64,000 nt of DNA from Brevibacillus brevis. GTDB lineage: Bacteria > Bacillota > Bacilli > Brevibacillales > Brevibacillaceae. Below are positions 1 through 64,000 of this stretch, piece by piece; position 1 is the stretch's first letter, and each line of letters starts with the position of its first letter. The translations under genes and the position numbers were made by a program. Below the pieces are notes generated by a model. That model did no database searches. It was not told the DNA's origin and worked only from the letters and a program-made list of their open reading frames with translations. The stretch is from NCBI RefSeq assembly GCF_022026395.1, contig NZ_CP041767.1, positions 4,124,501 to 4,188,500 of the forward strand, given 5' to 3'.

Positions 1-495
1 GCAAATCTCGTCACAGACGACGCCAACCTGTTGCCAGCTATGCCCCGGCAGAGAAAGGATAAAGAAAGGTACGCCATCTATCTCGATCCCTTCATCCAGT
101 GGAAGGAGGTGGTCCACCCGAGAAGGCTGCGCCAGCAAAAACTTGTTTTGGAGATCCGCAAGTGGGGCTGCACCCATGTTCAAGTAAATGGGCTCAAGTA
201 TCGGATTCCGAATGATCGCCTCTTCCAGAGGTGGCGCATAGACCCTTGCTTCGGGCCAGCATCCGAGCAAGTAGGCGTTGCCACCGAAATGGTCGGCATG
301 AGAATGCGTTTGAATGATTGCACACAAGGGCTGGGCGATAGCGTCCAGTCCTTTCTTGATTTTTTTGGCGTTTTGGGTATCCAGACCAGAATCAATCAGG
401 ATCGCTCCACGCTCACCAATGACAAGTCCTATGTTAACATGACCGGGAAAATAGCCGACACGCTCCGTTATCATTTGAAATGCTTGTCCAGACAA
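1..495 (-). CDS. MBL-fold metallo-hydrolase, C-terminus cut by window edge
   Basis: Metallo-beta-lactamase-fold hydrolase of unknown substrate; the fold normally binds two zinc ions and hydrolyses esters, lactones or thioesters. Translation of the minus strand gives the metal-binding motif THSHADHFGG near residue 60 and a second motif LPGHSWQQVG near the cut end. The start is a TTG at 495 with GAGGG seven bases upstream; the first ATG, at 474, has no ribosome-binding site. It begins 9 bases after the stop of the YitT gene, so the two are probably co-transcribed. The 3' end lies outside the window, so length and subfamily cannot be judged. Confidence 0.85.
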   Translation of the reverse strand, partial: MSGQAFQMITERVGYFPGHVNIGLVIGERGAILIDSGLDTQNAKKIKKGLDAIAQPLCAIIQTHSHADHFGGNAYLLGCWPEARVYAPPLEEAIIRNPILEPIYLNMGAAPLADLQNKFLLAQPSRVDHLLPLDEGIEIDGVPFFILSLPGHSWQQVGVVCDEIC

Positions 496-504
496 AACAG
501 TCCC

Positions 505-1227
505 TCATTTCATCCTTTTCCTATTTATTTTCTCCAAAATATCGCCTTCCCCTCCCCTGTTCCTAAATGTCGTGCCAGTGATTACATAGAGTCGTGAGGA
601 GTGATCATCCATTTTACGCGAAATAAGCGGGCCAATGATGGTATATGGTGGCAAAGGTCGCCCGAGCCCACTGAACATATGCGTAGTTGCCGCAACTGCG
701 ACGATTGTCAGCAAAGAGAAAATCATTCTTTCCATCCCGATCGTTTGCGTAGAACAAAGTACGATCAGCCCATCGATGAAAAAAATCAGCAAAGCAACGC
801 GCAGCTTGTATCGTCTGGCAAGAAATTGCGCGAGCAGGTCTGTCCCGCCCGTATTCGTCTCGTAGGCAAGCATCAAGCCGACACCCATTCCGATTAAGAC
901 ACCGCCAGTAATTGCGGAAAAGGAAGTTGACCATAGATTCCAACCACGCATGTCCGAGAGAATATCTATAAAGAAGGCAGAAATTAGCATGCCGTGAAAG
1001 CTGTGAAAAAACAATCGGCGATCATAAAAAAAGACGATGACATACACAGGGATGCTTATCAAAATCATTACCAACCCCGTCGGCATCTGCATGTAATATG
1101 TCGCCAACAAACCGATCCCGATCATGCCCCCTTCCATTAGGCGATGCGGAACCAAAAACAGATTGACTCCAATGCCTAGAAGCACGCTTCCTGTGAGAAT
1201 CGCTACACTTTTTTGCAGCCAGTACAT
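505..1227 (-). CDS. YitT family membrane protein lacking the usual C-terminal DUF2179 domain
   Basis: Integral membrane protein of the YitT (DUF161) family, function unknown. About five to six hydrophobic helices fill residues 7-205, including the family-typical patterns GIGVNLFLVPHRLMEGG and ETNTGGTDLLAQ. Most YitT proteins are about 280 residues and end in a soluble DUF2179 domain; this one is 240 residues and stops in a short basic tail. ATG start with GAGGAG upstream. It is followed 9 bases later by the MBL hydrolase gene. The upstream side is a divergent intergenic region shared with the HlyC/CorC gene. Confidence 0.85.
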   Translation of the reverse strand: MYWLQKSVAILTGSVLLGIGVNLFLVPHRLMEGGMIGIGLLATYYMQMPTGLVMILISIPVYVIVFFYDRRLFFHSFHGMLISAFFIDILSDMRGWNLWSTSFSAITGGVLIGMGVGLMLAYETNTGGTDLLAQFLARRYKLRVALLIFFIDGLIVLCSTQTIGMERMIFSLLTIVAVAATTHMFSGLGRPLPPYTIIGPLISRKMDDHSSRLYVITGTTFRNRGGEGDILEKINRKRMK

Positions 1228-1329
1228 GTCGCTCTCCTCCTCGGACCGTGCTCGTTTATGTTTATGATCGAAAAGAAGCAGGTATGTCCAAGCATTGCCT
1301 CAGAATGCGCTCGTTCAAATCGGAACGTT

Positions 1330-1359
1330 TTGACTGTTCGGTTGACCTATTGGTATACT
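1330..1359 (+). promoter_or_regulatory. Sigma-A-like promoter of the HlyC/CorC gene
   Basis: TTGACT at 1330-1335, an 18-base spacer, and TATACT at 1354-1359. It points toward the HlyC/CorC gene and would give a leader of about 150 bases. The leader contains a 9-bp inverted repeat (GAAAACCTG with CAGGTTTTC, about 1372-1424) and the perfect palindrome GTACATGTAC (1445-1454). Confidence 0.55.
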
Positions 1360-1517
1360 TACGAGTAACAAGAAAACCTGTGGCACGGCTCATGAATAGT
1401 ATTCCATTGCAGGTTTTCGATTGAATATTTATCTCTTTTTGGTCGTACATGTACAATACCATTATCGTATCGGAGGTGAGTGCTCCACCTTTCGCACTGC
1501 GGGAGGCGGAGGTGTGC

Positions 1518-2876
1518 TTGGAGAGTCCGATAGGGGAGATTACGCTGAATCTGCTGCTTGTGGTTTTTTTGGTTCTTCTGAACGGCTTCTTCGTCGCAGC
1601 AGAATTCTCGTTGGTAAAAGTTCGCCAAACTCGTCTGACCCAGCTCGTCAGCGAAGGCAATAACAAAAGTGCCCGCTACGCGCAAAAAGTCACACAAGAG
1701 CTCGATGCCTATCTGTCCGCCTGCCAGCTCGGGATTACGCTGGCTTCGCTAGGTTTAGGCTGGGTTGGTGAACCTGCCGTCGCCCATTACGTCGCGCCCG
1801 TCATGGCATTTTTTTATTTCCCATCTTATTTGGTCGGTCCGACCTCACTTGCGATCGCTTTTGCTATCATCACATTTTTACATATCGTCTTCGGAGAGCT
1901 TGCTCCTAAATCTTTGGCGATCCAAAAAGCAGAGGCCACTTCCCTCTGGACAGCCGCACCGCTCATGTTTTTCTACAAGCTGAGTTATCCGCTCATCTGG
2001 TTTTTAAACGGAGCAGCCAATTTACTGATCAGACGCCTTGGAATCGAGCCCGCCACCGAAAACGAATCTGCTCATACCGAAGAGGAAATCCGCCTCCTCA
2101 TGAACCAGAGTCATAAAAGTGGTCACATTGACCAGACCGAGATGGCTCTCGTCGACAATGTCTTCGTGTTTTCCGAACGTCTTGCCCGGGAAATTATGAT
2201 CCCACGGATTGATATGATTTGCCTCTACGACGACAACACGTTTGATGAAAACCTCGAAATTATGAGAGAGTCTCGCCATTCGCGCTTTCCCGTCGCTCAT
2301 GAGGATAAGGACAGGCTGATTGGCTTTGTGCACATCTCAGATTTTTACCTCTCTGCACTGACGACCGGGAAGGCAGAGTTAACTGATTTTCTCCGCCCAT
2401 TATTGACGGTGCCGGAGTCCATGGAAATTAGCCACGTCTTGCGCTTAATGCAAAAACGCCGTTCCCAGCTTGCCATCGTGATTGACGAATACGGAGGTAC
2501 AGCAGGGTTGTTAACGATGGAGGACATTTTGGAGGAAATCGTCGGTGATATTCAGGATGAGTTCGATGAAAATGAGCGCCCTGAAATTGAAGAAAGCTCT
2601 AGCAATACGCTCTCGGTTTCCGGCAAAACTCTCTTGACAGAACTGAATGATTATATATCGATTGAAGTCATTTCCGACGAAGTCGACACCATTGCCGGAT
2701 GGCTCTATAGCCAGTTAAATGAAGAGGTCGCGAAAGGCAAAACCGTCACATTCCAAGGCTATCTTTTTACGATTAGTGAACTGGAAAACCATCGCATTAC
2801 ACGGGTGAGCATCACGTATTTGGGAGCAGAAGATTCGTCCCCTCTTCCTGAGGATATGGTGTCGCTGCACTCCTAA
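1518..2876 (+). CDS. HlyC/CorC (CNNM-type) transporter, DUF21-CBS-CorC
   Basis: Membrane protein of the hemolysin C/CorC family; characterised members move or sense magnesium. Order: DUF21 transmembrane domain with NGFFVAAEFSLVKVR near the N-terminus and conserved GLGWVGEPAV, a CBS pair from about residue 190 (EIMIPRIDM, EYGGTAGLLTMEDILEEIVGDIQDE), and a C-terminal CorC_HlyC domain. The frame is open from 1449, but the best start is TTG at 1518, preceded by GGAGG with good spacing and giving the family-typical N-terminus; GTG at 1512 is possible. Followed by a strong terminator. A close paralog lies at 23109-24428. Confidence 0.92.
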   Translation: MESPIGEITLNLLLVVFLVLLNGFFVAAEFSLVKVRQTRLTQLVSEGNNKSARYAQKVTQELDAYLSACQLGITLASLGLGWVGEPAVAHYVAPVMAFFYFPSYLVGPTSLAIAFAIITFLHIVFGELAPKSLAIQKAEATSLWTAAPLMFFYKLSYPLIWFLNGAANLLIRRLGIEPATENESAHTEEEIRLLMNQSHKSGHIDQTEMALVDNVFVFSERLAREIMIPRIDMICLYDDNTFDENLEIMRESRHSRFPVAHEDKDRLIGFVHISDFYLSALTTGKAELTDFLRPLLTVPESMEISHVLRLMQKRRSQLAIVIDEYGGTAGLLTMEDILEEIVGDIQDEFDENERPEIEESSSNTLSVSGKTLLTELNDYISIEVISDEVDTIAGWLYSQLNEEVAKGKTVTFQGYLFTISELENHRITRVSITYLGAEDSSPLPEDMVSLHS

Positions 2877-2895
2877 TCGAATAAAACAACCATAA

Positions 2896-2936
2896 TGGCA
2901 AGTGTCCCCTGCCGACAGGGGGCACTTCTTGTTTCC
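2896..2936 (+). terminator. Rho-independent terminator after HlyC/CorC gene
   Basis: Twelve-base stem AAGTGTCCCCTG / CAGGGGGCACTT (2900-2911 and 2916-2927, one G.T pair) with a four-base loop, followed by CTTGTTT. Confidence 0.8.
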
Positions 2937-2944
2937 GAGGTGTC

Positions 2945-5317
2945 ATGATGAACTACGCTTTACTAGACAACAAACCCATCCTGTTGCTACCTGAGAACTA
3001 CAACCGCATACCGTTTTGGCGCATGGCTGCCCGGCAGGACAAGGTACGCTGTCCAGCCTGTGCATCAGCGCTTCGCCTTCATGCTGGCATCAGCTTTGAG
3101 CCGCATTTCTTCCATCCTGAGGGAGCAGAGTGCCCGCTTCTGACGGAAAATGGTCCTGCTCCTCTCGATTCGCTGCAAGCGATTAATGAGACGGCTGCCA
3201 CTGCCTTTCAGGCTGTCTTGACTGCTACGGCCGAAAAAGATCACAGCGAGGCATCCATAGACGAAGACGAAGCAAATACAACGACCATCGGTTCCTTCCG
3301 CCTTCCGAAAAAGAGAACGATTGGCTCGAGCACGACGCCTCCCCCGCCAGCTCCGAAGCCACCGGTTTTCCGCAAACGCTTGATGCCGAAGAAGACCATC
3401 TCTCACATGGCTGAGCAAATGCGTGATCAATCGCTGCACCCGGGACAACAGCAAGCGGTGCACGCTACCGAGGGGCCTTTTCTCATCCTCGCTGGAGCAG
3501 GAAGTGGCAAGACGCGCGTCATGACTGCACGAACGACTCACTTGATCTCAGAGTTGGGCGTAAAGCCGAATCAAATCATGGTTGTGACCTTTACAACCAA
3601 AGCCGCCGATGAAATCCGTCAGCGCATTGCCCGGCAGCTACCCGCTGGACAAGCACGTGAGCTGATTGCTGGTACGTTCCACAGCATCTTTTACCGAATG
3701 CTCTTGCATCACCAGCCAGAACGCTGGGATCAGCAGCGCCTCTTGAAAAAGGATTGGCAAAAATGGCGGTTGATGCGCGAGACAGGCGCACTGCTCGGTC
3801 ATGACGAGCTTGCTACGTTAAAAGAAACAGAGATTACCGAAGCACTCGGCATTATCAGCCGTTGGAAAAACGAATACATCCTCCCCCAGGAGGTCGCGTA
3901 CCGGGAAACAACGAGCGATGCAGAAAAACGGGCGATCCAGCTATATCCTCTATATGAGGCCACAAAGAAAAAACATCAATGGTTTGACTTTGACGACATG
4001 CTCATTGGCTGCTATGAAATGCTGCGCGATGATTCAAGTCTCTTGCGCCGTTATCAGGAACGCATTACCTACGTGATGGTCGATGAGTTTCAGGATATCA
4101 ATCGCATCCAGTATGAGACGGTAAAGCTATTAGCTGCTCCACAAAACAATTTGTGCGTCATCGGGGATGACGACCAGTCCATTTACGGGTTTCGCGGCAG
4201 TGATCCGCAGTACATCTTGGGCTTCACCAAAGACTTTCCGCAGGCATCGACATTTACGCTCGAGGTCAACTACCGTTCCCATTCCTCGATCGTCAGTCTT
4301 GGCTACTCGCTGATCGGTCACAATCGGGAGCGTTGGGCAAAGGAATGCCAGTCCTTTCATCGCGAGGAAGGCGACACGTATTTATTCGAGCCAGAGGACG
4401 AAGAAGAACAAGCTTCCCGGATCGTCGATGAAATTATCCATCGTCGCGAGCAGGGTGCCATTTTGGGTGAATGCGCCATCTTATACCGTACCAATGAATC
4501 TGCACGCCCCATTTTGGAGCGCCTGAGCGAAGCAGGGATTCCGTTTCATTACACACAAGAGGAAGATTCTTTTTACCAACGCCAGACGGTTCGCTGGTCG
4601 CTGAATTATTTGCGGCTCGCGTTAAACCCGGATGACACCGATGCGCTAAAAGAAATATTGTCGACCCTCTACATCTCAGCCGAAATGTGGAATGCCTTGC
4701 GCAGCCAAGCGATCATCGAGGACAAGCCGATTTTGCACGTTCTTCCGCATTTGGCACAGCTCAAACCGTATCAGCGCAAGCATATGCAGCAAATCAACGA
4801 GATTCTCACCGCGTGCAAAGATGTTCCACCCGCTCAAGCGCTTGAGCTCATCTATGAGGATGGCAAACTGCGCGACTATCTAAAAAAACGAGCGAAAGAC
4901 CGGGAAGATGGCCGGGAACGTTGGAACGACGAGCTGCAGCAAATACTGGCAGCTTCCAAGCGCCATGCGACGATCAGCGATTTTTTGGCTTATATTGATC
5001 AAATGGCGCGACAAGAAAAAGAGTGGCGCACGATGCGGCCACTCCCGGACGAAGCTGTTCATGTTTTAAGCATCCATCGGGCAAAAGGTCTTGAATACGA
5101 CCACGTTTTCTTGCCCGATCTGGTAGAAGGTGCCCTTCCTCATGAGTACACATTGGACGAGCTGCGTAAAGGCAGCTCGGGTGCGCTCGAAGAAGAACGC
5201 CGTCTCCTATACGTCGCGATTACCCGGGCCCGTCACAGCTTGTGTATCGGTATCCCCCGGGAGCGATTCGGACGAAAGACCCGTACCTCCCGCTTCATCG
5301 CCGAGATGGGCAGGTAA
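2945..5317 (+). CDS. UvrD/PcrA-type ATP-dependent DNA helicase with N-terminal CoiA-like zinc domain
   Basis: Superfamily 1A 3'-5' DNA helicase. Visible motifs: Walker A AGAGSGKT (about 183-190), motif II VDEFQD (about 380), motif III GDDDQSIYGFRGS (about 405) and motif VI LLYVAITRAR (about 757). Residues 1-65 are not part of PcrA: they carry CPAC at 36-39 and HFFHPEGAEC at 54-62, spaced like the N-terminal zinc-binding region of competence protein CoiA. Residues 70-165 are a low-complexity proline-rich linker before the helicase core. Total 790 residues versus about 740 for PcrA. Two adjacent ATGs (2945, 2948); GAGG spacing slightly favours the second. Probably monocistronic and accessory to, not a replacement for, PcrA. 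Confidence 0.9.
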   Translation: MMNYALLDNKPILLLPENYNRIPFWRMAARQDKVRCPACASALRLHAGISFEPHFFHPEGAECPLLTENGPAPLDSLQAINETAATAFQAVLTATAEKDHSEASIDEDEANTTTIGSFRLPKKRTIGSSTTPPPPAPKPPVFRKRLMPKKTISHMAEQMRDQSLHPGQQQAVHATEGPFLILAGAGSGKTRVMTARTTHLISELGVKPNQIMVVTFTTKAADEIRQRIARQLPAGQARELIAGTFHSIFYRMLLHHQPERWDQQRLLKKDWQKWRLMRETGALLGHDELATLKETEITEALGIISRWKNEYILPQEVAYRETTSDAEKRAIQLYPLYEATKKKHQWFDFDDMLIGCYEMLRDDSSLLRRYQERITYVMVDEFQDINRIQYETVKLLAAPQNNLCVIGDDDQSIYGFRGSDPQYILGFTKDFPQASTFTLEVNYRSHSSIVSLGYSLIGHNRERWAKECQSFHREEGDTYLFEPEDEEEQASRIVDEIIHRREQGAILGECAILYRTNESARPILERLSEAGIPFHYTQEEDSFYQRQTVRWSLNYLRLALNPDDTDALKEILSTLYISAEMWNALRSQAIIEDKPILHVLPHLAQLKPYQRKHMQQINEILTACKDVPPAQALELIYEDGKLRDYLKKRAKDREDGRERWNDELQQILAASKRHATISDFLAYIDQMARQEKEWRTMRPLPDEAVHVLSIHRAKGLEYDHVFLPDLVEGALPHEYTLDELRKGSSGALEEERRLLYVAITRARHSLCIGIPRERFGRKTRTSRFIAEMGR

Positions 5318-5380
5318 GTACTGAAAGCCGCCGCCCATATAAATCAAAAACTCTTCCATGTTCGTAATCAATGGAAACAT

Positions 5381-5437
5381 AAAAAACAGGCCCCCTTTCA
5401 CGCATTTTGGGTATAGTATGCGAGAAAGCAGGGCCTG
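5381..5437 (-). terminator. Terminator of fabI
   Basis: Reading the minus strand, GCAGGCCCTGCTTTC pairs with GAAAGGGGGCCTG around an internal GCAT..ATGC arm, followed by TTTTTT. It lies 30 bases past the fabI stop and also faces the end of the convergent helicase gene. Confidence 0.75.
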
Positions 5438-5466
5438 CTATTCTTTTTCGGGAAATTGACTTCTGG

Positions 5467-6240
5467 TTAGCCGCCCATAATGCTGTAGCCAGCATCGACG
5501 TGCAGAATTTCACCCGTGATTCCCCGGGAGAGATTGCTGAACAAGAAGAGAGCGGTGTCGCCTACTTCCGATTGGTCAATCGTGCGGCGCAATGGCGCTT
5601 TTTCCTCAATTTCTTTCAGTACGGAGTTGAAATTGCGGATTCCTTTTGCAGCAAGCGTACGGATAGGACCAGCGGAGATCGCATTGATACGAATGTTCTC
5701 TTTGCCCAGGTCGTTTGCCAAGTAACGAACAGATGCATCAAGCGCAGCTTTGGCTACACCCATTACGTTGTAGTTTTGAATCACGCGCTCACCGCCAAGG
5801 TAAGTCAAAGTCACGATGCTTCCGCCCTCTGTCATCAACGGACGAGCAGCACGAGCAACTGCTACCAGAGAGAATGCGCTAATGTCTTGTGCCAATGCGT
5901 ATCCTTCGCGGGAGGTGTTAACATACTCGCCTTCGAGCTCTTCCGTTTTCGCAAACGCGATGCAATGCGCCAGGCCATGAATTACGCCCACTTTTTCTTT
6001 GATCACAGCAAATGCCGCTTCGACATCCTCATCCTTCGTGACATCGCAGTTTACCAACAACGACTCTACTCCCAATTTTTCCGTAAGTGCCGCCACGTTT
6101 TCACGCAGACGCTCCCCTTGGTACGTAAAAATCAGATTTGCTCCAGCGTTATGTAAGGATTGCGCAATTCCCCAGGCAATGCTGCGGTGGTTTGCTACGC
6201 CCATGATGACGATGTTCTTTCCTTGCAACAATGTATTCAT
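5467..6240 (-). CDS. fabI: Enoyl-[acyl-carrier-protein] reductase (NADH), FabI
   Basis: Catalyses the last reduction of each fatty-acid elongation cycle (trans-2-enoyl-ACP to acyl-ACP with NADH), in the cytoplasm. It is an atypical short-chain dehydrogenase with nucleotide-binding GVANHRSIAWGIA at 14-26, catalytic Tyr147 and Tyr157 and Lys164 in YNVMGVAK, and GPIRTLAAKGI near 190; 257 residues, the normal length. ATG start with AAAGGGG upstream and a likely -10 TATAAT at 6276-6281 on the minus strand. It is transcribed alone and ends at its own terminator. I looked for a FapR operator and saw none convincing. Confidence 0.97.
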   Translation of the reverse strand: MNTLLQGKNIVIMGVANHRSIAWGIAQSLHNAGANLIFTYQGERLRENVAALTEKLGVESLLVNCDVTKDEDVEAAFAVIKEKVGVIHGLAHCIAFAKTEELEGEYVNTSREGYALAQDISAFSLVAVARAARPLMTEGGSIVTLTYLGGERVIQNYNVMGVAKAALDASVRYLANDLGKENIRINAISAGPIRTLAAKGIRNFNSVLKEIEEKAPLRRTIDQSEVGDTALFLFSNLSRGITGEILHVDAGYSIMGG

Positions 6241-6336
6241 TATGTATCTGCCCCTTTCCCAACTTATTCCCCTGCATTATAACCGATCTTGTCCACGGAT
6301 ACGAGTGAATAAACGAGAGAGGCAGTGTAAAAACAT

Positions 6337-6489
6337 TTAATCGGTACTTCCAGCCTGATCAGTTAGCGCTGATAGAGCTTCAGAGGAAGCCCACGATTCC
6401 TGCAATGGATTCAAGGATGTCCCCATGACCGGGAATTCAGTCAGTAACTGCAAGTGATCTTCTGTTTGCATTTGCTCTTGATGGTTCAT
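6337..6489 (-). CDS. Small hypothetical protein, 50 residues
   Basis: Open frame for an acidic 50-residue peptide beginning MNHQEQMQTEDHLQLLTEF and ending DQAGSTD. The ATG at 6489 has AAGGAAGGGAG too far upstream (about 14 bases); an in-frame GTG at 6504 would be better spaced (AAGGAAG, about 4 bases), giving 55 residues. No known domain, no membrane segment. It lies between ZIP transporter and fabI genes on the same strand, in a stretch that otherwise holds nothing but the fabI promoter. It could be a small spore-associated protein, but that is a guess. Confidence 0.45.
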   Translation of the reverse strand: MNHQEQMQTEDHLQLLTEFPVMGTSLNPLQESWASSEALSALTDQAGSTD

Positions 6490-6543
6490 ACTGTCAGTCC
6501 ACACTCCCTTCCTTCAGACTAGACTGGCTAGGAATGGGACCTT

Positions 6544-7269
6544 TTATGCATGCAAGTGATTCGCGTGTAAAAAAGCTGACAAAATCAGATACACGGCCAT
6601 CGCGCCAACAAAATAAACCCCGTACTGTGCCTTTTTGGTTTGTCCGATATAAGGGACGAGATGGCTAGCGGATACATATAAAAAAATACCCGTCGTCATG
6701 GCCAGCATAATGCCAGACCAATTCGGTGGAAACATTCGCTCAGCAAAACCAAAGCTGAGAGCTCCTGCAATCGTCGCGATCCCGAGGGATGTCGCCCCCC
6801 AAAATGCTTTCTTTCTCGAGTTGGTCGCCGCTAGCAAAAGTGAGGCTATGGTTACACCATCGGGAATTTTGTGCAGCAGCATCGCTACCAACACGGATAC
6901 ACCAACTTCTGAATCCATCCGCAAGCTCGCGACTAATGAGACGCCTTCGACAAATGCATGTAATAAAAATCCCGTCATGACCCCAATCATTCCCGTGGAG
7001 CCAAACTCTCCGCTGGACTTGCTGATTAATTCCAAGGCAAAAAGTGTCACAAAGCCAACGAGCACAAATGGCATCAGCCACAAGCTCTTGTCAGAAAAGA
7101 CGTGTGGCATCAAATCTAGCAGCGTAATCGCCAGCAGCAGCCCAGCCCCTGCACTGATCATCGCAAACAATGCCTCGGATGACCAGGCACGCAGGCACAA
7201 CAGCAGTCCCCCGATACTGCTCGCCAAGGCAGCAGTCAAAAGGACAATCCAGAAAACAGATTGCATCAT
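6544..7269 (-). CDS. ZIP family divalent metal transporter
   Basis: Inner-membrane transporter of the ZIP family (GufA/ZupT-like) that imports zinc or other divalent metals. Eight hydrophobic segments; the metal-site helices carry HAFVEG at 104-109 and HKIPDG at 133-138, matching the family signature in transmembrane helices 4 and 5. 241 residues, normal for the bacterial short form. No large histidine-rich loop. ATG start with GAGAGGA upstream. The substrate cannot be settled from sequence. Confidence 0.9.
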   Translation of the reverse strand: MMQSVFWIVLLTAALASSIGGLLLCLRAWSSEALFAMISAGAGLLLAITLLDLMPHVFSDKSLWLMPFVLVGFVTLFALELISKSSGEFGSTGMIGVMTGFLLHAFVEGVSLVASLRMDSEVGVSVLVAMLLHKIPDGVTIASLLLAATNSRKKAFWGATSLGIATIAGALSFGFAERMFPPNWSGIMLAMTTGIFLYVSASHLVPYIGQTKKAQYGVYFVGAMAVYLILSAFLHANHLHA

Positions 7270-7451
7270 CCGGTCCTCTCCTCACCCAACGAGCAAAAAC
7301 ATGCTTACTCCTTCCATATTACGCGCCTGTCCCGGTCATTATGAGCATGCAACCACATTTGACAAAATACGACGAGCTGTCCGAATCGGACGAAAGATCA
7401 CTAGTTTTTAGAACCTTTGTCGATTCTCTCTTACCCGGAAAATTTTGGTGC

Positions 7452-7457
7452 TATAAT
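7452..7457 (+). promoter_or_regulatory. Possible -10 box of the MerR-like gene
   Basis: Perfect TATAAT 45 bases before the ATG at 7502. The -35 position (TCTTAC at 7429-7434 with a 17-base spacer) is weak. The 230-base gap 7270-7501 otherwise shows nothing recognisable. Confidence 0.4.
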
Positions 7458-7501
7458 GAGTCCACCGGGAATACCGAGAGGAAAAAAAGGAGTGATTCGG
7501 G

Positions 7502-8119
7502 ATGGATGTACAAGTTTGGATGGCTTCAAAAGAGGTAGCTGATCGCCTTGATGTGCATGTTCGTACACTGCGTAACTGGCTGGACTTGTTCGTACCAGCT
7601 CAGGAACGTCTGAAAAATCCGCAGGGTCACTATTTGATCAGCGAAGCAGGCTTTGAACTGCTCAAGGAAGTAAAGGAAAGAAAAGACAACGGCAACAGCT
7701 CGTTAAAAGATATTCAGCGCCAACTGATAGAAGAAGGACGCCTCTCCGAGGAAATGCTCATGGAAGAAGAACTCGCAGGTGCGGAAGAAACTGCCGTTAC
7801 GCTCAGCGCCTCAAACAAGCTGGGAACGGGCATGCGAGAAGTGGAAATGACCGTCCACGAGACACTTGTCCAATTTCAGCAGGAGCTCACTCAGCTCTCC
7901 GCTATGAATCATATGCAATCGACCATTCTGCAAAAGATTGCGGACATTGAAGAAATGCAAGAGTCCCTCCGCTTAGAAATGCGCCGTGTCACTTTTGAAC
8001 TCGATCTTATGCAACAACGCCTGACTCGTCGCAAGGAGCGCTATGCCCGCTACGAGCCTCGCTGGTCACTCAATCCATTCCGCTGGTTTACACGTTCAGA
8101 TCGCGCAGCCGAGCAATAA
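7502..8119 (+). CDS. MerR/RacA-like HTH protein with coiled coil
   Basis: N-terminal MerR-type helix-turn-helix (residues 5-60: KEVADRLDVHVRTLRNWLDL, then GHYLISEAGFELLKEVKE), then an acidic linker, a long coiled coil (about 110-175) and a basic C-terminal tail with YARYEPRW. The architecture resembles RacA, the Bacillus chromosome-anchoring protein, and related DUF3967-type phage/host proteins. It has no effector-binding domain, so it is more likely a structural DNA-binding or partner-binding protein than a classic MerR activator. ATG start with AAAAAGGAGTG upstream. Confidence 0.7.
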   Translation: MDVQVWMASKEVADRLDVHVRTLRNWLDLFVPAQERLKNPQGHYLISEAGFELLKEVKERKDNGNSSLKDIQRQLIEEGRLSEEMLMEEELAGAEETAVTLSASNKLGTGMREVEMTVHETLVQFQQELTQLSAMNHMQSTILQKIADIEEMQESLRLEMRRVTFELDLMQQRLTRRKERYARYEPRWSLNPFRWFTRSDRAAEQ

Positions 8120-8273
8120 TCGTGTTTTTTCATACGGAAAAAAATGACAATTAGAAGAAGAACCTCGACAGCGGTAGTCTCCCCATGTTCTATTGTGATA
8201 AAATGGTACTATATGAACTGACTGAAAATCAGGACTATTTACATTCCACCAAAAAAGGACTGGGGCTTTCGTT

Positions 8274-9362
8274 GTGAGAAAATTGCATATTACTTCGGTA
8301 AAGCCGGGCGATGTCATTGCCAAGAGCGTGTTCCAAGAAAATGGGAACGTTCTGCTGGGGATCGGGGTACAACTAACTCCCCGTTACATTGAACGCCTTG
8401 TTCAATTGGGAATTGATACCCTTTACATTCAAGACAAGCATACTGAAGATATCATGCCGGAAGATGTAATCCGCGATGAGACGCGTAAAGAAGCCGTGGA
8501 TGCCGTGTACAAAACGATGACCACCCTCATGGACCAGCCGCAGATCAAGCGCCGTACGTCCGCACCTGATTTCGGGAGCAGTTTTCAAAAGGTTTTTCGG
8601 GAAATCTTTCAAGACTTGAGCAGTCGCAAGGACATCTTGGTCAACTTGTCCAGTCTTCACGTTTTGGATGGTTACCTTTTTCACCACGCTGTCAATGTCG
8701 CTGTTCTGTCTGGTGTGGTAGGGATGGCCAAAGGCTACAACCAGCAGCAGATGATGGAATTGGGCATTGGTGCTCTTTTGTTCGACATCGGCATGACACA
8801 GGTTCCTAAGGAGCTCTGGACCATGCGTACCGAGTTAAGCCCCGAAGAACGCCAACGTGTCCAATACCACACCGAAGAAGGCTTCCATATTTTGCGGAAT
8901 CAACATAATATCTCGGTCGTCTCCGCACACTGTGCGCTGCAACACCACGAGAGATACAATGGAACAGGATATCCTCGTCAGCTCTGCGAGAAAAATATTC
9001 ACGAGTATGCACGCATCGTCGCAATCGCGGATGTTTACGATGCCTTGGTTTCCCCGCGTCCATTTCGGAAAAGCTACTCGCCGAGTGATGCTACCGAGTA
9101 CTTGTTCGCTACAGGAAACACCTATTTCGACCTCGACTTGCTCAAGCTATTCCTGCAGCACGTCGCGATTTATCCAATTGCCTCTACTGTATTGCTGAGT
9201 ACAGGGCATACCGGGGTCGTTTCCAAAGTGAATCCATTGGCAGTGAATCGGCCCACGATCCGTATTTTAACCAATGAAGATGGATCTGAAGTAGCCACCA
9301 CCTATGAAATCGATCTCTACGATAAAGAATGGATGAGCGTAACGATCGTCAAAACCTTATAG
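8274..9362 (+). CDS. HD-GYP domain protein with degenerate HD motif
   Basis: Related to HD-GYP phosphodiesterases that break down cyclic-di-GMP. N-terminal DUF3391-like segment (1-60), HD-GYP domain about 110-290 with HHERYNGTGYP at 224-234, and a C-terminal extension ending at 362. The catalytic HDIGK signature reads FDIGM at 170-174, so a metal-ligand histidine and the lysine are gone; activity is therefore doubtful and a ligand-sensing role is possible. GTG start with GGGG eight bases upstream. Transcribed alone, closed by a terminator. Confidence 0.85.
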   Translation: MRKLHITSVKPGDVIAKSVFQENGNVLLGIGVQLTPRYIERLVQLGIDTLYIQDKHTEDIMPEDVIRDETRKEAVDAVYKTMTTLMDQPQIKRRTSAPDFGSSFQKVFREIFQDLSSRKDILVNLSSLHVLDGYLFHHAVNVAVLSGVVGMAKGYNQQQMMELGIGALLFDIGMTQVPKELWTMRTELSPEERQRVQYHTEEGFHILRNQHNISVVSAHCALQHHERYNGTGYPRQLCEKNIHEYARIVAIADVYDALVSPRPFRKSYSPSDATEYLFATGNTYFDLDLLKLFLQHVAIYPIASTVLLSTGHTGVVSKVNPLAVNRPTIRILTNEDGSEVATTYEIDLYDKEWMSVTIVKTL

Positions 9363-9371
9363 GCTCACGAC

Positions 9372-9404
9372 AAAGCTGAGATTCATTATTCATCTCAGTT
9401 TTTT
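9372..9404 (+). terminator. Terminator after HD-GYP gene
   Basis: CTGAGAT (9376-9382) pairs with ATCTCAG (9392-9398), followed by six T. Confidence 0.8.
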
Positions 9405-10075
9405 CATGCGTGGGTACGGGTTGTTTTCGTACGTTGCAAATACCCCGCAACTAAAACGAGAGCGACCAACCCAATTTTGATCACATATTCGAGCCAACTC
9501 ATCCCTGCGACCCACTCACGCATCGTATTTTCCATGAGAATCATATTCGCCGCCGTCACTGCCAGGACACCTGAACCAATATAAACAAGCCATACAAAGC
9601 GCTCCATTGCCTTTAAAATGAGCTGGCTACCAAAAACCATGAGAGGCACACTGATCAAGAGGCCCAGCACGATGAGGACGACGTCGCCTTGCGCTGCCCC
9701 TGCAATAGCGAGTACATTGTCCAGTCCCATCATCACATCTGCCACAACAATCGTCTTGACCGCTTGGATCAAGTCTTCACTCGAGTTGATTGCTTCCTCT
9801 CGCTCGTCCTCGCGCAACAGGTTGTAGCTGATCCATAGCAGAATGATTCCGCCAATCAGGTACAAATACGGGATTTTCAGCAAATAAACAGCAAGAATCG
9901 TAGCGATTACGCGTACGATGATAGCAAGAAACGTTCCCCACAAAATGGCTTGTTTTCGTTGTTCGACAGGGAGCTTCCGGCAAGCGATGGCAATGACCAC
10001 GGCATTATCTCCACTTAATACGAGGTTAATGGTAATGATGAGTAGCAGCGACGAAAAAAAAGCAGATTCAAACAA
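9404..10075 (-). CDS. TerC family membrane protein (YjbE-like)
   Basis: Integral membrane protein of the TerC family; Bacillus members act with exporters in manganese efflux and metalation of secreted proteins. Seven hydrophobic helices; signature acidic membrane motifs LVLSGDNAVVIA (about 20) and VVADVMMGLDNVLAIAG (about 115). A GTG at 10084 lies inside the GGGAGGGTG ribosome-binding site, so TTG at 10075 is the likelier start. I looked for a yybP-ykoY manganese riboswitch upstream; the roughly 90-base gap to the divergent gene is short and shows no consensus. Confidence 0.9.
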   Translation of the reverse strand: MFESAFFSSLLLIITINLVLSGDNAVVIAIACRKLPVEQRKQAILWGTFLAIIVRVIATILAVYLLKIPYLYLIGGIILLWISYNLLREDEREEAINSSEDLIQAVKTIVVADVMMGLDNVLAIAGAAQGDVVLIVLGLLISVPLMVFGSQLILKAMERFVWLVYIGSGVLAVTAANMILMENTMREWVAGMSWLEYVIKIGLVALVLVAGYLQRTKTTRTHA

Positions 10076-10118
10076 AGGATGCACCCTCCCTGAACTTTTT
10101 GAGCCCTACTCGCCACCC

Positions 10119-10148
10119 TTGTACGGTGCCCCTGATTTTTTGTATGAT
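10119..10148 (+). promoter_or_regulatory. Sigma-A-like promoter
   Basis: TTGTAC (10119-10124), 18-base spacer, TATGAT (10143-10148), 22 bases before the start at 10171. It fits transcription of the conserved unknown gene divergent from terC. Confidence 0.55.
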
Positions 10149-10170
10149 GGTAACGAGGAGGGTTGTCGAA

Positions 10171-10692
10171 ATGTCGAAACAATTCGTTATAGAAGCGATC
10201 ATGTTGGCTATCTACGGGGAGTTGATGGTCCCATCGCAACCAGTAGAATATCTGATACCCGCGTCGACAATCTATGAATTGGACGAATTTATCCAGAGTC
10301 CTGAACCTATCATGCCCTACTCTGCTGATGATCAGTATGTCCGACGGATTATGAAAGAAATGAGCCAATTTTTTGCCGATCCATTCAACCGCAAACGAAT
10401 GGAAAAAGGACTGATCGCCCCATGGTCCAAGGTTCCCTTTTCTTTTCCGAACGGCGTGACCCTGACGGTCGTAAAAGTAGAGGACAACGCCATGTGGGGG
10501 GAGATATTTGATCCCGTAGAGACACAGCTATTGTTGACAGCCATGAAATTCGAGGCCCCGCTTCTCACAGACCAGCCTGATTATCAGGATCGGATATTGG
10601 AATATATCGTGCCCGTTCAATTTTACGATGTGGATGATTTTGATTTCGCGCTCGAGCAAGGAATCTCTTTGAACGACCTTCGTGAACCATAA
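10171..10692 (+). CDS. Conserved Firmicutes protein of unknown function
   Basis: Soluble 173-residue acidic protein starting MSKQFVIEAIMLAIYGEL. I recognise it only as a conserved hypothetical of Bacilli sometimes labelled ADP-heptose synthase; nothing visible supports that name (no nucleotidyltransferase HxGH or kinase motif). ATG at 10171 has GAGGAGG nine bases upstream; the frame is open further 5' but there is no other good site. Own promoter and terminator, so monocistronic. Confidence 0.75.
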   Translation: MSKQFVIEAIMLAIYGELMVPSQPVEYLIPASTIYELDEFIQSPEPIMPYSADDQYVRRIMKEMSQFFADPFNRKRMEKGLIAPWSKVPFSFPNGVTLTVVKVEDNAMWGEIFDPVETQLLLTAMKFEAPLLTDQPDYQDRILEYIVPVQFYDVDDFDFALEQGISLNDLREP

Positions 10693-10700
10693 TCAAGAAG

Positions 10701-10737
10701 ACAGACCGACGAGCCTGATGCTTGTCGGTCTGTTTTA
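10701..10737 (+). terminator. Terminator
   Basis: ACAGACCGACGAGC pairs with GCTTGTCGGTCTGT around a five-base loop, followed by TTT. Confidence 0.85.
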
Positions 10738-10763
10738 AGTCTTTGCCTTACCACAAAAAAACG

Positions 10764-10791
10764 TTCTGAGTAGGTTTGTCCATGGTACAAT
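10764..10791 (+). promoter_or_regulatory. Likely promoter of cheW
   Basis: TTCTGA (10764-10769), 16-base spacer, TACAAT (10786-10791), 37 bases before the ATG. The same GGTACAAT block occurs before the genes at 38378 and 38867. Confidence 0.4.
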
Positions 10792-10828
10792 ATGGGTAAA
10801 GACATGGAAAGCGGTTCGGGGAGGAATT

Positions 10829-11314
10829 ATGCACATGGAAATGACGAAAAGAAGCAACGGTTCGGATTGGGAAGCAGAAGCTGCTGTTGAACAACAGATT
10901 TTGTTTAAAATGGGGAATGAATATTACGGACTGTCGATTTCGCTCGTACGTGAGATCATCAAGCCGCTGCCCATTACACGTTTTCCAAAATCTCCACTTT
11001 ATGTCGAAGGAGTCATTGATCTGCGTGGGCGGATCTTGCCGATCATCAACTTGCGGAAAATGTTTGATTTGGAACCTATGGAAGAAACAGATGATACTCG
11101 TTTTGTTGACTTGCAGATGGATGGTTTGAACATTGGAATTATCGTGGATGCGGTCTCTGAGGTCATGAATATTCCGCAGAGCATGATCGAGCCTGCACCA
11201 CCCATTATCGCTGGTGTAGAGGGCAAGTATTTGCAAGGCATTGCCCGAATGAACGACAAGCTGATCATGCTGCTTGATGTGGATGAAATTTTTGGACAGT
11301 GGAAAAAGAAGTAA
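10829..11314 (+). CDS. cheW: Chemotaxis adaptor protein CheW
   Basis: Adaptor that couples methyl-accepting chemoreceptors to the CheA kinase at the cytoplasmic face of the membrane. CheW domain spans residues 25-155, with ILFKMGNEYYGLSI, VEGVIDLRGRILPIINLRK (the arginine and glycine block typical of CheW) and VDAVSEVMNI. 161 residues, usual size. ATG start behind GGGGAGG. No other chemotaxis gene is adjacent, so this is an orphan CheW with its own promoter and terminator. Confidence 0.93.
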   Translation: MHMEMTKRSNGSDWEAEAAVEQQILFKMGNEYYGLSISLVREIIKPLPITRFPKSPLYVEGVIDLRGRILPIINLRKMFDLEPMEETDDTRFVDLQMDGLNIGIIVDAVSEVMNIPQSMIEPAPPIIAGVEGKYLQGIARMNDKLIMLLDVDEIFGQWKKK

Positions 11315-11324
11315 GTGGCAGTGT

Positions 11325-11359
11325 AAAGCCCAGTGCGCAGATGATGCACTGGGCTTTTT
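11325..11359 (+). terminator. Terminator of cheW
   Basis: AAAGCCCAGTGC (11325-11336) pairs with GCACTGGGCTTT (11346-11357), followed by T. Confidence 0.85.
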
Positions 11360-11380
11360 GCTCTTTTTATTCGTTCTATC

Positions 11381-12049
11381 CTACTCTCTGCCTCCGCTAG
11401 CTAAATATGCAAAGTTCACCCACACCATCTCTTCGATTCCCAAAATTTCTTTGAACAGGTCAACCGAGTCGTACAACAGTGAAGCCCCTGTGTCGTCATC
11501 GACGTTCGTCAACAACTGCAAATCAAAAAGGGAACGTAACTGCTGAATCTGCTTCGGACCCACGATCCGACTAAACGACTGCGGCTTGATACGTGTGATC
11601 CCTTTACCTACTTCTCGCCGATACAACTCCGAACGCACTACCCTCTCCAGTATGTCTTCATACTTTTGCCGAACGTCCTCGCTGTCTACAATTCCTTCCT
11701 GCAGGTCAATTTCTGGATAAAGCCTGCCAAACTCGGCTTCCGCCATTTCCACATCGAGCGAGTAGCTGATTGTCGCTGACGCAACCTCGAAGCCTGCATC
11801 GAACAAGCGAAAGCCCCAGCCGTTGTCCTCAGCGTCATGAAACCAGAGGAGGGGAACGAATTGCTTGGACAGTCTCAGCAAAAAATCAAGCGTCGTGGAG
11901 GTTTCCAGCCACTCATCCTGCAGGAAAAATGCATTCCAGTCGCTGTTGACGTTTCTGTGGAAGTATGGCTGCTCTGTCTTGGATAAGGCAATCAGTACTT
12001 TCGGTTCGTATTTGCGTGGATAAAGAATGCCGGTCGTGAACTCACCCAT
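11381..12049 (-). CDS. Hypothetical protein (about 222 residues)
   Basis: Soluble protein with no recognised domain. It is rich in aromatic residues (LLWFHDAEDNGWGFRLFDAGFEVAS) and ends LGIEEMVWVNFAYLASGGRE. The open frame runs up to a TTG at 12139 that would overlap thpR by 41 bases; the internal ATG at about 12049, preceded by GGTGG, is the better start. It lies directly downstream of thpR on the same strand and is probably co-transcribed with it. Confidence 0.7.
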   Translation of the reverse strand: MGEFTTGILYPRKYEPKVLIALSKTEQPYFHRNVNSDWNAFFLQDEWLETSTTLDFLLRLSKQFVPLLWFHDAEDNGWGFRLFDAGFEVASATISYSLDVEMAEAEFGRLYPEIDLQEGIVDSEDVRQKYEDILERVVRSELYRREVGKGITRIKPQSFSRIVGPKQIQQLRSLFDLQLLTNVDDDTGASLLYDSVDLFKEILGIEEMVWVNFAYLASGGRE

Positions 12050-12098
12050 CCGTTTTCCACCGCTTTCTGGAAGGCTTCCCTGATCCTTTCTTCTTAGT

Positions 12099-12695
12099 CT
12101 ATTCAGGCAACGCTTGTTTTTTGCTGTGATCTTTATCAAACGTGCTCGTGTGGATAATCGTATGTACCGCGCCCTCCCGCAACAGCTCGGAATAATACAA
12201 ATGGAAATGCCTTGCCTTCCATTGTGGCGGCTCCTGCGCTAAATAACGTTCATTCCAATCCAGGAGGGCAAGCTCATCCCCACTGCGATGCGGACCACGT
12301 GCCAGCGTAATATGTGGCCGATACCTCTTCCGATCGTAGGACAAGCCTTCGTGCAACTCAAACCGTCTGCCCAACAATAAATGCAGCTGTTTGAGAGGAG
12401 AAAGTTGGCCGCGCAGTCCCAGCCAAAGCACACGTGGATGCAGGGCATTCGGAAAAACCCCAAAGCTGCCAACACCCAGGGTAAATGGCTGGATGATCGC
12501 GCTGACGATATCCATATCCTCGCTGATAGCGGGAACGAGTAACTCATCTACTTCACCAAGAAAATGCAGAGTCAGATGCAAATTAGCGAGGGACTGCCAC
12601 CTGTCCGCAGACACATCTTGCTTCAACCGTTTTTGAACATCGGCAATATAAGCGGCAGCCTCAGCGGGAATATCCAATGCTATGAATAAACGCAT
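12099..12695 (-). CDS. thpR: RNA 2',3'-cyclic phosphodiesterase (2'-5' RNA ligase family)
   Basis: Two-histidine phosphoesterase that opens 2',3'-cyclic phosphates on RNA and in some members ligates tRNA halves. The two catalytic HxTx motifs are present: HLTLHFLG (about residue 42) and HITLARG (about 128). 198 residues, normal for the family; begins MRLFIALDIPAEAA, typical of ThpR. ATG start with AGGAGGACAG upstream. Confidence 0.92.
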   Translation of the reverse strand: MRLFIALDIPAEAAAYIADVQKRLKQDVSADRWQSLANLHLTLHFLGEVDELLVPAISEDMDIVSAIIQPFTLGVGSFGVFPNALHPRVLWLGLRGQLSPLKQLHLLLGRRFELHEGLSYDRKRYRPHITLARGPHRSGDELALLDWNERYLAQEPPQWKARHFHLYYSELLREGAVHTIIHTSTFDKDHSKKQALPE

Positions 12696-12710
12696 TTCTG
12701 TCCTCCTTCG

Positions 12711-12740
12711 AAAAAAATAGCCCTCCTGTGACGGAGAGCC
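12711..12740 (-). terminator. Terminator of the 12760-13242 gene
   Basis: On the minus strand GGCTCTCC and GGAGGGC form a stem around GTCACA, followed by TATTTTTTT. Confidence 0.7.
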
Positions 12741-12759
12741 ATTTGTCTTTCATGCCGCT

Positions 12760-13242
12760 TTAGGCAGCCATCATCTTTCCGGTTACGATTCCCAAAACAC
12801 TCCTGACATATTCCGCAAGACGGTTCGTTCCAGGCTGGTAAGTAAAGCGCAGGGTCAGTTCACTATGACCGACATGGCCAGCGGGAGGGATATTCCAGAA
12901 GTACTCTCCTTCCCCGTATAAAAACTCTTCAATGCGCTGCTTCTTTCCTTCGATATCGATACTCGGATCATACGTCAAGGAAAACTTCATCATGACAGAA
13001 AACGAATCTGTCCAAACGTGATCACGCTTATGTAATTTCCCATGGATAACAACTAAACCGGCTTCTCCCCACAGATTGTACTCGAGCAAAGCCTGAAACT
13101 GCGGATGTACTTGCAGCTCCAAGGCAGGAAGCCCTCCTTCGATCGTAAGTGCATGACGTTGTGCCAGTTGCTCAACCTCCCCTTGAAAACGGTGGGCGCA
13201 TTCAGAAACAGCCTGGAACAAATTGGGTTCAACAGCGTACAT
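12760..13242 (-). CDS. Hypothetical protein (160 residues)
   Basis: Small soluble protein beginning MYAVEPNLFQAV, without recognised domain. Mixed alpha/beta composition with several aromatic residues (EFLYGEGEYFWNIPPAG). A GTG at 13251 falls inside the GAGAGGTGA ribosome-binding site, so the ATG at 13242 is the start. Own terminator. Confidence 0.7.
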   Translation of the reverse strand: MYAVEPNLFQAVSECAHRFQGEVEQLAQRHALTIEGGLPALELQVHPQFQALLEYNLWGEAGLVVIHGKLHKRDHVWTDSFSVMMKFSLTYDPSIDIEGKKQRIEEFLYGEGEYFWNIPPAGHVGHSELTLRFTYQPGTNRLAEYVRSVLGIVTGKMMAA

Positions 13243-13391
13243 CGTCGTCACCTCTCCCCAATGGAATGTCTGTCTTACCTAATTCGAATTCCCGCTTGTC
13301 GTATCCTTTGTTGAAAAATGACTTATTTACCCATATTTCATCGAAGACGAAAAAATTCCAGGGAGAGTCTTTTTTCACAATCTCACAACAA

Positions 13392-14432
13392 TTACAGGTA
13401 AGGGACAGGCATCCCTGGAAACGCTTTCGAAAACACCTGCGCGAGATGCTCCTGTACCTCTTCATCCAGCTCCAAATGATAGAGGCGACCGCTCTCATAA
13501 CGCAGCAGTGGATAGGCGCCCACCTGCAAGGGAGAAGCGTCCTGTGTCTGCACGTACTCCGGCAAGGTCATCAAAAAGCGCGAGAACGGATTCGCTTCAT
13601 CCTCTGACATGTGAACAACCTCGAATAAATGCGAGAGACTAGGCGTCAGCACGATCATTGCGTAATCGCCCTCTTCCGCAGCCCATACGGTAAAGGACGT
13701 ATCCCGGACTTCGCTGCGGGCGTGCCTGCGCATGACCCATATTGCTTGCTGCACAGTACTCATCAATAAATGCTGGGCCCCTTCTTCACCATGGACATCT
13801 CTCATGTGCTTGTAACGCAATATGAAGGCCATCCCCGATTCCGTAAAAACGGATGCAGGCAAGCTCATCGCCGAGATGCTTTCAGTCTCTTCCTCACGCA
13901 CCTGCACCTCTTCCGGGAGTGTATCGGGAGTCCCCTCATAGAGCGCCTGAATCATCTCACGTGTCCGAGCCACTTCCGCTGGGGAAAAAGAAACCGACTC
14001 GGAATAGATATGGGTAAGTTTACGATCCGCGTAAGCCAAGTAGTGTAAAGAAGTATACGGCTGCTCGATCATTCTCAAGGCCATGCTTCGCTCATCAGCA
14101 CGCGCTATGTCGAACGTCAAGGGAAAACCAAGCGGATTCAGCGGGTCCGAAAGTGTCCAAATGACCGCGAGCAGTTTATTTTGATACGTCTTGAATTCGA
14201 GCGAAACGGCATCTCTCGTCTGCTCACTGAAAGCATCCACCGATTCGAACACCAAATACAGCTCCACTACGCCAGTGCCACTAAGACGGACAAAGTAAGG
14301 AAGACCCTCTTCTTCTGCCAGCTTGTACAAATCGTGATAAACCACGGGGTCGAGTACCTCTCCCTGCGTTGACTCGTCTAGAGAGCACAGGGTGTCATCG
14401 GGGGTTAGCGGAGGAAAAAAATCGTCGTTCAT
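13392..14432 (-). CDS. Hypothetical protein co-transcribed with surE
   Basis: Acidic 346-residue cytosolic protein (start MNDDFFPPLTPDDTL) with no recognised domain, signal or membrane segment. The ATG lies 4 bases after the surE stop, so translation is very likely coupled. N-terminal half is mixed alpha/beta; the C-terminal part (YLLRYESGRLYHLELDEE) is strand-rich. Function unknown; coupling to surE suggests expression in the same condition but proves no shared activity. Confidence 0.75.
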   Translation of the reverse strand: MNDDFFPPLTPDDTLCSLDESTQGEVLDPVVYHDLYKLAEEEGLPYFVRLSGTGVVELYLVFESVDAFSEQTRDAVSLEFKTYQNKLLAVIWTLSDPLNPLGFPLTFDIARADERSMALRMIEQPYTSLHYLAYADRKLTHIYSESVSFSPAEVARTREMIQALYEGTPDTLPEEVQVREEETESISAMSLPASVFTESGMAFILRYKHMRDVHGEEGAQHLLMSTVQQAIWVMRRHARSEVRDTSFTVWAAEEGDYAMIVLTPSLSHLFEVVHMSEDEANPFSRFLMTLPEYVQTQDASPLQVGAYPLLRYESGRLYHLELDEEVQEHLAQVFSKAFPGMPVPYL

Positions 14433-14435
14433 GCG

Positions 14436-15233
14436 TTATTCCTCCTGTTTTCCCCAGTCTTTTAGCAATGCCCAATTGTCCATTTGTTTTAAGAGAGTCC
14501 GATCTGTCGCGTCAATGTGGACAGGGGTGATCGCAATATAACCGTGCTTGAGCAAATCATAGTCCAGCGGCTCCGCCAGTGGCATGACTTGAGGATACTC
14601 GCGTGCCAAATAATAGCCTTCTGCTTCTTCGCTATATTTGTCTTCATAGTGGTTCATGGACAAGGTGGCCGGAACCATTCCTTTCACCTCAGCCAGCGGC
14701 ACATGCGGGATATTGATATTCCAGAATACCTCTGACGCCAGTTCCCCTTTGACCGCAAGATCGCTGAATTCTTTTACGAGCGGACGAATCATCTCCACTA
14801 CATCGCCGTAGTTGTCTTGATCGAACCAGTTATCATAGGAAAGGGCAACACCAGGAACACCCAAGATTACCGCCTCCCTGGCACCGCTGCACGTACCGGA
14901 GTAATAAATATCACGTCCGAGATTGGTCCCGACGTTAATCCCCGAGAATACGATATCCGGCTTTTTCCCATGTTCAAACAAGAGATGGTAAGCAGCTTTT
15001 ACACAGTCAGCAGGGTTACCATTGACCGCCCACGCTTTCACCGGCATTCCGTAAAAATCACGCTGTTCAGGCGAGAGTGCACTCCGATAAGTGATTCCGT
15101 GTCCGACCCCGCTTTTCTCTTCAACCGGTGCTACTATATAGACTTCCGCTCCCTCCAAAGTGAGCAAAGCTTCTACTAACCGCTTGATACCAAGAGCATC
15201 GATGCCATCATCATTCGTAACCAAGATCCGCAA
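14436..15233 (-). CDS. surE: 5'/3'-nucleotidase SurE
   Basis: Metal-dependent nucleoside 5'-monophosphate phosphatase. N-terminal RILVTNDDGIDALG carries the metal-binding Asp pair, followed by APVEEKSGVGHGITY and SGINVGTNLGRDIYYSGTCSGA, the active-site signature. The open frame extends to 15320, but the family-typical N-terminus begins at TTG 15233, preceded by GGAGGAG with eight-base spacing. About 265 residues, normal. First gene of a two-gene unit with the unknown gene at 13392. Confidence 0.95.
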   Translation of the reverse strand: MRILVTNDDGIDALGIKRLVEALLTLEGAEVYIVAPVEEKSGVGHGITYRSALSPEQRDFYGMPVKAWAVNGNPADCVKAAYHLLFEHGKKPDIVFSGINVGTNLGRDIYYSGTCSGAREAVILGVPGVALSYDNWFDQDNYGDVVEMIRPLVKEFSDLAVKGELASEVFWNINIPHVPLAEVKGMVPATLSMNHYEDKYSEEAEGYYLAREYPQVMPLAEPLDYDLLKHGYIAITPVHIDATDRTLLKQMDNWALLKDWGKQEE

Positions 15234-15329
15234 AATAGGGTCTCCTCCTTTAACCATAGCGTTGCCACTTGCTGAGACGTTATTTTTCTTATTGTACTGT
15301 AGAAAACGAGGCTGCGCCACGCTTCCCCC

Positions 15330-15363
15330 AAAAACGAAAGGACCCCAATCATATTGGGGCCCT
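15330..15363 (-). terminator. Terminator of the TerB-like gene
   Basis: On the minus strand GGCCCCAAT pairs with ATTGGGGTC around a three-base loop, followed by CTTTCGTTTTT. Confidence 0.75.
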
Positions 15364-15365
15364 GG

Positions 15366-15797
15366 CTATTCTTCTACAATATCTTTCCATCGTTCGCGCC
15401 AAACAATCCCTTCGCGAATCCACTCTTCTACTTGACGCTGCTTTTCCTCCGAGATTCCGATCAGGCAAGCGATGCGGGCAATCTCTTTTGTCTCCGACGG
15501 GGATAGCTTCCGATCGATCAATGCCATGTGGTAGAGCTTGCGCATCATAACGAGCTTTTCAGCCTGGGTCATGGCTACCAGGTCTTCCACGATGACCTCC
15601 GGACGCTTCGGATAGTCCATATCATCCATCAAAATTTGTCGTTCTTTCAATGTAAAATGCTCCGAATTCACGATTTCATGAATACGATCCATTTCTTTAT
15701 TTCCTATATAACCGTCGGCGTGCCCGACGCAGATCATCAAGCGAATGGACGCAAACAAAATGTGTTTGTCCTTTTCGATTTTGGTATACACCGGCAT
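15366..15797 (-). CDS. TerB-like (tellurite-resistance/DjlA N-domain) protein
   Basis: All-helical 143-residue protein resembling the TerB/DjlA N-terminal fold: two repeats centred on ICVGHADGYIGNKEMDRI (about 24) and MALIDRKLSPSETKEIARI (about 92), each with an acidic metal-binding-like loop. Members are linked to stress and phage inhibition but mostly uncharacterised. ATG start with GAGGAGC upstream. Stand-alone, closed by its own terminator. Confidence 0.75.
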   Translation of the reverse strand: MPVYTKIEKDKHILFASIRLMICVGHADGYIGNKEMDRIHEIVNSEHFTLKERQILMDDMDYPKRPEVIVEDLVAMTQAEKLVMMRKLYHMALIDRKLSPSETKEIARIACLIGISEEKQRQVEEWIREGIVWRERWKDIVEE

Positions 15798-15897
15798 AGC
15801 TCCTCCTCAAAGAACTTTATGAGCATAATAAATATCTACATATGATAATACGATGAAAAACGAAAGCGGTTTCACATGATTATGTGACAAATTTATG

Positions 15898-17700
15898 CTA
15901 TTCCCTAACAAAAATGCCCCTGAAATCAATCCAGCCATAGGCATCCAGACTTACACCAGATAACCGTGGATGAGCAAGCATTTCTACCCGATTCGAATAT
16001 AGCGGGACAAACGTACTGCAAGCCGCAAGCGCATGCATGATGCTCTCTACGCAAGCTTGTCGGTCTTGTTCTGTTCGGGCGCACGACATGCGACTCATCC
16101 AATACGCAATCTCTTCCTTTCCACGCGGATCTAAATGATGAGAAATACTCAACGCACCAGCGTGTAGAAATTCTCGTAACGACAGCTCGGCCCTTTCATC
16201 TACATTCGCACTATCCACAACTAAATCGGCCTCTTGCAATAACGAAGGCGAGGCAAGCTCCTCCGGGGATGCATACCTGATCTCTATGGCAATTCCGTAT
16301 TCCTTGCACGTTTTCTGAATCCACCGGGCATCTTCTATATGATCGGAGTCTGGATACGTATAGAGTGACAGCGCCTCTCCCTGATACCCGCTCTCTTTGA
16401 AAATACGAGCCAACTCCTGTGAATCCGGCACTTCTCTTTTTTCTTGGAACGAATCGGTTTTACCCCAGATGACTGCATGCTCCCTCGTTCCCTGTAGCTC
16501 TTGTCTCAAAGCTTGTCCACAAACGATAGCGACCATGAGACTCCGAAATTCGCGATCTGACAGCGGACCATTTTTTGCTCCGTTCAAGCTGACGTATTGA
16601 AAACAATCTTCCAATCTCCCAACGTCACTCCATGCCAGAAAGCTCCTATCGCAATGTTCATCCAAAGCCGTTACGGATAGCGTGCTTTCATCTGCATGCG
16701 CTTCTACTGCCATTCCAGGTACGCACCAGATTTCGATTCGGTCCAAGAACGGCCTTCCCCCAAAATAAGGCGTGAACGCTTCCAGCACGAGCATGGAATC
16801 ATCGTTGCGGACTACACGAAACGGCCCCGTTCCTACTGGCATTTGCGCAAATTGCTCCCCCATCTCCTGAACGTAATCACAGGGGACTATTGCCATATAT
16901 TCCTTGCTTAGTGCCTGTAAAAACAATTCATCCGGCATATACAAAGAAATCGTCAATACGTAGTCATCTTTGACGGTAATCGATTCGATGGAAGCGGCTA
17001 GCCAGCGATGTTTATAGGAATGCTCCATCAAACGAAGTAAAGAAAAGCGCACATCATCGGCAACAAGTGGTCGGCCATGATGGAATAAGACACCTTTCCG
17101 CAAGTAAAAAGTCCACTGCTTTCCTTCCTCACTAGCCTCCCAATAAAAAGCGATAGCGGGTTCAATCCGTCTCGTGACTGGATCAAACTGGACCAGACAA
17201 TCAAATAGCTGCTTGACCATATGTGACTCGGAGCGCAGGAGAATATGAATCGGATCAAGCCCTGCGAATGGTCGACTGTAAAACAAACGCAAGGTATCGA
17301 CTCTGCCCTTACTTCCCTTTTCCCGCTTCACACGATGCCCAAACTGACTATTCATCCATCGTGAAAAATTTTCACCCAAAGCTTGCAAATTTACCCCATA
17401 TTCGTCGATCATCTCCCGTGCAGCACGAATCTCTCCTTTTTGCACGAGTTCTTTGGCTACGCTCATGATCAGGTCTTCGGGCGCGAGCAAGCATGTCAAA
17501 ACAGATCGGTTTCCTCGCCCTCTCCCCGGCTGCCAGATTACCCATCCATGGCTTTGCATTTTTTTCAAAGTCAGTGTCGCATTCCGCAACGTACAAAATA
17601 AAACCGAAGCAACTTCAGCTAACGATATGTCATGCGGGCGCCCTATCGTTTCATCAGGCCGCCCCGCACATAAACGGATGTATTGTTCAACGAGTTGCAT
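15898..17700 (-). CDS. SgrR-type transcriptional regulator (HTH plus solute-binding domain)
   Basis: Regulator with an N-terminal winged HTH (residues 5-75, SLAEVASVLFCTLRNATLTL, then RGRGNRS) fused to an extracellular-solute-binding family 5 domain (about 140-560, with GLDPIHIL and GRPLVADDVRFSL). SgrR of E. coli has the same plan and senses sugar-phosphate stress; here the ligand is unknown. Start placed at ATG 17700 (MQLVEQYIRL) behind GGTGGTGG; the frame is open to 17730. Divergent from an MFS gene, as E. coli sgrR is from its setA-containing operon, so it probably controls that exporter. Confidence 0.85.
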   Translation of the reverse strand: MQLVEQYIRLCAGRPDETIGRPHDISLAEVASVLFCTLRNATLTLKKMQSHGWVIWQPGRGRGNRSVLTCLLAPEDLIMSVAKELVQKGEIRAAREMIDEYGVNLQALGENFSRWMNSQFGHRVKREKGSKGRVDTLRLFYSRPFAGLDPIHILLRSESHMVKQLFDCLVQFDPVTRRIEPAIAFYWEASEEGKQWTFYLRKGVLFHHGRPLVADDVRFSLLRLMEHSYKHRWLAASIESITVKDDYVLTISLYMPDELFLQALSKEYMAIVPCDYVQEMGEQFAQMPVGTGPFRVVRNDDSMLVLEAFTPYFGGRPFLDRIEIWCVPGMAVEAHADESTLSVTALDEHCDRSFLAWSDVGRLEDCFQYVSLNGAKNGPLSDREFRSLMVAIVCGQALRQELQGTREHAVIWGKTDSFQEKREVPDSQELARIFKESGYQGEALSLYTYPDSDHIEDARWIQKTCKEYGIAIEIRYASPEELASPSLLQEADLVVDSANVDERAELSLREFLHAGALSISHHLDPRGKEEIAYWMSRMSCARTEQDRQACVESIMHALAACSTFVPLYSNRVEMLAHPRLSGVSLDAYGWIDFRGIFVRE

Positions 17701-17730
17701 CTTGCCACCACCAATTCGCCCATAAAACAT

Positions 17731-17815
17731 GAAAAAGCTATTCGCCTAATCGTACGCTTTTTCTCCGGTCTTTGCCACCTTACAATTCTAAAAACACCAA
17801 CTAACCGGAAAAAGC
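17731..17815. promoter_or_regulatory. Repeated GAAAAAGC boxes in the sgrR-like/MFS intergenic region
   Basis: GAAAAAGC occurs at 17731-17738 and 17808-17815, with its inverse GCTTTTTC at 17756-17763. The first two form an 8-bp inverted repeat; the second is followed by TCCGG and the third preceded by CC, making another partial dyad. Placement between divergent genes suggests operators, possibly of the SgrR-like protein. Confidence 0.4.
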
Positions 17816-17835
17816 CGAAAGAAAGGATTTTTCTT

Positions 17836-19059
17836 ATGCCACACATTCCGCATGCTCTCAGTCGATTCTTTGCTGTGTATCCGACACTCCTCTGGGTCCG
17901 TCTATTCGGCGAAACGCTCACTTCACTATCCAGCGCCATGATCGCCCCGTTTCTCGTATTGTACTTGAGCGAGAACATCGGCGGCTCTGTCACCATGACC
18001 ATGCTCGTCATTGGTTTGCAGCCCTTCTCCGAGATTTTGCTGACGCTATTTGCTGGTGGCATCACGGACCGCTATCGCCGAAAATCAATCATGCTACTCG
18101 CCTTGTTCCTGCAAGGCTTCGCCATGTTGGGAATGGCTTGGGCAGACTCTATGCTGGGCTTTGCGATCCTGTATATCATCAACGGCACTGGCCGCTCGCT
18201 GTTTATCCCTGTCAGCCGTGCGCATCTTGCTGATACGATTTCCGCTGCACATATGGCCGCTGCCTTTGCTCTTCTCAATACTTCCAGTAGTATCGGGGCC
18301 GCATTGGGACCTTTAGTCGGTGTCATCATTTATAAGTACGATCCTGCTATGGCATTTTTGTTTACTGCGATCTCACTATTAATCTATGCTCTTGCCGTTT
18401 GGTGGAAAATCCCGCAAACTCCGCTGCCAGAAGCTCCCGTTGTGGAAGCAGCAGACGTACGTTCACGCAGCTCCTGGCATGCTTATCGACCAGCCCTTGC
18501 CATCATGCTGCTGTCTTTGCCAATCAGTCTGTTTTACGCCCAAACCGAGACAAATCTCCAGCTACATCTCAAATACACGCTGCCAGACTATTTGCAAACT
18601 CTCGCTTTGCTCATTGCGGTAAAAGGGGGCCTGCTGCTCCTGTTCGAGTACTTGCTCGTCAAATGGACCCAGCACTTGCCGGCTCGCCTGTTGATTAGCG
18701 GCTCGTACATTTGTTTTCTCATCGTATCCTTGGGCTATGCCTTCATCGACAACGTGCCTGTCCTTCTCGCCTTGCAAGTGTTGCTCGTCATCGGAGAAAG
18801 TATTGGTCTGACTCAGTTAATGGCCTTCGTCACCCGGATATCACCTGTTACGATGCGCGGGCGGTACTTTGCGATTACGGGAACGCACTGGGACATTTCC
18901 CGTACGTGCGGACCGTACTTGGGTAGCCTTGTCTTGCTGCATTATGGCGGCACGATCCTTTTCACCATTGCCGCAGGCATTCTCTTGATCGGTGCTGGAT
19001 TCATGTACGTGTATCTTTCCACAAACGAAAAAGCCTCCCCGTTTGAACAGGAAGGCTGA
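17836..19059 (+). CDS. MFS transporter (MdtG-like)
   Basis: Twelve-helix major facilitator, probably a proton-driven efflux pump. Visible MFS motif A GGITDRYRRKSIML after helix 2 and the C-terminal block GRYFAITGTHWDISRTCGPYLG. The open frame runs from 17683, but the protein starts at ATG 17836 (MPHIPHALSRFF) behind GAAAGGA, giving 407 residues. Divergent from the SgrR-like regulator. Its last codons overlap the terminator of the opposing ABC operon. It is related in sequence to the MFS protein at 32834-34069. Confidence 0.9.
   Translation: MPHIPHALSRFFAVYPTLLWVRLFGETLTSLSSAMIAPFLVLYLSENIGGSVTMTMLVIGLQPFSEILLTLFAGGITDRYRRKSIMLLALFLQGFAMLGMAWADSMLGFAILYIINGTGRSLFIPVSRAHLADTISAAHMAAAFALLNTSSSIGAALGPLVGVIIYKYDPAMAFLFTAISLLIYALAVWWKIPQTPLPEAPVVEAADVRSRSSWHAYRPALAIMLLSLPISLFYAQTETNLQLHLKYTLPDYLQTLALLIAVKGGLLLLFEYLLVKWTQHLPARLLISGSYICFLIVSLGYAFIDNVPVLLALQVLLVIGESIGLTQLMAFVTRISPVTMRGRYFAITGTHWDISRTCGPYLGSLVLLHYGGTILFTIAAGILLIGAGFMYVYLSTNEKASPFEQEG
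19028..19057 (-). terminator. Terminator of ABC operon, inside the 3' end of the MFS gene
   Basis: On the minus strand AGCCTTCC pairs with GGGAGGCT around a ten-base loop, followed by TTTTTCG. It lies wholly within the coding sequence of the convergent MFS gene. Confidence 0.75.
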
Positions 19060-19069
19060 TTCGATCCGA

Positions 19070-19867
19070 TTAGGTTAATAAGAAGCGATCTTCACTGAAG
19101 CTTTCTCCACCGCGGGCTGTTTCGAATGCGCGAAGCAGATCCTGCGGTTTCATCGTCCGTTTTTTCTCATCCGGAATGTCGAGGATGATTCCCCCATCGT
19201 GGAGCATCAACAGGCGATTCCCCATGTTCAACGCTTGTTCCATATTATGCGTGACCATAATTGTCGTCAGTTTATGGCGTTCCACGATTTTTTCCGTTAA
19301 ATCTACAATCAACTGCGCCCGTTTCGGGTCAAGCGCTGCTGTATGCTCATCGAGAAGCAAAATCTTTGGCTCCGTGAAGGTAGCCATCAACAGGCTCAGT
19401 GCTTGGCGCTGTCCCCCTGAGAGAAAACCAACTTTGGTCTTCAAACGGTTCTCCAGCCCCTGATCCAGCTGCTTGAGCTGCTCACGGAACAGCTCTCGCT
19501 TCTGGTTATTCACCCCAAATCCAAGTGTACGACGTTTTCCCCGCCCCAATGCGATTGCCAAATTTTCCTCAATCGTCATGTTCGGCGCTGTACCTGCCAT
19601 CGGGTCCTGAAACACACGGCCGATCAGACCTGCGCGTTGGTGCTCTGCCAAGCGGGTGACATCTTTGCCGTCAATCGTAATGCTTCCGTTATCTGGCGTC
19701 AGTCCACCAGAGATCATGTTCATCATCGTCGATTTACCGGCACCATTACTACCAATAACGGTGATGAACTCTCCCTTCTTAACGTGCAGATTGACGTTTC
19801 GAAGCGCGATCTTTTCATTCACAGTTCCTGCGTTGAATACTTTGTTGACGTTTGTAATTTTAAGCAT
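19070..19867 (-). CDS. ABC transporter ATP-binding protein (TrpZ-like)
   Basis: Cytoplasmic ATPase of an importer. Walker A GSNGAGKST (about 38-46), Q-loop RVFQDP, signature LSGGQRQAL (about 150), Walker B ILLLDEHTAALDPKRA, switch THN. 265 residues. It overlaps the permease gene by 8 bases, so it is translationally coupled. With the BPD_transp_2 permease and ABC_sub_bind lipoproteins it forms a TrpXYZ-like system; characterised relatives take up tryptophan or tyrosine, so aromatic amino acid uptake is the best guess. Confidence 0.92.
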   Translation of the reverse strand: MLKITNVNKVFNAGTVNEKIALRNVNLHVKKGEFITVIGSNGAGKSTMMNMISGGLTPDNGSITIDGKDVTRLAEHQRAGLIGRVFQDPMAGTAPNMTIEENLAIALGRGKRRTLGFGVNNQKRELFREQLKQLDQGLENRLKTKVGFLSGGQRQALSLLMATFTEPKILLLDEHTAALDPKRAQLIVDLTEKIVERHKLTTIMVTHNMEQALNMGNRLLMLHDGGIILDIPDEKKRTMKPQDLLRAFETARGGESFSEDRFLLT

Positions 19868-20795
19868 CGCTGCTTCCTCCCCTTGCCGAGCGTACCGCTT
19901 GCTTTTTCCAGATGCCTTTTGCCACAGTAGGTACTGTCAGGGCGATGATAACAATCAGGGCAGTAATCAGCTTCATGTCAGAAGGATTGAGTCCTGCATC
20001 CAGAGCAAGGGCAATGACCAAGCGGTACACAATCGAGCCGAGAATGACAGCAAGCGTCACTCGGAAAATCGAAGAGCTGCCAAACAATACTTCCCCGACA
20101 ATAACGGAAGCGAGACCGATGACGATCATCCCGATCCCCATTCCTACATCCGCAAAGCCTTGGTATTGGGCTACCCACGCACCAGCTAACGCTACCAAGC
20201 CATTGGAGAGAGCCAAACCGATAATCGTTGTCGAATCCGTGTTTACCCCAAAGCTGCGGATCATCTTCGAATTGTCACCTGTCGCACGCAAATCCAGACC
20301 CATATCCGTATGAAGGAACCAGTCAATGATGAGCTTCAACACCAGAACACCTACGATAAAGACGATTGCTACACCTGTCAGCAAGGTAACTCCACCTACG
20401 GCCAGGTTCGGAATGCCCATATCCTTCACATAAGTGAACAAGGTATCTTCCCGCAAAAGAGGCAAATTCGCTTTTCCCATGACACGCAAATTGATCGAGT
20501 ACAAGGCAATCATCGTCAAGATCCCCGCCAAAAGTGCGTTAATCTTTCCTTTGGTATGCAAGACGCCCGTAAAAGCTCCTGCCAAACCACCTACGATGAA
20601 AGCCAGCAGGGTGGCCAAAAACGGATTGGTACCATCGATAATGAATTTGGCTGCGATTGCGCCTCCCAAGGCAAAACTACCATCTACGGTCAAGTCAGGA
20701 ACGTTTAGGACTCGGAAGGTCAGATATACACCGAGAGCCAAGATACCAAATAATAAACCTTGCTCAATGGCTCCCATTATTGCCAGTTGATTCAT
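19860..20795 (-). CDS. ABC transporter permease (BPD_transp_2, TrpY-like)
   Basis: Inner-membrane permease of the branched-chain-amino-acid/ribose permease superfamily. About eight hydrophobic helices in 311 residues; begins MNQLAIMGAIEQGLLFGILA, with VPDLTVDGSFALGGA (about 30) typical of this subgroup. Starts behind GGAGGA, 28 bases after the receptor gene, and overlaps the ATPase gene. Part of one import system. Confidence 0.92.
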   Translation of the reverse strand: MNQLAIMGAIEQGLLFGILALGVYLTFRVLNVPDLTVDGSFALGGAIAAKFIIDGTNPFLATLLAFIVGGLAGAFTGVLHTKGKINALLAGILTMIALYSINLRVMGKANLPLLREDTLFTYVKDMGIPNLAVGGVTLLTGVAIVFIVGVLVLKLIIDWFLHTDMGLDLRATGDNSKMIRSFGVNTDSTTIIGLALSNGLVALAGAWVAQYQGFADVGMGIGMIVIGLASVIVGEVLFGSSSIFRVTLAVILGSIVYRLVIALALDAGLNPSDMKLITALIVIIALTVPTVAKGIWKKQAVRSARGGSSDA

Positions 20796-20823
20796 AGAAG
20801 AAATCCTCCAATTACTGCATTTA

Positions 20824-21879
20824 TTACTCGATCACTTGTCCAGCACGGTCGAGCATGGCTTGCGGAATCGTCACACCCATTTTTTCCGCCGCTTTCTTGT
20901 TCAATACGAGCTTCATGTCTGCTTGCACTTCAACAGCCATATCAGCCGGCTTCGCTTCACCCTTCAGGATTTTTGTTGCCATATCAGCTGTTTGCTCGCC
21001 CAGCTTTGTGTAGTCGATCCCGTAAGTGGCAATCGCTCCGCTCTTCACAGAGTTTTCTTCACCAGCGATGACCGGAATTTTTTGTGCTTCAGCGACACCG
21101 ATAACAGCTGCAATCGAAGAGACGACCATGTTGTCAGTCGGTACGTAGAAAGCATCTACTTTGCCGACCATGGACTCAGCTGCTTGCTTCACTTCTGTCG
21201 CGCTCGTAATCGCCGCTTCTTTAATCTCTAAACCAAGCTTGCCGGCTACTGCTTTTGCCGCATCTACCTGTACTTTGGAGTTGACTTCGCCAGAACTATA
21301 AATGATTCCAACAGATTTCGCATCAGCTTTCATTTCTTTGATCAGCTTCAATTGCTCTTCAACTGGATTCATATCCGATGTACCAGTTACGTTTGCTCCC
21401 GGCTTGTCCATCGCTGCTACCAGACCAGCTTCTACCGGGTCTGTTACCGCAGTAAACAGGATCGGAATCTCTTTGCTGGTTTGTGCAGCAGCCTGTGCCG
21501 TTGGAGTCGCAATGGCCAACACCAAATCTACTTTGTCAGCCTCGAATTTTTGGGCAATCTGAATGGCTGTATCCATGCTCGCTTGAGCGGATTGCACATC
21601 GATTTTTACTTGCTTGTCTTTTTCGTAACCATTTTTAGCCAGTTGGCTGATAAAGCCCTCTCTCGCTGCATCCAAAGCAGGGTGTTCAACGAATTGGGCA
21701 ATCCCAATTGTCAACTGCTTGGTTTCAGTAGACGGAGCAGGCGCCGTCGTGGTAGCAGGAGCGGGTGTAGAATTGTTTGCAGGGGTAGTGCTTTGCTGTC
21801 CACAAGCGGTAACAGACAAAAGCAATAAAGGAAATAAAAAACTCTGAAAAATTTTAATACTCTTCTTTTGTTTGAACAT
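20824..21879 (-). CDS. ABC transporter substrate-binding lipoprotein 1 (TrpX-like)
   Basis: Membrane-anchored receptor of the ABC_sub_bind (PF04392) family. Signal peptide with lipobox SVTAC, Cys about 26; then a Pro/Thr-rich tether (about 30-50) and two-lobed binding domain with IAQFVEHPALDAAREGF, TGTSDMNPVEEQLKLIKE and AEAQKIPVIAGEENSVKSGA. 351 residues. It heads the unit with the permease and ATPase. Its paralog at 21971 is separated by a terminator, so it either has its own weak promoter in the 90-base gap or depends on read-through. GAGGGGG precedes the ATG. Confidence 0.92.
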   Translation of the reverse strand: MFKQKKSIKIFQSFLFPLLLLSVTACGQQSTTPANNSTPAPATTTAPAPSTETKQLTIGIAQFVEHPALDAAREGFISQLAKNGYEKDKQVKIDVQSAQASMDTAIQIAQKFEADKVDLVLAIATPTAQAAAQTSKEIPILFTAVTDPVEAGLVAAMDKPGANVTGTSDMNPVEEQLKLIKEMKADAKSVGIIYSSGEVNSKVQVDAAKAVAGKLGLEIKEAAITSATEVKQAAESMVGKVDAFYVPTDNMVVSSIAAVIGVAEAQKIPVIAGEENSVKSGAIATYGIDYTKLGEQTADMATKILKGEAKPADMAVEVQADMKLVLNKKAAEKMGVTIPQAMLDRAGQVIE

Positions 21880-21942
21880 TTAGTGAATTCCCCCTCGTGA
21901 ATTTTTTTTTACAGTTTAACATGGATAAAACGGTTTTAAAAG

Positions 21943-21969
21943 AATAAAAAGAGAGCATGACGCTCTCTT
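21943..21969 (-). terminator. Terminator between the two receptor genes
   Basis: AGAGAGC and GCTCTCT form a stem around GTCAT, followed on the minus strand by TTTTTATTC. It separates receptor 2 from the receptor 1-permease-ATPase unit. Confidence 0.75.
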
Positions 21970-21970
21970 T

Positions 21971-22975
21971 TTACTTGATGATTTCTTTCGCCTGTTGTTT
22001 GAGTGCCTCAGAAATAGTGAGCCCAAACTTTGCAGCAGCTGTTTCATTAATATACAAATCAGCTTGTTTCGAAATCTCTACAGGAGTATCAGCAACCGTC
22101 TGCCCTTTTAAGATACGGGCAGCCATATCGCCTGTTTGTTTACCGATTTGGTAGTAATCAATCCCGTAAGTAGCAACCGCTCCACGTTTCACTGTATCGG
22201 TATCAGAAGCAAATACAGGAATTTTGTTTTCCTCTGCTGCTCCCAGTACCGCTTCAAAAGAAGATACGACGGTGTTGTCAATTGGGATAATAATGGCATC
22301 TGCTTTACTAGCAAGACTTTGAGCTGCAAGCTGCACTTCGGATAACTGCGAAATGCCTGCCTTGATGATTTCTACGCCTTCTTTTTGCGCTGCGTCTTCC
22401 AATTCTTTGACCTGTACCTCTGAGTTAATTTCGGAAGTCGTATAGATCACGCCCAGCTTTTTCAGCTCAGGCAGGAAGGTTTTCACCAGCTTCAATTGTT
22501 GTTCCATCGATACTTTATCGGACGTCCCGGTCACGTTTTTGTCTGGTTTTTCCAGACTGCCAACCAGTTGAGCCGAGATCGGGTCTGTTACGGAACTGAA
22601 AATAACAGGTTTGTCAGCAATCGCCTTGGCTGCAGCCTGAGCGGATGGCGTCGCAATCGCTACGACAATATCCTTCTTATCTCCGGCATACTTCTGTGCG
22701 ATCGAGACTGTATTGTTCATGTCACCATGGGCGTTCTGGGAGTCTACCTCCAAGTTCTTGCCCTCTTCGTAGCCAGCGTCCTTCAGACCATCCAAAATTC
22801 CTTTATGAATAGCATCCAGCGCAGGGTGCTCCACGAATTGCGTCAGCCCCAGCTTCACTGTTTGCCCTTGGCCTGTCGTTGCCGCTGTCTCTGTTTTCCC
22901 ACCTGTTTCGTTACCACATGCTGCCAAAGAAAACGCCAGCAATGCGGTCAGTACCATACTGACTGCTCGTCTCAT
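21971..22975 (-). CDS. ABC transporter substrate-binding lipoprotein 2 (TrpX-like)
   Basis: Paralog of the receptor at 20824. Signal peptide with lipobox SLAAC, Cys about 20; binding domain with LTQFVEHPALDAIHKGIL, TGTSDKVSMEQQLKLVK and AAEENKIPVFASDTDTVKRGA. 334 residues. First gene of the cluster, with its own promoter (23065-23093) and a terminator right after its stop. The pair probably supplies two ligand specificities, or different doses of one receptor, to a single permease. Confidence 0.92.
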   Translation of the reverse strand: MRRAVSMVLTALLAFSLAACGNETGGKTETAATTGQGQTVKLGLTQFVEHPALDAIHKGILDGLKDAGYEEGKNLEVDSQNAHGDMNNTVSIAQKYAGDKKDIVVAIATPSAQAAAKAIADKPVIFSSVTDPISAQLVGSLEKPDKNVTGTSDKVSMEQQLKLVKTFLPELKKLGVIYTTSEINSEVQVKELEDAAQKEGVEIIKAGISQLSEVQLAAQSLASKADAIIIPIDNTVVSSFEAVLGAAEENKIPVFASDTDTVKRGAVATYGIDYYQIGKQTGDMAARILKGQTVADTPVEISKQADLYINETAAAKFGLTISEALKQQAKEIIK

Positions 22976-23064
22976 CTGTACTTCCTCCTCTAGTCTCTGC
23001 TCTTTCGCTGCTCCTAATCACCCTAAGTAATTAGGCTCATTGCCATCTATGCAACTTGTGTCCC

Positions 23065-23093
23065 ATTATAGCAATTATATTACGCATTGAGAA
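23065..23093 (-). promoter_or_regulatory. Promoter of the receptor/ABC cluster
   Basis: On the minus strand TTCTCA (23088-23093), 17-base spacer, TATAAT (23065-23070). The roughly 85-base leader contains CCTAAT/ATTAGG (about 23017-23039), a hairpin of unknown meaning. No T-box was seen. Confidence 0.6.
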
Positions 23094-23108
23094 GCCCCCT
23101 TTCCTCAC

Positions 23109-24428
23109 TTACGTGGAACCGATTTCTTCCTCTGCTTTGCCGACTTTCTTTACATATACCCTGGTGATTCTGTAATGGTCGACCTCTCCCACGACAAATT
23201 CGTACTTTCCCTCTTTTACCCGATCTCCCACGCGCGGCGGATGGTCGATCTGCATGTAAATCCAGCCAGCAAGTGTATCTACATCGCTCGACTCCAATTC
23301 GATGTCCAGATAATCGCCCACTTCTTCCAATAACATACGCCCGTCCAATGACAGCATGCCGTCGCTTCGTTCTACCTCTGGGCGTTCATCGTCAAACTCG
23401 TCCTGAATGTCACCAACAATTTCTTCCATTATATCTTCCAGGGTCACCAGGCCCGCAGTGCCCCCATACTCGTCAATGATAATTGCCATTTGACCTCGTT
23501 GTTTTTGCAGCATGGTTAACAATCGGCTGATCGAAATCGTCTCCGGTACCGTCAAAATCGGACGCATGAAGGTCTGAAGATCATGACTCTCTCCTTCCAG
23601 AAGCCCTGTCAGCATATCCTTGATGTGCAAACTCCCCACAACATGATCTTTGTCACCATCCACTACTGGATAACGGGTAAAACGTCCGTTTTGGACATGC
23701 TTCACGTTCTCGTCAAAAGGATCGCGCAGGTTCAGGACAACCATATCCGTACGCGGAACCATGATTTCTCTTGCCATCGTCTCCGAGAAATCAAAAATAT
23801 TGTCAACCAGCATCAGCTCGGTTTGATCAATCAAGCCGCTTTTATGACTTTCATTGACAAGAATGCGTATCTCTTCTTCTGTATGTGCTTCCTGATGCGG
23901 CTCCAAAGATATATGAAAAAGCCCAAGAAAATGGCTCGCGGACCAGTTCAGCATTTGAATAAAGGGATACATGATTTTGTAAAAGAGTTGGATCGGCTTC
24001 GCTACTGCCAGTACCACCTTTTCGGAGTATTGAATAGCCAATGTCTTCGGAGCCAGTTCCCCCAGTACAATATGCAAAAACGTAATCACCGAAAAAGCAA
24101 TAATAAAGGAAATACTGGTAACAACCGTTTCATTTAAATGGAAGTATCGAAAAACGGGATGCAGAAGATGCGCAACAGCAGGCTCTCCTAGCCAACCGAG
24201 TCCTAATGAAGCAAGCGTAATGCCAAGTTGGCACGCAGAGAGGTAGGCATCCAAATTGTGCAGGACCCTCTCGACGTCGACAGCGCGCTTGTTTCCTTCC
24301 GCTGCGAGCTGTGCAATGCGCGACTCCCTTACTTTTACGATCGCGAATTCAGTCGCAACAAAGAACCCGTTCAGGAGTACGAGGATCATGACCAAGATCA
24401 AATTAAACAAGCTTCCCCAAATTGCCAT
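23109..24428 (-). CDS. HlyC/CorC (CNNM-type) transporter, second copy
   Basis: Paralog of the gene at 1518-2876 with the same plan: DUF21 membrane domain (LNGFFVATEFAIVKVRESR; LASLGLGWLGEPAVA), CBS pair (EIMVPRTDM; IIDEYGGTAGLVTLEDIMEEIVGDI) and C-terminal CorC_HlyC domain ending about residue 439. Probable role in magnesium or sodium transport. Start placed at ATG 24428 (MAIWGSLFNL) directly behind GGAGGGGAGC; the frame is open to 24449. Stand-alone. Confidence 0.92.
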   Translation of the reverse strand: MAIWGSLFNLILVMILVLLNGFFVATEFAIVKVRESRIAQLAAEGNKRAVDVERVLHNLDAYLSACQLGITLASLGLGWLGEPAVAHLLHPVFRYFHLNETVVTSISFIIAFSVITFLHIVLGELAPKTLAIQYSEKVVLAVAKPIQLFYKIMYPFIQMLNWSASHFLGLFHISLEPHQEAHTEEEIRILVNESHKSGLIDQTELMLVDNIFDFSETMAREIMVPRTDMVVLNLRDPFDENVKHVQNGRFTRYPVVDGDKDHVVGSLHIKDMLTGLLEGESHDLQTFMRPILTVPETISISRLLTMLQKQRGQMAIIIDEYGGTAGLVTLEDIMEEIVGDIQDEFDDERPEVERSDGMLSLDGRMLLEEVGDYLDIELESSDVDTLAGWIYMQIDHPPRVGDRVKEGKYEFVVGEVDHYRITRVYVKKVGKAEEEIGST

Positions 24429-24569
24429 GCTCCCCTCCATCCTTTCCATCCATGCTTTGGGATATTGTTTCCCATCGTAGCCAAAATGTTACCTGTTCGT
24501 TTTTCTTTCTTTTTGAGATTGTGATACCATAGTGCTGATTCCTATGCCTTTTGTAACGAGGTGAGTCTA

Positions 24570-26234
24570 TTGTCCTACCGTCCAGACCTGCCCTTGATCG
24601 TTCAAAGCGATCGGACGATATTGTTGGAAACGCAACATCCTTTATTTTCCGAGGCCAGACAAGCTATCAGCGGTTTTACTGAGCTAATCAAGAACCCAGA
24701 ATACATCCATACCTATCGGATTACCCCTTTATCGCTTTGGAATGCGGCTGCATCCGGTCTCACATCACAAGAGGTAACAGACGTGCTTGGCAACTACAGC
24801 AAATACGGTGTCCCGCCAACCATTGTCAAAGAAATTGAAGATACGATGCGAAAATACGGCTTGTTTCGTTTGGAACGCATTGGTGATCAACTCGTATTAA
24901 TGAGTGAAGACCCGCTTCTTTTAGCAGAGGTGACTAGTTATCAATCAATCGCTGTTCTTTTTGAGAGTGAATTTGTCATCAAAAGCTATGCGCGCGGGTT
25001 GATCAAACAAGAGCTGATCAAGCTCGGGTTTCCTGTACAAGATTTGGCGGGCTATACAGAAGGCGAATCCTGTGCAGTCAGCTTGCGGGAAACGACATCT
25101 CGAGGCAAAGCATTCTCTTTGCGTTCTTATCAAAAAGAAGCTGTCGATGCCTTCTATTCCGGAGGCGCTGTGACCGGGGGAAGCGGCGTTCTCGTCCTCC
25201 CCTGTGGTGCAGGAAAAACAGTCATTGGACTTGGTGCCATTTGCCAATTGCAAACAGCCACCCTCATTTTGACCACGAATACGACATCGGTTCGCCAGTG
25301 GATCGCTGAGCTCTTGGACAAAACAGGACTTGATCCAAATATGGTCGGGGAATACACTGGTGACAACAAAGAAGTCAAGCCAATAACTGTGGCAACTTAT
25401 CAAATTCTTACATACCGCCCCACCGCCGAAGATGATTTTCCTCATCTGAAACTCTTTTCAGAGCGCGACTGGGGGCTTATTATTTACGATGAGGTGCATT
25501 TGTTGCCCGCACCCATCTTTCGTGTAACTTCTGGGATTCAAGCCACTCGCAGACTTGGGCTGACTGCTACTCTCGTTCGGGAAGACGGGCGGGAAGAAGA
25601 TGTTTTCACGCTAATCGGTCCAAAAAAGTACGAGGTTCCGTGGAAAGTCATGGAAGAGCAAGGCTGGATCGCAGAGGCGCATTGCCGAGAAATTCGACTC
25701 CCCTTTGAGCCGAAGTGGCGAGAGGCCTATGCACATGCATCCGCTCGTCAAAAGTTTCGCATTGCAGCGGAAAATCCCAAAAAACTGGAGGTCGTCCGCG
25801 AGCTATTGGAGAGGCACGCCCACGATCGCGTTTTGATCATCGGGCAATATATCGATCAGCTTGAACAAATGGCAACGGCCCTTCAACTGCCACTCATTAC
25901 AGGAAAAGTACCGGACAAAGAACGCGAGCTTTTGTACACGCAGTTTAAAAAAGGGGAAATTACACGCCTGATCGTATCCAAGGTAGCCAACTTTGCGGTT
26001 GATTTGCCTGACGCCAACGTCGCGATCCAAATTTCCGGGACGTATGGTTCCAGACAAGAAGAGGCACAGCGCCTGGGACGTATCTTAAGGCCCAAAACAG
26101 ACGACAACACCGCCCATTTTTATACATTGGTAACGCGAGACACGAGAGAACAGGAATTTTCGCTCCATCGCCAGCTTTTTCTGGTCGAACAGGGCTATCC
26201 ATACGATATTATAGAAATCGAAACGCTGGTCTGA
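24570..26234 (+). CDS. Bacterial XPB-type DNA repair helicase
   Basis: Superfamily 2 helicase of the XPB/Rad25 family. N-terminal DUF/helicase-associated domain (about 1-170), Walker A LPCGAGKT (about 210-217), DEVH box IIYDEVHLL (about 305), the XPB-specific RED motif LVREDGREEDVF (about 340) and motif VI QRLGRILRP (about 500). 554 residues. A GTG at 24561 sits inside the GAGGTGAG ribosome-binding site; TTG at 24570 is the likely start. Its TGA stop is the first three bases of the -35 box of the ECF sigma operon downstream. Confidence 0.93.
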   Translation: MSYRPDLPLIVQSDRTILLETQHPLFSEARQAISGFTELIKNPEYIHTYRITPLSLWNAAASGLTSQEVTDVLGNYSKYGVPPTIVKEIEDTMRKYGLFRLERIGDQLVLMSEDPLLLAEVTSYQSIAVLFESEFVIKSYARGLIKQELIKLGFPVQDLAGYTEGESCAVSLRETTSRGKAFSLRSYQKEAVDAFYSGGAVTGGSGVLVLPCGAGKTVIGLGAICQLQTATLILTTNTTSVRQWIAELLDKTGLDPNMVGEYTGDNKEVKPITVATYQILTYRPTAEDDFPHLKLFSERDWGLIIYDEVHLLPAPIFRVTSGIQATRRLGLTATLVREDGREEDVFTLIGPKKYEVPWKVMEEQGWIAEAHCREIRLPFEPKWREAYAHASARQKFRIAAENPKKLEVVRELLERHAHDRVLIIGQYIDQLEQMATALQLPLITGKVPDKERELLYTQFKKGEITRLIVSKVANFAVDLPDANVAIQISGTYGSRQEEAQRLGRILRPKTDDNTAHFYTLVTRDTREQEFSLHRQLFLVEQGYPYDIIEIETLV

Positions 26235-26259
26235 AACGTTTACGAATAACCAGCGTCTC
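26223..26259 (+). promoter_or_regulatory. ECF-type autoregulatory promoter with flanking inverted repeat
   Basis: TGAAAC (26232-26237), exactly 16 bases, CGTCTC (26254-26259): the SigW/ECF consensus form (AAC ... CGT). The TGA of the -35 box is the XPB stop codon. A perfect 8-bp inverted repeat, ACGCTGGT (26223-26230) with ACCAGCGT (26249-26256), brackets it. Predicts that the downstream sigma factor drives its own operon. Confidence 0.7.
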
Positions 26260-26286
26260 ATAGAGGGAAGGGAGGCCAAAGATTCA

Positions 26287-26856
26287 ATGCAATCCGACGC
26301 CGAAATCATTCAGCGGATTCTTCAAGGCGACATCGAAGCGTATCGCGACCTCATCCAGCGATATCAGCATATGATATACGTTTTCATTTACAAAATGGTA
26401 AACAATCGCTCTGATGCAGAGGATCTCACTCAAGAAGTATTTGTTAAAGCGTATGAAAAATTGTCCACATTCCGTGGGGACAGCCAGTTTTCTTCTTGGT
26501 TACATACGCTTGCCCGAAATAAGAGCATCGACTTCTTGCGTCGCCGAAAGTATCATGACTCGGATGAACAATTGGCCTATGTGCCATCTAATACACGGGA
26601 CGAATCCCCTCAGGAATCGCTCATGACAAAAGAGCAACGTCGAGAAATTCAGGAAGCCTTTGCTCTACTGTCAGATTCTTATCGTGAAGTGATCGTCCTT
26701 CGCTGTACGCACGAATATCCGTTTGAAAAAATAGCTACGCTCCTCGGCATCGCCGAATCTACAGCTCGCGTCCGTTACTTGCGTGCTCGTCAGGAACTCG
26801 CAAAATTGTTATCCCGCAAGGAAGGGGGGCTCGTACATGAACTGCCAGGCATTTAG
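26287..26856 (+). CDS. RNA polymerase ECF sigma factor
   Basis: Group 4 (ECF) sigma factor of 189 residues. Region 2 spans about 20-90 with NRSDAEDLTQEVFVKAYEKL (core binding and -10 recognition) and FSSWLHTLARNKSIDFLRRR; region 4 (about 115-180) has YREVIVLRCTHEYPFEKIATLLGI and the HTH ESTARVRYLRARQEL. ATG behind GGGAGG. It overlaps the anti-sigma gene by 20 bases, the classic coupled arrangement. Activity should be held by that anti-sigma factor until an envelope signal releases it. Confidence 0.94.
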   Translation: MQSDAEIIQRILQGDIEAYRDLIQRYQHMIYVFIYKMVNNRSDAEDLTQEVFVKAYEKLSTFRGDSQFSSWLHTLARNKSIDFLRRRKYHDSDEQLAYVPSNTRDESPQESLMTKEQRREIQEAFALLSDSYREVIVLRCTHEYPFEKIATLLGIAESTARVRYLRARQELAKLLSRKEGGLVHELPGI

Positions 26857-28231
26857 AAAAGCATGGCTAGATGACACAGATAGCGATTCATACTCACATA
26901 TTGAAACCTGTGACGAATGCATCGCTTGGATAGAAACGCAAATGACAACAGAAGAGGAGGTGCAGTTCTTGAAGGAGGTTCCACTGCCTCAAGCGAACCT
27001 GGAAGACAGAATCATGCAAGCAATCTACCAGACCGCCGGAAAAGGTGTACCCCCTCACGCCGCTACTGCATCTTCAGAACAACAAACGAGTACAGTGATT
27101 TCAAAGCCAAACAAGCGTTGGACCAAAGGCTTCCCTTCATACGCCTGGGTTAGCGCAGCGGCAGTCTTGCTCGCAGTCGGTTTCGTCGGTTACCAACAAC
27201 TGACACCAAGTAATATTCAAATGGCTGCCATACAAGAAAACGGAATGAAAGACACCAGGAACACGATTGCATACGACGAAACGGAATCAAAATCGGAACC
27301 GCAAGCTCCAGCACCTGCTATCGCTTCCCTACCAGCAGCTGCTGATAGTCCGACGATGAAAAAAGCAGAAAGCAATCCAGAGTCTGCGGCTACACAATCG
27401 CAGGTCGCTCCGACTGCGCCTGCAAAAGATACACCTCCTGCCTCACCTGCCCAATCGAACAATGCGATTGCAATGGTGAAACCTGAGGAAAAAGCAACCA
27501 CACCAGAGCCACGTACGATCAATAAAGACGGGCAGAACAGCGTGGCATCTCGCGGATTACAGGGGAACTCAGCTGATCAAGCGGCAAAAGCGAAATCAGA
27601 AGTTCCAGCGGAGTCAGCTAATACGGGTAACCATATAGCCGCTAAGGAAGCCAATGGCGCTGCTGCTGAGAATCCTACGACATTTGGGATCGCTTCCCAA
27701 TTGGAACCAGACACAGCTGATGGCGGTTCGACTGAGAACGCATTGGTCGGTCCAACGTTGCCAACGGCAGCGAAGCAGCCCATTACGCTCTCTTCCTTCA
27801 CAGATTTGAACACCGCTGTACAAGCATCAGATATGCCCGTTCCAGCCCTGTCGCAATCACCGAATGGGTTCTCGATGAGTACGGTATCGGTCCAATATGA
27901 ATCCGAAACCAGCCAGAAGGTGACTCGCTTAACTTCAGATTACAAGCGAAACAACGACTGGATTCGCATAGATGTTGTGCGAAATACTGAAGGCAAGCGC
28001 AGCCTCTCTATCCCAGGTACTTTCTCGGCTACCCAGTTGTTCGCGGTCAACGGAGAGCAAGCTATTGCTGTTTCTTTTGATCAAACGGATTCAAAAGCAT
28101 CAACAGCCCAGCACTCGGCTCATTTTAACGCTCAATCCGACAACCAATCGTTGTATGTAGTCATGACGGCACATGGTGTCACCTTAAATGAATTAATGGA
28201 TGCTGCCAAACATATCACATGGAATCCGTAA
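26837..28231 (+). CDS. Zinc anti-sigma factor (ZAS type) with long extracytoplasmic region
   Basis: Membrane-anchored inhibitor of the preceding sigma factor. The N-terminal ZAS motif H-x3-C-x2-C is present as HIETCDEC (about residue 23-30). One membrane helix AWVSAAAVLLAVGFVGY at about 112-130. Then about 170 residues of Ala/Pro/Thr/Ser-rich, probably disordered sequence and a C-terminal globular part (about 310-464) with VTRLTSDYKRNNDWIRIDV. Start at ATG 26837 (MNCQAFRKAW), behind GGGGGG; the frame is open from 26783. The large outer domain suggests direct sensing of an envelope ligand or load. Confidence 0.9.
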   Translation: MNCQAFRKAWLDDTDSDSYSHIETCDECIAWIETQMTTEEEVQFLKEVPLPQANLEDRIMQAIYQTAGKGVPPHAATASSEQQTSTVISKPNKRWTKGFPSYAWVSAAAVLLAVGFVGYQQLTPSNIQMAAIQENGMKDTRNTIAYDETESKSEPQAPAPAIASLPAAADSPTMKKAESNPESAATQSQVAPTAPAKDTPPASPAQSNNAIAMVKPEEKATTPEPRTINKDGQNSVASRGLQGNSADQAAKAKSEVPAESANTGNHIAAKEANGAAAENPTTFGIASQLEPDTADGGSTENALVGPTLPTAAKQPITLSSFTDLNTAVQASDMPVPALSQSPNGFSMSTVSVQYESETSQKVTRLTSDYKRNNDWIRIDVVRNTEGKRSLSIPGTFSATQLFAVNGEQAIAVSFDQTDSKASTAQHSAHFNAQSDNQSLYVVMTAHGVTLNELMDAAKHITWNP

Positions 28232-28250
28232 AAAGATCCCTACGATTAGA

Positions 28251-28287
28251 AAAGACACGACTTGATTTTCAGGATCGTGTCTTTTTT
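28251..28287 (+). terminator. Terminator of sigma/anti-sigma operon
   Basis: AAAGACACGA pairs with TCGTGTCTTT around 14 bases, then further T. Confidence 0.85.
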
Positions 28288-28355
28288 CTGTTCTGTCTTT
28301 TGATCCAATCCAACTTACGATATATTGAAGGAAGATAATTCTGAGGAGCTAACGA

Positions 28356-28514
28356 ATGGACAAGTTTCACATCTGCTTCGGCCTATCTGCCTACGGTACA
28401 CTTCGATCCGTCTTCCGCAAACAGAATCTACTACAAACGGAAAGCATCATCTGTATCGAGGATGATTTTTCAGTTGGACCGCCTCTACGCCGGTTAGAGA
28501 TTCGATTGAAGTAA
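28356..28514 (+). pseudogene. Truncated DUF1835-domain gene (52 residues)
   Basis: ATG at 28356 with GAGGAG upstream opens a 52-codon frame whose product starts MDKFHICFGLSAYGTL and contains IICIEDDFSVGPPLRR. This is the N-terminal signature of DUF1835 proteins (HIxFGdSaxGxLR, then DDFSxGPL), which normally continue for 250-400 residues. Here it stops after the motif and runs straight into a terminator, as if the rest was deleted. It may be a decaying remnant or a short expressed peptide. Confidence 0.65.
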
Positions 28515-28553
28515 AAAAACGCTGTCCTCTTTCGCAAAGTGACAGCGTTTTTT
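28513..28553. terminator. Bidirectional terminator
   Basis: ACGCTGTC (28519-28526) pairs with GACAGCGT (28541-28548), with A7 before and T6 after, so it can stop transcription from both the DUF1835 remnant and the converging small gene. Confidence 0.8.
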
Positions 28554-28560
28554 CCTACTT

Positions 28561-28821
28561 TTAATGCTTTTGATTTTTCTCCTGATTCCACTGCTTGATC
28601 TGCTCGATGATTTCCCGAATTTGATTGCGTGCTTCCATATGCTCAGGCTCGCTTCCCCAATGCTGAATCAGCGGTGGCATTGCTTTTGCCATTGTCGTGT
28701 ACAGGCACCATATTTTCACCATCTCTACGCGCTCAGGGGTCGCTTCTCCTGTCAACAGCTCTGTAAATTTATGAACTAGATCCTCCAATTCAGGGACCAA
28801 CGCTTCTTTTTTCTCGTCCAT
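28561..28821 (-). CDS. Small conserved helical protein, DUF2573 (YusU)-like
   Basis: Acidic, all-helical 86-residue protein, start MDEKKEALVPELEDLVHKF, with FTELLTGEATPERVE and WCLYTTMAKAMPPLIQHW. The pattern resembles the Bacillus YusU/DUF2573 family of unknown function; I assign this from memory of the family and am only moderately sure. Convergent with the DUF1835 remnant across a shared terminator. Confidence 0.6.
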   Translation of the reverse strand: MDEKKEALVPELEDLVHKFTELLTGEATPERVEMVKIWCLYTTMAKAMPPLIQHWGSEPEHMEARNQIREIIEQIKQWNQEKNQKH

Positions 28822-28982
28822 GTCAGTTACCTCACTTTCGGGAACTTTTCTATTTGTATCCTTGGTTTATTTTACGAAAAAACACCCACGCGGAAAAGGA
28901 AGATTTTTCAGGTGGGATCGGTTACGCTTAAGCTATCAGAGAATCGAGGTGAAAACTTATCAAAGGCATTTGTATTCGACTG

Positions 28983-29426
28983 GTGCCAACAACCAGAGAT
29001 AATTGGCAAGATGCATTACGCTTGCAGGTACAAGATGAGCAGCAGCGCTTTGTTCCGTCTGTTGCCGTTTCACTGGCGAAGGTCCATATCCGACCTGATG
29101 GTGACAACTGCGAATATGAACCATTTTGCTTGTATGATGCTGATAAAATGGTTGGGTTTGTCATGATTACCTATGACGCCTCAACAGATTGGTGTTACTG
29201 GTTCAACGGTTTTTTGATCGATCACCGGTGCCAAGGTAAAGGATATGGCAGAGCGGCTCTCGCAGCGATCCTGGATACGGTTCGGAACCGTTTCCCACAA
29301 AGCAGATTTATCAACCTGACCGTATGCCCGGACAATGCAGGTGCTAGACATTTATACAGTCAAACCGGTTTTGAAGAAACGGGCGACGTATACGATGGAG
29401 AGATTGTCTACAGACTCACATTATGA
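28983..29426 (+). CDS. GNAT family N-acetyltransferase
   Basis: Acetyl-CoA-dependent N-acetyltransferase, close in pattern to the spermidine/diamine acetyltransferases BltD and PaiA. Acetyl-CoA loop CQGKGYGRAAL (about 82-92) and C-terminal NAGARHLYSQTGFEETG. 147 residues from the GTG at 28983. The strong GAGGTGA (28946-28952) is 30 bases upstream, and the frame between (about ten codons: KLIKGICIRL) matches the usual N-terminus but has no ATG, GTG or TTG at normal spacing, so the true start is uncertain. Confidence 0.85.
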   Translation: MPTTRDNWQDALRLQVQDEQQRFVPSVAVSLAKVHIRPDGDNCEYEPFCLYDADKMVGFVMITYDASTDWCYWFNGFLIDHRCQGKGYGRAALAAILDTVRNRFPQSRFINLTVCPDNAGARHLYSQTGFEETGDVYDGEIVYRLTL

Positions 29427-29438
29427 AGTGCATGAACA

Positions 29439-29464
29439 AAAACCGCCAGAAATTGGCGGTTTTC
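29439..29464. terminator. Bidirectional terminator
   Basis: ACCGCCA (29442-29448) pairs with TGGCGGT (29454-29460), flanked by A and T runs, between convergent genes. Confidence 0.8.
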
Positions 29465-29474
29465 ATGCGTATAG

Positions 29475-29915
29475 CTATTTCGTTTCTGGTACCATGAATT
29501 GCAAAAGACCAAATGCCACTCCTGCCGTCAATAGTGCACTCCAGATAATAATGCCCACCGACATCCACAGCATGAGCTTTTTCGTAGGGGCTCCCAGCGA
29601 GATACCGATAGCAGCACCCAGCGGGGCTCCTGTTAAGAGCGGCGAAGCGAGACCAAGACCAACCACTCCGTATTTATCCCATATCTGCCACATGCGCCCC
29701 TGACGATTGCTCCGTTTCTCTACACGCTTTAAAAGCCAGTTGCGCAACGAACCTCCCACAAAAATAACAGCACCTGCGCTGATAATCGCACCCACCGCAC
29801 TAAATATTCCGATCAGAATCGGTGGTAGCTGCAACATAAAACCTACAGGGATCGCTGCCCACAGTTCAAACATGCCAGATAGTGTCACCGAGCCTGCTTT
29901 CCATAATACATCCAT
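29475..29915 (-). CDS. Small multidrug export protein family (PF06695)
   Basis: Membrane protein of 146 residues with about four hydrophobic segments; ELWAAIPVGFMLQLPP near the N-terminus and GLASPLLTGAPLGAAIGISLG around 95 match the Sm_multidrug_ex family. Transport function in this family rests on little evidence. ATG start with AGGAGAAAGGCG upstream. Stand-alone. Confidence 0.8.
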   Translation of the reverse strand: MDVLWKAGSVTLSGMFELWAAIPVGFMLQLPPILIGIFSAVGAIISAGAVIFVGGSLRNWLLKRVEKRSNRQGRMWQIWDKYGVVGLGLASPLLTGAPLGAAIGISLGAPTKKLMLWMSVGIIIWSALLTAGVAFGLLQFMVPETK

Positions 29916-30003
29916 TCTATTTCGCCTTTCTCCTCTCGCTGTCTATTTCATTCGTCATGATAAAGACGAGCCGCCTTGGGATAAAGTAACGAAAAAGGTC
30001 AAA

Positions 30004-30999
30004 TTAGGATGTGACATCCCTTCGGATAAAGGTTGCGTACGCAATGATCAGCGCTGCGATCGCCCATACACTCAACACGGTCAACGAGAAAGGCAACGTC
30101 ATCCCCTTAATCGGAGGCAGTGTTCCATTGAGATAATCCGTCAACTGCAAATTAACCACGAACAAGTATTTGGACGATTCCCAGGAGGATGCCATCTGCG
30201 TCAGGATCGTTCCGCTAATTAACGCGGCCATCATAATTCCCATCCCCGCAGCCGCACTCCGAACCAAAACAGAGACCATAAGTGTTACCGTTGCAACCAC
30301 AACGCAGACGAACCAGCCCAGACCATACTGCATCAGCAAAAATTGCCATTGTGGCAGCATGAAAGCCCCAGATGTCTCCAGTTCTCCTCGCGATACTTCA
30401 AAGCCAGTCAAAATAGGAAGGTCCCAACCTGAATAGCCAAACACGACCCCAGAGAGCAAATAAGCGAGAATTAGTGTCGTGAGAACCGTTAGAGAGGTAA
30501 ACAGCAACAGGGTGATGTATTTGCTGGTCAGCACCTTCCAACGCCGTACAGGCCGCGTCAATAGCAGCTTGACTGTCCCCTCGCTAAACTCAGAAGATAC
30601 GAGGTCAACTGCGAGTACAACGATAATCATCGGCAAAAACATTGAAATGGCTTGGTCCATAAAGCCACGGGCAAAAGTAGGTCCACCTGGCGCCATCGGG
30701 TTAATGTCGTGATCCAAATAATATTGCTGCTGTGCGATCCGGACCTTGATAAAATCTCTCCACTCTTCTGGAAGACGGCTTGATGCCAGCCTGTTTTGCA
30801 TATCGACGATTTGTTGGGTTAAGAGCGGGCGCCAGTCGGTCGTCCCCATTCGTTCTTGTGCAGTGACAACCGAGCGGTACTGTGCGTATGTAAAAATCGG
30901 AATCAGAATCGCCAAGATGAGCACGACAACGAGAAAACGGCGCCTGCGCAGCAATTTTATGGTTTCATTCTGTACGAGCCCCACCATGCTCTGCTCCAT
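30004..30999 (-). CDS. ABC-2 type transporter permease
   Basis: Membrane subunit of an exporter. 331 residues, six membrane helices, the first at about 24-43 (FLVVVLILAILIPIFTY) and a large outer loop at 45-105; VDLVSSEFSEGTVKLLLTRPVRRW after helix 2 is the ABC-2 coupling region. Start at ATG 30999 with GGAGGGGG upstream; it overlaps the ATPase gene by 35 bases. The pair resembles BcrA/BcrB-like peptide antibiotic or NatA/B-type exporters; substrate unknown. Confidence 0.9.
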   Translation of the reverse strand: MEQSMVGLVQNETIKLLRRRRFLVVVLILAILIPIFTYAQYRSVVTAQERMGTTDWRPLLTQQIVDMQNRLASSRLPEEWRDFIKVRIAQQQYYLDHDINPMAPGGPTFARGFMDQAISMFLPMIIVVLAVDLVSSEFSEGTVKLLLTRPVRRWKVLTSKYITLLLFTSLTVLTTLILAYLLSGVVFGYSGWDLPILTGFEVSRGELETSGAFMLPQWQFLLMQYGLGWFVCVVVATVTLMVSVLVRSAAAGMGIMMAALISGTILTQMASSWESSKYLFVVNLQLTDYLNGTLPPIKGMTLPFSLTVLSVWAIAALIIAYATFIRRDVTS

Positions 31000-31924
31000 G
31001 ACTTCCCCCTCCTCCCGTCAATGTAAGGAACAGGTCTTCCAGTGTAACCGTCTTCGTCGCAATTCCCATCACAGGTATGCCGCCATTGACCAACGCTTGG
31101 TTAGCCTCGCTTACTTTTTCAATATCCATGCGGGATTTCAGACGCTCTTCACTGACCACCCACACTTCTGTCACTGCTGGTAGGTTTCGCAAGAGCTGCT
31201 CGGCCTTTTGTATATAAGAAGACGGGATTGTCCAATCGACCTGATCAGCAAACTGCTCCATCAGTTCTTTGACTAATCCAACCGAGATGACTTTTCCTTG
31301 GCTGATAATCGCCACCCGGTCGCACATCATCTCGATTTCACTGAGAAGATGGCTCGAAATAAAGACAGCGAGCCCTTCCTCCTCGGCAAGCTTGCGAATA
31401 AACTGACGCAACTCACGAATTCCTGCCGGGTCCAAACCGTTCGTCGGTTCGTCCAGGATCAATATTTTCGGCCGGTGCAAAAGTGCCTGCGCTATCCCAA
31501 GGCGCTGTCTCATTCCGAGTGAGTACGTTTTTACCTTATCATCAATCGCCCGTTCCAAATCAACAAAGCGAACAATTTCCTCAATACGCTCAGGCGTAAT
31601 ACCACCGCTCATTCTCGCAAACTGCTCCAGATTTTCTCTGCCCGTCAAAAACTTGTACAGCTCCGGGTTTTCGACGATACAACCAACCTGGGCAATCGCT
31701 TGCGGAAACTGTTCCTGAAGGGAGATGCCTCCGATGCGAATATCTCCCCCATCCGCTTTTGCCAATCCAACGAGCATGCGGATCGTGGTCGTTTTGCCTG
31801 CGCCATTCGGCCCGAGAAATCCAAATACCTCTCCGGCGAAAACGTCAAACGTAATATCATGAATGATCGGCTTTTTGCCAATCGCTTTTTGCAATCCTTT
31901 TACTGAGAGGACCGTTTCGGCCAA
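30965..31924 (-). CDS. ABC transporter ATP-binding protein (BcrA/CcmA type)
   Basis: ATPase partner of the permease at 30004. Walker A GPNGAGKTT (about 38-46), Q-loop near VENPELYKFLTG, signature YSLGMRQRLGIAQ (about 138), Walker B ILILDEPTNGLDPAG, switch SSHLL. 319 residues. Start TTG 31924 with AGGAGG upstream. First gene of a two-gene operon; probable promoter at 32009-32037. Confidence 0.92.
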   Translation of the reverse strand: MAETVLSVKGLQKAIGKKPIIHDITFDVFAGEVFGFLGPNGAGKTTTIRMLVGLAKADGGDIRIGGISLQEQFPQAIAQVGCIVENPELYKFLTGRENLEQFARMSGGITPERIEEIVRFVDLERAIDDKVKTYSLGMRQRLGIAQALLHRPKILILDEPTNGLDPAGIRELRQFIRKLAEEEGLAVFISSHLLSEIEMMCDRVAIISQGKVISVGLVKELMEQFADQVDWTIPSSYIQKAEQLLRNLPAVTEVWVVSEERLKSRMDIEKVSEANQALVNGGIPVMGIATKTVTLEDLFLTLTGGGGSHGAEHGGARTE

Positions 31925-32008
31925 TGTGCGCCCTCCTATCTGAGTCTCCCCTCGTCAACTGACGATGGCGTTCTGTTTATGGTACACTGTCATAAGATGT
32001 CCATCCAC

Positions 32009-32037
32009 ATTATACCATGACCATACACTTTACAACG
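32009..32037 (-). promoter_or_regulatory. Possible promoter of the ABC-2 exporter operon
   Basis: Perfect TATAAT (minus strand, 32009-32014) with a weak -35 CGTTGT (32032-32037) at 17 bases. It lies in the 130-base divergent gap shared with the SGNH hydrolase gene. Confidence 0.4.
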
Positions 32038-32053
32038 AATAGGAGGATACCCG

Positions 32054-32842
32054 ATGCGCACATCCGGCCAATTTCTTTGGCGCACGGCAGGTCTCTTGTC
32101 TTTACTCTCCTTTCTCTTATTTGCGACAGGTTTTGTCCTCGCGATGAATCCGCAGCAGCTGGCCCCATCCACAGCTAACCCACCTGCGCAAAAAGAGCAG
32201 CCACCCTCTCCTTTACCAGAAAAGGGTGTCCACAAAGTAGTCGCTCTAGGGGATTCCCTCACGCGCGGTGCCGGAGACGCAAACGGCCAAGGCTATGTCG
32301 GACTCGTTCGCCAAGCATTGGAGAAAAAATCGGGACAGTCGATTACGTTCACAAACCTCGCGATAAATGGACAGGAATCATCTGAGCTGCTCAAGCAAAT
32401 GTCCCAGGAGCAAGTGAAGAAGCTCCTCGCTGAAGCCGATCTGATTCTTTTTACCATCGGCGGCAATGACTTGTTCAGGCAGACAGGCGGGCTGTATACC
32501 ATTGAAAAAGAAAAAGTGACCACGGCTCTTAATAAGCTCGCGGTCAACTATGAAGAGATTCTCAAACAAATTCGCAGCGTTAACAAGACCGCGACGATCG
32601 TTTACACTTCCCTGTACAACCCTTTTGGCAATACGGAAGCATCCGTCGACACCATCGGGCCCGTGCTCGATTGGAACAATCAGGCGTCCCAAATCGCCTC
32701 ACGATACCCGCAAGTATTCGTGGTGCCGACCTACGACTTATTCTTGCGTAAGGAACAAAACTACCTGTATACAGACCACTTCCACCCGAATGCGGAAGGC
32801 TATAAACGGATGGCTGATCGCATCTTGCAAGCCCTAGAGTGA
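32054..32842 (+). CDS. SGNH/GDSL-family hydrolase, secreted or membrane-anchored
   Basis: Esterase/lipase-like hydrolase with the four SGNH blocks: GDSLTRG (about 66-72, nucleophile Ser68), INGQES (Gly), TIGGND (about 136-141) and DHFHPNAEGY (catalytic Asp and His, about 240). Residues 10-31 form an uncleaved signal or anchor helix, then a Pro-rich linker. 262 residues, like YpmR of Bacillus. AGGAGG precedes the ATG. The last 9 bases overlap the convergent MFS gene. Confidence 0.9.
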   Translation: MRTSGQFLWRTAGLLSLLSFLLFATGFVLAMNPQQLAPSTANPPAQKEQPPSPLPEKGVHKVVALGDSLTRGAGDANGQGYVGLVRQALEKKSGQSITFTNLAINGQESSELLKQMSQEQVKKLLAEADLILFTIGGNDLFRQTGGLYTIEKEKVTTALNKLAVNYEEILKQIRSVNKTATIVYTSLYNPFGNTEASVDTIGPVLDWNNQASQIASRYPQVFVVPTYDLFLRKEQNYLYTDHFHPNAEGYKRMADRILQALE

Positions 32843-34069
32843 TTCAACCCTCGCTTCATTCAAGGATTTGCCCCGGGTTGCCTCAAAAGCACGAGCACCC
32901 GCCCATTGGAAGGCACTACTCATCATCGAAGTCGCTGCTACCACCAGGAACAAGGTCGTACCTCCGTAATGTGCCAACAGCAATCCGCCCATCCACGGAC
33001 CGATGAACTGGCCGAGGTTGCTGAAGCTTTTCGCACCGTAATAGCTGCCCCGCATATTCTCCGGGGCCATTCGGTCGATCAGGACGTCTCCTGCGGTAAA
33101 TGTAAGGATTTCGCCAATCGTAAAAAACACCATTGCCACAATGAATATCAGCCACGAATTGGCAAAGGCATACCCAACGTCACCAACTGCATACATGGCG
33201 TTTCCCACCAAAATGGCGGTGAGAGGCGTCTTTTTTTCTGCCCAGGTCGTCAACGGAAGCTGCATCACAACGACGACAATCGCATTGACTGTCATCAGGA
33301 TGGCAAACAGCTCTGTTCCATTCACGACCGTCATTTCTGCGAATTTGGCCAGCGTAGAAGACATTTGCGAGTAGCCAATCGCTCCTAAAACACCGGCGAG
33401 CATGTACAAACGAAACGCTTTATCTTGCACCACCACACTGAATGCTCGGCCGAATGTAACAACTTCTTTCTTTTGGCCTTCAATTTGCTTAATGCCGAAC
33501 TTGTTCAATAATCCTTGCAAGCTAATCACATAAATGAGATATATCAGTGCAGTCACCAGGAAAGGTAGAGCGACAGAGCTTTTCGCAAGCACTACCCCTG
33601 CGATAGGCCCTACCGCTACCCCAACATTAATCGCCATGTAGCGGATACCGAATACACGAAGCCTCTTCTCTTGTGGCGTTACATCTGCCATCAGCGCCTG
33701 TGAGACCGGTTCGTAGAAGGATCGACAGAGTCCCCCTGCTATATTGAGCAAAAGCAGAATCCACGGGTCTTTACTAAGCGCAAATCCGACGAACACGAGC
33801 GTCCACACGTACAACGCACCTAGCATGACTCGTCTGCGCCCGATTCTGTCCGACCATGCTCCCGCAATAAACCCCCCGATTGTACCCGCGAGCGGTCCTG
33901 CTCCAATCGTCAATCCGATCATTGCCAAGCTCATATCTGTTTGATTGGACAAGTATAAAAACAAAAACGGCATGCTCATCGAGCTGGCAGCCCGGACGAA
34001 CACGGTCCCGACGACTAATGACCAGACGATCGGGTGAAACTCCTGTAAACGCATCTTGATCCAGCTCAT
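32834..34069 (-). CDS. MFS transporter
   Basis: Twelve-helix major facilitator of about 411 residues, likely a drug or metabolite exporter. MFS motif A GAWSDRIGRRRVML after helix 2; C-terminal MRGSYYGAKSFSNLGQFIGPWMGG. Start at ATG 34069 (MSWIKMRLQEF) behind GGGGAGAG; the frame is open to 34105. A strong sigma-A promoter lies at 34138-34166 with a palindromic operator over its -35 box. Confidence 0.9.
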   Translation of the reverse strand: MSWIKMRLQEFHPIVWSLVVGTVFVRAASSMSMPFLFLYLSNQTDMSLAMIGLTIGAGPLAGTIGGFIAGAWSDRIGRRRVMLGALYVWTLVFVGFALSKDPWILLLLNIAGGLCRSFYEPVSQALMADVTPQEKRLRVFGIRYMAINVGVAVGPIAGVVLAKSSVALPFLVTALIYLIYVISLQGLLNKFGIKQIEGQKKEVVTFGRAFSVVVQDKAFRLYMLAGVLGAIGYSQMSSTLAKFAEMTVVNGTELFAILMTVNAIVVVVMQLPLTTWAEKKTPLTAILVGNAMYAVGDVGYAFANSWLIFIVAMVFFTIGEILTFTAGDVLIDRMAPENMRGSYYGAKSFSNLGQFIGPWMGGLLLAHYGGTTLFLVVAATSMMSSAFQWAGARAFEATRGKSLNEARVESL

Positions 34070-34137
34070 TTTCTCTCTCTCCCCACGACTGTTATGTACT
34101 CCCACCTCTGCCAGAACAGATGCTCTGTGATGTTCCC

Positions 34138-34166
34138 ATTGTAGAGAGGCAATGGTCGTTCGTCAA
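34138..34166 (-). promoter_or_regulatory. Strong sigma-A promoter of the MFS gene
   Basis: Minus strand TTGACG (34161-34166), 17-base spacer, TACAAT (34138-34143), about 70 bases before the start. Confidence 0.75.
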
Positions 34167-34176
34167 TGAGCATTCA
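34163..34176. promoter_or_regulatory. Palindromic operator over -35 box
   Basis: TCAATGAGCATTCA; minus-strand reading TGAATGCTCATTGA differs at one base from the perfect palindrome at 37705-37718 upstream of the FadH-like gene. Covers the -35 element, so a bound repressor would block RNA polymerase. Confidence 0.55.
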
Positions 34177-34251
34177 AAATTTTTTGATTATGAAACTTTT
34201 CTATGAGAGTAATCAAAAATTCGATAAGGTTGGACACGCTAACCCTGGACA

Positions 34252-34286
34252 ACGCAAAAGACCGCCAGAAAGCGCTGACGGTCTTT
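34252..34286 (-). terminator. Terminator of ytnP
   Basis: Minus strand AAAGACCGTCA pairs with TGGCGGTCTTT, followed by TTTGCG. It lies 11 bases past the ytnP stop. The rest of 34070-34296 holds only the MFS promoter. Confidence 0.75.
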
Positions 34287-34296
34287 GCCTCTCCTT

Positions 34297-35145
34297 TTAT
34301 AAAACAACTTCGATACGATCAACTATTTCTCCCTGTTCGTTCCATTTCACCGCACGGTAAACGCTATCATGGTAAAACGTGAACCAAGCGCCTTGCTTGA
34401 TCCCGTTGATGATCCATTCTTCTTTTGCATAGATGGAGGTCATCGGGTAATCGTCGTAGGCCATCACCCATAATGGATTTTGGTGAGCGTGTGTAGGCAT
34501 GATGTCCGCCAGATGCAAAAGCACCTGCCCCTCTGTCTCCATCCGGACGATAGCATGTCCCTGGCTGTGACCACCTGTATGATGAAGCGTGATTCCTGGC
34601 ACAACTTCGTGCGAAGCTCCGTACGTCTTCACCTGATTCTCAATCGGACGCCAGTTTTCTTCCCAATATGTATTTTTCGAGCGAACATTCGGCTCTCTCA
34701 TCTCCGCCCATTCCTGCTCCTGTACGTAGATGACGGCTTTTTGAAATGTAGAGACAAGTTGTCCATCACGTATAGAGACAAGTCCGTTGGCATGATCGTA
34801 GTGCATATGTGTCATTATGACAATATCAATACCGGCAGGAGTCAACCCTTTCGCGGCAAGGGATTCCACCACTCGAGACTCTTCTTCCAAGCCAAAATTG
34901 CGCTTCTGTTTTTCCGTTAGCCGATCATTCCCTATACCTGATTCAATCAAAATATGCTTGCCATGAGCCTGTACCAGGATCGGGTCGGCACGCAAAGGGA
35001 TTTGATTGAGATCATTCGATGGGTATCTTTTGCTCCATAGCGGCTTGGGCACCACTCCAAACATGGCGCCTCCATCCAGCTTCGTGAGCCCCCCTCTCAG
35101 CCAAGACAATTGAAACTGACCTACCTGCCACTCGTTCCCTACCAT
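34297..35145 (-). CDS. ytnP: MBL-fold quorum-quenching lactonase-like protein, YtnP
   Basis: Metallo-hydrolase of the YtnP type, which in Bacillus degrades lactone signals. N-terminal LTKLDGGAMFGVVPKPLWSK (about 20-39) is characteristic of this group; metal motif HMHYDHANG (about 112-120), later metal ligands HTGGHSQGH and LLHLADIMP. 282 residues, usual length. ATG at 35145. Downstream of a small unknown gene. Substrate inferred from family only. Confidence 0.88.
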   Translation of the reverse strand: MVGNEWQVGQFQLSWLRGGLTKLDGGAMFGVVPKPLWSKRYPSNDLNQIPLRADPILVQAHGKHILIESGIGNDRLTEKQKRNFGLEEESRVVESLAAKGLTPAGIDIVIMTHMHYDHANGLVSIRDGQLVSTFQKAVIYVQEQEWAEMREPNVRSKNTYWEENWRPIENQVKTYGASHEVVPGITLHHTGGHSQGHAIVRMETEGQVLLHLADIMPTHAHQNPLWVMAYDDYPMTSIYAKEEWIINGIKQGAWFTFYHDSVYRAVKWNEQGEIVDRIEVVL

Positions 35146-35196
35146 GATCCTGACGCCTCCTCGATTGCTCGGAATGATGATTGAAGTTCGAAAGCG

Positions 35197-35218
35197 AAAA
35201 GCACCCCGTTCAGGGTGC
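35197..35218 (-). terminator. Terminator of the 35219-35515 gene
   Basis: Minus strand GCACCC pairs with GGGTGC (one offset G) around a six-base loop, then TTTTCGCTTTCG, directly after the stop. Confidence 0.65.
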
Positions 35219-35515
35219 CTACAGCTTTTCTGCTACACTTACAGTTCTAGTCGCCGGGGCGATTTCTAACAGGAGATCACTCGATACAGCCTGCACAGTG
35301 ACATCTGAATCACTTCGTCTATGATGAAGCACGAGTTGCGCTACCTTTTCAGTCTCTCGGTAAACGCTGATTAATGTCTGTAATGGATTGGCACTCCCGC
35401 CCGCGATCAACTTAAACCCCGGGGCTATCGTAAACGTCCATCCCTCCACCTCTACTAACGGTGCTAACGAGTACAGGAAGTAACGTTTCCCTAAGAGAAT
35501 GCCATTATGGTTCAT
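35219..35515 (-). CDS. Hypothetical protein (98 residues)
   Basis: Small, probably strand-rich soluble protein starting MNHNGILLGKRYFLYSLAPL, with no recognised domain. The frame extends to 35533 (TTG), but the ATG at 35515 gives the more natural start; ribosome-binding sequence GGGGG is slightly distant. Own terminator. The 160-base upstream stretch holds only a weak TATACT-type -10. Confidence 0.6.
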   Translation of the reverse strand: MNHNGILLGKRYFLYSLAPLVEVEGWTFTIAPGFKLIAGGSANPLQTLISVYRETEKVAQLVLHHRRSDSDVTVQAVSSDLLLEIAPATRTVSVAEKL

Positions 35516-35680
35516 CAAGGCGAGAGCCCCCAATCAAATGAATTTGAACAGTATAACTTCATTTTGCAAAAATTAGCGGTGGTTGAAAAGCGATTCGACA
35601 AAACTTCTAAAAAGACGACATACTTTTCTTAATCATATCCGATTCGCCTTGTTTTCGAAATAGAAAATCTTTTCAGCACC

Positions 35681-37684
35681 TTAAATCGCTCTTCCGACGG
35701 TCGCACCCTCCAAAATAGCTCGCTTGGCATCGAGCTCTCCCGCTTCTTTCGCCCCGCCTATGAGGTGCACAGGCAGCCGATCAAGCAATGCGTGGTATAG
35801 AGCATTGTTGGAGGTCGCTCCAGCCGCTACAATGACCGTATCAGCGGGTATCATGCGTTCCTCGCCGTTCTGAATAAAATATACCCCTTCTTCTGCAATC
35901 CGGCTATATTCAATTTGTGTCAGCATCTCCACGCCACGTTTCTTCAGGTTGGCGAGAACTGCCCAGCGCGTCGTCTTGCCCAAGCCCGATCCGACATGCT
36001 TCCCACGCCGCAGCATGCTGATTTTTCGTTTTCGCTGTTGTAGTTGCTGTACAGCTTTTCCATCCAGTATTCGATACTCCTGCAAGTATTCCGCTGCCTT
36101 CGGTGAGATCGTTTCGTCGTGCATCAGCAAATGGGACAAATCACACGCGATTCCTCCCGCACCGACGATGACCACTTGTCTACCTACCTTGGCGCGCTTT
36201 TCAAATACCGCATCATATCCCTTCACATGTCCGAGCTCCATACCTGGAATCTCTGGACGCCGTGGAATGACTCCCGTTGCCACCACAACTTCTGCAAAGC
36301 CCTCTTCGATCAAGGCTTCTGCCTCTGCCAGTGTTCCCAGCCTGATTTCGACACCAAGACGCGCAAGCTCTGTCTGATAATAGCGAAGCGTTTCATTAAA
36401 TTCCTCTTTACCAGGCACCTGTTTGGCGTAGTTTAATTGTCCACCGATCTGTTTTTTGGCCTCCATGATGACCACCTGGTGCCCTCGTTCAGCCAGCACA
36501 CGAGCTGCCTCCAAGCCGGCAGGACCCGCGCCGATTACAGCTACCTTCTTGCAGTTTTCCGCCGGAACCAACTGCCACTCTGCTTCTCTGCCGACGAGAG
36601 GATTGACCAGACAGGAGGCTACCTTCCCATCAAAAATATGGTCGAGACAAGCTTGATTGCAAGCAATACATGTATTTACCTCATCAAAGCGTCCTTCTTT
36701 GCTTTTCTGAACGATATACGGGTCCGCTAAAAATGGACGGGCCATCGAAACCATATCACTGCATTCTTCATACAAAATCTTTTCAGCCTGACGTACGTCG
36801 CTGATTCGATTGCTGGCGATAACCGGGATGTTCACGACCTGCTTGACTTGCTGGGCTACCCATACATATGCTCCACGCGGCACCATCATGCCAATCGTCG
36901 GTACTTGTGATTCATGCCAGCCAATTCCGATATTGAGAGCATCAACACCTGCCTCCTCCAGCATTTTGGCAAATTGCAATGTCTCTTCCATCGTCGTACT
37001 ATCTGGCATCAAGTCCAATCCCGACATACGGTAGATGATCGGATAATCCGGTCCCACTGCTTGGCGGACACGCTTAGCCACCTCAATGCCAAAACGTGCT
37101 CTGCGTAAAAAGTCCCCACCCCACTCATCTTCTCGCTTATTGGTCACAGGGGACAAAAATTGATTGATCAAGTATCCTTCCGAACCCATGATTTCTACGG
37201 CATCAAAACCAGCTTTTTTGGCGCGGACGGCACCATCAGCAAAACATTGGATCGTAGATTCGATCTCCTCTGCGCGTAACTCTCTCGGCTTCCAACGGTT
37301 AATCGGCGCCTGCAATGGCGATGGGGCTACCGGGTCTAATCCTGTCGCTTCCTTGTACGCATAACGCCCGGCATGGAACAGCTGCAACGCAATTCTTCCA
37401 TTGGCTTGATGAACCTCTTTCGTGATCAGGCGCAATTTCTCGATATCCTCGTCCTGGTATACATTGCAATACTCGTCGCCCATGCCGCCTTCTGGATGTA
37501 CGGCAGCCCCTCCAGTCACGATCAGACCTGCCTCTCCATTTGCACGCTCTGCGTAAAAGGCAGCAAGCCGCGCTACACCATTCTGCAGCTTTTCAAATCC
37601 AACGTGCATGGACCCCATCATAATGCGATTTGCCAACGTCATCGAACCAATCTGAATCGGTTCCCATACTTTTGAAAGTTCCAC
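35681..37684 (-). CDS. NADH:flavin oxidoreductase, 2,4-dienoyl-CoA reductase (FadH)-like
   Basis: Three-part flavoenzyme: old-yellow-enzyme TIM barrel (1-330) that binds FMN, a 4Fe-4S cluster segment with CIACNQACL and a following Cys (about 340-360), and FAD/NAD(P)-binding domains (VIGAGPAGLEAARVLAERGHQ about 385; VIVGAGGIACDLSHLL about 500). 667 residues, matching E. coli FadH and relatives that reduce unsaturated fatty acyl-CoA or other enones. GTG start with GGGAGG upstream. Monocistronic. A TGAATG/CATTCA palindrome in its leader fits control by a FadR-like TetR repressor, supporting a fatty-acid role. Confidence 0.88.
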   Translation of the reverse strand: MELSKVWEPIQIGSMTLANRIMMGSMHVGFEKLQNGVARLAAFYAERANGEAGLIVTGGAAVHPEGGMGDEYCNVYQDEDIEKLRLITKEVHQANGRIALQLFHAGRYAYKEATGLDPVAPSPLQAPINRWKPRELRAEEIESTIQCFADGAVRAKKAGFDAVEIMGSEGYLINQFLSPVTNKREDEWGGDFLRRARFGIEVAKRVRQAVGPDYPIIYRMSGLDLMPDSTTMEETLQFAKMLEEAGVDALNIGIGWHESQVPTIGMMVPRGAYVWVAQQVKQVVNIPVIASNRISDVRQAEKILYEECSDMVSMARPFLADPYIVQKSKEGRFDEVNTCIACNQACLDHIFDGKVASCLVNPLVGREAEWQLVPAENCKKVAVIGAGPAGLEAARVLAERGHQVVIMEAKKQIGGQLNYAKQVPGKEEFNETLRYYQTELARLGVEIRLGTLAEAEALIEEGFAEVVVATGVIPRRPEIPGMELGHVKGYDAVFEKRAKVGRQVVIVGAGGIACDLSHLLMHDETISPKAAEYLQEYRILDGKAVQQLQQRKRKISMLRRGKHVGSGLGKTTRWAVLANLKKRGVEMLTQIEYSRIAEEGVYFIQNGEERMIPADTVIVAAGATSNNALYHALLDRLPVHLIGGAKEAGELDAKRAILEGATVGRAI

Positions 37685-37704
37685 GTTAAACGCCTCCCAA
37701 CGAG

Positions 37705-37718
37705 TGAATGCTCATTCA
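37705..37718. promoter_or_regulatory. Palindromic operator upstream of FadH-like gene
   Basis: TGAATGCTCATTCA: perfect 6-bp half-sites TGAATG/CATTCA with a 2-base centre, 20 bases before the GTG and just after a possible -10 (GATAAT). Half-sites equal those of Bacillus FadR, but the spacing is shorter. Confidence 0.6.
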
Positions 37719-37779
37719 TTTTCATTATCTATACGATTCTCTCTCTCCTCCTCATATTCCTCCTTACTCGCCTTTCATG

Positions 37780-37812
37780 CTAAAAGCTCAGGACATTACG
37801 CCTGAGCTTTCC
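37780..37812 (-). terminator. Terminator of the 37832-38302 gene
   Basis: AAAGCTCAGG pairs with CCTGAGCTTT around eight bases, followed on the minus strand by T. Confidence 0.8.
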
Positions 37813-37831
37813 TTATGTACAACCTATTTTC

Positions 37832-38302
37832 TTATGTGCCGAGTTTGACGAGCATCCCCAAATCCCCGGAAAACCTGGCGATGGTTTCTGTAAATGCCAT
37901 ATCCTCCGCTTCTGTTCGCGGCATCTGCACGATAAAGTGATAATCCAGCACGACATTCGCTTCTGCCTGCATGCCAGACTCCACAAAGCGGCGCTTTTCT
38001 GTCAGTGAGCACTCAGCTACCAAGCTTTTTGCTTGCGTCCATAATTTTTGAATCTCCTCATCTTGCAAGCTATAAGGATAGACAATTTCCACCTCAATTT
38101 CACAGCTGTCCTCTTCCGCAAGTGGAAACAAATGAATGGTAGCCGTTGGTTGCTTCTCGTTCTCCGCCTCGGAAAATGTGATCAGAACCTCTTGCCCTTC
38201 CGATTCTTCCAACAAAGAATGATCAGAGCGCAAAACGATATCTGAGATCATTCCATGCATATGTAACTGTTGATTTAGTTTTTCCACCATAAATTGTAGC
38301 AC
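37832..38302 (-). CDS. Hypothetical protein (156 residues)
   Basis: Acidic, mixed alpha/beta soluble protein with no recognised domain; segments TATIHLFPLAEEDSCEIEVEI and NVVLDYHFIVQMP suggest a beta sheet. GTG start at 38302 with GGAGG ten bases upstream. Own terminator; neighbours do not suggest a role. Confidence 0.7.
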   Translation of the reverse strand: MLQFMVEKLNQQLHMHGMISDIVLRSDHSLLEESEGQEVLITFSEAENEKQPTATIHLFPLAEEDSCEIEVEIVYPYSLQDEEIQKLWTQAKSLVAECSLTEKRRFVESGMQAEANVVLDYHFIVQMPRTEAEDMAFTETIARFSGDLGMLVKLGT

Positions 38303-38365
38303 GTACTTCTTTCCTCCTGTTTCACGATATCCTCTCGTAGCAGTATAGCATGACTTCTACAGATG

Positions 38366-38393
38366 CGAAAAACCCCTTCACGAGGAAGGGGTC
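38366..38393 (-). terminator. Terminator overlapping the end of the small membrane gene
   Basis: Minus strand ACCCCTTC pairs with GAAGGGGT, followed by TTTTCG; the first arm lies in the last codons of the gene. Confidence 0.75.
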
Positions 38394-38692
38394 GGTGTAT
38401 TGTTCATATTTTTTTGATTCATGAATTCTGACAGCCACGCACGACGTACTTCTTTGTTTGGACAGTAGCCTAAAATGTAGCTTTCTCCGCGCATATATTT
38501 TTCCTTAATCCACTCTTTATGCTTGCGGAAAAAGGCGTGCTGGAAATCAATCGGCATCTGCTGATATTCTTCCAAAGCTGAAGGATTCTGGAGGAAAAAA
38601 TCTTCATCGTACACAAACTCTTCATTTTGTTGGCGGCTGATCAGGTACACAAAAGCAATCACCAAGAACAGGTTCACCAAGAAAATCGTCAT
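38378..38692 (-). CDS. Small single-pass membrane protein (104 residues)
   Basis: N-terminal membrane helix (residues 2-18, IFLVNLFLVIAFVYLIS) followed by a soluble, aromatic- and charge-rich tail with DFQHAFFRKHKEWIKEKYM and a Thr/Pro/Ser end. Function unknown. ATG behind GGAGGGA. A -10 TACAAT lies at 38751-38756, just upstream of a 41-base AT-rich dyad. Confidence 0.75.
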   Translation of the reverse strand: MTIFLVNLFLVIAFVYLISRQQNEEFVYDEDFFLQNPSALEEYQQMPIDFQHAFFRKHKEWIKEKYMRGESYILGYCPNKEVRRAWLSEFMNQKNMNNTPTPSS

Positions 38693-38710
38693 AGAAATCC
38701 CTCCAGTCAG

Positions 38711-38751
38711 TAATAATTATCTGATTAATCTGTCTTATCAGCATATTATTA
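38711..38751. promoter_or_regulatory. AT-rich dyad in leader of the small membrane gene
   Basis: TAATAAT (38711-38717) mirrors ATTATTA (38745-38751), and CTGAT (38721-38725) mirrors ATCAG (38737-38741). It starts right after the -10 box, so it is either an operator or an RNA hairpin in the leader. Confidence 0.45.
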
Positions 38752-38825
38752 TTGTACCACGAAATTGGTGTTTTCTAAACCTTTTCCATAAACGAATTTT
38801 TAAAAATTTATATGAATCGACAAAT

Positions 38826-38862
38826 AAAAAACACCCGCTCGTGATGAACGGGTGCTTTCGTA
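38826..38862 (-). terminator. Terminator of LCP gene
   Basis: Minus strand AGCACCCG pairs with CGGGTGTT around nine bases, followed by TTTTTATTTG. Confidence 0.8.
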
Positions 38863-38866
38863 CTTG

Positions 38867-40315
38867 TTAGGAGTTCGTGCTCGGACCATCTGTAGTTGAA
38901 GGACCAGCATCCTGATTGGACGGCGGGATGTCCGGCGGTGGAGTAGAGTTGTTGCCGTTATTACCTGTTGGTACAGTTTGTGTTGGATCAGTCGCAGGCG
39001 TCTGTGCTCCCTGACCTTGATTTGTCGACTGACCTTGCCCTTCTGGGTTTACGACATCAGGTGGCGGCATTGCGCCTTCATCTGCTGTACCATCTTGATT
39101 GCCTGTTGAATTTGTCGGCTCTTGTTCTTTCGGAGCCTCCGTTTTATGTTTTGCTGACGTTGACGCAGCTGATTCTGTCGTTTTCTTCTTAACGCTCTTC
39201 TTGTTGCTTGTCGCAACCGCTTCACCAGAACCGAGTATCGGGGAATTGTTAAACGCTACTGCACTCCCGGTCACTCCCATCTCAGACTGCAAGGAATCGC
39301 GAACAGACTCAAGCTTTTCTTTTTCGAGATACGTATATCCTCCCTGCCAATATGCCCCATTATCCAATGCAGTGACCGTAGAGGAATTAAATCCTTTGAA
39401 ATCGTAGGCCAATCCTTTGATCTGATCTTTGGAAAGATCGGTATGTATATTCTTGGCACCTACGTCCATAACGTTAAATATCTTCGTCAAGCCTTCAAGA
39501 GAAGCCGCTTTGTCCACGACAGCCTTGATGACCTCTTGTTGGCGGCGGTTACGGTCGAAGTCACTGGAATAGTACTTCGTTCCACGGTTGTCATGACGAT
39601 GTCGTACATAACCAAGGGCTTGCTCGCCATTCAATTTTTGAAGTCCTGGCTGGAGATTGATGTGTGTATCGTCAGTTGGATCATCGTATACCAGTCTGCG
39701 ATCCACATTGACTTCTACTCCACCCAATTCATCAATGACCGCTTTGAAACCATCAAAATCAATGGCTACAAAGTGCTCAATTGGGATACCCAGTATTTCA
39801 TTCAACGTTTTCTTTGTTAAAGAAATACCATCTTCGGTAACCGTCTGGTTATTGCGCTCTGCTTGCCTGCGTTCTGCTTCGCCATTGGCATAGACAGAAT
39901 TGATCTTATGGTAGTCGCGATAGCCTGGGATCTTGACGCGTGTGTCCCGCGGAATCGATACCATGGTAACTTTCTTCGTCTTCGGGTTAGCAACTGCCAC
40001 GATCATTACGTCTGTATTCATGGAACCTGTTTCAGGACGGGAATCAGAACCAAGCAATACAAACGACATTGGCTTATCCGAGTGGTAAACAGGATCGACA
40101 TTTTGGGATACTGGCGAAGTAAATCCATTGTTTGTAGGGCTCGTTACTTCCGTCAGAGTGTCTTCAATTTTCCAATAAATTGCTCCAGCCACACCACCAA
40201 CCAGCAGCAAGGTGATCAATGTGAAGGATATCACGAGTTTACGTATTTTTCGACTACGGCTCGGCTGTTTCTTTCGAGAAGCTGAAGCGCGTGTTTTCAC
40301 AACAGTATCTGGCAT
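38867..40315 (-). CDS. LytR-CpsA-Psr (LCP) family cell-wall ligase
   Basis: Attaches teichoic acids or other anionic polymers from lipid carriers to peptidoglycan, outside the membrane. Basic cytoplasmic N-terminus, membrane helix at about 27-47 (LVISFTLITLLLVGGVAGAI), LCP domain about 80-330 with LLGSDSRPETGSMNTDVMI and VSIPRDTRVKIPG (polyprenyl-phosphate-binding arginines), then about 130 residues of Ser/Thr/Pro/Gln-rich tail. Start at ATG 40315 (MPDTVVKTRAS) with AAGGAG upstream; the frame is open to 40393. A -10 TACAAT lies at 40438-40443 with a weak -35. Monocistronic. Confidence 0.9.
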   Translation of the reverse strand: MPDTVVKTRASASRKKQPSRSRKIRKLVISFTLITLLLVGGVAGAIYWKIEDTLTEVTSPTNNGFTSPVSQNVDPVYHSDKPMSFVLLGSDSRPETGSMNTDVMIVAVANPKTKKVTMVSIPRDTRVKIPGYRDYHKINSVYANGEAERRQAERNNQTVTEDGISLTKKTLNEILGIPIEHFVAIDFDGFKAVIDELGGVEVNVDRRLVYDDPTDDTHINLQPGLQKLNGEQALGYVRHRHDNRGTKYYSSDFDRNRRQQEVIKAVVDKAASLEGLTKIFNVMDVGAKNIHTDLSKDQIKGLAYDFKGFNSSTVTALDNGAYWQGGYTYLEKEKLESVRDSLQSEMGVTGSAVAFNNSPILGSGEAVATSNKKSVKKKTTESAASTSAKHKTEAPKEQEPTNSTGNQDGTADEGAMPPPDVVNPEGQGQSTNQGQGAQTPATDPTQTVPTGNNGNNSTPPPDIPPSNQDAGPSTTDGPSTNS

Positions 40316-40484
40316 ATGAATCAGTCTCCTTGTTCGCGCACGCTTTTTGACAAAGTAAAGGGAGGCACGATTTTGAATTGTGCCACTCGACAATATGCAC
40401 CACTTTTTTCTTCAGTTGGCAATACTCTGATTCAGGTATTGTACCATAACGTTGTCTGCATTTGTAGAAAAATGTTCCTTTAAA

Positions 40485-40526
40485 CGAAAAGTCCCCCATC
40501 TTTTTGTCGATAAGGGGGACTTTAGT
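40485..40526 (-). terminator. Terminator of the 40546-40683 gene
   Basis: Minus strand AAAGTCCCCC pairs with GGGGGACTTTT around a 16-base loop. Confidence 0.75.
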
Positions 40527-40545
40527 TTCACATATCACTTTTGGC

Positions 40546-40683
40546 TTATTGCAAGCCGCGTGGTGCCTGACTAAATCCCTGCACAGGACCTTCAGGACGT
40601 TTGTTTTTGGAGCGGTGTGAATCTCCGCCCTGTCGAACATGGCTCTCTTGTTTCCCGTTCACATCATTCGATTTCTTTTCCAT
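40546..40683 (-). CDS. Small basic hydrophilic protein (45 residues)
   Basis: ATG at 40683 behind GGAGGAG encodes a 45-residue, strongly hydrophilic peptide (starts MEKKSNDVNGKQESHV, ends VQGFSQAPRGLQ). Rich in Lys, Asn, Gln, Gly, Ser, without hydrophobic core: the composition of minor small acid-soluble spore proteins, though I cannot match a named one. Good ribosome-binding site and own terminator make it a real gene despite its size. Confidence 0.7.
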   Translation of the reverse strand: MEKKSNDVNGKQESHVRQGGDSHRSKNKRPEGPVQGFSQAPRGLQ

Positions 40684-40740
40684 GACATACACTCCTCCTC
40701 TGTACCAACTAACGGGTAGTGTACGTCAAGCTATGTATTT

Positions 40741-41694
40741 TCATTCCCTGTCGAGGAACTGTCTTTCTTTAGCGGCATAGTAATCTTTTCGTGCCAAAAG
40801 GACATCGATATCGTATCGTCCATTTCCTTTTGTTCGCATTTCGGCCAGAGCAACGCCGAAGGCTGCTTGTTCTGCAAGGGACAACGTTTTGTTTTGCGCA
40901 TAAATGATCCCGGCAGCAAACGCATCTCCCGCAGACTCTCGAATCGGCATAGCCGGGGCAGCAAGCCATTTTTTCTCCCGTTCAGTGCACAGCCACAGCC
41001 CTGCCTCCCCACAAATGACCATGACCTGATGAATACCTTCAGCCACCAATTTTTTCGCGCATACTTCTACATCATTATAGGAATGAAGGGTTTGGCCACC
41101 TAACACTTCCAGTTCATCAATGCTCGCGACGAGTATATGAACGCCTTCAAGTAACCCTTTCCATTTTTCTGCTTTTTTCACAGAAACAGGGTCTACGATG
41201 ACCTTTTTGTCGAGTCTCCTCGCTTCCGCCAAAAATGCCCGCATAACCTCGCCGGGAAGATTGGCATCAAGAAACAAGCCTGCAGCCTGAGGCAAGCACT
41301 TAAGACCTTGCTGGACAATCTCTGCTGGCCACTCTTCATTTAGTTCCATATCAGCAACAGCCGTGTACAATTCACCATCACGATCACGAATAGCCAAGTA
41401 GCGCCCAGTCGATTTCCCTGCGATTCGCAACATGCCATGGGTAGCCACTCCACTACTTGCTGTGACCTGTCTTAACCACTCGCCATCTGCATCTTCTCCA
41501 ACCAAAGCAAACAGCTGCACTTCTTCTCCTAGCCATCCCAGATTTTCCGCCACGTTTCGAGCTACGCCGCCTGCCGCTTGATGCACTTCACCCGGATTAC
41601 TTGTTCCGGGCAACAGTCTGGCAGAAGTGACTCCCTGCACGTCAACATTGGCTCCACCCACGCATAGCCAGTATTCTGTTATACCTTCCAGCAT
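40741..41694 (-). CDS. PfkB family carbohydrate/nucleoside kinase (PsuK-like)
   Basis: Ribokinase-fold kinase of about 317 residues. Motif 1 GGVARNVAENL (about 42) and motif 2 ESAGDAFAAGI (about 255; the Asp is the catalytic base and the GA.D loop the anion hole). N-terminal CVGGANVDVQG matches pseudouridine kinases, so pseudouridine or a related nucleoside is a plausible substrate; no psuG is adjacent to confirm. Start placed at ATG 41694 (MLEGITEYW) with GGGGG upstream. The frame is open to a TTG at 41820, giving a charged extension of doubtful reality. Confidence 0.8.
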   Translation of the reverse strand: MLEGITEYWLCVGGANVDVQGVTSARLLPGTSNPGEVHQAAGGVARNVAENLGWLGEEVQLFALVGEDADGEWLRQVTASSGVATHGMLRIAGKSTGRYLAIRDRDGELYTAVADMELNEEWPAEIVQQGLKCLPQAAGLFLDANLPGEVMRAFLAEARRLDKKVIVDPVSVKKAEKWKGLLEGVHILVASIDELEVLGGQTLHSYNDVEVCAKKLVAEGIHQVMVICGEAGLWLCTEREKKWLAAPAMPIRESAGDAFAAGIIYAQNKTLSLAEQAAFGVALAEMRTKGNGRYDIDVLLARKDYYAAKERQFLDRE

Positions 41695-41922
41695 TCCAGC
41701 ATTCCCCCTAGCCTTCTGCTCATGGTCTAGTCCATTGTGCTTCTCTCTTTTTTCGACAGCGTCTTCCTTTTTACCTACCTTTTTAAAAACTTCCTGACAG
41801 ATCAAATCCTTTATATCCAACCATCATATTCCCAGCATTCATGGATGACGTCCTGTAGAATCCGTGCTACATTGAAAAAAATGAAAAAGTAAGTTACGAA
41901 AGAAAGGTTGGGATGAACTGAC

Positions 41923-43140
41923 ATGAGTGCCTCATCGACACCCATTCAATCTACACCTGCAGGGACTGCGGCACCGACTGTCTATCGCATGCTCTTTGCC
42001 ATTAGCATTGCGCATCTGTTAAACGACAGCTTGCAAGCAGTCATCCCTGCATTGCTTCCTATTGTAGAGAAGAATCTAGCATTAACGTTTACACAAGTCG
42101 GAATGATTTTGCTTGTCATGAATCTTACTTCATCTGTTTTGCAACCATTCGTCGGTTACTTCTCCGATCGCAAATCGATCCCTTTATTGCCACCTCTGGC
42201 GTTGATCGTATCGGGATTGGGGATGCTTGCACTCGCTTTCTCTGGCAATTACTATTTCGTACTCGCAGCAGTCGCCTGTGTTGGAATTGGTTCAGCCATC
42301 TTCCACCCAGAAGCCTCACGCTTCGCCCACTTGGCATCTGGTCCTCGCAGAGGGCTGGGGCAATCTATTTTTCAAGTTGGGGGAAATGCTGGTCAAGCAC
42401 TCGCTCCCTTGATGACGATCTTGGTCTTTGCGAACCTGGGACAGACAGGAGCTGCCTGGTTTCTGCTGCCCGGGCTATTAGCTAGCGGCATCTTGCTCTA
42501 TGTTGCGCTCTGGTATCGTGGACAACAGCGTTTGAAAAAGGCCACTGCCGCACCTCTCACGTATACCAATCGAAACAAGCGGCTGATTGCTCTCGGCCTC
42601 CTGATTGTCATCGTCAGTGTGCGTTCCTGGATGAATGCTGGTTATCAAAGCTTTTACCAGTTTTATTTGATGTATGTGAAAGATATGGATTATGCCAACG
42701 CACAGCTTGTCATTTTTGGTTTTCTTTTCGCAGGAGCGATTGGGACATTTTTTGGTGGACCGCTGTCGGACCGGTTCGGAAAAAGGAATTTGCTCATCCT
42801 CTCCACACTCGGTTCACTGCCGCTGACATTGCTGACCCCTTACGTCTCCGGCTTTTGGGCCTTTCCATTACTGGTGATCAGCGGCTTTATCATGCTTTCC
42901 AGCTTCTCCGTCACGGTCGTATATGCCCAAGAGCTATTGCCTGGCAAAATCGGTACCGTATCCGGGCTGATTATCGGACTTGCCTTCGGAATGGGAGGCA
43001 TGGGCGCTCTCGTATTCGGCTATCTCGCCGATCTCTACAGTCTGAGCTTTGTCATTCTGTTATGTTCGTTCCTCCCGTTGATCGGGTTTATGGGCTTTTT
43101 CTTGCCGAAAGACAAAACACTCCGCGAATGGGCTCACTAA
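41923..43140 (+). CDS. MFS transporter, fosmidomycin-resistance (Fsr) type
   Basis: Twelve-helix efflux protein of 405 residues. Characteristic Fsr patterns: ISIAHLLNDSLQAVIPALLP in helix 1 (about 27-46), GYFSDRKSIPLLPPL, and GIGSAIFHPEASRFAHLASGPRRG near 125. The acidic ALND/HxxND motif marks this family. ATG start with a weak ribosome-binding site (GGGATG). Stand-alone, convergent with the SEC-C gene across a shared terminator. Confidence 0.88.
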   Translation: MSASSTPIQSTPAGTAAPTVYRMLFAISIAHLLNDSLQAVIPALLPIVEKNLALTFTQVGMILLVMNLTSSVLQPFVGYFSDRKSIPLLPPLALIVSGLGMLALAFSGNYYFVLAAVACVGIGSAIFHPEASRFAHLASGPRRGLGQSIFQVGGNAGQALAPLMTILVFANLGQTGAAWFLLPGLLASGILLYVALWYRGQQRLKKATAAPLTYTNRNKRLIALGLLIVIVSVRSWMNAGYQSFYQFYLMYVKDMDYANAQLVIFGFLFAGAIGTFFGGPLSDRFGKRNLLILSTLGSLPLTLLTPYVSGFWAFPLLVISGFIMLSSFSVTVVYAQELLPGKIGTVSGLIIGLAFGMGGMGALVFGYLADLYSLSFVILLCSFLPLIGFMGFFLPKDKTLREWAH

Positions 43141-43162
43141 TCTATACCAATAAAAAGTCAAA

Positions 43163-43196
43163 ACAAAAACCCGAGGACACACATCCTCGGGTTTAC
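43163..43196. terminator. Bidirectional terminator
   Basis: AAACCCGAGGA pairs with TCCTCGGGTTT around seven to eight bases, between convergent Fsr and SEC-C genes. Confidence 0.8.
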
Positions 43197-43211
43197 TTCA
43201 TGTTAGGGAAG

Positions 43212-45281
43212 CTAGACCAATACACCTGTTGGTGCGCCCAGCACTTGGGCAATGACTGGCGGATACACTTCAGGCGTACCATACAGTCTCCAAGTACCAT
43301 CCTCACCTTGACCGAACAAGCCATGGATCATCCAATCTGCTGACAGCATAGTACCCCAATCAACGCCAATAGACAGCTTGATTGTCTCGCCATTCGCACG
43401 TTTTGCCGTACAACCAGATGCAGTGATCTCTTGCACGAGCAAGGATTCTTCCGTGATATTTTTGAGCGCCACCGTGTTGCTGTAAAGATTTTGAGTCGCT
43501 TCTTTTTCCAGCACACCACGCAAGCGATAGGATTCCGGCAATGTTTCCTTCAACTCGGCGAACAGTGGCTGCATGACAGGATAAAGCGTGTATGGTCCTT
43601 GCTTATCCAGCCACTTGAAGAACGCCGTCAAAACAGACATCAGATTGGTTGCCAACGTTTTGGTCGTTGCGTCCGTGCGCGTGAAAATGTCGTGGACGAG
43701 GAAGTATACCAGGTCCTCTCTGCGCAACTGCTCCCATGTGAAAGATGGGCCAAACGCTCCTCTGACGAATGAACGGAAGTTGTTCATGACCTCATCGTAC
43801 TTTTTGACGGTTGCTTCCGACTTGCCATCGGTCATCTCTTGCACGAAGCGATTGATGTCCGCAAGTCTGTCAGGATGTACAGTGTACACACTCTCCGGCA
43901 ATCCCTCGATCAACGGACGGCGCAGCAGGTTATGCACATGCAGGCTGTCATTTGACAACGAGAGACGAGGACGAAGCATGTCCATTCGGATAAAGCGAGC
44001 CAATCCTTGTCCAACTTTATGATCCTGTTCCATTTGCTCCATCAGTTTGTGGAGTTTTTCATGCAGCTCCTCGTTTTCAGTAGCCGCAACCAAGAGCGGA
44101 GCCAAATCATCGAGCTGTTCATGGGAAGTAACCAGCCATTTTTCAGCAAAATAAGTTTGGACTGCCCACTGCAGCACTTTTGGTGGCAAAGTAGGCTGAC
44201 TCGTGATAAACAGAGTTCCTTTGGATAAACGAGAGCCCGTTGAAGTAAGAACGCGGATCTCCTCTTCGTTCTCAAATGCAAGCAGCAGCAAAAGCTCTGC
44301 GACTTCGTCCAACTGCCGTGCATACCCTTCCAGAATCAGGCTGTCATCTTGCAAAATCACTTCTGCTTGTACTTCGTATAGCTCCAGCAAGGCATCCTTT
44401 AAATTCGGGAACAAATGCTCTTCCTTGCGTGTCGCATATACCCATGTCTCACGAGCACCATCCCGTTTTTTCAGCTCAAATGAAGGATTCGACTCGATTA
44501 CTTTCAATAGCTGTTTACGGTCTGGCATAGCATAGGTACGACGCAGAAGCGATTCTTGCTTCGGCGCTTCCGACTCACTTGCCGCTTCACCAAATTGAAC
44601 GATGAAATGATACAGCTCTGTCGTATAGCTTCTCTTGCCCGTATCTGTCTTCGCAGCTTCTACTTCTGGATGCTGTTGTAACCACTCGAGCAGGCTTTCC
44701 TTGACATGTGGCTGCAAGATGATGCTGCCAGAGAAGAGCATATCACGCAGACCCAGATTCAGCAGGCGCCCTACGATCAATTGTCCAGGGACAACATTCA
44801 ACGTATTGGCACGAAGCAGATAGTGTTTTTCTTCCGAAATCGGGTGTTGAACCGTGATGACATCACGCTCCACTTCCACGATTTCATAAACATTCAGGTG
44901 CAATCCAGCAAACGCACGGCGAAGATCAGGCTCCATCCGACGTCCATGCTGTTTGATATAGTTCTCAAGCAGCGTGCTTCCACCTGTTTTGACGTCCAAT
45001 ACACACCAGTTGAAGAAATGGGCAGCCCATTCAGGACGTGCGACGCTCTCTTGGGTCAAGCCTACTTCTTCGGCAAAACGATTGCGTGCTTCTTGAATCG
45101 TCTCACTGGTTACGTTTGCGCCGACAAAATGATTCAGTCTTTCGACCCAGCCAGCGTATTCTTTTTGCAGCTTTTGCTCGTGGCGGCTACGCAGCTCCGT
45201 AATAGGAGTAACAACCCCACAGCATTTTTTGTATTTTTTTCCGCTCCCACAAGGGCACAGTTCGTTTCTTCCTACCGACAT
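43212..45281 (-). CDS. Large SEC-C zinc protein with recombinase-like helical domain, function unknown
   Basis: About 689 residues. N-terminal SEC-C zinc motif CPCGSGKKYKKCC at about 9-21, as at the end of SecA. The middle (about 150-480) is unrecognised, with long acidic helices. Around 495-575, ATVKKYDEVMNNFRSF followed by FTWEQLRREDLVYFL and LMSVLTAFFKWLDKQG resembles the N-terminal SAM-like core-binding domain of tyrosine recombinases, but no catalytic R-H-R-Y domain follows. Start taken at ATG 45281 (MSVGRNELCPC); earlier starts to 45335 are possible. Last gene of a three-gene operon. Confidence 0.75.
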   Translation of the reverse strand: MSVGRNELCPCGSGKKYKKCCGVVTPITELRSRHEQKLQKEYAGWVERLNHFVGANVTSETIQEARNRFAEEVGLTQESVARPEWAAHFFNWCVLDVKTGGSTLLENYIKQHGRRMEPDLRRAFAGLHLNVYEIVEVERDVITVQHPISEEKHYLLRANTLNVVPGQLIVGRLLNLGLRDMLFSGSIILQPHVKESLLEWLQQHPEVEAAKTDTGKRSYTTELYHFIVQFGEAASESEAPKQESLLRRTYAMPDRKQLLKVIESNPSFELKKRDGARETWVYATRKEEHLFPNLKDALLELYEVQAEVILQDDSLILEGYARQLDEVAELLLLLAFENEEEIRVLTSTGSRLSKGTLFITSQPTLPPKVLQWAVQTYFAEKWLVTSHEQLDDLAPLLVAATENEELHEKLHKLMEQMEQDHKVGQGLARFIRMDMLRPRLSLSNDSLHVHNLLRRPLIEGLPESVYTVHPDRLADINRFVQEMTDGKSEATVKKYDEVMNNFRSFVRGAFGPSFTWEQLRREDLVYFLVHDIFTRTDATTKTLATNLMSVLTAFFKWLDKQGPYTLYPVMQPLFAELKETLPESYRLRGVLEKEATQNLYSNTVALKNITEESLLVQEITASGCTAKRANGETIKLSIGVDWGTMLSADWMIHGLFGQGEDGTWRLYGTPEVYPPVIAQVLGAPTGVLV

Positions 45282-45362
45282 AGAGGGTTTGGATCTCCTT
45301 TCCATCCCACGCGGCATGCGCGGGGAATCATGCACAATCCCCCTATTTTACCGCATTACTCG

Positions 45363-45638
45363 TCATGTGTTCAAGTGTTCTCGCTTTGGTTCATGTGCGA
45401 TACCCACATCCGTGTTGTTGCTTTCCCATTGGACAATAAATTGTTCCAGACGATTCATCAACCTGACGATGCGCTGCTTCTCGCCCATGCATGCTGAAAT
45501 AGCAGAGAGTTGGTTCGTGGCAAAAAGCTCCACCACTTCCTTCTCCATTTCTTGAAGGCGAATCCGATAGCCCGCGATAACCTCGCGCAGGATGGCAAAT
45601 CTCTGCTCTAACCGGATCGTAGCCTCAAGTTGACTCAT
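45363..45638 (-). CDS. Small coiled-coil protein (91 residues)
   Basis: All-helical, charged 91-residue protein (MSQLEATIRLEQRFAIL) predicted to form a coiled coil over most of its length. Its ATG overlaps the stop of the upstream gene by 4 bases (ATGA), so translation is coupled. Likely partner of the coiled-coil C-terminus of the upstream product; function unknown. Confidence 0.75.
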   Translation of the reverse strand: MSQLEATIRLEQRFAILREVIAGYRIRLQEMEKEVVELFATNQLSAISACMGEKQRIVRLMNRLEQFIVQWESNNTDVGIAHEPKREHLNT

Positions 45639-46630
45639 TGTTGCTCACTGGTCGCTAGCACCTGTTGAATGCCAAGTACGATCTGCTCATGCTTATGTTT
45701 CTCTTTCATGAGCACTTCTATAGCTTGCATATTGCTTTGTTGAAAATGAGCGACAACTTCTTGGGACATTTCTTGGTTTCTTGTCTCCAAGCGGCTGATA
45801 GCTTCTTGCATCAGTTTTTGTACTTCCTCGAGAACTTGCTGGTTGGTAATGGTAGACATAGTAGCTTCCTCCTTAGTAAATAATCGTTCTTGTTGTTCTT
45901 CCACCTGGTGTAAGGGATTCGCTGGTTCTTCCGATGCAATTTCTTCTGAGACGGACTCGCTGTTTCCTATCGATACAGAAGGGGCAGCAACAGCAACCTC
46001 GAGGGCCGCCTGCTCTTCCTTGGAATCTTCGCTACGAGCAATGATGTACATGGTATCACCGTCAATGCGGAAGCGGTCATCTTGCGCTGGGAGAAAAGCA
46101 GCATCTGCAGCAATGCCTACTTCCTGCTCCAGAAAATGGACTAATGTGCGAGCAGAAACCTGCGTAATGCCATTGTCGCGGCAAAACTCATACACTTGGT
46201 CATTGCCCAAAGTCCACTCTGCCAAAAACCATCTGCTGTCGCCTTGATATTGCACAAAGCGAGGATCGCGTTCCAATTGCAGCATACGAAGAATCTGATT
46301 CCAACCAAACTGCGTTTGACGACGCAGCTCTGCGACAATTTGCTCAAGCTTTTTTGGTGTTTGGCTATCGCGCAAATAGCGATGAGCCAAGTCGTACACT
46401 TGATGCGGCTGGTGAGTGACCTCTACGATCGCCTCTGAGCTTCCAACTCGCACTGGAGACTGCTCCATGTTCAACACTTTATCCAGTATTGTCTTGCAGT
46501 CCAGATCCAAAAAAGCATTCAGCTCATTCGCTTCCATCCGGGAGCAGATCTCCGTACGTGGAAGGGAGCGCTCACCGGGCCGGAATACCTTTTTTACAAT
46601 ACTTGGTAGGGTATAAGTTGGCCGTTTCAT
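45635..46630 (-). CDS. Winged-helix (HARE-HTH-like) and coiled-coil protein, function unknown
   Basis: 331 residues. Two successive segments end in the HARE-HTH/RpoE-delta-like pattern: ILRMLQLERDPRFVQYQGDSRWFLAEW (split: ILRMLQLERD then RFVQYQGDSRWFLAEW, about 110-137) and FLPAQDDRFRIDGDTMYII (about 180-199). An acidic linker (about 205-250) follows, then a coiled coil to the end. Suggests DNA or RNA-polymerase contact. ATG behind AAGGAG. First gene of an operon with the two genes that follow. Confidence 0.7.
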   Translation of the reverse strand: MKRPTYTLPSIVKKVFRPGERSLPRTEICSRMEANELNAFLDLDCKTILDKVLNMEQSPVRVGSSEAIVEVTHQPHQVYDLAHRYLRDSQTPKKLEQIVAELRRQTQFGWNQILRMLQLERDPRFVQYQGDSRWFLAEWTLGNDQVYEFCRDNGITQVSARTLVHFLEQEVGIAADAAFLPAQDDRFRIDGDTMYIIARSEDSKEEQAALEVAVAAPSVSIGNSESVSEEIASEEPANPLHQVEEQQERLFTKEEATMSTITNQQVLEEVQKLMQEAISRLETRNQEMSQEVVAHFQQSNMQAIEVLMKEKHKHEQIVLGIQQVLATSEQQ

Positions 46631-46762
46631 TGCACTTTCTCCTTCTCGTGATCGGCATTGTTTGCCAAATCAAATGGGAATCAAGAAGTTATTCTACAAA
46701 AAGAAAAAAAATCCTACCTGCCTTGAAGTGTTTATGAATTCCGATAATGATGAAAAGGAAAA

Positions 46763-46796
46763 CCCGACGTGGCTTCTACACCATATCGGGTATTGG
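46763..46796 (-). terminator. Terminator of the YcdB-like gene
   Basis: Minus strand ACCCGAT...GTCGGGT hairpin followed by TTTCC, directly after the stop. The rest of the gap to 46630 shows only AT-rich sequence. Confidence 0.6.
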
Positions 46797-48359
46797 TTAT
46801 TGGGTAGCTTTCCATTCCAGCCAGGTTTCCTCCACCGCACCCGTTGCAGCATCAATCTGCAGAGACTTGGCATCGGCTGTCGGTAAATAGGCCAGCTGCG
46901 GCAGTTTCGCAGAATGCGTCCCTACCTTCGGATACCAGTAAGCCAAGCGCAGATTTGCTTCTTTGACATACGCATCCTTTGCTTTCTCACCCTTCACAAT
47001 ACCGTCTTTACTGAAGGTAGCAGGCATGGACGGCAGGTCATTTACTTGAGCAAGGACTACATTGCCCTTCTTTGCGTCCACTTCCAGGTAGAACAGTGGT
47101 CTCTTGGTAGGGATACCGTCAATCTCAGGGTGAAAAGCAAAGCTACTGATCGGCCGCACCAGATTTTGATCTGCCCAACCTGGCAGATTTTCTACAAGAC
47201 TCGTCTCCTTTACAAAGAAGGATTGTTCTTTGGATGATAAGTATTTCTCCACAAATTGTACGGCGATGTTTTTTGCCTCATCATGCGTGAGCGGCTTCTC
47301 AAGCTCCTTTTCTACGGGACCGTCCAGTTTGAATTCAATAGGTGATTTTGTTTTACGGTCGAGCGTAATCCACGCGCTTTGATACGAATTCGCATTCCAT
47401 TCATGGCGATCGATATCACTGTTTTTATACTTTTTGTCTTCTTTTACATTTTTGTACGTGCGTTGATTCAGCTTCAGGCCAAAATCCTTTTCGAGCATCT
47501 GCTCCATTTTTTTCGTATCTCGCCAGACGCCCATGTCTGCTGTTCCTTTGATTTTCATCGACTTATTCTCTGTTTTATAAACAGATGGAACTTCTTCACC
47601 AGACAGGGCATCTATCGTAGGCAATTGGTCAGGGACGTAAACAAGCTTGCCCGCTGACTCATCGTAGACCAATTCCAAGGATACCTTGTCTTGCCACTCC
47701 TTCATTGCCTTCTCTAGCGGTACAGCCTTGCTTGGGTCCGCTACTTCTTCTGCGGTTGGAAGCTTTAGCTTTTCTTGCTGAAAATGGACAACCTGACCCT
47801 TTGCGTCAACCATGACCCGCGCTGTCTCTTTATCCACCCATGTATTGTTCAACTGTGGGTAGACACTGACAACGGCCAGATGATCCAGCTCAGATGCGCG
47901 ATCGAATGAAAGCATCGCTTGCGGGGAAATAACATGATCAACTGTTATGTAATTCCGGATAAAGTCCACAGCCTTTTGATAGGCTTCCTTTTGATTGATT
48001 TTGGTTGTTTTGTCCCGATTCACATCATACAGGACAAAACTGGTCAAATCTCCTTTTGCATTTGTGGAGATAGTGAGCGTTGTATTCGTGGTAATGACAC
48101 TCTTTCGGTCCGAAAGATTAATGACATACCCCGAGTTGCTTGTCCCTCCGTATGAGTCCACATGAAGGTCTTTCATGAGAGGCACATAGTCCTCTTTCAA
48201 TTCTGTTAACAAGTGGACGATGTCTTCTGGCAACTCAATCGGTTCCAGACTCGATTTGCCATCATACGCATAGGAAGACAACGGATGCAGAAGTGCCACT
48301 GGTGTCGTGACCATGCTGACTGCCAAGACAAGCATGGCAGCTCTGTTTCGCTTTTTCAT
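46797..48359 (-). CDS. Secreted YcdB/YcdC (PepSY-like) repeat protein
   Basis: Exported protein of 520 residues: basic start MKKRNRAAML, hydrophobic core and likely signal peptidase site near SSYA-YD (about 31). The mature part consists of repeated PepSY/YcdB-like units with EKAMKEWQDKVSLELVYDESAGKLVY and VDAKKGNVV turns; these domains occur in inhibitors of secreted proteases. I am confident of export, less so of the family. Stand-alone with own terminator. Confidence 0.65.
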   Translation of the reverse strand: MKKRNRAAMLVLAVSMVTTPVALLHPLSSYAYDGKSSLEPIELPEDIVHLLTELKEDYVPLMKDLHVDSYGGTSNSGYVINLSDRKSVITTNTTLTISTNAKGDLTSFVLYDVNRDKTTKINQKEAYQKAVDFIRNYITVDHVISPQAMLSFDRASELDHLAVVSVYPQLNNTWVDKETARVMVDAKGQVVHFQQEKLKLPTAEEVADPSKAVPLEKAMKEWQDKVSLELVYDESAGKLVYVPDQLPTIDALSGEEVPSVYKTENKSMKIKGTADMGVWRDTKKMEQMLEKDFGLKLNQRTYKNVKEDKKYKNSDIDRHEWNANSYQSAWITLDRKTKSPIEFKLDGPVEKELEKPLTHDEAKNIAVQFVEKYLSSKEQSFFVKETSLVENLPGWADQNLVRPISSFAFHPEIDGIPTKRPLFYLEVDAKKGNVVLAQVNDLPSMPATFSKDGIVKGEKAKDAYVKEANLRLAYWYPKVGTHSAKLPQLAYLPTADAKSLQIDAATGAVEETWLEWKATQ

Positions 48360-48429
48360 AGGAATACCTCCTCATTACAAGACATTACTGTTAAGACGAG
48401 CTTCCTGCAAAAACGTTTCTGATTTATCT

Positions 48430-48474
48430 AAAAAAAGCCAACTGCTTCGTTTTGCTTGGCAGTTGGCTTTTTGT
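48430..48474 (-). terminator. Terminator of yhaM
   Basis: AAAAAGCCAACTG pairs with CAGTTGGCTTTTT around about 15 bases, 10 bases past the yhaM stop. Confidence 0.85.
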
Positions 48475-48482
48475 TCCATGGA

Positions 48483-49430
48483 TTAATACCCGCGCCAGAC
48501 TTTTCGTCTAAGCACGCCAGCATACGCCCATTCCTCTTCTTCCGGCATGTCCGCTAGTGTTTGGCTCAAAGCGTTCATTTTGCTGTCGATCTGGTCCAGG
48601 TAATGGAACATGACAGCTGTAGGCGTTTTTCCGGATACAGCACTTCCCCAGCCGTTCTCTACCTCTCCATGATGACTCAAAATGCAATGCTTCAAATGCA
48701 GAACCTCCGCGTCCCCTAAAGAAATATCGAGCTTGCGGCAAATGCCGCTTACCATCTCGACTCCCATGACCAAGTGACCAATTAGCTGACCTGGCGTGGT
48801 GTAATCCGGAGCGATGGGATCAGATAGCTCGTACAGTTTTCCAATATCGTGCAAGATGCAAGTCGCAATCAGTACATCCCTGTCTACTTGGGGATACAGT
48901 GGCAAGAGGCTCTGTGCCGCTGTCAACAGAGAGACGATATGCTCGAGCAAACCGTGATAATAGTTGTGGTGCATACGAACGCCAGCCGGATAATGGCGAA
49001 GGCGATCCTGAATCTCCTCTGTTGCCAACGCTTCTTGAATAATGGCCTTGAGCGTGGCACTCCGCAGGCTTTCGACTGCATGGGTAAGCTTTGTCCAAAG
49101 TTCATCTACTGGAACGGGCGAGATCGGAATAAGCGACTCCATCTGAACTTCGTCTGAAGCGGCAGCCGGTCTGATCCGTTGAATCACTAGTTGCTTTTTC
49201 CCACGGTACATTTGGACGGCAGCGTCGATCTTCACGACAGACTTGACGTTAATCCATTCCTTCATTTCTGCATTGACATCCCACAGCTTTGCCATGATCG
49301 TACCGGAGCGGTCTCCCAGCTCCAGATTTAAGTATTCACTCTGATTACTCGCTACGCCCGCTTCCTTGTTTTTGATCAGGCAAAAGGCGACAACACGCTC
49401 TCCCTCTTGATAATCCAATAAATATTTCAT
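48483..49430 (-). CDS. yhaM: 3'-5' exoribonuclease YhaM
   Basis: Firmicutes exoribonuclease that trims RNA and single-stranded DNA from the 3' end. N-terminal OB fold (about 10-95: LNLELGDRSGTIMAKLWDV) and HD domain (about 160-290) with HHNYYHGLLEHIVSLL, CILHDIGK (metal-binding HD) and LSHHGEVENG. 315 residues, the usual length. ATG at 49430. Downstream of the DUF1232 gene with an 18-base gap, so possibly in one operon with it and dedA. Confidence 0.95.
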   Translation of the reverse strand: MKYLLDYQEGERVVAFCLIKNKEAGVASNQSEYLNLELGDRSGTIMAKLWDVNAEMKEWINVKSVVKIDAAVQMYRGKKQLVIQRIRPAAASDEVQMESLIPISPVPVDELWTKLTHAVESLRSATLKAIIQEALATEEIQDRLRHYPAGVRMHHNYYHGLLEHIVSLLTAAQSLLPLYPQVDRDVLIATCILHDIGKLYELSDPIAPDYTTPGQLIGHLVMGVEMVSGICRKLDISLGDAEVLHLKHCILSHHGEVENGWGSAVSGKTPTAVMFHYLDQIDSKMNALSQTLADMPEEEEWAYAGVLRRKVWRGY

Positions 49431-49448
49431 CTATTTGCCCATCCTAGC

Positions 49449-49967
49449 TTATTTTTTTCGGAACAGGGTTTCTTCCAGCTTTTTCACTATTTTTTTGCCG
49501 ACCAAATCATCCGCTGATCGAATCACCTTCGTAATGACGGCCAAGAGGTCTTCTTCGCCATTCCAATGCTCGCGTACAATCGACTCATCGATATCCACCA
49601 AAATCTTGCGCAAAGCATAAACAGCCAGAATGACGTCGTCCAGAAGTCCGAATCCGCCGACTAATACCTCTGGAATAAAATCAATCGGCGTAATGAAGTA
49701 GGCAACCGCTACACCCGCTAACGCTTTTGATTGAACACCTACGCGCTTGTCCAGCAGAAGGCGGGCCAAGAGAACAAACAAATCTGGTGCAAGCAAAATA
49801 AAGTTGGCTACAGAATCATTGACTCCCTTGTCTTTAATGAACGCTTCGATTTTTTCACGCAATTTATCATAAAATCGCTGATGTTTTTCCGGTAATACTA
49901 CAGGAACCAGTTCGGTTGGCTTGTGAACCACAGGCAGTAGATTTTCGTTGCGGTTTTCTTCACTCAT
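49449..49967 (-). CDS. DUF1232 (YkvA-like) membrane-associated protein
   Basis: 172 residues with the DUF1232 core AYFITPIDFIPEVLVGGFGLLDDVILA (given as YFITPIDFIPE and GFGLLDDVIL, about 90-115), a short amphipathic/hydrophobic helix pair. Function unknown; related YkvA proteins are membrane-linked. Its start overlaps the end of the DedA gene by 8 bases, suggesting coupled expression. Confidence 0.88.
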   Translation of the reverse strand: MSEENRNENLLPVVHKPTELVPVVLPEKHQRFYDKLREKIEAFIKDKGVNDSVANFILLAPDLFVLLARLLLDKRVGVQSKALAGVAVAYFITPIDFIPEVLVGGFGLLDDVILAVYALRKILVDIDESIVREHWNGEEDLLAVITKVIRSADDLVGKKIVKKLEETLFRKK

Positions 49968-50577
49968 TCTGATCCCTCCGTAATTGCTTTTTTACATTTG
50001 CCTTGTGCCTGAAATACGACCAGGCTGCGATCAATGCCAGCAAAGCGATAAAGAAGATCGCAAGGTTACGGGCAATCAAATCAAACAGCTCATCCCAGCG
50101 TTCTCCTAATTGCCAGCCCAGCGTCACGAAAAGCAAGCTCCAAAATAGCCCACCCAAATAGGTATAGAGCATGAAAGTCGGAAATGGCAATCGCGTGATC
50201 CCGGCAAAATAGGCCGTAAACTGGCGAACACCAGGGATGAAATAGCCTAACGGAAGCGCCCATTTACCGACGCGATTAAACCATTCTTCCGTTTTTTTGT
50301 AAACGGTATAGCCCATCCCCAATCGTTTTCCATATCGTTCGAGAAAAGCGTAACCTAATGTTCTGCCGATCCAGTATGCCACCGTCATCGCCGTAACAGA
50401 ACCGAGAAAGCAGACGAAAAAAGTAGGCCAATAATCCAATTTTCCCGTTGAGACAAGAAATCCGGAAAAAACGAGCAGCGTTTCTTCAGGCAAGGGCATT
50501 CCCAAAATTCCCAGAAAGAACAATCCAAACAAGGCGCCATACCCATATTGCGAAATATAGTCACCAAAGGTTCCCAT
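49960..50577 (-). CDS. DedA family membrane protein (VTT domain)
   Basis: Inner-membrane protein of about 205 residues; DedA proteins recycle lipid carriers or phospholipids across the membrane. Signatures: GMPLPEETLLVFSGFL (about 28-43), AYWIGRTLGYAFLERYGKRLG, and FIPGVRQFTAYFAGITRLPF (about 128-147). Start at ATG 50577 (MGTFGDYISQYGY) behind GGAAGG; the frame is open to 50652. Heads a probable operon with DUF1232 and yhaM. Confidence 0.9.
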   Translation of the reverse strand: MGTFGDYISQYGYGALFGLFFLGILGMPLPEETLLVFSGFLVSTGKLDYWPTFFVCFLGSVTAMTVAYWIGRTLGYAFLERYGKRLGMGYTVYKKTEEWFNRVGKWALPLGYFIPGVRQFTAYFAGITRLPFPTFMLYTYLGGLFWSLLFVTLGWQLGERWDELFDLIARNLAIFFIALLALIAAWSYFRHKANVKKQLRRDQNE

Positions 50578-50801
50578 TACACCTTCCACGAATGTCACCA
50601 CTTTTCCAGCAAGCTGCCCTCTTCCATTATGCCAAAAGAAAGGCGCATTCACAAATCAGAGCTCCTATGGCAACTATTAATTTTTGCCAATTGGGAGATA
50701 CTCTACAACAACAACCAAAAAACGAATCCAGCTTCACCATTCGCCATACCCTTAGGGAATTTTGCGGACAAATGACTTGGGACAAACGAGGGATAGCACG
50801 G

Positions 50802-51287
50802 ATGTGGAAAAAAGCATATCGAAAGCTAAAATTCGAATACTACAAGGTGCTGAGAATGAAAGGGGCTCCAGCTTTTGTCGCCCGCGGATTTTCGCTCGGA
50901 ATCTTCATTGAGTTCATTACTCTGCCTACTTTTGGCATCGCGTTTCTGTTGCTTTTCCCGCTATGCAAGCTGTTTCGTGCCAGTTTGCCTGCTGGTTTGG
51001 TTGCGTTTGTCATCGGAAAGCTCATCTTACCGCTTTTCATTCTTTTCAATTACAATATTGGATACGTGTTGATCGGCAAACCGTTACAAGGGCATTCGAA
51101 CCATCACGAGTCTGGGATGCAATGGCTTGTCTGGCTGAGGGAAAAAGGACTTGTCTTTTTCACCGGGAGTGCCATCATGGGGCTTTTTGTCGCGTTCGCG
51201 AGCTACTTTCTCGTTTTAACTGGCCTTCAATGGTATCGCCGCAAGAAACTACGGCGCTCATTACCTGAGGAAAGTCCTAATCCCTAA
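50802..51287 (+). CDS. DUF2062 family membrane protein
   Basis: 161 residues: basic N-terminus MWKKAYRKLKFEY, then KGAPAFVARGFSLGIFIEFI and LPTFGIAFLLLFPLCKLFRA, the DUF2062 signature of two to three membrane helices, and a basic C-terminus. Function unknown. Start at ATG 50802 behind GAGGG; the frame extends 5' to 50448 across the divergent dedA gene and is not believable there. Divergent from dedA. Confidence 0.85.
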   Translation: MWKKAYRKLKFEYYKVLRMKGAPAFVARGFSLGIFIEFITLPTFGIAFLLLFPLCKLFRASLPAGLVAFVIGKLILPLFILFNYNIGYVLIGKPLQGHSNHHESGMQWLVWLREKGLVFFTGSAIMGLFVAFASYFLVLTGLQWYRRKKLRRSLPEESPNP

Positions 51288-51298
51288 TTGCTCGAACG

Positions 51299-51342
51299 AA
51301 AAAGACCGGTCCGACAATCGATGTCAGTCCGGTCTTTTTTGC
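51299..51342. terminator. Bidirectional terminator
   Basis: AAAAAGACCGG pairs with CCGGTCTTTTT around about 19 bases with an inner GAC/GTC pair. Confidence 0.85.
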
Positions 51343-51350
51343 TCGCAATG

Positions 51351-51572
51351 TTATGCAAAGTAGCCTTTATCGTGCAGGTGCTCCATGATTTCGGCAACAG
51401 TTTTGTCTTCTTTCAAGAGCTCCACGGTTACTTCCACTTGCTCTGGGGACAAACCGTTCGCTCCGAGGCTTTCCTTGATCAACACGTCGTTAGGGCGACG
51501 GAAGTACGTTTGCAACGTACGCTTCACACGTCCTTCCAGACTTGTTCTCAGCATCAATTCAGTCGTAGACAT
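51351..51572 (-). CDS. Small hypothetical protein (73 residues)
   Basis: Helical, charged protein starting MSTTELMLRTSLEGRVKRTL and containing LSPEQVEVTVELLKEDKTV; no domain recognised. A GTG at 51581 lies within the GAGGTGG ribosome-binding site, so ATG 51572 is the start. Downstream of an MBL gene on the opposite side; own terminator. Confidence 0.7.
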   Translation of the reverse strand: MSTTELMLRTSLEGRVKRTLQTYFRRPNDVLIKESLGANGLSPEQVEVTVELLKEDKTVAEIMEHLHDKGYFA

Positions 51573-51636
51573 CTGTTCCACCTCTTTCCTAGAAAGATTT
51601 GCGTAACCCCTATTATCTTATAAAACCGTGGAATAA

Positions 51637-52461
51637 TCAACCTTTCTGCGAAAGAGCTTCCTTGCATAGTTGATCCCAGTTTTGCTCATGGGAAGAACGG
51701 AGATGTTCATCGATCGATACACCATCATACGTCAGTTGGGAAAACTGTTCTTTGAGTACATCTTCCTCTACGTTATTGGCGATACCCTCGAAAACAACTG
51801 CACGTGCATCCAACAAATACTGGCGATCCCGTTCAATCCGATGCAGGATTTCCTCGCGTCCTTTGGCAGGTACTCCGTGCCCAGGAATGACTTCTTCCAC
51901 TTCTCCTTGGAGAACCAACCGTTCGATCTTTTCCAGACTTTCTAAATAGGCACCGCTGTCATCGATAAACGGAAACTCCAAATTGGATAGCATGTCACCG
52001 ACAACAAGCAGCTTCTGCTCCCGGAACAAGGTCGCCATCTGATCGGCTGTATGTCCTGGTACAGGCAAGAAAAAGACTTCCTGCCACTCTTGTGCATCGT
52101 CCACTAATTTCGTGAATGTCGGCATTCCTACTTCATACGATCTGACCACGTAATACGACCCGTCAAACTTTTTCGCTTTGTTTAGCTTACTCTCGATCCG
52201 TCCATCGGTCAGGATTTCCTTTTGCGCAATGACTGTGGCATCCGAAAACTTGCCTACTCCGACAACATGATCCCAATCTCCGTGAGTGAGGACAAGTACG
52301 AGCTCTCTTCCATTCCTCTCACTTTGCACATAGTCAGCAATCGCCTCTATCTCATGAGGAAAATAGGCCGGATCAAACAAGTAGAGACGTTGCTCGGTTG
52401 CTACGACTGCACTGGTCGTTTGCCATAGACAACTTGTAAACAGCTTGTAGGATTTTGCCAT
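51637..52461 (-). CDS. MBL-fold hydrolase with HxDxDH metal motif
   Basis: Metallo-beta-lactamase-fold protein of 274 residues. The first metal motif reads THGDWDHV (about 59-66), where the second histidine of HxHxDH is Asp, a variant that changes the metal site. Later ligands VPGHTADQM and VVGDML, and EVIPGHGVP are intact. Its start is 2 bases after the nadE stop, so it is translated together with nadE. Substrate unknown. Confidence 0.88.
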   Translation of the reverse strand: MAKSYKLFTSCLWQTTSAVVATEQRLYLFDPAYFPHEIEAIADYVQSERNGRELVLVLTHGDWDHVVGVGKFSDATVIAQKEILTDGRIESKLNKAKKFDGSYYVVRSYEVGMPTFTKLVDDAQEWQEVFFLPVPGHTADQMATLFREQKLLVVGDMLSNLEFPFIDDSGAYLESLEKIERLVLQGEVEEVIPGHGVPAKGREEILHRIERDRQYLLDARAVVFEGIANNVEEDVLKEQFSQLTYDGVSIDEHLRSSHEQNWDQLCKEALSQKG

Positions 52462-52463
52462 AT

Positions 52464-53216
52464 CTATATGCCTGGCATGATATTGCGCTTATGCTCAGAG
52501 ATTCGATGCAGGTAATCGATGCGTTCTTTGGCTTCCGGTCGAGTTTCCCCTGTAATCAGCAAACGATCCAGATCCTCATAAGTGAAACCCATCTCCTGTT
52601 CATCCGTCTGTCCTTCCCACAAATCGGCAGAAGGCGGCTTCGTGATGATTTCTCCAGGCACCCCGAGCTCAGCAGCAAGAATTCGCATCTCATGCTTCGT
52701 CAAGCTAGCTACTGGATTAAAGTCGGCAAGACCGTCTCCGCCTTTTGTCATATAACCAACATGAATCTCGCTGCGGTTGCACGTATCCGCTACCAAGTAT
52801 CCTTTTTGGTTAGCGATGGCGTACAGCACTGTCATGCGCAAGCGAGCCTTTGTATTTCCCTTTGTTTTGTCATCAAGCCCAAGTACAGCCTCGATCGCAG
52901 GTACCAAAGCATCGTAGGCAGGCCCTACATCTACCGTGTGCAAATTCAATCCAATCGCTTCAGCAAGTCGCTTGGAATCTGTTTCATGAACGGTTTGCGA
53001 GTAAGCAGGCAACCAAATGCCAATGACGCGTTCTGAACCTAATGCACGCACACACAGCGCTGCTGTAACGGCACTGTCAATCCCACCAGAGATACCAACG
53101 ACTGCACCGCCAAGGCCATTTCCGTCAATTTGCTCACGAATAAAGGCAATACGTTTTTCCACGTCTTCTTTTACATGAATCTGGTAGTTCGCCAGATGTT
53201 CTTGAAACTTGTCCAC
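52464..53216 (-). CDS. nadE: NAD+ synthase (ammonia-dependent), NadE
   Basis: Last step of NAD biosynthesis: deamido-NAD+ plus ammonia and ATP give NAD+. PP-loop ATP motif GISGGIDSAVTAALC (about 42-56), NTKARLRMTVLYAIAN and TCNRSEIHVGYMTKGGDGLADFNP. About 250 residues without glutaminase domain, so ammonia-dependent. Start at GTG 53216 (MDKFQEHL) with GGGGG upstream; TTG 53231 is possible. First gene of a pair with the MBL hydrolase. Confidence 0.95.
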   Translation of the reverse strand: MDKFQEHLANYQIHVKEDVEKRIAFIREQIDGNGLGGAVVGISGGIDSAVTAALCVRALGSERVIGIWLPAYSQTVHETDSKRLAEAIGLNLHTVDVGPAYDALVPAIEAVLGLDDKTKGNTKARLRMTVLYAIANQKGYLVADTCNRSEIHVGYMTKGGDGLADFNPVASLTKHEMRILAAELGVPGEIITKPPSADLWEGQTDEQEMGFTYEDLDRLLITGETRPEAKERIDYLHRISEHKRNIMPGI

Positions 53217-53279
53217 GCTACCTACCCCCAAGGTTGATTATTTCTTCCTCATCCTACCATGCCGTTTTCGGTGTGGCAA

Positions 53280-53309
53280 TTGGCGCAGAACAGGACTACA
53301 CTATATACT
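53280..53309 (+). promoter_or_regulatory. Promoter of map
   Basis: TTGGCG (53280-53285), 18-base spacer, TATACT (53304-53309), 40 bases before the ATG. Confidence 0.6.
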
Positions 53310-53348
53310 ATAGAGAGTTCTTGACTAACGAGGAGAAGGAGAGAGTCG

Positions 53349-54095
53349 ATGATTATCCTCAAGACACCTGAAGAAATTGAACTCATGCATGCAGCAGGTC
53401 AGATTTTGGCTGCTTGTCATCGTGAGATTGCCAAGATGATTCGTCCAGGCATTTCTACCTGGGAGATTGATCAATTCGTTGAAGAATTTTTGGCTGAAAA
53501 TGGCGCGACCCCTGAGCAAAAAGGGTTTCATGGATATCCTTATGCCACATGCGGTTCAGTAAATGATGTCATCTGCCATGGCTTCCCGAAAAAAGAGCCT
53601 CTGCGTGATGGCGATATCGTTACCATCGACATGGTTGTTCGCAAAAACGGTTGGCTGGCTGACTCCGCTTGGTCTTATGAAGTGGGAACCGTGTCTCCGG
53701 AAGCGAAAAGACTGCTGGAAGTCACTGAAAAATCGCTGTATCTCGGTATTGAGCAAGCTGTCGTAGGCAATCGGATCGGCGATATTTCACACGCCATCCA
53801 AACGTATGCGCAAGCACAAGGCTACTCCGTCGTGCGCGATTTTACCGGACATGGTATCGGTCAGGAAATGCATGAGGAGCCGTTCGTTCCTCACTTTGGC
53901 CCTCCCGGGAGAGGTCAACGCCTCAAAGAAGGCATGGTCATTACCATTGAACCCATGCTGAACATCGGGACGTATCATGCAACGGTCGATGAAGATGGTT
54001 GGACAGCACGTACTCGCGATGGGAAGCTGTCCGCTCAATACGAGCACACCCTCGCTATTACCGCGAATGGACCTCTTATCTTAACAAAACAATAA
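53349..54095 (+). CDS. map: Methionine aminopeptidase, type I
   Basis: Removes the initiator methionine from nascent proteins. Metal ligands visible: first Asp in VTIDMVV (about 97), second in LADSAWS (about 108), His in FTGHGIGQ (about 172), Glu in TIEPMLN (about 205) and in YEHTLAI (about 236). 248 residues. ATG behind GAGGAGAAGGAG. It is not in a ribosomal-protein operon, so it is probably a second MetAP like Bacillus MapB. Confidence 0.93.
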   Translation: MIILKTPEEIELMHAAGQILAACHREIAKMIRPGISTWEIDQFVEEFLAENGATPEQKGFHGYPYATCGSVNDVICHGFPKKEPLRDGDIVTIDMVVRKNGWLADSAWSYEVGTVSPEAKRLLEVTEKSLYLGIEQAVVGNRIGDISHAIQTYAQAQGYSVVRDFTGHGIGQEMHEEPFVPHFGPPGRGQRLKEGMVITIEPMLNIGTYHATVDEDGWTARTRDGKLSAQYEHTLAITANGPLILTKQ

Positions 54096-54105
54096 GGATG
54101 TACGA

Positions 54106-54139
54106 AGAGCCCTTGCATTGTCAGGGCTTTTTCTTTTTC
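54106..54139 (+). terminator. Terminator of map
   Basis: AGCCCT pairs with AGGGCT around nine bases, followed by TTTTCTTTTTC. Confidence 0.75.
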
Positions 54140-54169
54140 TCCCAATGTGCTCTGTCGCACATCCAAACG

Positions 54170-54198
54170 TTGACATCCCTTCTGCCGCTCCGTATGAT
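54170..54198 (+). promoter_or_regulatory. Strong sigma-A promoter of the luciferase-like/TetR operon
   Basis: Perfect TTGACA (54170-54175), 17-base spacer, TATGAT (54193-54198). Confidence 0.85.
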
Positions 54199-54208
54199 TC
54201 AAGTACGC

Positions 54209-54230
54209 TTTGTTACTACTCAGTAACAAA
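54209..54230. promoter_or_regulatory. 22-bp palindromic operator at the transcription start
   Basis: TTTGTTACT-ACTC-AGTAACAAA: perfect 9-bp half-sites, 10 bases after the -10 box. A bound protein would block initiation. The TetR gene of the same operon is the obvious candidate, although GTTACT/AGTAAC also resembles HxlR-family sites. Confidence 0.75.
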
Positions 54231-54274
54231 CTTATCCGACCAGCAACCGCTAAGCACAAGGAGGGTTCCATCCC

Positions 54275-55300
54275 ATGTCCGATACAATCTCATCTAAGCA
54301 ACTGCGAGATATCCCATTGTCTGTTCTCGATTTGGCACCTATTACGGAGGGTAGCAACGCTGCTGAATCGTATAAAAACAGTCTCAATCTGGCGCAACAA
54401 GTGGAAAAATGGGGCTTTACACGTTATTGGCTCGCTGAACACCACGCAATGCCCAGCGTAGCCAGCTCTGCCACCTCCGTTCTCATTGGTTACATTGCCG
54501 GCGGCACCAGCAAAATCCGTGTAGGTTCAGGCGGCATTATGCTGCCCAACCATGCTCCACTCGTGATCGCCGAGCAATTCGGGACATTGGAGTCCCTCTA
54601 TCCAGGCCGGATCGACTTAGGTCTAGGACGGGCACCCGGGGCGGACCAGCGAACAGCACGTGCGCTACGCCGCGATTTGCGGGTTGGCGGAGAGGATTTT
54701 CCAGAGTTATTGGAGGAGCTGCGTGAATATCTTCGTCCACGAACAAGCGAGTCGGCATCTGCCATCCGCGCTATCCCTGGCGAAGGTCTGAACATCCCGA
54801 TCTGGCTGCTCGGTTCCAGCGATTTCTCAGCGCGACTCGCGGGCATGCTCGGATTGCCGTTTGCTTTTGCTGGGCATTTTTCACCGAACTTCACCTTGCC
54901 CGCCTTGCAGACGTATCGCCATTGTTTCCGTCCATCGGAAGTACTGGATCAGCCATATGCCATGGTTGGGGTCAACGTGATGGCAGCCGATACGGATGAG
55001 CTCGCGAATCGACTCGCCACTTCCCATTACCAGGCATTCTTAAATCTCGTCCGCGGTGATCTCAAGCCAATCCAACCACCTGTGGACAATATGGATGAAC
55101 TGTGGAGCGAATTCGAAAAACTGTCTGTCCAAGCTCAACTGCGTTCCTCCATCATTGGTAGCCCTGTTACCGTGAAAAGCAAACTGCAAGAGTTGCTCGA
55201 TGCCACAGGAGCAGATGAGCTCATGATTACAACGCAAATGTACCATCATGCCGATCGTGTGCGCTCTTTTGAAATTGTCGCCGACGTCTGGAAGTCCTGA
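54275..55300 (+). CDS. LLM class flavin-dependent oxidoreductase (luciferase-like)
   Basis: Flavin-dependent monooxygenase of the bacterial luciferase-like superfamily, MsnO8/YwcH-like. TIM-barrel signatures: [13 protein letters not shown] at the N-terminus (about 14-26), [11 protein letters not shown] (about 50), [17 protein letters not shown] and [14 protein letters not shown] (about 110). 341 residues. Substrate unknown. ATG behind AAGGAGG. Followed 14 bases later by its TetR gene; the pair is probably induced by an electrophile or the substrate. Confidence 0.9.
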
Positions 55301-55314
55301 ATGGGGGATGGTAT

Positions 55315-55911
55315 ATGACGGAAGCAAAACGGCCTCGCGTGCCTCGTGAAAAAGCACATGAGATCATCTTGAACGCTGCTGAAGAATTGTTTTATCAAGA
55401 AGGGATCCATGCCGTCAGTGTAGACGCCATCGTTGAGCGTGCCGGAATGAATAAAATGAGCGTCTATCGGCAGTTTTCCTCGAAAACAGACCTGATTCTC
55501 GCCTACATGAAGCGCAAGCAAGACGTTTTTTGGCAAGAGTGGGAAGAGAGCATCGCCAAACATCCCAATCGGCCACGAGAGCAACTTATTCAGTTTTTTG
55601 CTGATCTGGCTGCGCGCGCGTCCAACGAGCAATTTCGCGGCTGTTGCTTTATTAATATAGCTGTCGAGTTTCCTGATCCGGTTCATCCAGTTCGCGAGCT
55701 GGTTTGCTCCCATCAGAAACGAATCCGCGACGCTTTTTTGGAACGCACGACTGCCCTTGGCGCTGCGAATCCATGCGAGTTGGCCTATACGCTGATCTTG
55801 TTGATGGAAGGTACTTACGCGGATAGCCAGACGTACGGAACCGATAGTGCAGCGATCCGCATGGTTCCTGGCATCGTAGAAAAAGTTTTGGACCAAGCGC
55901 TTCCCCATTAA
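55315..55911 (+). CDS. TetR family transcriptional regulator
   Basis: 198 residues with N-terminal TetR HTH (about 12-58: ILNAAEELFYQEGIHAVSVDAIVERAGMNKMSVYRQF, i.e. DAIVERAGMNKMSVYRQF as recognition part) and a helical ligand domain with RGCCFINIAVEFPD (vicinal cysteines at about 103-104). The Cys pair could make it redox- or thiol-sensitive. Co-transcribed with the luciferase-like gene and likely autorepressor at 54209-54230. GGGGGATGGTAT precedes the ATG. Confidence 0.92.
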   Translation: MTEAKRPRVPREKAHEIILNAAEELFYQEGIHAVSVDAIVERAGMNKMSVYRQFSSKTDLILAYMKRKQDVFWQEWEESIAKHPNRPREQLIQFFADLAARASNEQFRGCCFINIAVEFPDPVHPVRELVCSHQKRIRDAFLERTTALGAANPCELAYTLILLMEGTYADSQTYGTDSAAIRMVPGIVEKVLDQALPH

Positions 55912-55912
55912 A

Positions 55913-55959
55913 AAAGTGGCTCCCTGCCTTCTTCCGGCAGTTGCCACTTCCTCTTTTTG
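55913..55959 (+). terminator. Terminator of the luciferase-like/TetR operon
   Basis: AGTGGC..CCTGCC pairs with GGCAG..GCCACT, followed by TCCTCTTTTT. Confidence 0.8.
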
Positions 55960-55977
55960 TCGCTCATGAAAGATGCT

Positions 55978-56157
55978 TTAGCGCTGAGCACTGGTCGCAT
56001 ACTTTTCTTGTTTCGCCGTCATTGCTTCTAATTCTTTGACGTCTTGTTCCAAGTCATGGATGTCTTCTTCAATCAGTTTTTTCAGATGTTGCTTTTCCCG
56101 CAGGATTTTGCGGGTTTGCTCCAAACGCTGATTCAAATCGAACACGCCGAGATACAC
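55978..56157 (-). CDS. Small coiled-coil protein (59 residues)
   Basis: GTG at 56157 behind GGGAGGG starts a 59-residue charged helical protein (MYLGVFDLNQRLEQTRKIL ...). The frame is open to 56244 but the longer start has no ribosome-binding site. Predicted single coiled coil (heptads over LKKLIEEDIHDLEQDVKELE). Function unknown. Confidence 0.65.
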   Translation of the reverse strand: MYLGVFDLNQRLEQTRKILREKQHLKKLIEEDIHDLEQDVKELEAMTAKQEKYATSAQR

Positions 56158-56253
56158 TGCTTTTCCCTCCCTATGTAGGTTTTCCACCTTATATGTTATG
56201 CAGCGATTTCCGGAAGTTGCCGACCATTTTTTTGGTGGGATCAAAATAGGTAA

Positions 56254-56302
56254 ACGTGAAAAGAGACTTCCCGTGAGCGTAATGCCCAGGAAGTCTCTTA
56301 TT
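56254..56302 (-). terminator. Terminator of pspC-like gene
   Basis: AAGAGACTTCC pairs with GGGAAGTCTCTT, followed on the minus strand by TTCACG. Confidence 0.75.
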
Positions 56303-56306
56303 TGCT

Positions 56307-56657
56307 TTAAAGCCCTTTGTATTTGCCCAATTCTTCGCGCAGGCGATACACTTCCTGTACCAAAGCACGCTTTTCCAGACGGTCAATCTCTTGATCCAAA
56401 TCATTCATACGTGCATGTCCACTATATGGCGCATCATACATTGGGAAGCTGTCAGAAGCGTATGACCACTGCTGTTCTTTTGGCATGATCATTGCCATCA
56501 GCAAGTAAAGCAGAATCGGTACTCCTGTAAAAACAGTAAGAACGACAACTCCTATACGTACCAGCGTAGAGTCAATGCGCAAAAACTGCGCAACCCCACC
56601 ACAAACTCCAAATAACCGTTTATCATGATGCGAACGATATAGTCGTCTTTCCATCAT
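56307..56657 (-). CDS. PspC domain membrane protein
   Basis: Phage-shock-protein C-like protein of 116 residues: RRLYRSHHDKRLFGVCGGVA with the conserved GVCGGVA turn (about 17-23), a membrane helix (about 36-58, VRIGVVVLTVFTGVPILLYLL), MPKEQ, then a C-terminal coiled coil DLDQEIDRLEKRAL. Acts in envelope stress in other bacteria. Start at ATG 56657 behind GAGAGGGTG; a GTG at 56666 is inside that site. Confidence 0.9.
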   Translation of the reverse strand: MMERRLYRSHHDKRLFGVCGGVAQFLRIDSTLVRIGVVVLTVFTGVPILLYLLMAMIMPKEQQWSYASDSFPMYDAPYSGHARMNDLDQEIDRLEKRALVQEVYRLREELGKYKGL

Positions 56658-56772
56658 TGCTTCCACCCTCTCTACAGTATCCGCTTGCCTTGTATCTACA
56701 GGATACCCGATAGGCGATTTCGGTAAAATGGTCCGTAGAGGGATTTGTCCTCCGTCGCTGGACGGAGATCAA

Positions 56773-57393
56773 TCATTTGACAGGTGGCTCATAAACGGGA
56801 CGTGGACGATCAAACTGTTCGCCCAGCGTCGCATACGTATGACCCGCTAATCGGCTGACGGGTGCAAATGCTGTAGCATCAATCCGTCCTGCATGATACA
56901 ACTCATCCACTACATGTACATGCACCACTTCCCCGATAATCAAATCCGAAGTCGTTGGACTCCCTAATTCCACAATCTGATGCAGCTTGCACTCAAAATG
57001 GATGCGGGATGCACGCAGCCTTGGCACCTTGACGCGAACGGATGGTGCGACTTCCAGCCCCAATGCCTCTACCTCACTGATCTGCGGTGGATAATCAGCA
57101 GAAGTCTGATTGACTGCATCCACATTGTGTACGTCCACCATATTGACCACGAATTCTCCCGTTTGCATGATGTTTCGTGCCGTATCTTTTGGGACACTTC
57201 CCGGCTTGCGCATGACCGCAACCGAGACCATCATCGGTTCAATGCTGGCAACATTAAAATAACTGAAAGGAGCGGCATTGACGATTCCTCCCTCCGCTAA
57301 CGAGGTAACCCAAGCGATCGGCCGCGGGACGATACACCCGATCAAAAGCTTGTATTTTTCCTGCCGCTCAATCTCATGAATGGCGATTTCCAT
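56773..57393 (-). CDS. Flavin reductase family protein (DIM6/NTAB)
   Basis: FMN-binding split-barrel protein of 206 residues with YKLLIGCIVPRPIAWVTS (about 13-30) and NAAPFSYFNVASIEPMMVSVA, the flavin-binding signature. Such proteins reduce flavin for monooxygenases or bind flavin themselves. Start at ATG 57393 behind GAGGTGC; the open frame to 57540 overlaps hmgA and is rejected. Third gene of the homogentisate operon, 19 bases after hmgA, so it may serve an aromatic hydroxylase of this pathway. No clear T-rich terminator follows, only CTCCGTC/GACGGAG at 56744-56768. Confidence 0.88.
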   Translation of the reverse strand: MEIAIHEIERQEKYKLLIGCIVPRPIAWVTSLAEGGIVNAAPFSYFNVASIEPMMVSVAVMRKPGSVPKDTARNIMQTGEFVVNMVDVHNVDAVNQTSADYPPQISEVEALGLEVAPSVRVKVPRLRASRIHFECKLHQIVELGSPTTSDLIIGEVVHVHVVDELYHAGRIDATAFAPVSRLAGHTYATLGEQFDRPRPVYEPPVK

Positions 57394-57412
57394 TGCGTTT
57401 TTGCACCTCTTT

Positions 57413-58573
57413 CTATTCCTTCGGTGGCAACCAGCTTGCCATGTATGCGTCATCCTCAATTTCCAACGCTTGCTTTGTGACGTGTAGCGGGTGGAATGTG
57501 TCCAGCATGACAGCCAGCTCCTGCGTTTCTTTTTTCCCAATGCTCGCCTCTACCTTGCCTGGATGCGGCCCATGTGGAATCCCCATTGGATGCAGGGTGA
57601 TAGACCCCTCATAAATCCCTTTTCTGCTCATAAAATTGCCATCTACGTAGTATAACACCTCGTCACTTTCTACATTACTGTGATAGTAAGGCGCAGGGAT
57701 CGCTTGCGGATGATAGTCGTACATCCGCGGAACGAATGAGCAGATGACAAAGTTTTGACCGGCAAAGGTTTGATGGACAGGTGGCGGTTGATGAATGCGT
57801 CCAGTAATCGGTTCAAAATCATGAACACTCAGTGCATACGGATACAAATAACCGTCCCACCCCACCACATCGAACGGATGGAAGTCAAAGAAGTAGCTGT
57901 AGACCACGGACTGGCGTTTGACTCGCACCTCGAAGTCTCCGCTTTCCACATGCGTCACCAATTTTTCCGGTACACGAATATCACGTTCACAAAACGGCGA
58001 ATGTTCCAATAATTGACCATGCTCGTTGCGATAACGCTTTGGTGGCACGATCTCATTCTGGGACTCAATGACAAGAAAACGACTCTGCACAGACGGTACT
58101 ATCCGGTAGGTCGTGCCAATCGGAATGACAAGGTAGTCGCCAGGCTTGTAAGTGAGCGTACCGAAAATCGTTTGCAGCTCTCCCTCACCTTGATGGACAA
58201 AAACAACTTCATCCCCATCTGCATTGCGATAAAAGTAATCCATCGGTTCTGTTGGTGCGCACACAGCCATGACGACGTCGTTATTCCCCAGCATGTAGCG
58301 ACGTCCGAAAATCGGGTCTCCGCCCGGCTGAACATCAAACGTTTTAAAATGCTGATGCTTCAAATCAACCTGCTCCACATATTCCAAGCGGACGTCTGCA
58401 TATTTGCGCGTCTCCCTCACTTGGGTAGGTGGATTGTGGTGATACAGAATCGATTGAATCCCAGAAAACCCTTTTGTTCCCATCACTTGCTCGCGGTACA
58501 GTCCCCCATCCGGCTTGTAAAACGTCGTATGCCGCTTTTTTGGAACTTCCCCCATTCGTTGATAAAAAGCCAT
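57413..58573 (-). CDS. hmgA: Homogentisate 1,2-dioxygenase
   Basis: Non-heme iron enzyme that opens the ring of homogentisate to maleylacetoacetate in tyrosine/phenylalanine breakdown. Cupin fold of 386 residues, the short bacterial form. C-terminal iron-site region YYHSNVESDEVLYYVDG (about 275) and HPMGIPHGPHPGKVE (about 320). Start at ATG 58573 (MAFYQRMGEVP) behind GGAGGAAGG; the frame extends to 58627. Lies 25 bases after the fumarylacetoacetase-like gene. Confidence 0.93.
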   Translation of the reverse strand: MAFYQRMGEVPKKRHTTFYKPDGGLYREQVMGTKGFSGIQSILYHHNPPTQVRETRKYADVRLEYVEQVDLKHQHFKTFDVQPGGDPIFGRRYMLGNNDVVMAVCAPTEPMDYFYRNADGDEVVFVHQGEGELQTIFGTLTYKPGDYLVIPIGTTYRIVPSVQSRFLVIESQNEIVPPKRYRNEHGQLLEHSPFCERDIRVPEKLVTHVESGDFEVRVKRQSVVYSYFFDFHPFDVVGWDGYLYPYALSVHDFEPITGRIHQPPPVHQTFAGQNFVICSFVPRMYDYHPQAIPAPYYHSNVESDEVLYYVDGNFMSRKGIYEGSITLHPMGIPHGPHPGKVEASIGKKETQELAVMLDTFHPLHVTKQALEIEDDAYMASWLPPKE

Positions 58574-58598
58574 ACGTTCCTTCCTCCTTTTTTCATCC

Positions 58599-59516
58599 TT
58601 ATTCACAAATCGTATTGCGAAGCACACCGAGGCGTTCCACCTCTAGCTCCACTACATCACCTGGCGCAAGCCAAGCATACTGCTCTGTTCCCAGCTCCAA
58701 AATGCAGCCAGTCCCTACTGTTCCCGATCCGATAACATCTCCGGGATACAAGAAGCAATCCTCCGAAGCACGGGCAATCATTTCTGCGAATGTATAGTGA
58801 ATGTCCTTGAAGTTTCCTTTTGAATACTCTCTGCCATTAATGCGTGCCACCATTTCCAGATTGTAGCGGCTGCCCTTCTCGCCTGTGATGCGTACATCCG
58901 CAAGCTCCTCCGGTGTAACCAGCCAGGGACCCATGGACGTTGCGAAATCTTTGCCCTTGGCTGGCCCCAAGCCAACCTTGACCTCCTCCCGTTGTATATC
59001 CCGGGCGCTCCAGTCGTTTAAAATACAATATCCAGCGATGTGCTCTTCCGCTCGTTCTACTGGAATGTTTACTCCAGCTTTTCCAATCACGCAGGCAATT
59101 TCCAGCTCATAGTCCAGCCACTCGGTTGCTTTGGGTCTGCGAATATTCGCTTGCGTCCCCGTAAAAGCTGCTGCATTCGAAAAATAAAAGACGGGGAAAT
59201 GGTACCATTCGGGCACCATCGGAAGTCCGCGTTTGGCTCGCGCTGTCTTCACATGAGCCTCGAAGGCGTAAAAGTCACGAAAGCTGGCGGGACGCGGAAG
59301 TGGCGAGCCTAGCTCGACTTGCTCCAAATCCCAGCCTTCCTCTGCCTCGTACGCGGTTTGAATAACGGGTAGCCAGTTTGCCCACTCCTCGAGCAAACCT
59401 AGCACTGTACTCGGCGCCCCCGGACACGCATGCGCAATATCTTTGACTTTTCCTTCGCGCACGAGCCCCGCTCGCCAAGCATCCCTTTCCCTTTCTCGAT
59501 AGGAAACCAGCTTCAT
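58599..59516 (-). CDS. Fumarylacetoacetate hydrolase family protein
   Basis: Hydrolase of the FAH superfamily (305 residues); with hmgA beside it, the likely step is fumarylacetoacetate or maleylacetoacetate-derived product hydrolysis to fumarate and acetoacetate. N-terminal small domain (1-70), catalytic core with EIACVIGKAGVNIP (metal Glu, about 160) and ILNDWSARDIQ (metal Asp, about 192), GTVGTGCILELG near the end. ATG 59516 behind AAGGAGAGG; the frame is open to 59690 within the leader. First gene of the operon fah-hmgA-flavin reductase. Confidence 0.92.
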   Translation of the reverse strand: MKLVSYRERERDAWRAGLVREGKVKDIAHACPGAPSTVLGLLEEWANWLPVIQTAYEAEEGWDLEQVELGSPLPRPASFRDFYAFEAHVKTARAKRGLPMVPEWYHFPVFYFSNAAAFTGTQANIRRPKATEWLDYELEIACVIGKAGVNIPVERAEEHIAGYCILNDWSARDIQREEVKVGLGPAKGKDFATSMGPWLVTPEELADVRITGEKGSRYNLEMVARINGREYSKGNFKDIHYTFAEMIARASEDCFLYPGDVIGSGTVGTGCILELGTEQYAWLAPGDVVELEVERLGVLRNTICE

Positions 59517-59770
59517 GAAACCCTCTCCTTCTCTTGGGCAATAAGAAAACCTATATCGATGCTTGCTCAAGGATGAGCGACCGCGTATTAGCGGAATGTT
59601 TTCCGTACTATCGGGAAGAAACCCGAAGAGGTGTATGCTTTCCGATATGACAAGAAAACCCAGCTCACCCCCAAGGCATTTCCGGCGCATGACAAATAAA
59701 AAAGGAAGCCCTCTTTGTCAAAACGATCCGAAACAGGCATCAGGCGCAAGCTGGGTCTCGTCTGCTACTG

Positions 59771-59800
59771 AAAAAAATCTTTGCGGGATTTTCCCCCGCA
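59771..59800 (-). terminator. Terminator or attenuator hairpin
   Basis: TGCGGG (minus strand, 59795-59800) pairs with CCCGCA (59782-59787) around seven bases, followed by AAGATTTTTTT. It lies 107 bases after the pseudouridine synthase stop and 255 before the fah start, so it ends the former or attenuates the latter. Confidence 0.65.
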
Positions 59801-59860
59801 GACAGCCAGCTATTCTCTGTTATGTTTCCACATATTTGAATTGAATTTCTTCTATCATAT

Positions 59861-59874
59861 CGAAAACGCTTACA
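59861..59874 (-). promoter_or_regulatory. cre-like CcpA box
   Basis: Minus strand TGTAAGCGTTTTCG fits the consensus TGWAANCGNTNWCA at 13 of 14 positions (last base G). It abuts TATGAT, the best -10 nearby, as expected for catabolite repression of an amino-acid degradation operon. Confidence 0.55.
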
Positions 59875-59906
59875 GCTTTCCAGAGGGAAATGACGAAATT
59901 TTTCGC

Positions 59907-60827
59907 CTAAGTCATTTCCTTGCATGGATCATCGGGAAAAAATTGTTGAACTAGCTGTTCCATATCACTTGGCAGCGGCTCCTCCCAGCTCATCGCAAGA
60001 CCGCTGCGCGGATGGACAAAAGATAGCCCCCATGCATGCAAAGCTTGTCTGCCGATATGCTCCCGTTCTCCTCCGTACAGATCATCTCCGGCGAGTGGGT
60101 GCCCTTTACTGCTCATATGTACGCGAATCTGATGCGTGCGCCCCGTCTCCAGCTTTACCTCGACAAAACTCATACCTTCCCCTCGGGCAAGCACACGATA
60201 ATGGGTAACAGCCGTCTGCCCATCCGGTCTTACCTGTCTGGTGATAAACGAATTTTCCGCAAGGCCAATCGGCGCATCAATCGTACCTTCGTCTGACTCC
60301 ACGATTCCTTGAACAATTGCTCGATAAGTCCGCTGCAACGTCCGGATCTGCTGCATACGACTGAATTGTTCATGTGCCCATTGATTCTTGGCTACGATCA
60401 TCAAGCCTGATGTATCTTTATCCAAACGGTTCACCGCTCGGAACTTTCTGTTTTCGCCACGACTTTTCCAATAAGCGATCATCCCGTTTGCCAAGGTTCC
60501 GCTAGGATGATTTCCTGTCGGATGAACAACCAATCCCGCTGGCTTTGCAATGACCATCAAATCCTCGTCCTCGTAACGGATGGAGAGCGGCATATCCTCT
60601 GGCGCGACGGTCTCTTCCGCCTCTTCTTCAACCATGACTGCTATTTTATCGCCGGCTTGCAATTTTTCGTTTACAAATACGAGGACGCCATTCCGTGTAA
60701 TGGAGCCTTTAAACTTGGCACGAATGAGCAAGCGCCGCGATACACCATACCGCTTTTGCAATACTTCTCGCACGGTTTGCCCTGCATCTGCCTCATCAAC
60801 CGTGAAGCTAATTAATTCTTCCAGCAT
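59907..60827 (-). CDS. RluA/RluD family RNA pseudouridine synthase
   Basis: Converts uridines in rRNA or tRNA to pseudouridine. N-terminal S4-like RNA-binding region (1-75, VREVLQKRYGVSRRLLIRAKF), catalytic domain with VNRLDKDTSGLMIVAKN (catalytic Asp in RLDKDTSG, about 138-145) and LETGRTHQIRVHMSSKGHPLAGD (about 225). 306 residues. Which RNA site it modifies cannot be said. ATG 60827 behind AAGGAGAGAC. Confidence 0.93.
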   Translation of the reverse strand: MLEELISFTVDEADAGQTVREVLQKRYGVSRRLLIRAKFKGSITRNGVLVFVNEKLQAGDKIAVMVEEEAEETVAPEDMPLSIRYEDEDLMVIAKPAGLVVHPTGNHPSGTLANGMIAYWKSRGENRKFRAVNRLDKDTSGLMIVAKNQWAHEQFSRMQQIRTLQRTYRAIVQGIVESDEGTIDAPIGLAENSFITRQVRPDGQTAVTHYRVLARGEGMSFVEVKLETGRTHQIRVHMSSKGHPLAGDDLYGGEREHIGRQALHAWGLSFVHPRSGLAMSWEEPLPSDMEQLVQQFFPDDPCKEMT

Positions 60828-60867
60828 GTTGTCTCTCCTTTAAGTCTTCCCTTCTCCTCAGTATAGC

Positions 60868-60903
60868 AAAAAACGATCAGGCTGTTTGGCCACGACCGTT
60901 TGG
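60868..60903 (-). terminator. Terminator of the lipoprotein gene
   Basis: Minus strand AACGGTC pairs with GATCGTT (one G.T), inner GGC/GCC, followed by TTTT. Confidence 0.75.
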
Positions 60904-60910
60904 ATGTCTA

Positions 60911-61390
60911 TCATATGTTGTCTTTCACTTCGATAACAAATGCATGACCTGCATCGCCTTGGGTCCACTGACCGCGAACATCGAACAAATACCAGCCCGG
61001 CTGTTCGGGTGCCTTCCACTGATTGCCGTTTTCCACTGCTTGCTCAACTTCTTTCACGCCGTCCCATTGGGTTACCTTGAGCGTATTTGCAGTTGGCTGC
61101 TGGGCAAAAGTGACAGTCAGCGTCGCCCCGGGCTTTACTTGCAGGGGTGCAGGCTTTTGCTCTGCGACGAGTTCCGGTGGTGCCGCCGTATCCTTGCAGA
61201 TCGCCTCGCTATTATAGCTCCAGCAGGAAGATGCCGGCACCGTCGCAGCTGTTTTTCCGCGCCATTCAATGACTGGCTGTGGTGGTTCCGCAAGCTGCGC
61301 AGTCCCTTGCGCGGACGATCCATTCCCACACCCCGTCAATAACAGTGTCGCTATCAGAAATAGTTGACCAAGCCATTCTACCTTTTTCAT
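60911..61390 (-). CDS. Lipoprotein, 159 residues, function unknown
   Basis: Signal peptide with lipobox LLTGC (Cys about 21), so it is anchored to the outer face of the membrane. Short Gln/Pro/Ala linker, then a domain with two cysteines (ASSCWSYNSEAICKD, about 55-66), probably a disulfide, and a beta-sandwich-like C-terminus (PGATLTVTF, GWYLFDVRGQW). Monocistronic. No substrate or partner indicated. Confidence 0.8.
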   Translation of the reverse strand: MKKVEWLGQLFLIATLLLTGCGNGSSAQGTAQLAEPPQPVIEWRGKTAATVPASSCWSYNSEAICKDTAAPPELVAEQKPAPLQVKPGATLTVTFAQQPTANTLKVTQWDGVKEVEQAVENGNQWKAPEQPGWYLFDVRGQWTQGDAGHAFVIEVKDNI

Positions 61391-61464
61391 CCAATCACCT
61401 CAAACCTATGACGCGAGAAAAAAGGCATTCGTTTCATCCGACTTGGCTCCGGTCGATCATTTCC

Positions 61465-62169
61465 TTATGATTGCCAAACACTTGTTGGAATCGAAAAAGA
61501 AGTAGAGACCTCTTTCAAATAATCATCGAGCTGCTCTGCCGGATTTTGGATTGGCTTGCCATGGCATACTTCCAAATGCCGTGGTCGCAATTGGCGGACG
61601 ATCAGACTGCTTTTGAGTGCTTGCGCCATATCCGCCGTAAACATCGGCATGGGACGATGCAATCTGCCGTGTTTGGAAGTAAACAAATCTCCCGCCAAAA
61701 GCACTCCATCCTTTTCGTGAAAATAAACCACATGCCCCGGAGAATGACCGGGTGTCAAATAAGGTTGCAGCCCGCCAACGGCAGCTATATTTCCTTCGGC
61801 ATCCTCTGGCAAAGGCTGCGCCAAGCCAGGCTGTACGTTTGCTTCCAGCTTTTTACGACGAGGATATAGCTCTTTCCCTTCCATATACGGAATCTCGATT
61901 CGATGCGCATAGACTGGTACAGATTCTGCCTCCGTGATTTTTTTTAACGCCCCAACATGATCCGAATGACCATGCGTCAGCAAAATTCGCTTGAGTGGGC
62001 CTGCATTCAACTGCTTGATAAAAGCCATAATCCGTTTCGCCATAAATGGCATTCCTGCATCGATAAGCGTAACGCCATCCTCCTCCCTGACAATCCAGAC
62101 CCGCAAAGGAATCAACAACCACGCTTTGATACACCAAATGTTCGCTGAGATTTGCTCCACTCTGATCAT
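61465..62169 (-). CDS. MBL-fold metallo-hydrolase
   Basis: 234 residues with canonical metal motif LLTHGHSDHVG (about 64-73), LTPGHSPGHVVYF (about 138) and LLAGDLFTSKHG. Close in plan to small glyoxalase II-like and lactonase-like hydrolases; substrate unknown. It starts 8 bases after the TetR stop, so both belong to one operon and the hydrolase is likely the target of that repressor. Confidence 0.9.
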   Translation of the reverse strand: MIRVEQISANIWCIKAWLLIPLRVWIVREEDGVTLIDAGMPFMAKRIMAFIKQLNAGPLKRILLTHGHSDHVGALKKITEAESVPVYAHRIEIPYMEGKELYPRRKKLEANVQPGLAQPLPEDAEGNIAAVGGLQPYLTPGHSPGHVVYFHEKDGVLLAGDLFTSKHGRLHRPMPMFTADMAQALKSSLIVRQLRPRHLEVCHGKPIQNPAEQLDDYLKEVSTSFSIPTSVWQS

Positions 62170-62176
62170 TCTCTCG

Positions 62177-62806
62177 TCACTCCCTGTTCATTATTTTTTG
62201 ACTGCCTGCAAGAAAAACATCTATGGATAAAGCGAATGTAGGGGCTAGCCTTTCCATTAAGCTGTCCAATGGTTCCTCGGAATGTGTATACGTACCGACG
62301 ATGCCATGCAACATGTAGAAGTATATCCGTGCATGGGCAAGCGCTTTTTCTTCCTCTATCTCGCTTGGCAAGCAACGTCTTACAGCCTCCCTCAACAAAC
62401 CAAACAATTGATTGCGCAGCGTTTGCAATTCTTTTTCCGGTTCCTCTACATCAATACGAGAGGCTTTGATCATGAAGAATAAGGTATACATGGTTCGATT
62501 GCGCAAGCAAAAGTGAATGAACTGACTGCTGATTTCCCGCAGAATCTCTTCTGGTGTTCTTCTTTGTTTGGACAGTGTTTCTTCCATTTGTAGAGCCAAG
62601 CTCTGCAAAGGTTCTTTAGACAGATGATGAAGCAGTGCTTCTTTGTCCTTGAAATAAATATAGAGGGTTGTATGGGAACAGCCGGCTGCTTTGGCGATTT
62701 CCCTGATAGATACCGTATCAAAGCCTCGGGTAGCGAAAAGGTCTGCTGCCGCCGTCAAAATGGCCCGTTTCGTTTCTTCCGAGCGTATTTCCTGTTTGCT
62801 TGCCAT
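62177..62806 (-). CDS. TetR family transcriptional regulator
   Basis: 209 residues. TetR HTH at about 14-60 (AAADLFATRGFDTVSIREIA, then AAGCSHTTLYIYFKDKEAL); C-terminal helical ligand domain (TetR_C-like, with YFYMLHGIVGTYTHSEEPL). Directly upstream of the MBL gene. Its promoter (62873-62901) is covered by three TAACC-N3-GGTTA repeats, strongly implying autorepression. AAGGAGC precedes the ATG region. Confidence 0.92.
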   Translation of the reverse strand: MASKQEIRSEETKRAILTAAADLFATRGFDTVSIREIAKAAGCSHTTLYIYFKDKEALLHHLSKEPLQSLALQMEETLSKQRRTPEEILREISSQFIHFCLRNRTMYTLFFMIKASRIDVEEPEKELQTLRNQLFGLLREAVRRCLPSEIEEEKALAHARIYFYMLHGIVGTYTHSEEPLDSLMERLAPTFALSIDVFLAGSQKIMNRE

Positions 62807-62843
62807 GCGAGATATTCAGCTCCTTACCTCTTTAAAAACTTTA

Positions 62844-62888
62844 TAACCGATGGTTAGTAACCGTTGGTTATAATATAACCACTGGTTA
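62844..62888. promoter_or_regulatory. Three tandem TetR operators
   Basis: TAACC-GAT-GGTTA (62844-62856), TAACC-GTT-GGTTA (62858-62870) and TAACC-ACT-GGTTA (62876-62888): three perfect 5-bp dyads with 3-base centres, centred at 62850, 62864 and 62882. The last overlaps the -10 box, the others the start of the transcript. Confidence 0.85.
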
Positions 62889-62901
62889 TAAAATCCGTCA
62901 A
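62873..62901 (-). promoter_or_regulatory. Promoter of the TetR-MBL operon
   Basis: Minus strand TTGACG (62896-62901), 17-base spacer, TTATAT (62873-62878). Confidence 0.7.
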
Positions 62902-62927
62902 GACTAATTTTCCCACTTGCTGCAAAT

Positions 62928-62967
62928 AAAAAAAACTCCCTTCTCGTCCTTGGACAAAAAGGGAGCT
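62928..62967 (-). terminator. Terminator of tpx
   Basis: Minus strand GCTCCCTT pairs with AAGGGAGT around about 17 bases, followed by TTTTTTT. Confidence 0.8.
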
Positions 62968-62983
62968 TACTTATGAAAATTGC

Positions 62984-63505
62984 TTATTTCGCAGCTTGTG
63001 CAGCAGCAATCGCAGCTTCGTAGTTTGGATGCTCACCAGCGGCAGCCACATACTCAGCGTGTACAACCTTGTCGTTTGCATCGATTACGAATACAGCGCG
63101 AGACAAGAGACGGAATTCTTTGATCGCTACGCCGTAAGCTGTACCGAAGCTCAGGTCTTTGTGGTCAGATACTGTTTTCACTTTGTCGATGCCAGCAGCA
63201 CCGCACCAGCGGTTTTGCGCGAATGGCAGGTCAACGGAAACAGTCAGCACAGTAACGCCTTCCAATTTCGCAGCCTCTTCGTTGAAACGGCGAGTTTGTG
63301 CATCGCACACGCCAGTGTCAATAGAAGGGATTACGGAGATGATGCGAACAGTGCCTTTGGAATCTTCCAAAGTTACAGGGGACAGATCGCCACCTACTAC
63401 AGTAAAGTTAGGAGCAGTATCTCCTACTTTGATTTCAGGACCGAGCAGTGTTACAGGACCACCTTTGAATACAAACGCGCCTTGACGCTCAACAGCAGTT
63501 GTCAT
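62984..63505 (-). CDS. tpx: Thiol peroxidase (Tpx), atypical 2-Cys peroxiredoxin
   Basis: Reduces peroxides using thioredoxin. Peroxidatic Cys67 in [11 protein letters not shown] and resolving Cys101 in QNRWCGAAG, 34 residues apart as in Tpx; active-site Arg in [10 protein letters not shown]. 173 residues from ATG 63505 behind GAGGAGGAAG; the frame extends to 63553. Monocistronic. Confidence 0.96.
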
Positions 63506-63594
63506 GATTTCTTCCTCCTCACCAAATCTTTCAGTATGTACATCAATTATCATACCCTATCATTCACTTTTTTTCACTATGCCAATAGTAGAAA

Positions 63595-64000
63595 TTACAG
63601 ATTCACTTGCACTTTCCCGCTTCGTTTGGCTTGGACCTCAGCGATTCGCTTCACTTCATGCTCGTACTCCCAATCCGTTTTCGCATTCAGCTCATGACAG
63701 CGCATCAGCGCGTGATAGAGGGCAAATGCAAAGGTCACCTGCTTCATTTCGTACCGCGTTCCATAAGCTTTCGGCAATGCCGTGTTGATAATCTCAATTT
63801 GATATGTGGCTTTTTCCCGCTTGTCCCTGACTGGCACGATATACCCCATATGCTTTAGGACATGACCGTAATCGAATTGTCCTTCATCGTCAAAATCAAT
63901 GGTGTCGTCCGATGTTGCCAAATACTCCAGCAAGGTCCCCATATCGAGCGTATCGAAGCAAGCGGGCTGTGGCATGGACAAAACTGAGCCGTCATTGTTT
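63595..64000 (-). CDS. Hypothetical protein, 5' end beyond the window
   Basis: Soluble acidic protein, at least 128 residues, containing ACFDTLDMGTLLEYLATSDD and a basic C-terminus EVQAKRSGKVQVNL. The frame stays open to the window edge (NNDGSVLSMPQP before the first internal ATG at 63975), so the real start may lie outside; a TTG at 63981 has no clear ribosome-binding site. No domain recognised. Confidence 0.65.
   Translation of the reverse strand, partial: NNDGSVLSMPQPACFDTLDMGTLLEYLATSDDTIDFDDEGQFDYGHVLKHMGYIVPVRDKREKATYQIEIINTALPKAYGTRYEMKQVTFAFALYHALMRCHELNAKTDWEYEHEVKRIAEVQAKRSGKVQVNL

Follow-up and report, generated by a model that had tools for sequence, protein, structure and literature searches.

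What does a chromosomal helicase of the UvrD/PcrA type do with a zinc domain like that of the competence protein CoiA? The question was raised by a gene of Brevibacillus brevis in the window, which is the whole 64,000-nucleotide stretch of DNA analysed here and comes from a complete, single-contig chromosome of 6.16 Mb. The initial annotation of this DNA had described a zinc N-terminus of the CoiA type, joined by a Pro-rich linker to a complete SF1A helicase, and had suggested a tool for processing transformed or broken DNA.

The gene and its neighbours

The listed open reading frame (2945–5317, + strand) had 790 aa when counted from an in-frame ATG at 2945. The second ATG, at 2948, was the more likely start of the gene, because relatives aligned from that Met and the sequence GAGGTG lay 5 nt ahead of it. 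Residues are numbered here with the Met at 2948 as residue 1. The gene and the DNA around it comprised:

2948–5317, + strand: whole gene, a YjcD-family helicase with an N-terminal CoiA_N zinc domain, 789 aa (ORF, alignments, tree and synteny)
2937–2942, + strand: GAGGTG, ribosome-binding-like, 5 nt before ATG 2948 (read from the sequence)
2900–2927, + strand: terminator-like hairpin separating the helicase gene from its upstream neighbour (by pattern match only)
1449–2876, + strand: upstream neighbour, context outside the gene, adjoining the helicase gene at 31 of the 34 loci L001–L034, the window's own included
5467–6240, − strand: downstream convergent neighbour, context outside the gene, present at 28 of these 34 loci

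We take the upstream neighbour to encode a CNNM/CBS-type membrane protein and the downstream one (fabI) a FabI-type enoyl reductase. The 34 loci, all from the order, reach only a short distance to each side, and the neighbour counts apply within that distance. Neobacillus cucumis (L087) and Alkalihalobacillus deserti (L112) likewise had fabI downstream and on the other strand; of the Bacillaceae loci compared, only these two showed it, most of the 4-kb flanks being without it. The hairpin, detected as a pattern, had a stem of 12 pairs and a short T-containing tail; its read-through translation (KCPLP, then GGTS) was seen 5′ of many relatives too. A sigma-70 promoter scan gave four matches where 3.5 were expected from shuffled sequences, i.e. 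no excess, and a tRNA search of the window found none.

The N-terminal zinc domain is related to that of CoiA

The following features were assigned to the N-terminus:

2948–3145, + strand: CoiA_N-like zinc domain, residues 1–66 (Pfam, hhalign with controls, AlphaFold2 model)
3050–3052, + strand: putative zinc ligand C35
3059–3061, + strand: putative zinc ligand C38
3113–3115, + strand: putative zinc ligand H56
3131–3133, + strand: putative zinc ligand C62

Residues 1–66 made up a small domain of strands and one helix with a CCHC site. In the AlphaFold2 model the pLDDT was 86–96 per ten-residue block over residues 1–60, and averaged 85.5 over residues 1–73 with the disordered final stretch counted in. 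Two alignments were used for structure prediction, the window protein with 46 and with 44 sequences from the best 80 of 566 loci; L103 stood in the first of them without its start. The ligand pattern of the window protein, for which zinc binding is predicted, read C-x2-C-x17-H-x5-C. C35, C38, P52, F54 and H56 were invariant in 46/46 aligned family members and C62 was kept in at least 90% of the 46. The spacing C-x2-C-x17-H-x4-8-C was found in 45 of them, the exception (L083) being without the last Cys. The site had originally been given as residues 36–62; counted from 2945, it spans residues 36–63.

Pfam CoiA_N (PF25164) was the top model among 24736 for the isolated N-terminus (first 70 residues, E 8.2e-6), and 25/25 aligned members matched it within an E-value limit of 1, the lowest value being 3.2e-8. 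A 46-row profile of the domain was aligned by hhalign with 17 CoiA N-termini (17 of 19 loci, the fragments L067 and L069 being left out), giving a probability of 98.4% and a score of 71.6. Of 60 controls in which the CoiA columns were permuted while the three invariant zinc columns stayed in place, the best scored 20.0; of 60 in which all columns were shuffled, the best scored 15.8. The x17 spacing occurred in 14/17 CoiA proteins, and the two domains shared 60 alignable columns. By these sequence comparisons, the zinc domain is a homologue of the CoiA N-terminus, as had been proposed.

The alternative that it is a chance or generic zinc ribbon, with no kinship to CoiA, could draw on the score of the window protein alone (25.7 bits, just under the curated CoiA_N cut-off of 26.3) and on weaker matches to other ribbons, e.g. 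Zn_ribbon_4 in 15/25 members (best E 1.8e-4). With CoiA_N matched by 25/25 members, an hhalign score far above all 120 controls and a spacing common to most CoiA proteins, this explanation is barely credible. A plain ribbon without CoiA affinity, named in the initial annotation as the outcome that would speak against it, was refuted by the Pfam and hhalign profile tests.

In the reverse search, the domain profile derived from the helicases also recovered CoiA proteins; with an E-value limit of 0.01, it had matches in 90 of the 200 genomes searched from the class. Its top tier held 23 matches of at least 72 bits, and the next score was 39.6 bits. Top-tier matches lay in open frames of 766–911 residues, except for a broken copy of 144 residues in genome G011. 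Nine loci were scanned with Pfam, L051 and the eight that scored highest in the lower tier. CoiA_N was found in 9/9, with CoiA_nuc as partner in five and DUF3895 in three, the remaining one being a short fragment.

Beyond the zinc domain the proteins differed. A passage of PMC1189080 describes the N-terminal part of CoiA as leading into a PD-(D/E)XK-type nuclease; in the window protein it is followed by a helicase. CoiA_nuc (PF06054) gave no match there in a search at E up to 10, in which HMMER filters drop most matches above about 0.1, and CoiA_C (PF25166) gave none in the Pfam search. L174, L176 and L177 had a third architecture, CoiA_N followed by DUF3895, in 432–444 aa. Like the window protein, they carried CoiA_N and had no CoiA nuclease match; unlike it, they ended in DUF3895 and had no helicase.

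A sequence search of the PDB found no solved structure spanning the zinc domain; its low E-values came from zinc-finger or Cys motifs that overlapped the domain only over a short length. A fold search found no solved relative. Nucleic-acid binding by the domain is therefore a guess.

The helicase core and the linker

The remainder of the protein was divided as follows:

3146–3433, + strand: low-complexity Pro-rich linker (AlphaFold2 model; lengths in relatives)
3290–3322, + strand: conserved linker motif GSFRLPKKRTI, residues 115–125 (family consensus G-F-R-x-P-K-x-R-x-I)
3434–5314, + strand: SF1A helicase core, residues 163–789 (Pfam, NCBIfam, PDB sequence and Foldseek matches; compared with PcrA of the same genome)
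3494–3514, + strand: Walker A GAGSGKT, residues 183–189, invariant in 47/47
4082–4096, + strand: Walker B/motif II DEFQD, residues 379–383 (alignment of 47)

The SF1A core was complete, as first described (Pfam UvrD-helicase, E 3.8e-76; UvrD_C, E 4.1e-46). In DEFQD, D379, E380, Q382 and D383 were invariant in 47/47 and F381 was present in at least 90%. UvrD gave the best PDB match both by sequence (2is1, 4.3e-82) and by Foldseek (4c2t, 4.0e-45). Over 627 columns the core was 98% identical to that of B. porteri (L070). Helicases of SF1A move with 3′–5′ polarity.

The window protein shared the entire SF1A core and its motifs with PcrA, UvrD and Rep; it differed from all three in its added N-terminal zinc domain and linker. 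It reached 405 bits against the NCBIfam PcrA model (cut-off 911), the match stopping at profile position 631 of 725, and was well below the Rep and UvrD cut-offs (Rep model, 391 bits). The host genome had a separate PcrA-like ORF with a longer C-terminal tail. The window protein ended in SRFIAEMGR, and the PcrA of the same genome extended well beyond PSRFLQEI. In a passage of PMC5397179 the Tudor domain of PcrA is described as binding RNA polymerase; on comparison of the two C-termini, the tail that carries this domain in PcrA is absent from the window protein.

The Pro-rich linker between zinc domain and helicase was borne out by both sequence and model. It had about 95 residues, mostly with pLDDT <50: a low-confidence helix at 73–98 was followed by values <50 across most of 93–159. 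In 81 relatives the distance from the zinc His to a point 20 residues before Walker A varied from 49 to 191 residues. Outside the motif, the linker is variable, as these lengths show, and according to the model probably disordered. Because of the low confidence of the linker, the model cannot tell where the zinc head sits relative to the motor.

The linker motif G-F-R-x-P-K-x-R-x-I is a new observation of this analysis. Of 47 rows, 43 carried F at its column, 46 P, 36 R and 42 I. A relaxed pattern was found in 72 of 78 distinct linkers (absent from five and altered in one further), against a mean of 0.2 and a maximum of 2 for shuffled linkers; since the pattern was written after the motif had been noticed, and since the 78 include many close relatives, this comparison somewhat favours the motif. 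Its distance from the end of the stretch (20 residues before Walker A) was 34–48 residues, against 23–143 residues from the zinc domain, a difference that links it to the motor side.

The zinc domain might be a protein–protein module that makes no contact with DNA, e.g. a head that docks RecA, SSB or some other repair protein. Its recurrence with three partners (nuclease, helicase and DUF3895) would suit such a module, as would the conserved linker motif, which suggests protein contacts. The tests made here do not separate DNA binding from protein binding, and we regard a purely protein-binding domain as unlikely.

A probable Brevibacillus counterpart of yjcD

At a full-length match of E 1e-110, 37 of the 39 genomes from the order had the helicase; G034 and G035 were the two without a match at this threshold. 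The zinc motif was read directly in 34 of the 37 (loci L001–L034), the domain was found by its profile in G139 and G170, and in G223 the full-length match began at residue 8. In G011 a frame-broken second copy of the 5′ part of the gene (L036, G011:C1:3930384-3931207) lay near the very end of the single-contig genome and the intact copy near the contig start; the second copy is perhaps an assembly overlap.

A wider survey of relatives, as the initial annotation had proposed, used a full-length profile scan from which the best 80 of 566 confirmed stretches were kept, so that it samples the spread of the fusion. By a scripted motif pattern, 46 of these best 80 of 566 named loci carried the fusion, in Brevibacillus and many Bacillaceae genera. 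The 34 without the zinc motif were more distant helicases (at most 362 bits, against at least 449). In the tree built from helicase cores, a branch with an SH-aLRT of 99 separated 59 rows with the zinc domain, the window among them, from 36 unfused rows. The rows were 16 of the 42 loci L001–L042, 78 of the best 80 of 566 and the window; L126 and L140 were left out, the script having picked up a neighbouring reading frame.

The zinc-bearing loci included a 759-aa TTG-start ORF of B. spizizenii (L095), which by its length and neighbours we take to be yjcD; the adjoining genes are presumably spoVIF/cot-like, of spore-coat type. It resembled the window protein in architecture, CCHC zinc domain, clade, similar length and linker motif (GVFRLPKGKAI), with 38% identity, and differed in the genes of its 4-kb flanks and its TTG start. 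On the best reading, the window gene is orthologous to yjcD of Bacillus. The gene already has a name in model Bacillus. In the open literature (subscription papers lay mostly outside the search) no paper was found describing the function or domain architecture of YjcD. Judging by title, many papers with the name yjcD concern nucleobase transport or E. coli, where we take yjcD to be another gene of the same name.

Alternatively, the gene might belong to a defence system and encode a GajB-like helicase acting against phage. The PADLOC GajB model did match (E 1.4e-99), and a CoiA domain in an E. coli defence candidate is mentioned in part of PMC9519451. The GajB match was, however, restricted to the UvrD core and scored lower (332 bits) than the PcrA (405) and Rep (391) models. 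A mobile defence locus such as Gabija is also argued against by the conserved neighbours within the order, where the gene is near-universal, unlike mobile defence genes. An anti-phage role is thus very improbable, and it was set aside because the similarity is that of a generic helicase only.

The fusion and competence

The fusion might serve transformation: much as CoiA is attached to the uptake pole, the zinc domain would link the helicase to incoming DNA, where it would process recombination intermediates. In its favour are the homology to CoiA_N and a passage of PMC2727465 that locates CoiA at the uptake pole together with RecA and DprA.

Within the genus the evidence pointed the other way. 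The helicase was kept in all 26 genomes, but a CoiA nuclease gene was matched in six and missing in 20/26, and ComK was matched in 0/23 genus genomes tested, although the B. subtilis control did match. The nuclease loci were:

CoiA_nuc loci of the genus: L054, L065 and L068 (G003); L059 (G004); L060 and L066 (G019); L056 (G021); L061 (G022); L053 (G023)

These proteins occurred as one to three divergent copies per genome, patchily, as if mobile. ComEC, present in the host genome and consistent with competence, was also matched in 10/14 control genomes; some ComEC-bearing control genomes are not known for natural competence. The protein itself had no match to the CoiA nuclease domain, and the zinc domain also sits with DUF3895. 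The tie to CoiA and transformation drawn in the initial annotation thus failed in this lineage; of the two substrates it had offered, broken DNA is plausible and transformed DNA found no support here.

A CoiA-sized relative accompanied the fusion in G126, G049, G188, G100, G086, G217 and G208, 24–41 kb away on the same contig. These are all seven genomes outside the Brevibacillus family in which the domain-profile search found the fusion, and one of the relatives (L051) was confirmed as CoiA by Pfam. With both genes there and L051 a CoiA, a transformation role may apply outside the family. Overall, we consider a competence tool quite unlikely. Such genes should not be named 'competence' genes, since the head persists without the CoiA nuclease and ComK.

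A proposed role in repair

We favour, at slightly better than even confidence, a core chromosomal helicase of general DNA repair or recombination with a tethered zinc recognition head. This reading is preferred because competence fails in the lineage, yjcD is listed with repair genes and the PcrA tail is absent. The listing of B. subtilis yjcD with DNA-repair genes transcribed in vegetative cells stands in a section of PMC1976550 that cites a UV-C study, and YjcD appears in a table of repair-related genes in PMC11164402. Both listings may rest on annotation; the literature searched yielded no experiment on YjcD.

In the mechanism that we propose, the zinc module would act as a tethered head recognising a substrate or partner. 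By gripping DNA, either single-stranded or branched, or else a recombination protein, it would bring the motor to that site, replacing the Tudor-mediated recruitment of PcrA; we infer that the head binds either DNA or a repair protein. The linker motif, whose spacing from the helicase hardly varies, would dock either on the motor or on a partner. With the same module, CoiA would offer DNA to its nuclease.

Control by the SOS response was considered and dropped. For each of 46 genes, the 300 bp upstream contained no LexA/DinR-like box with two or fewer mismatches to the consensus (shuffled sequences gave 0.85), so there is no indication of such control.

Recognition of the CoiA-type head offers a handle on two questions, the role of the N-terminal domain of CoiA and the site of action of YjcD. 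A broader reading, which we hold as tentative and rather doubtful, makes CoiA_N a portable module that recognises DNA or the RecA machinery and has been joined to at least three effectors in Bacilli (nuclease, helicase and DUF3895 protein), with the zinc head and linker motif doing the recruiting. YjcD would then be an uncharacterised recombination helicase sent to the intermediates on which CoiA acts. The head may have been copied from a neighbouring coiA, as a CoiA-sized relative lies at 24–41 kb from the fusion in 7/7 genomes of the kind described above.
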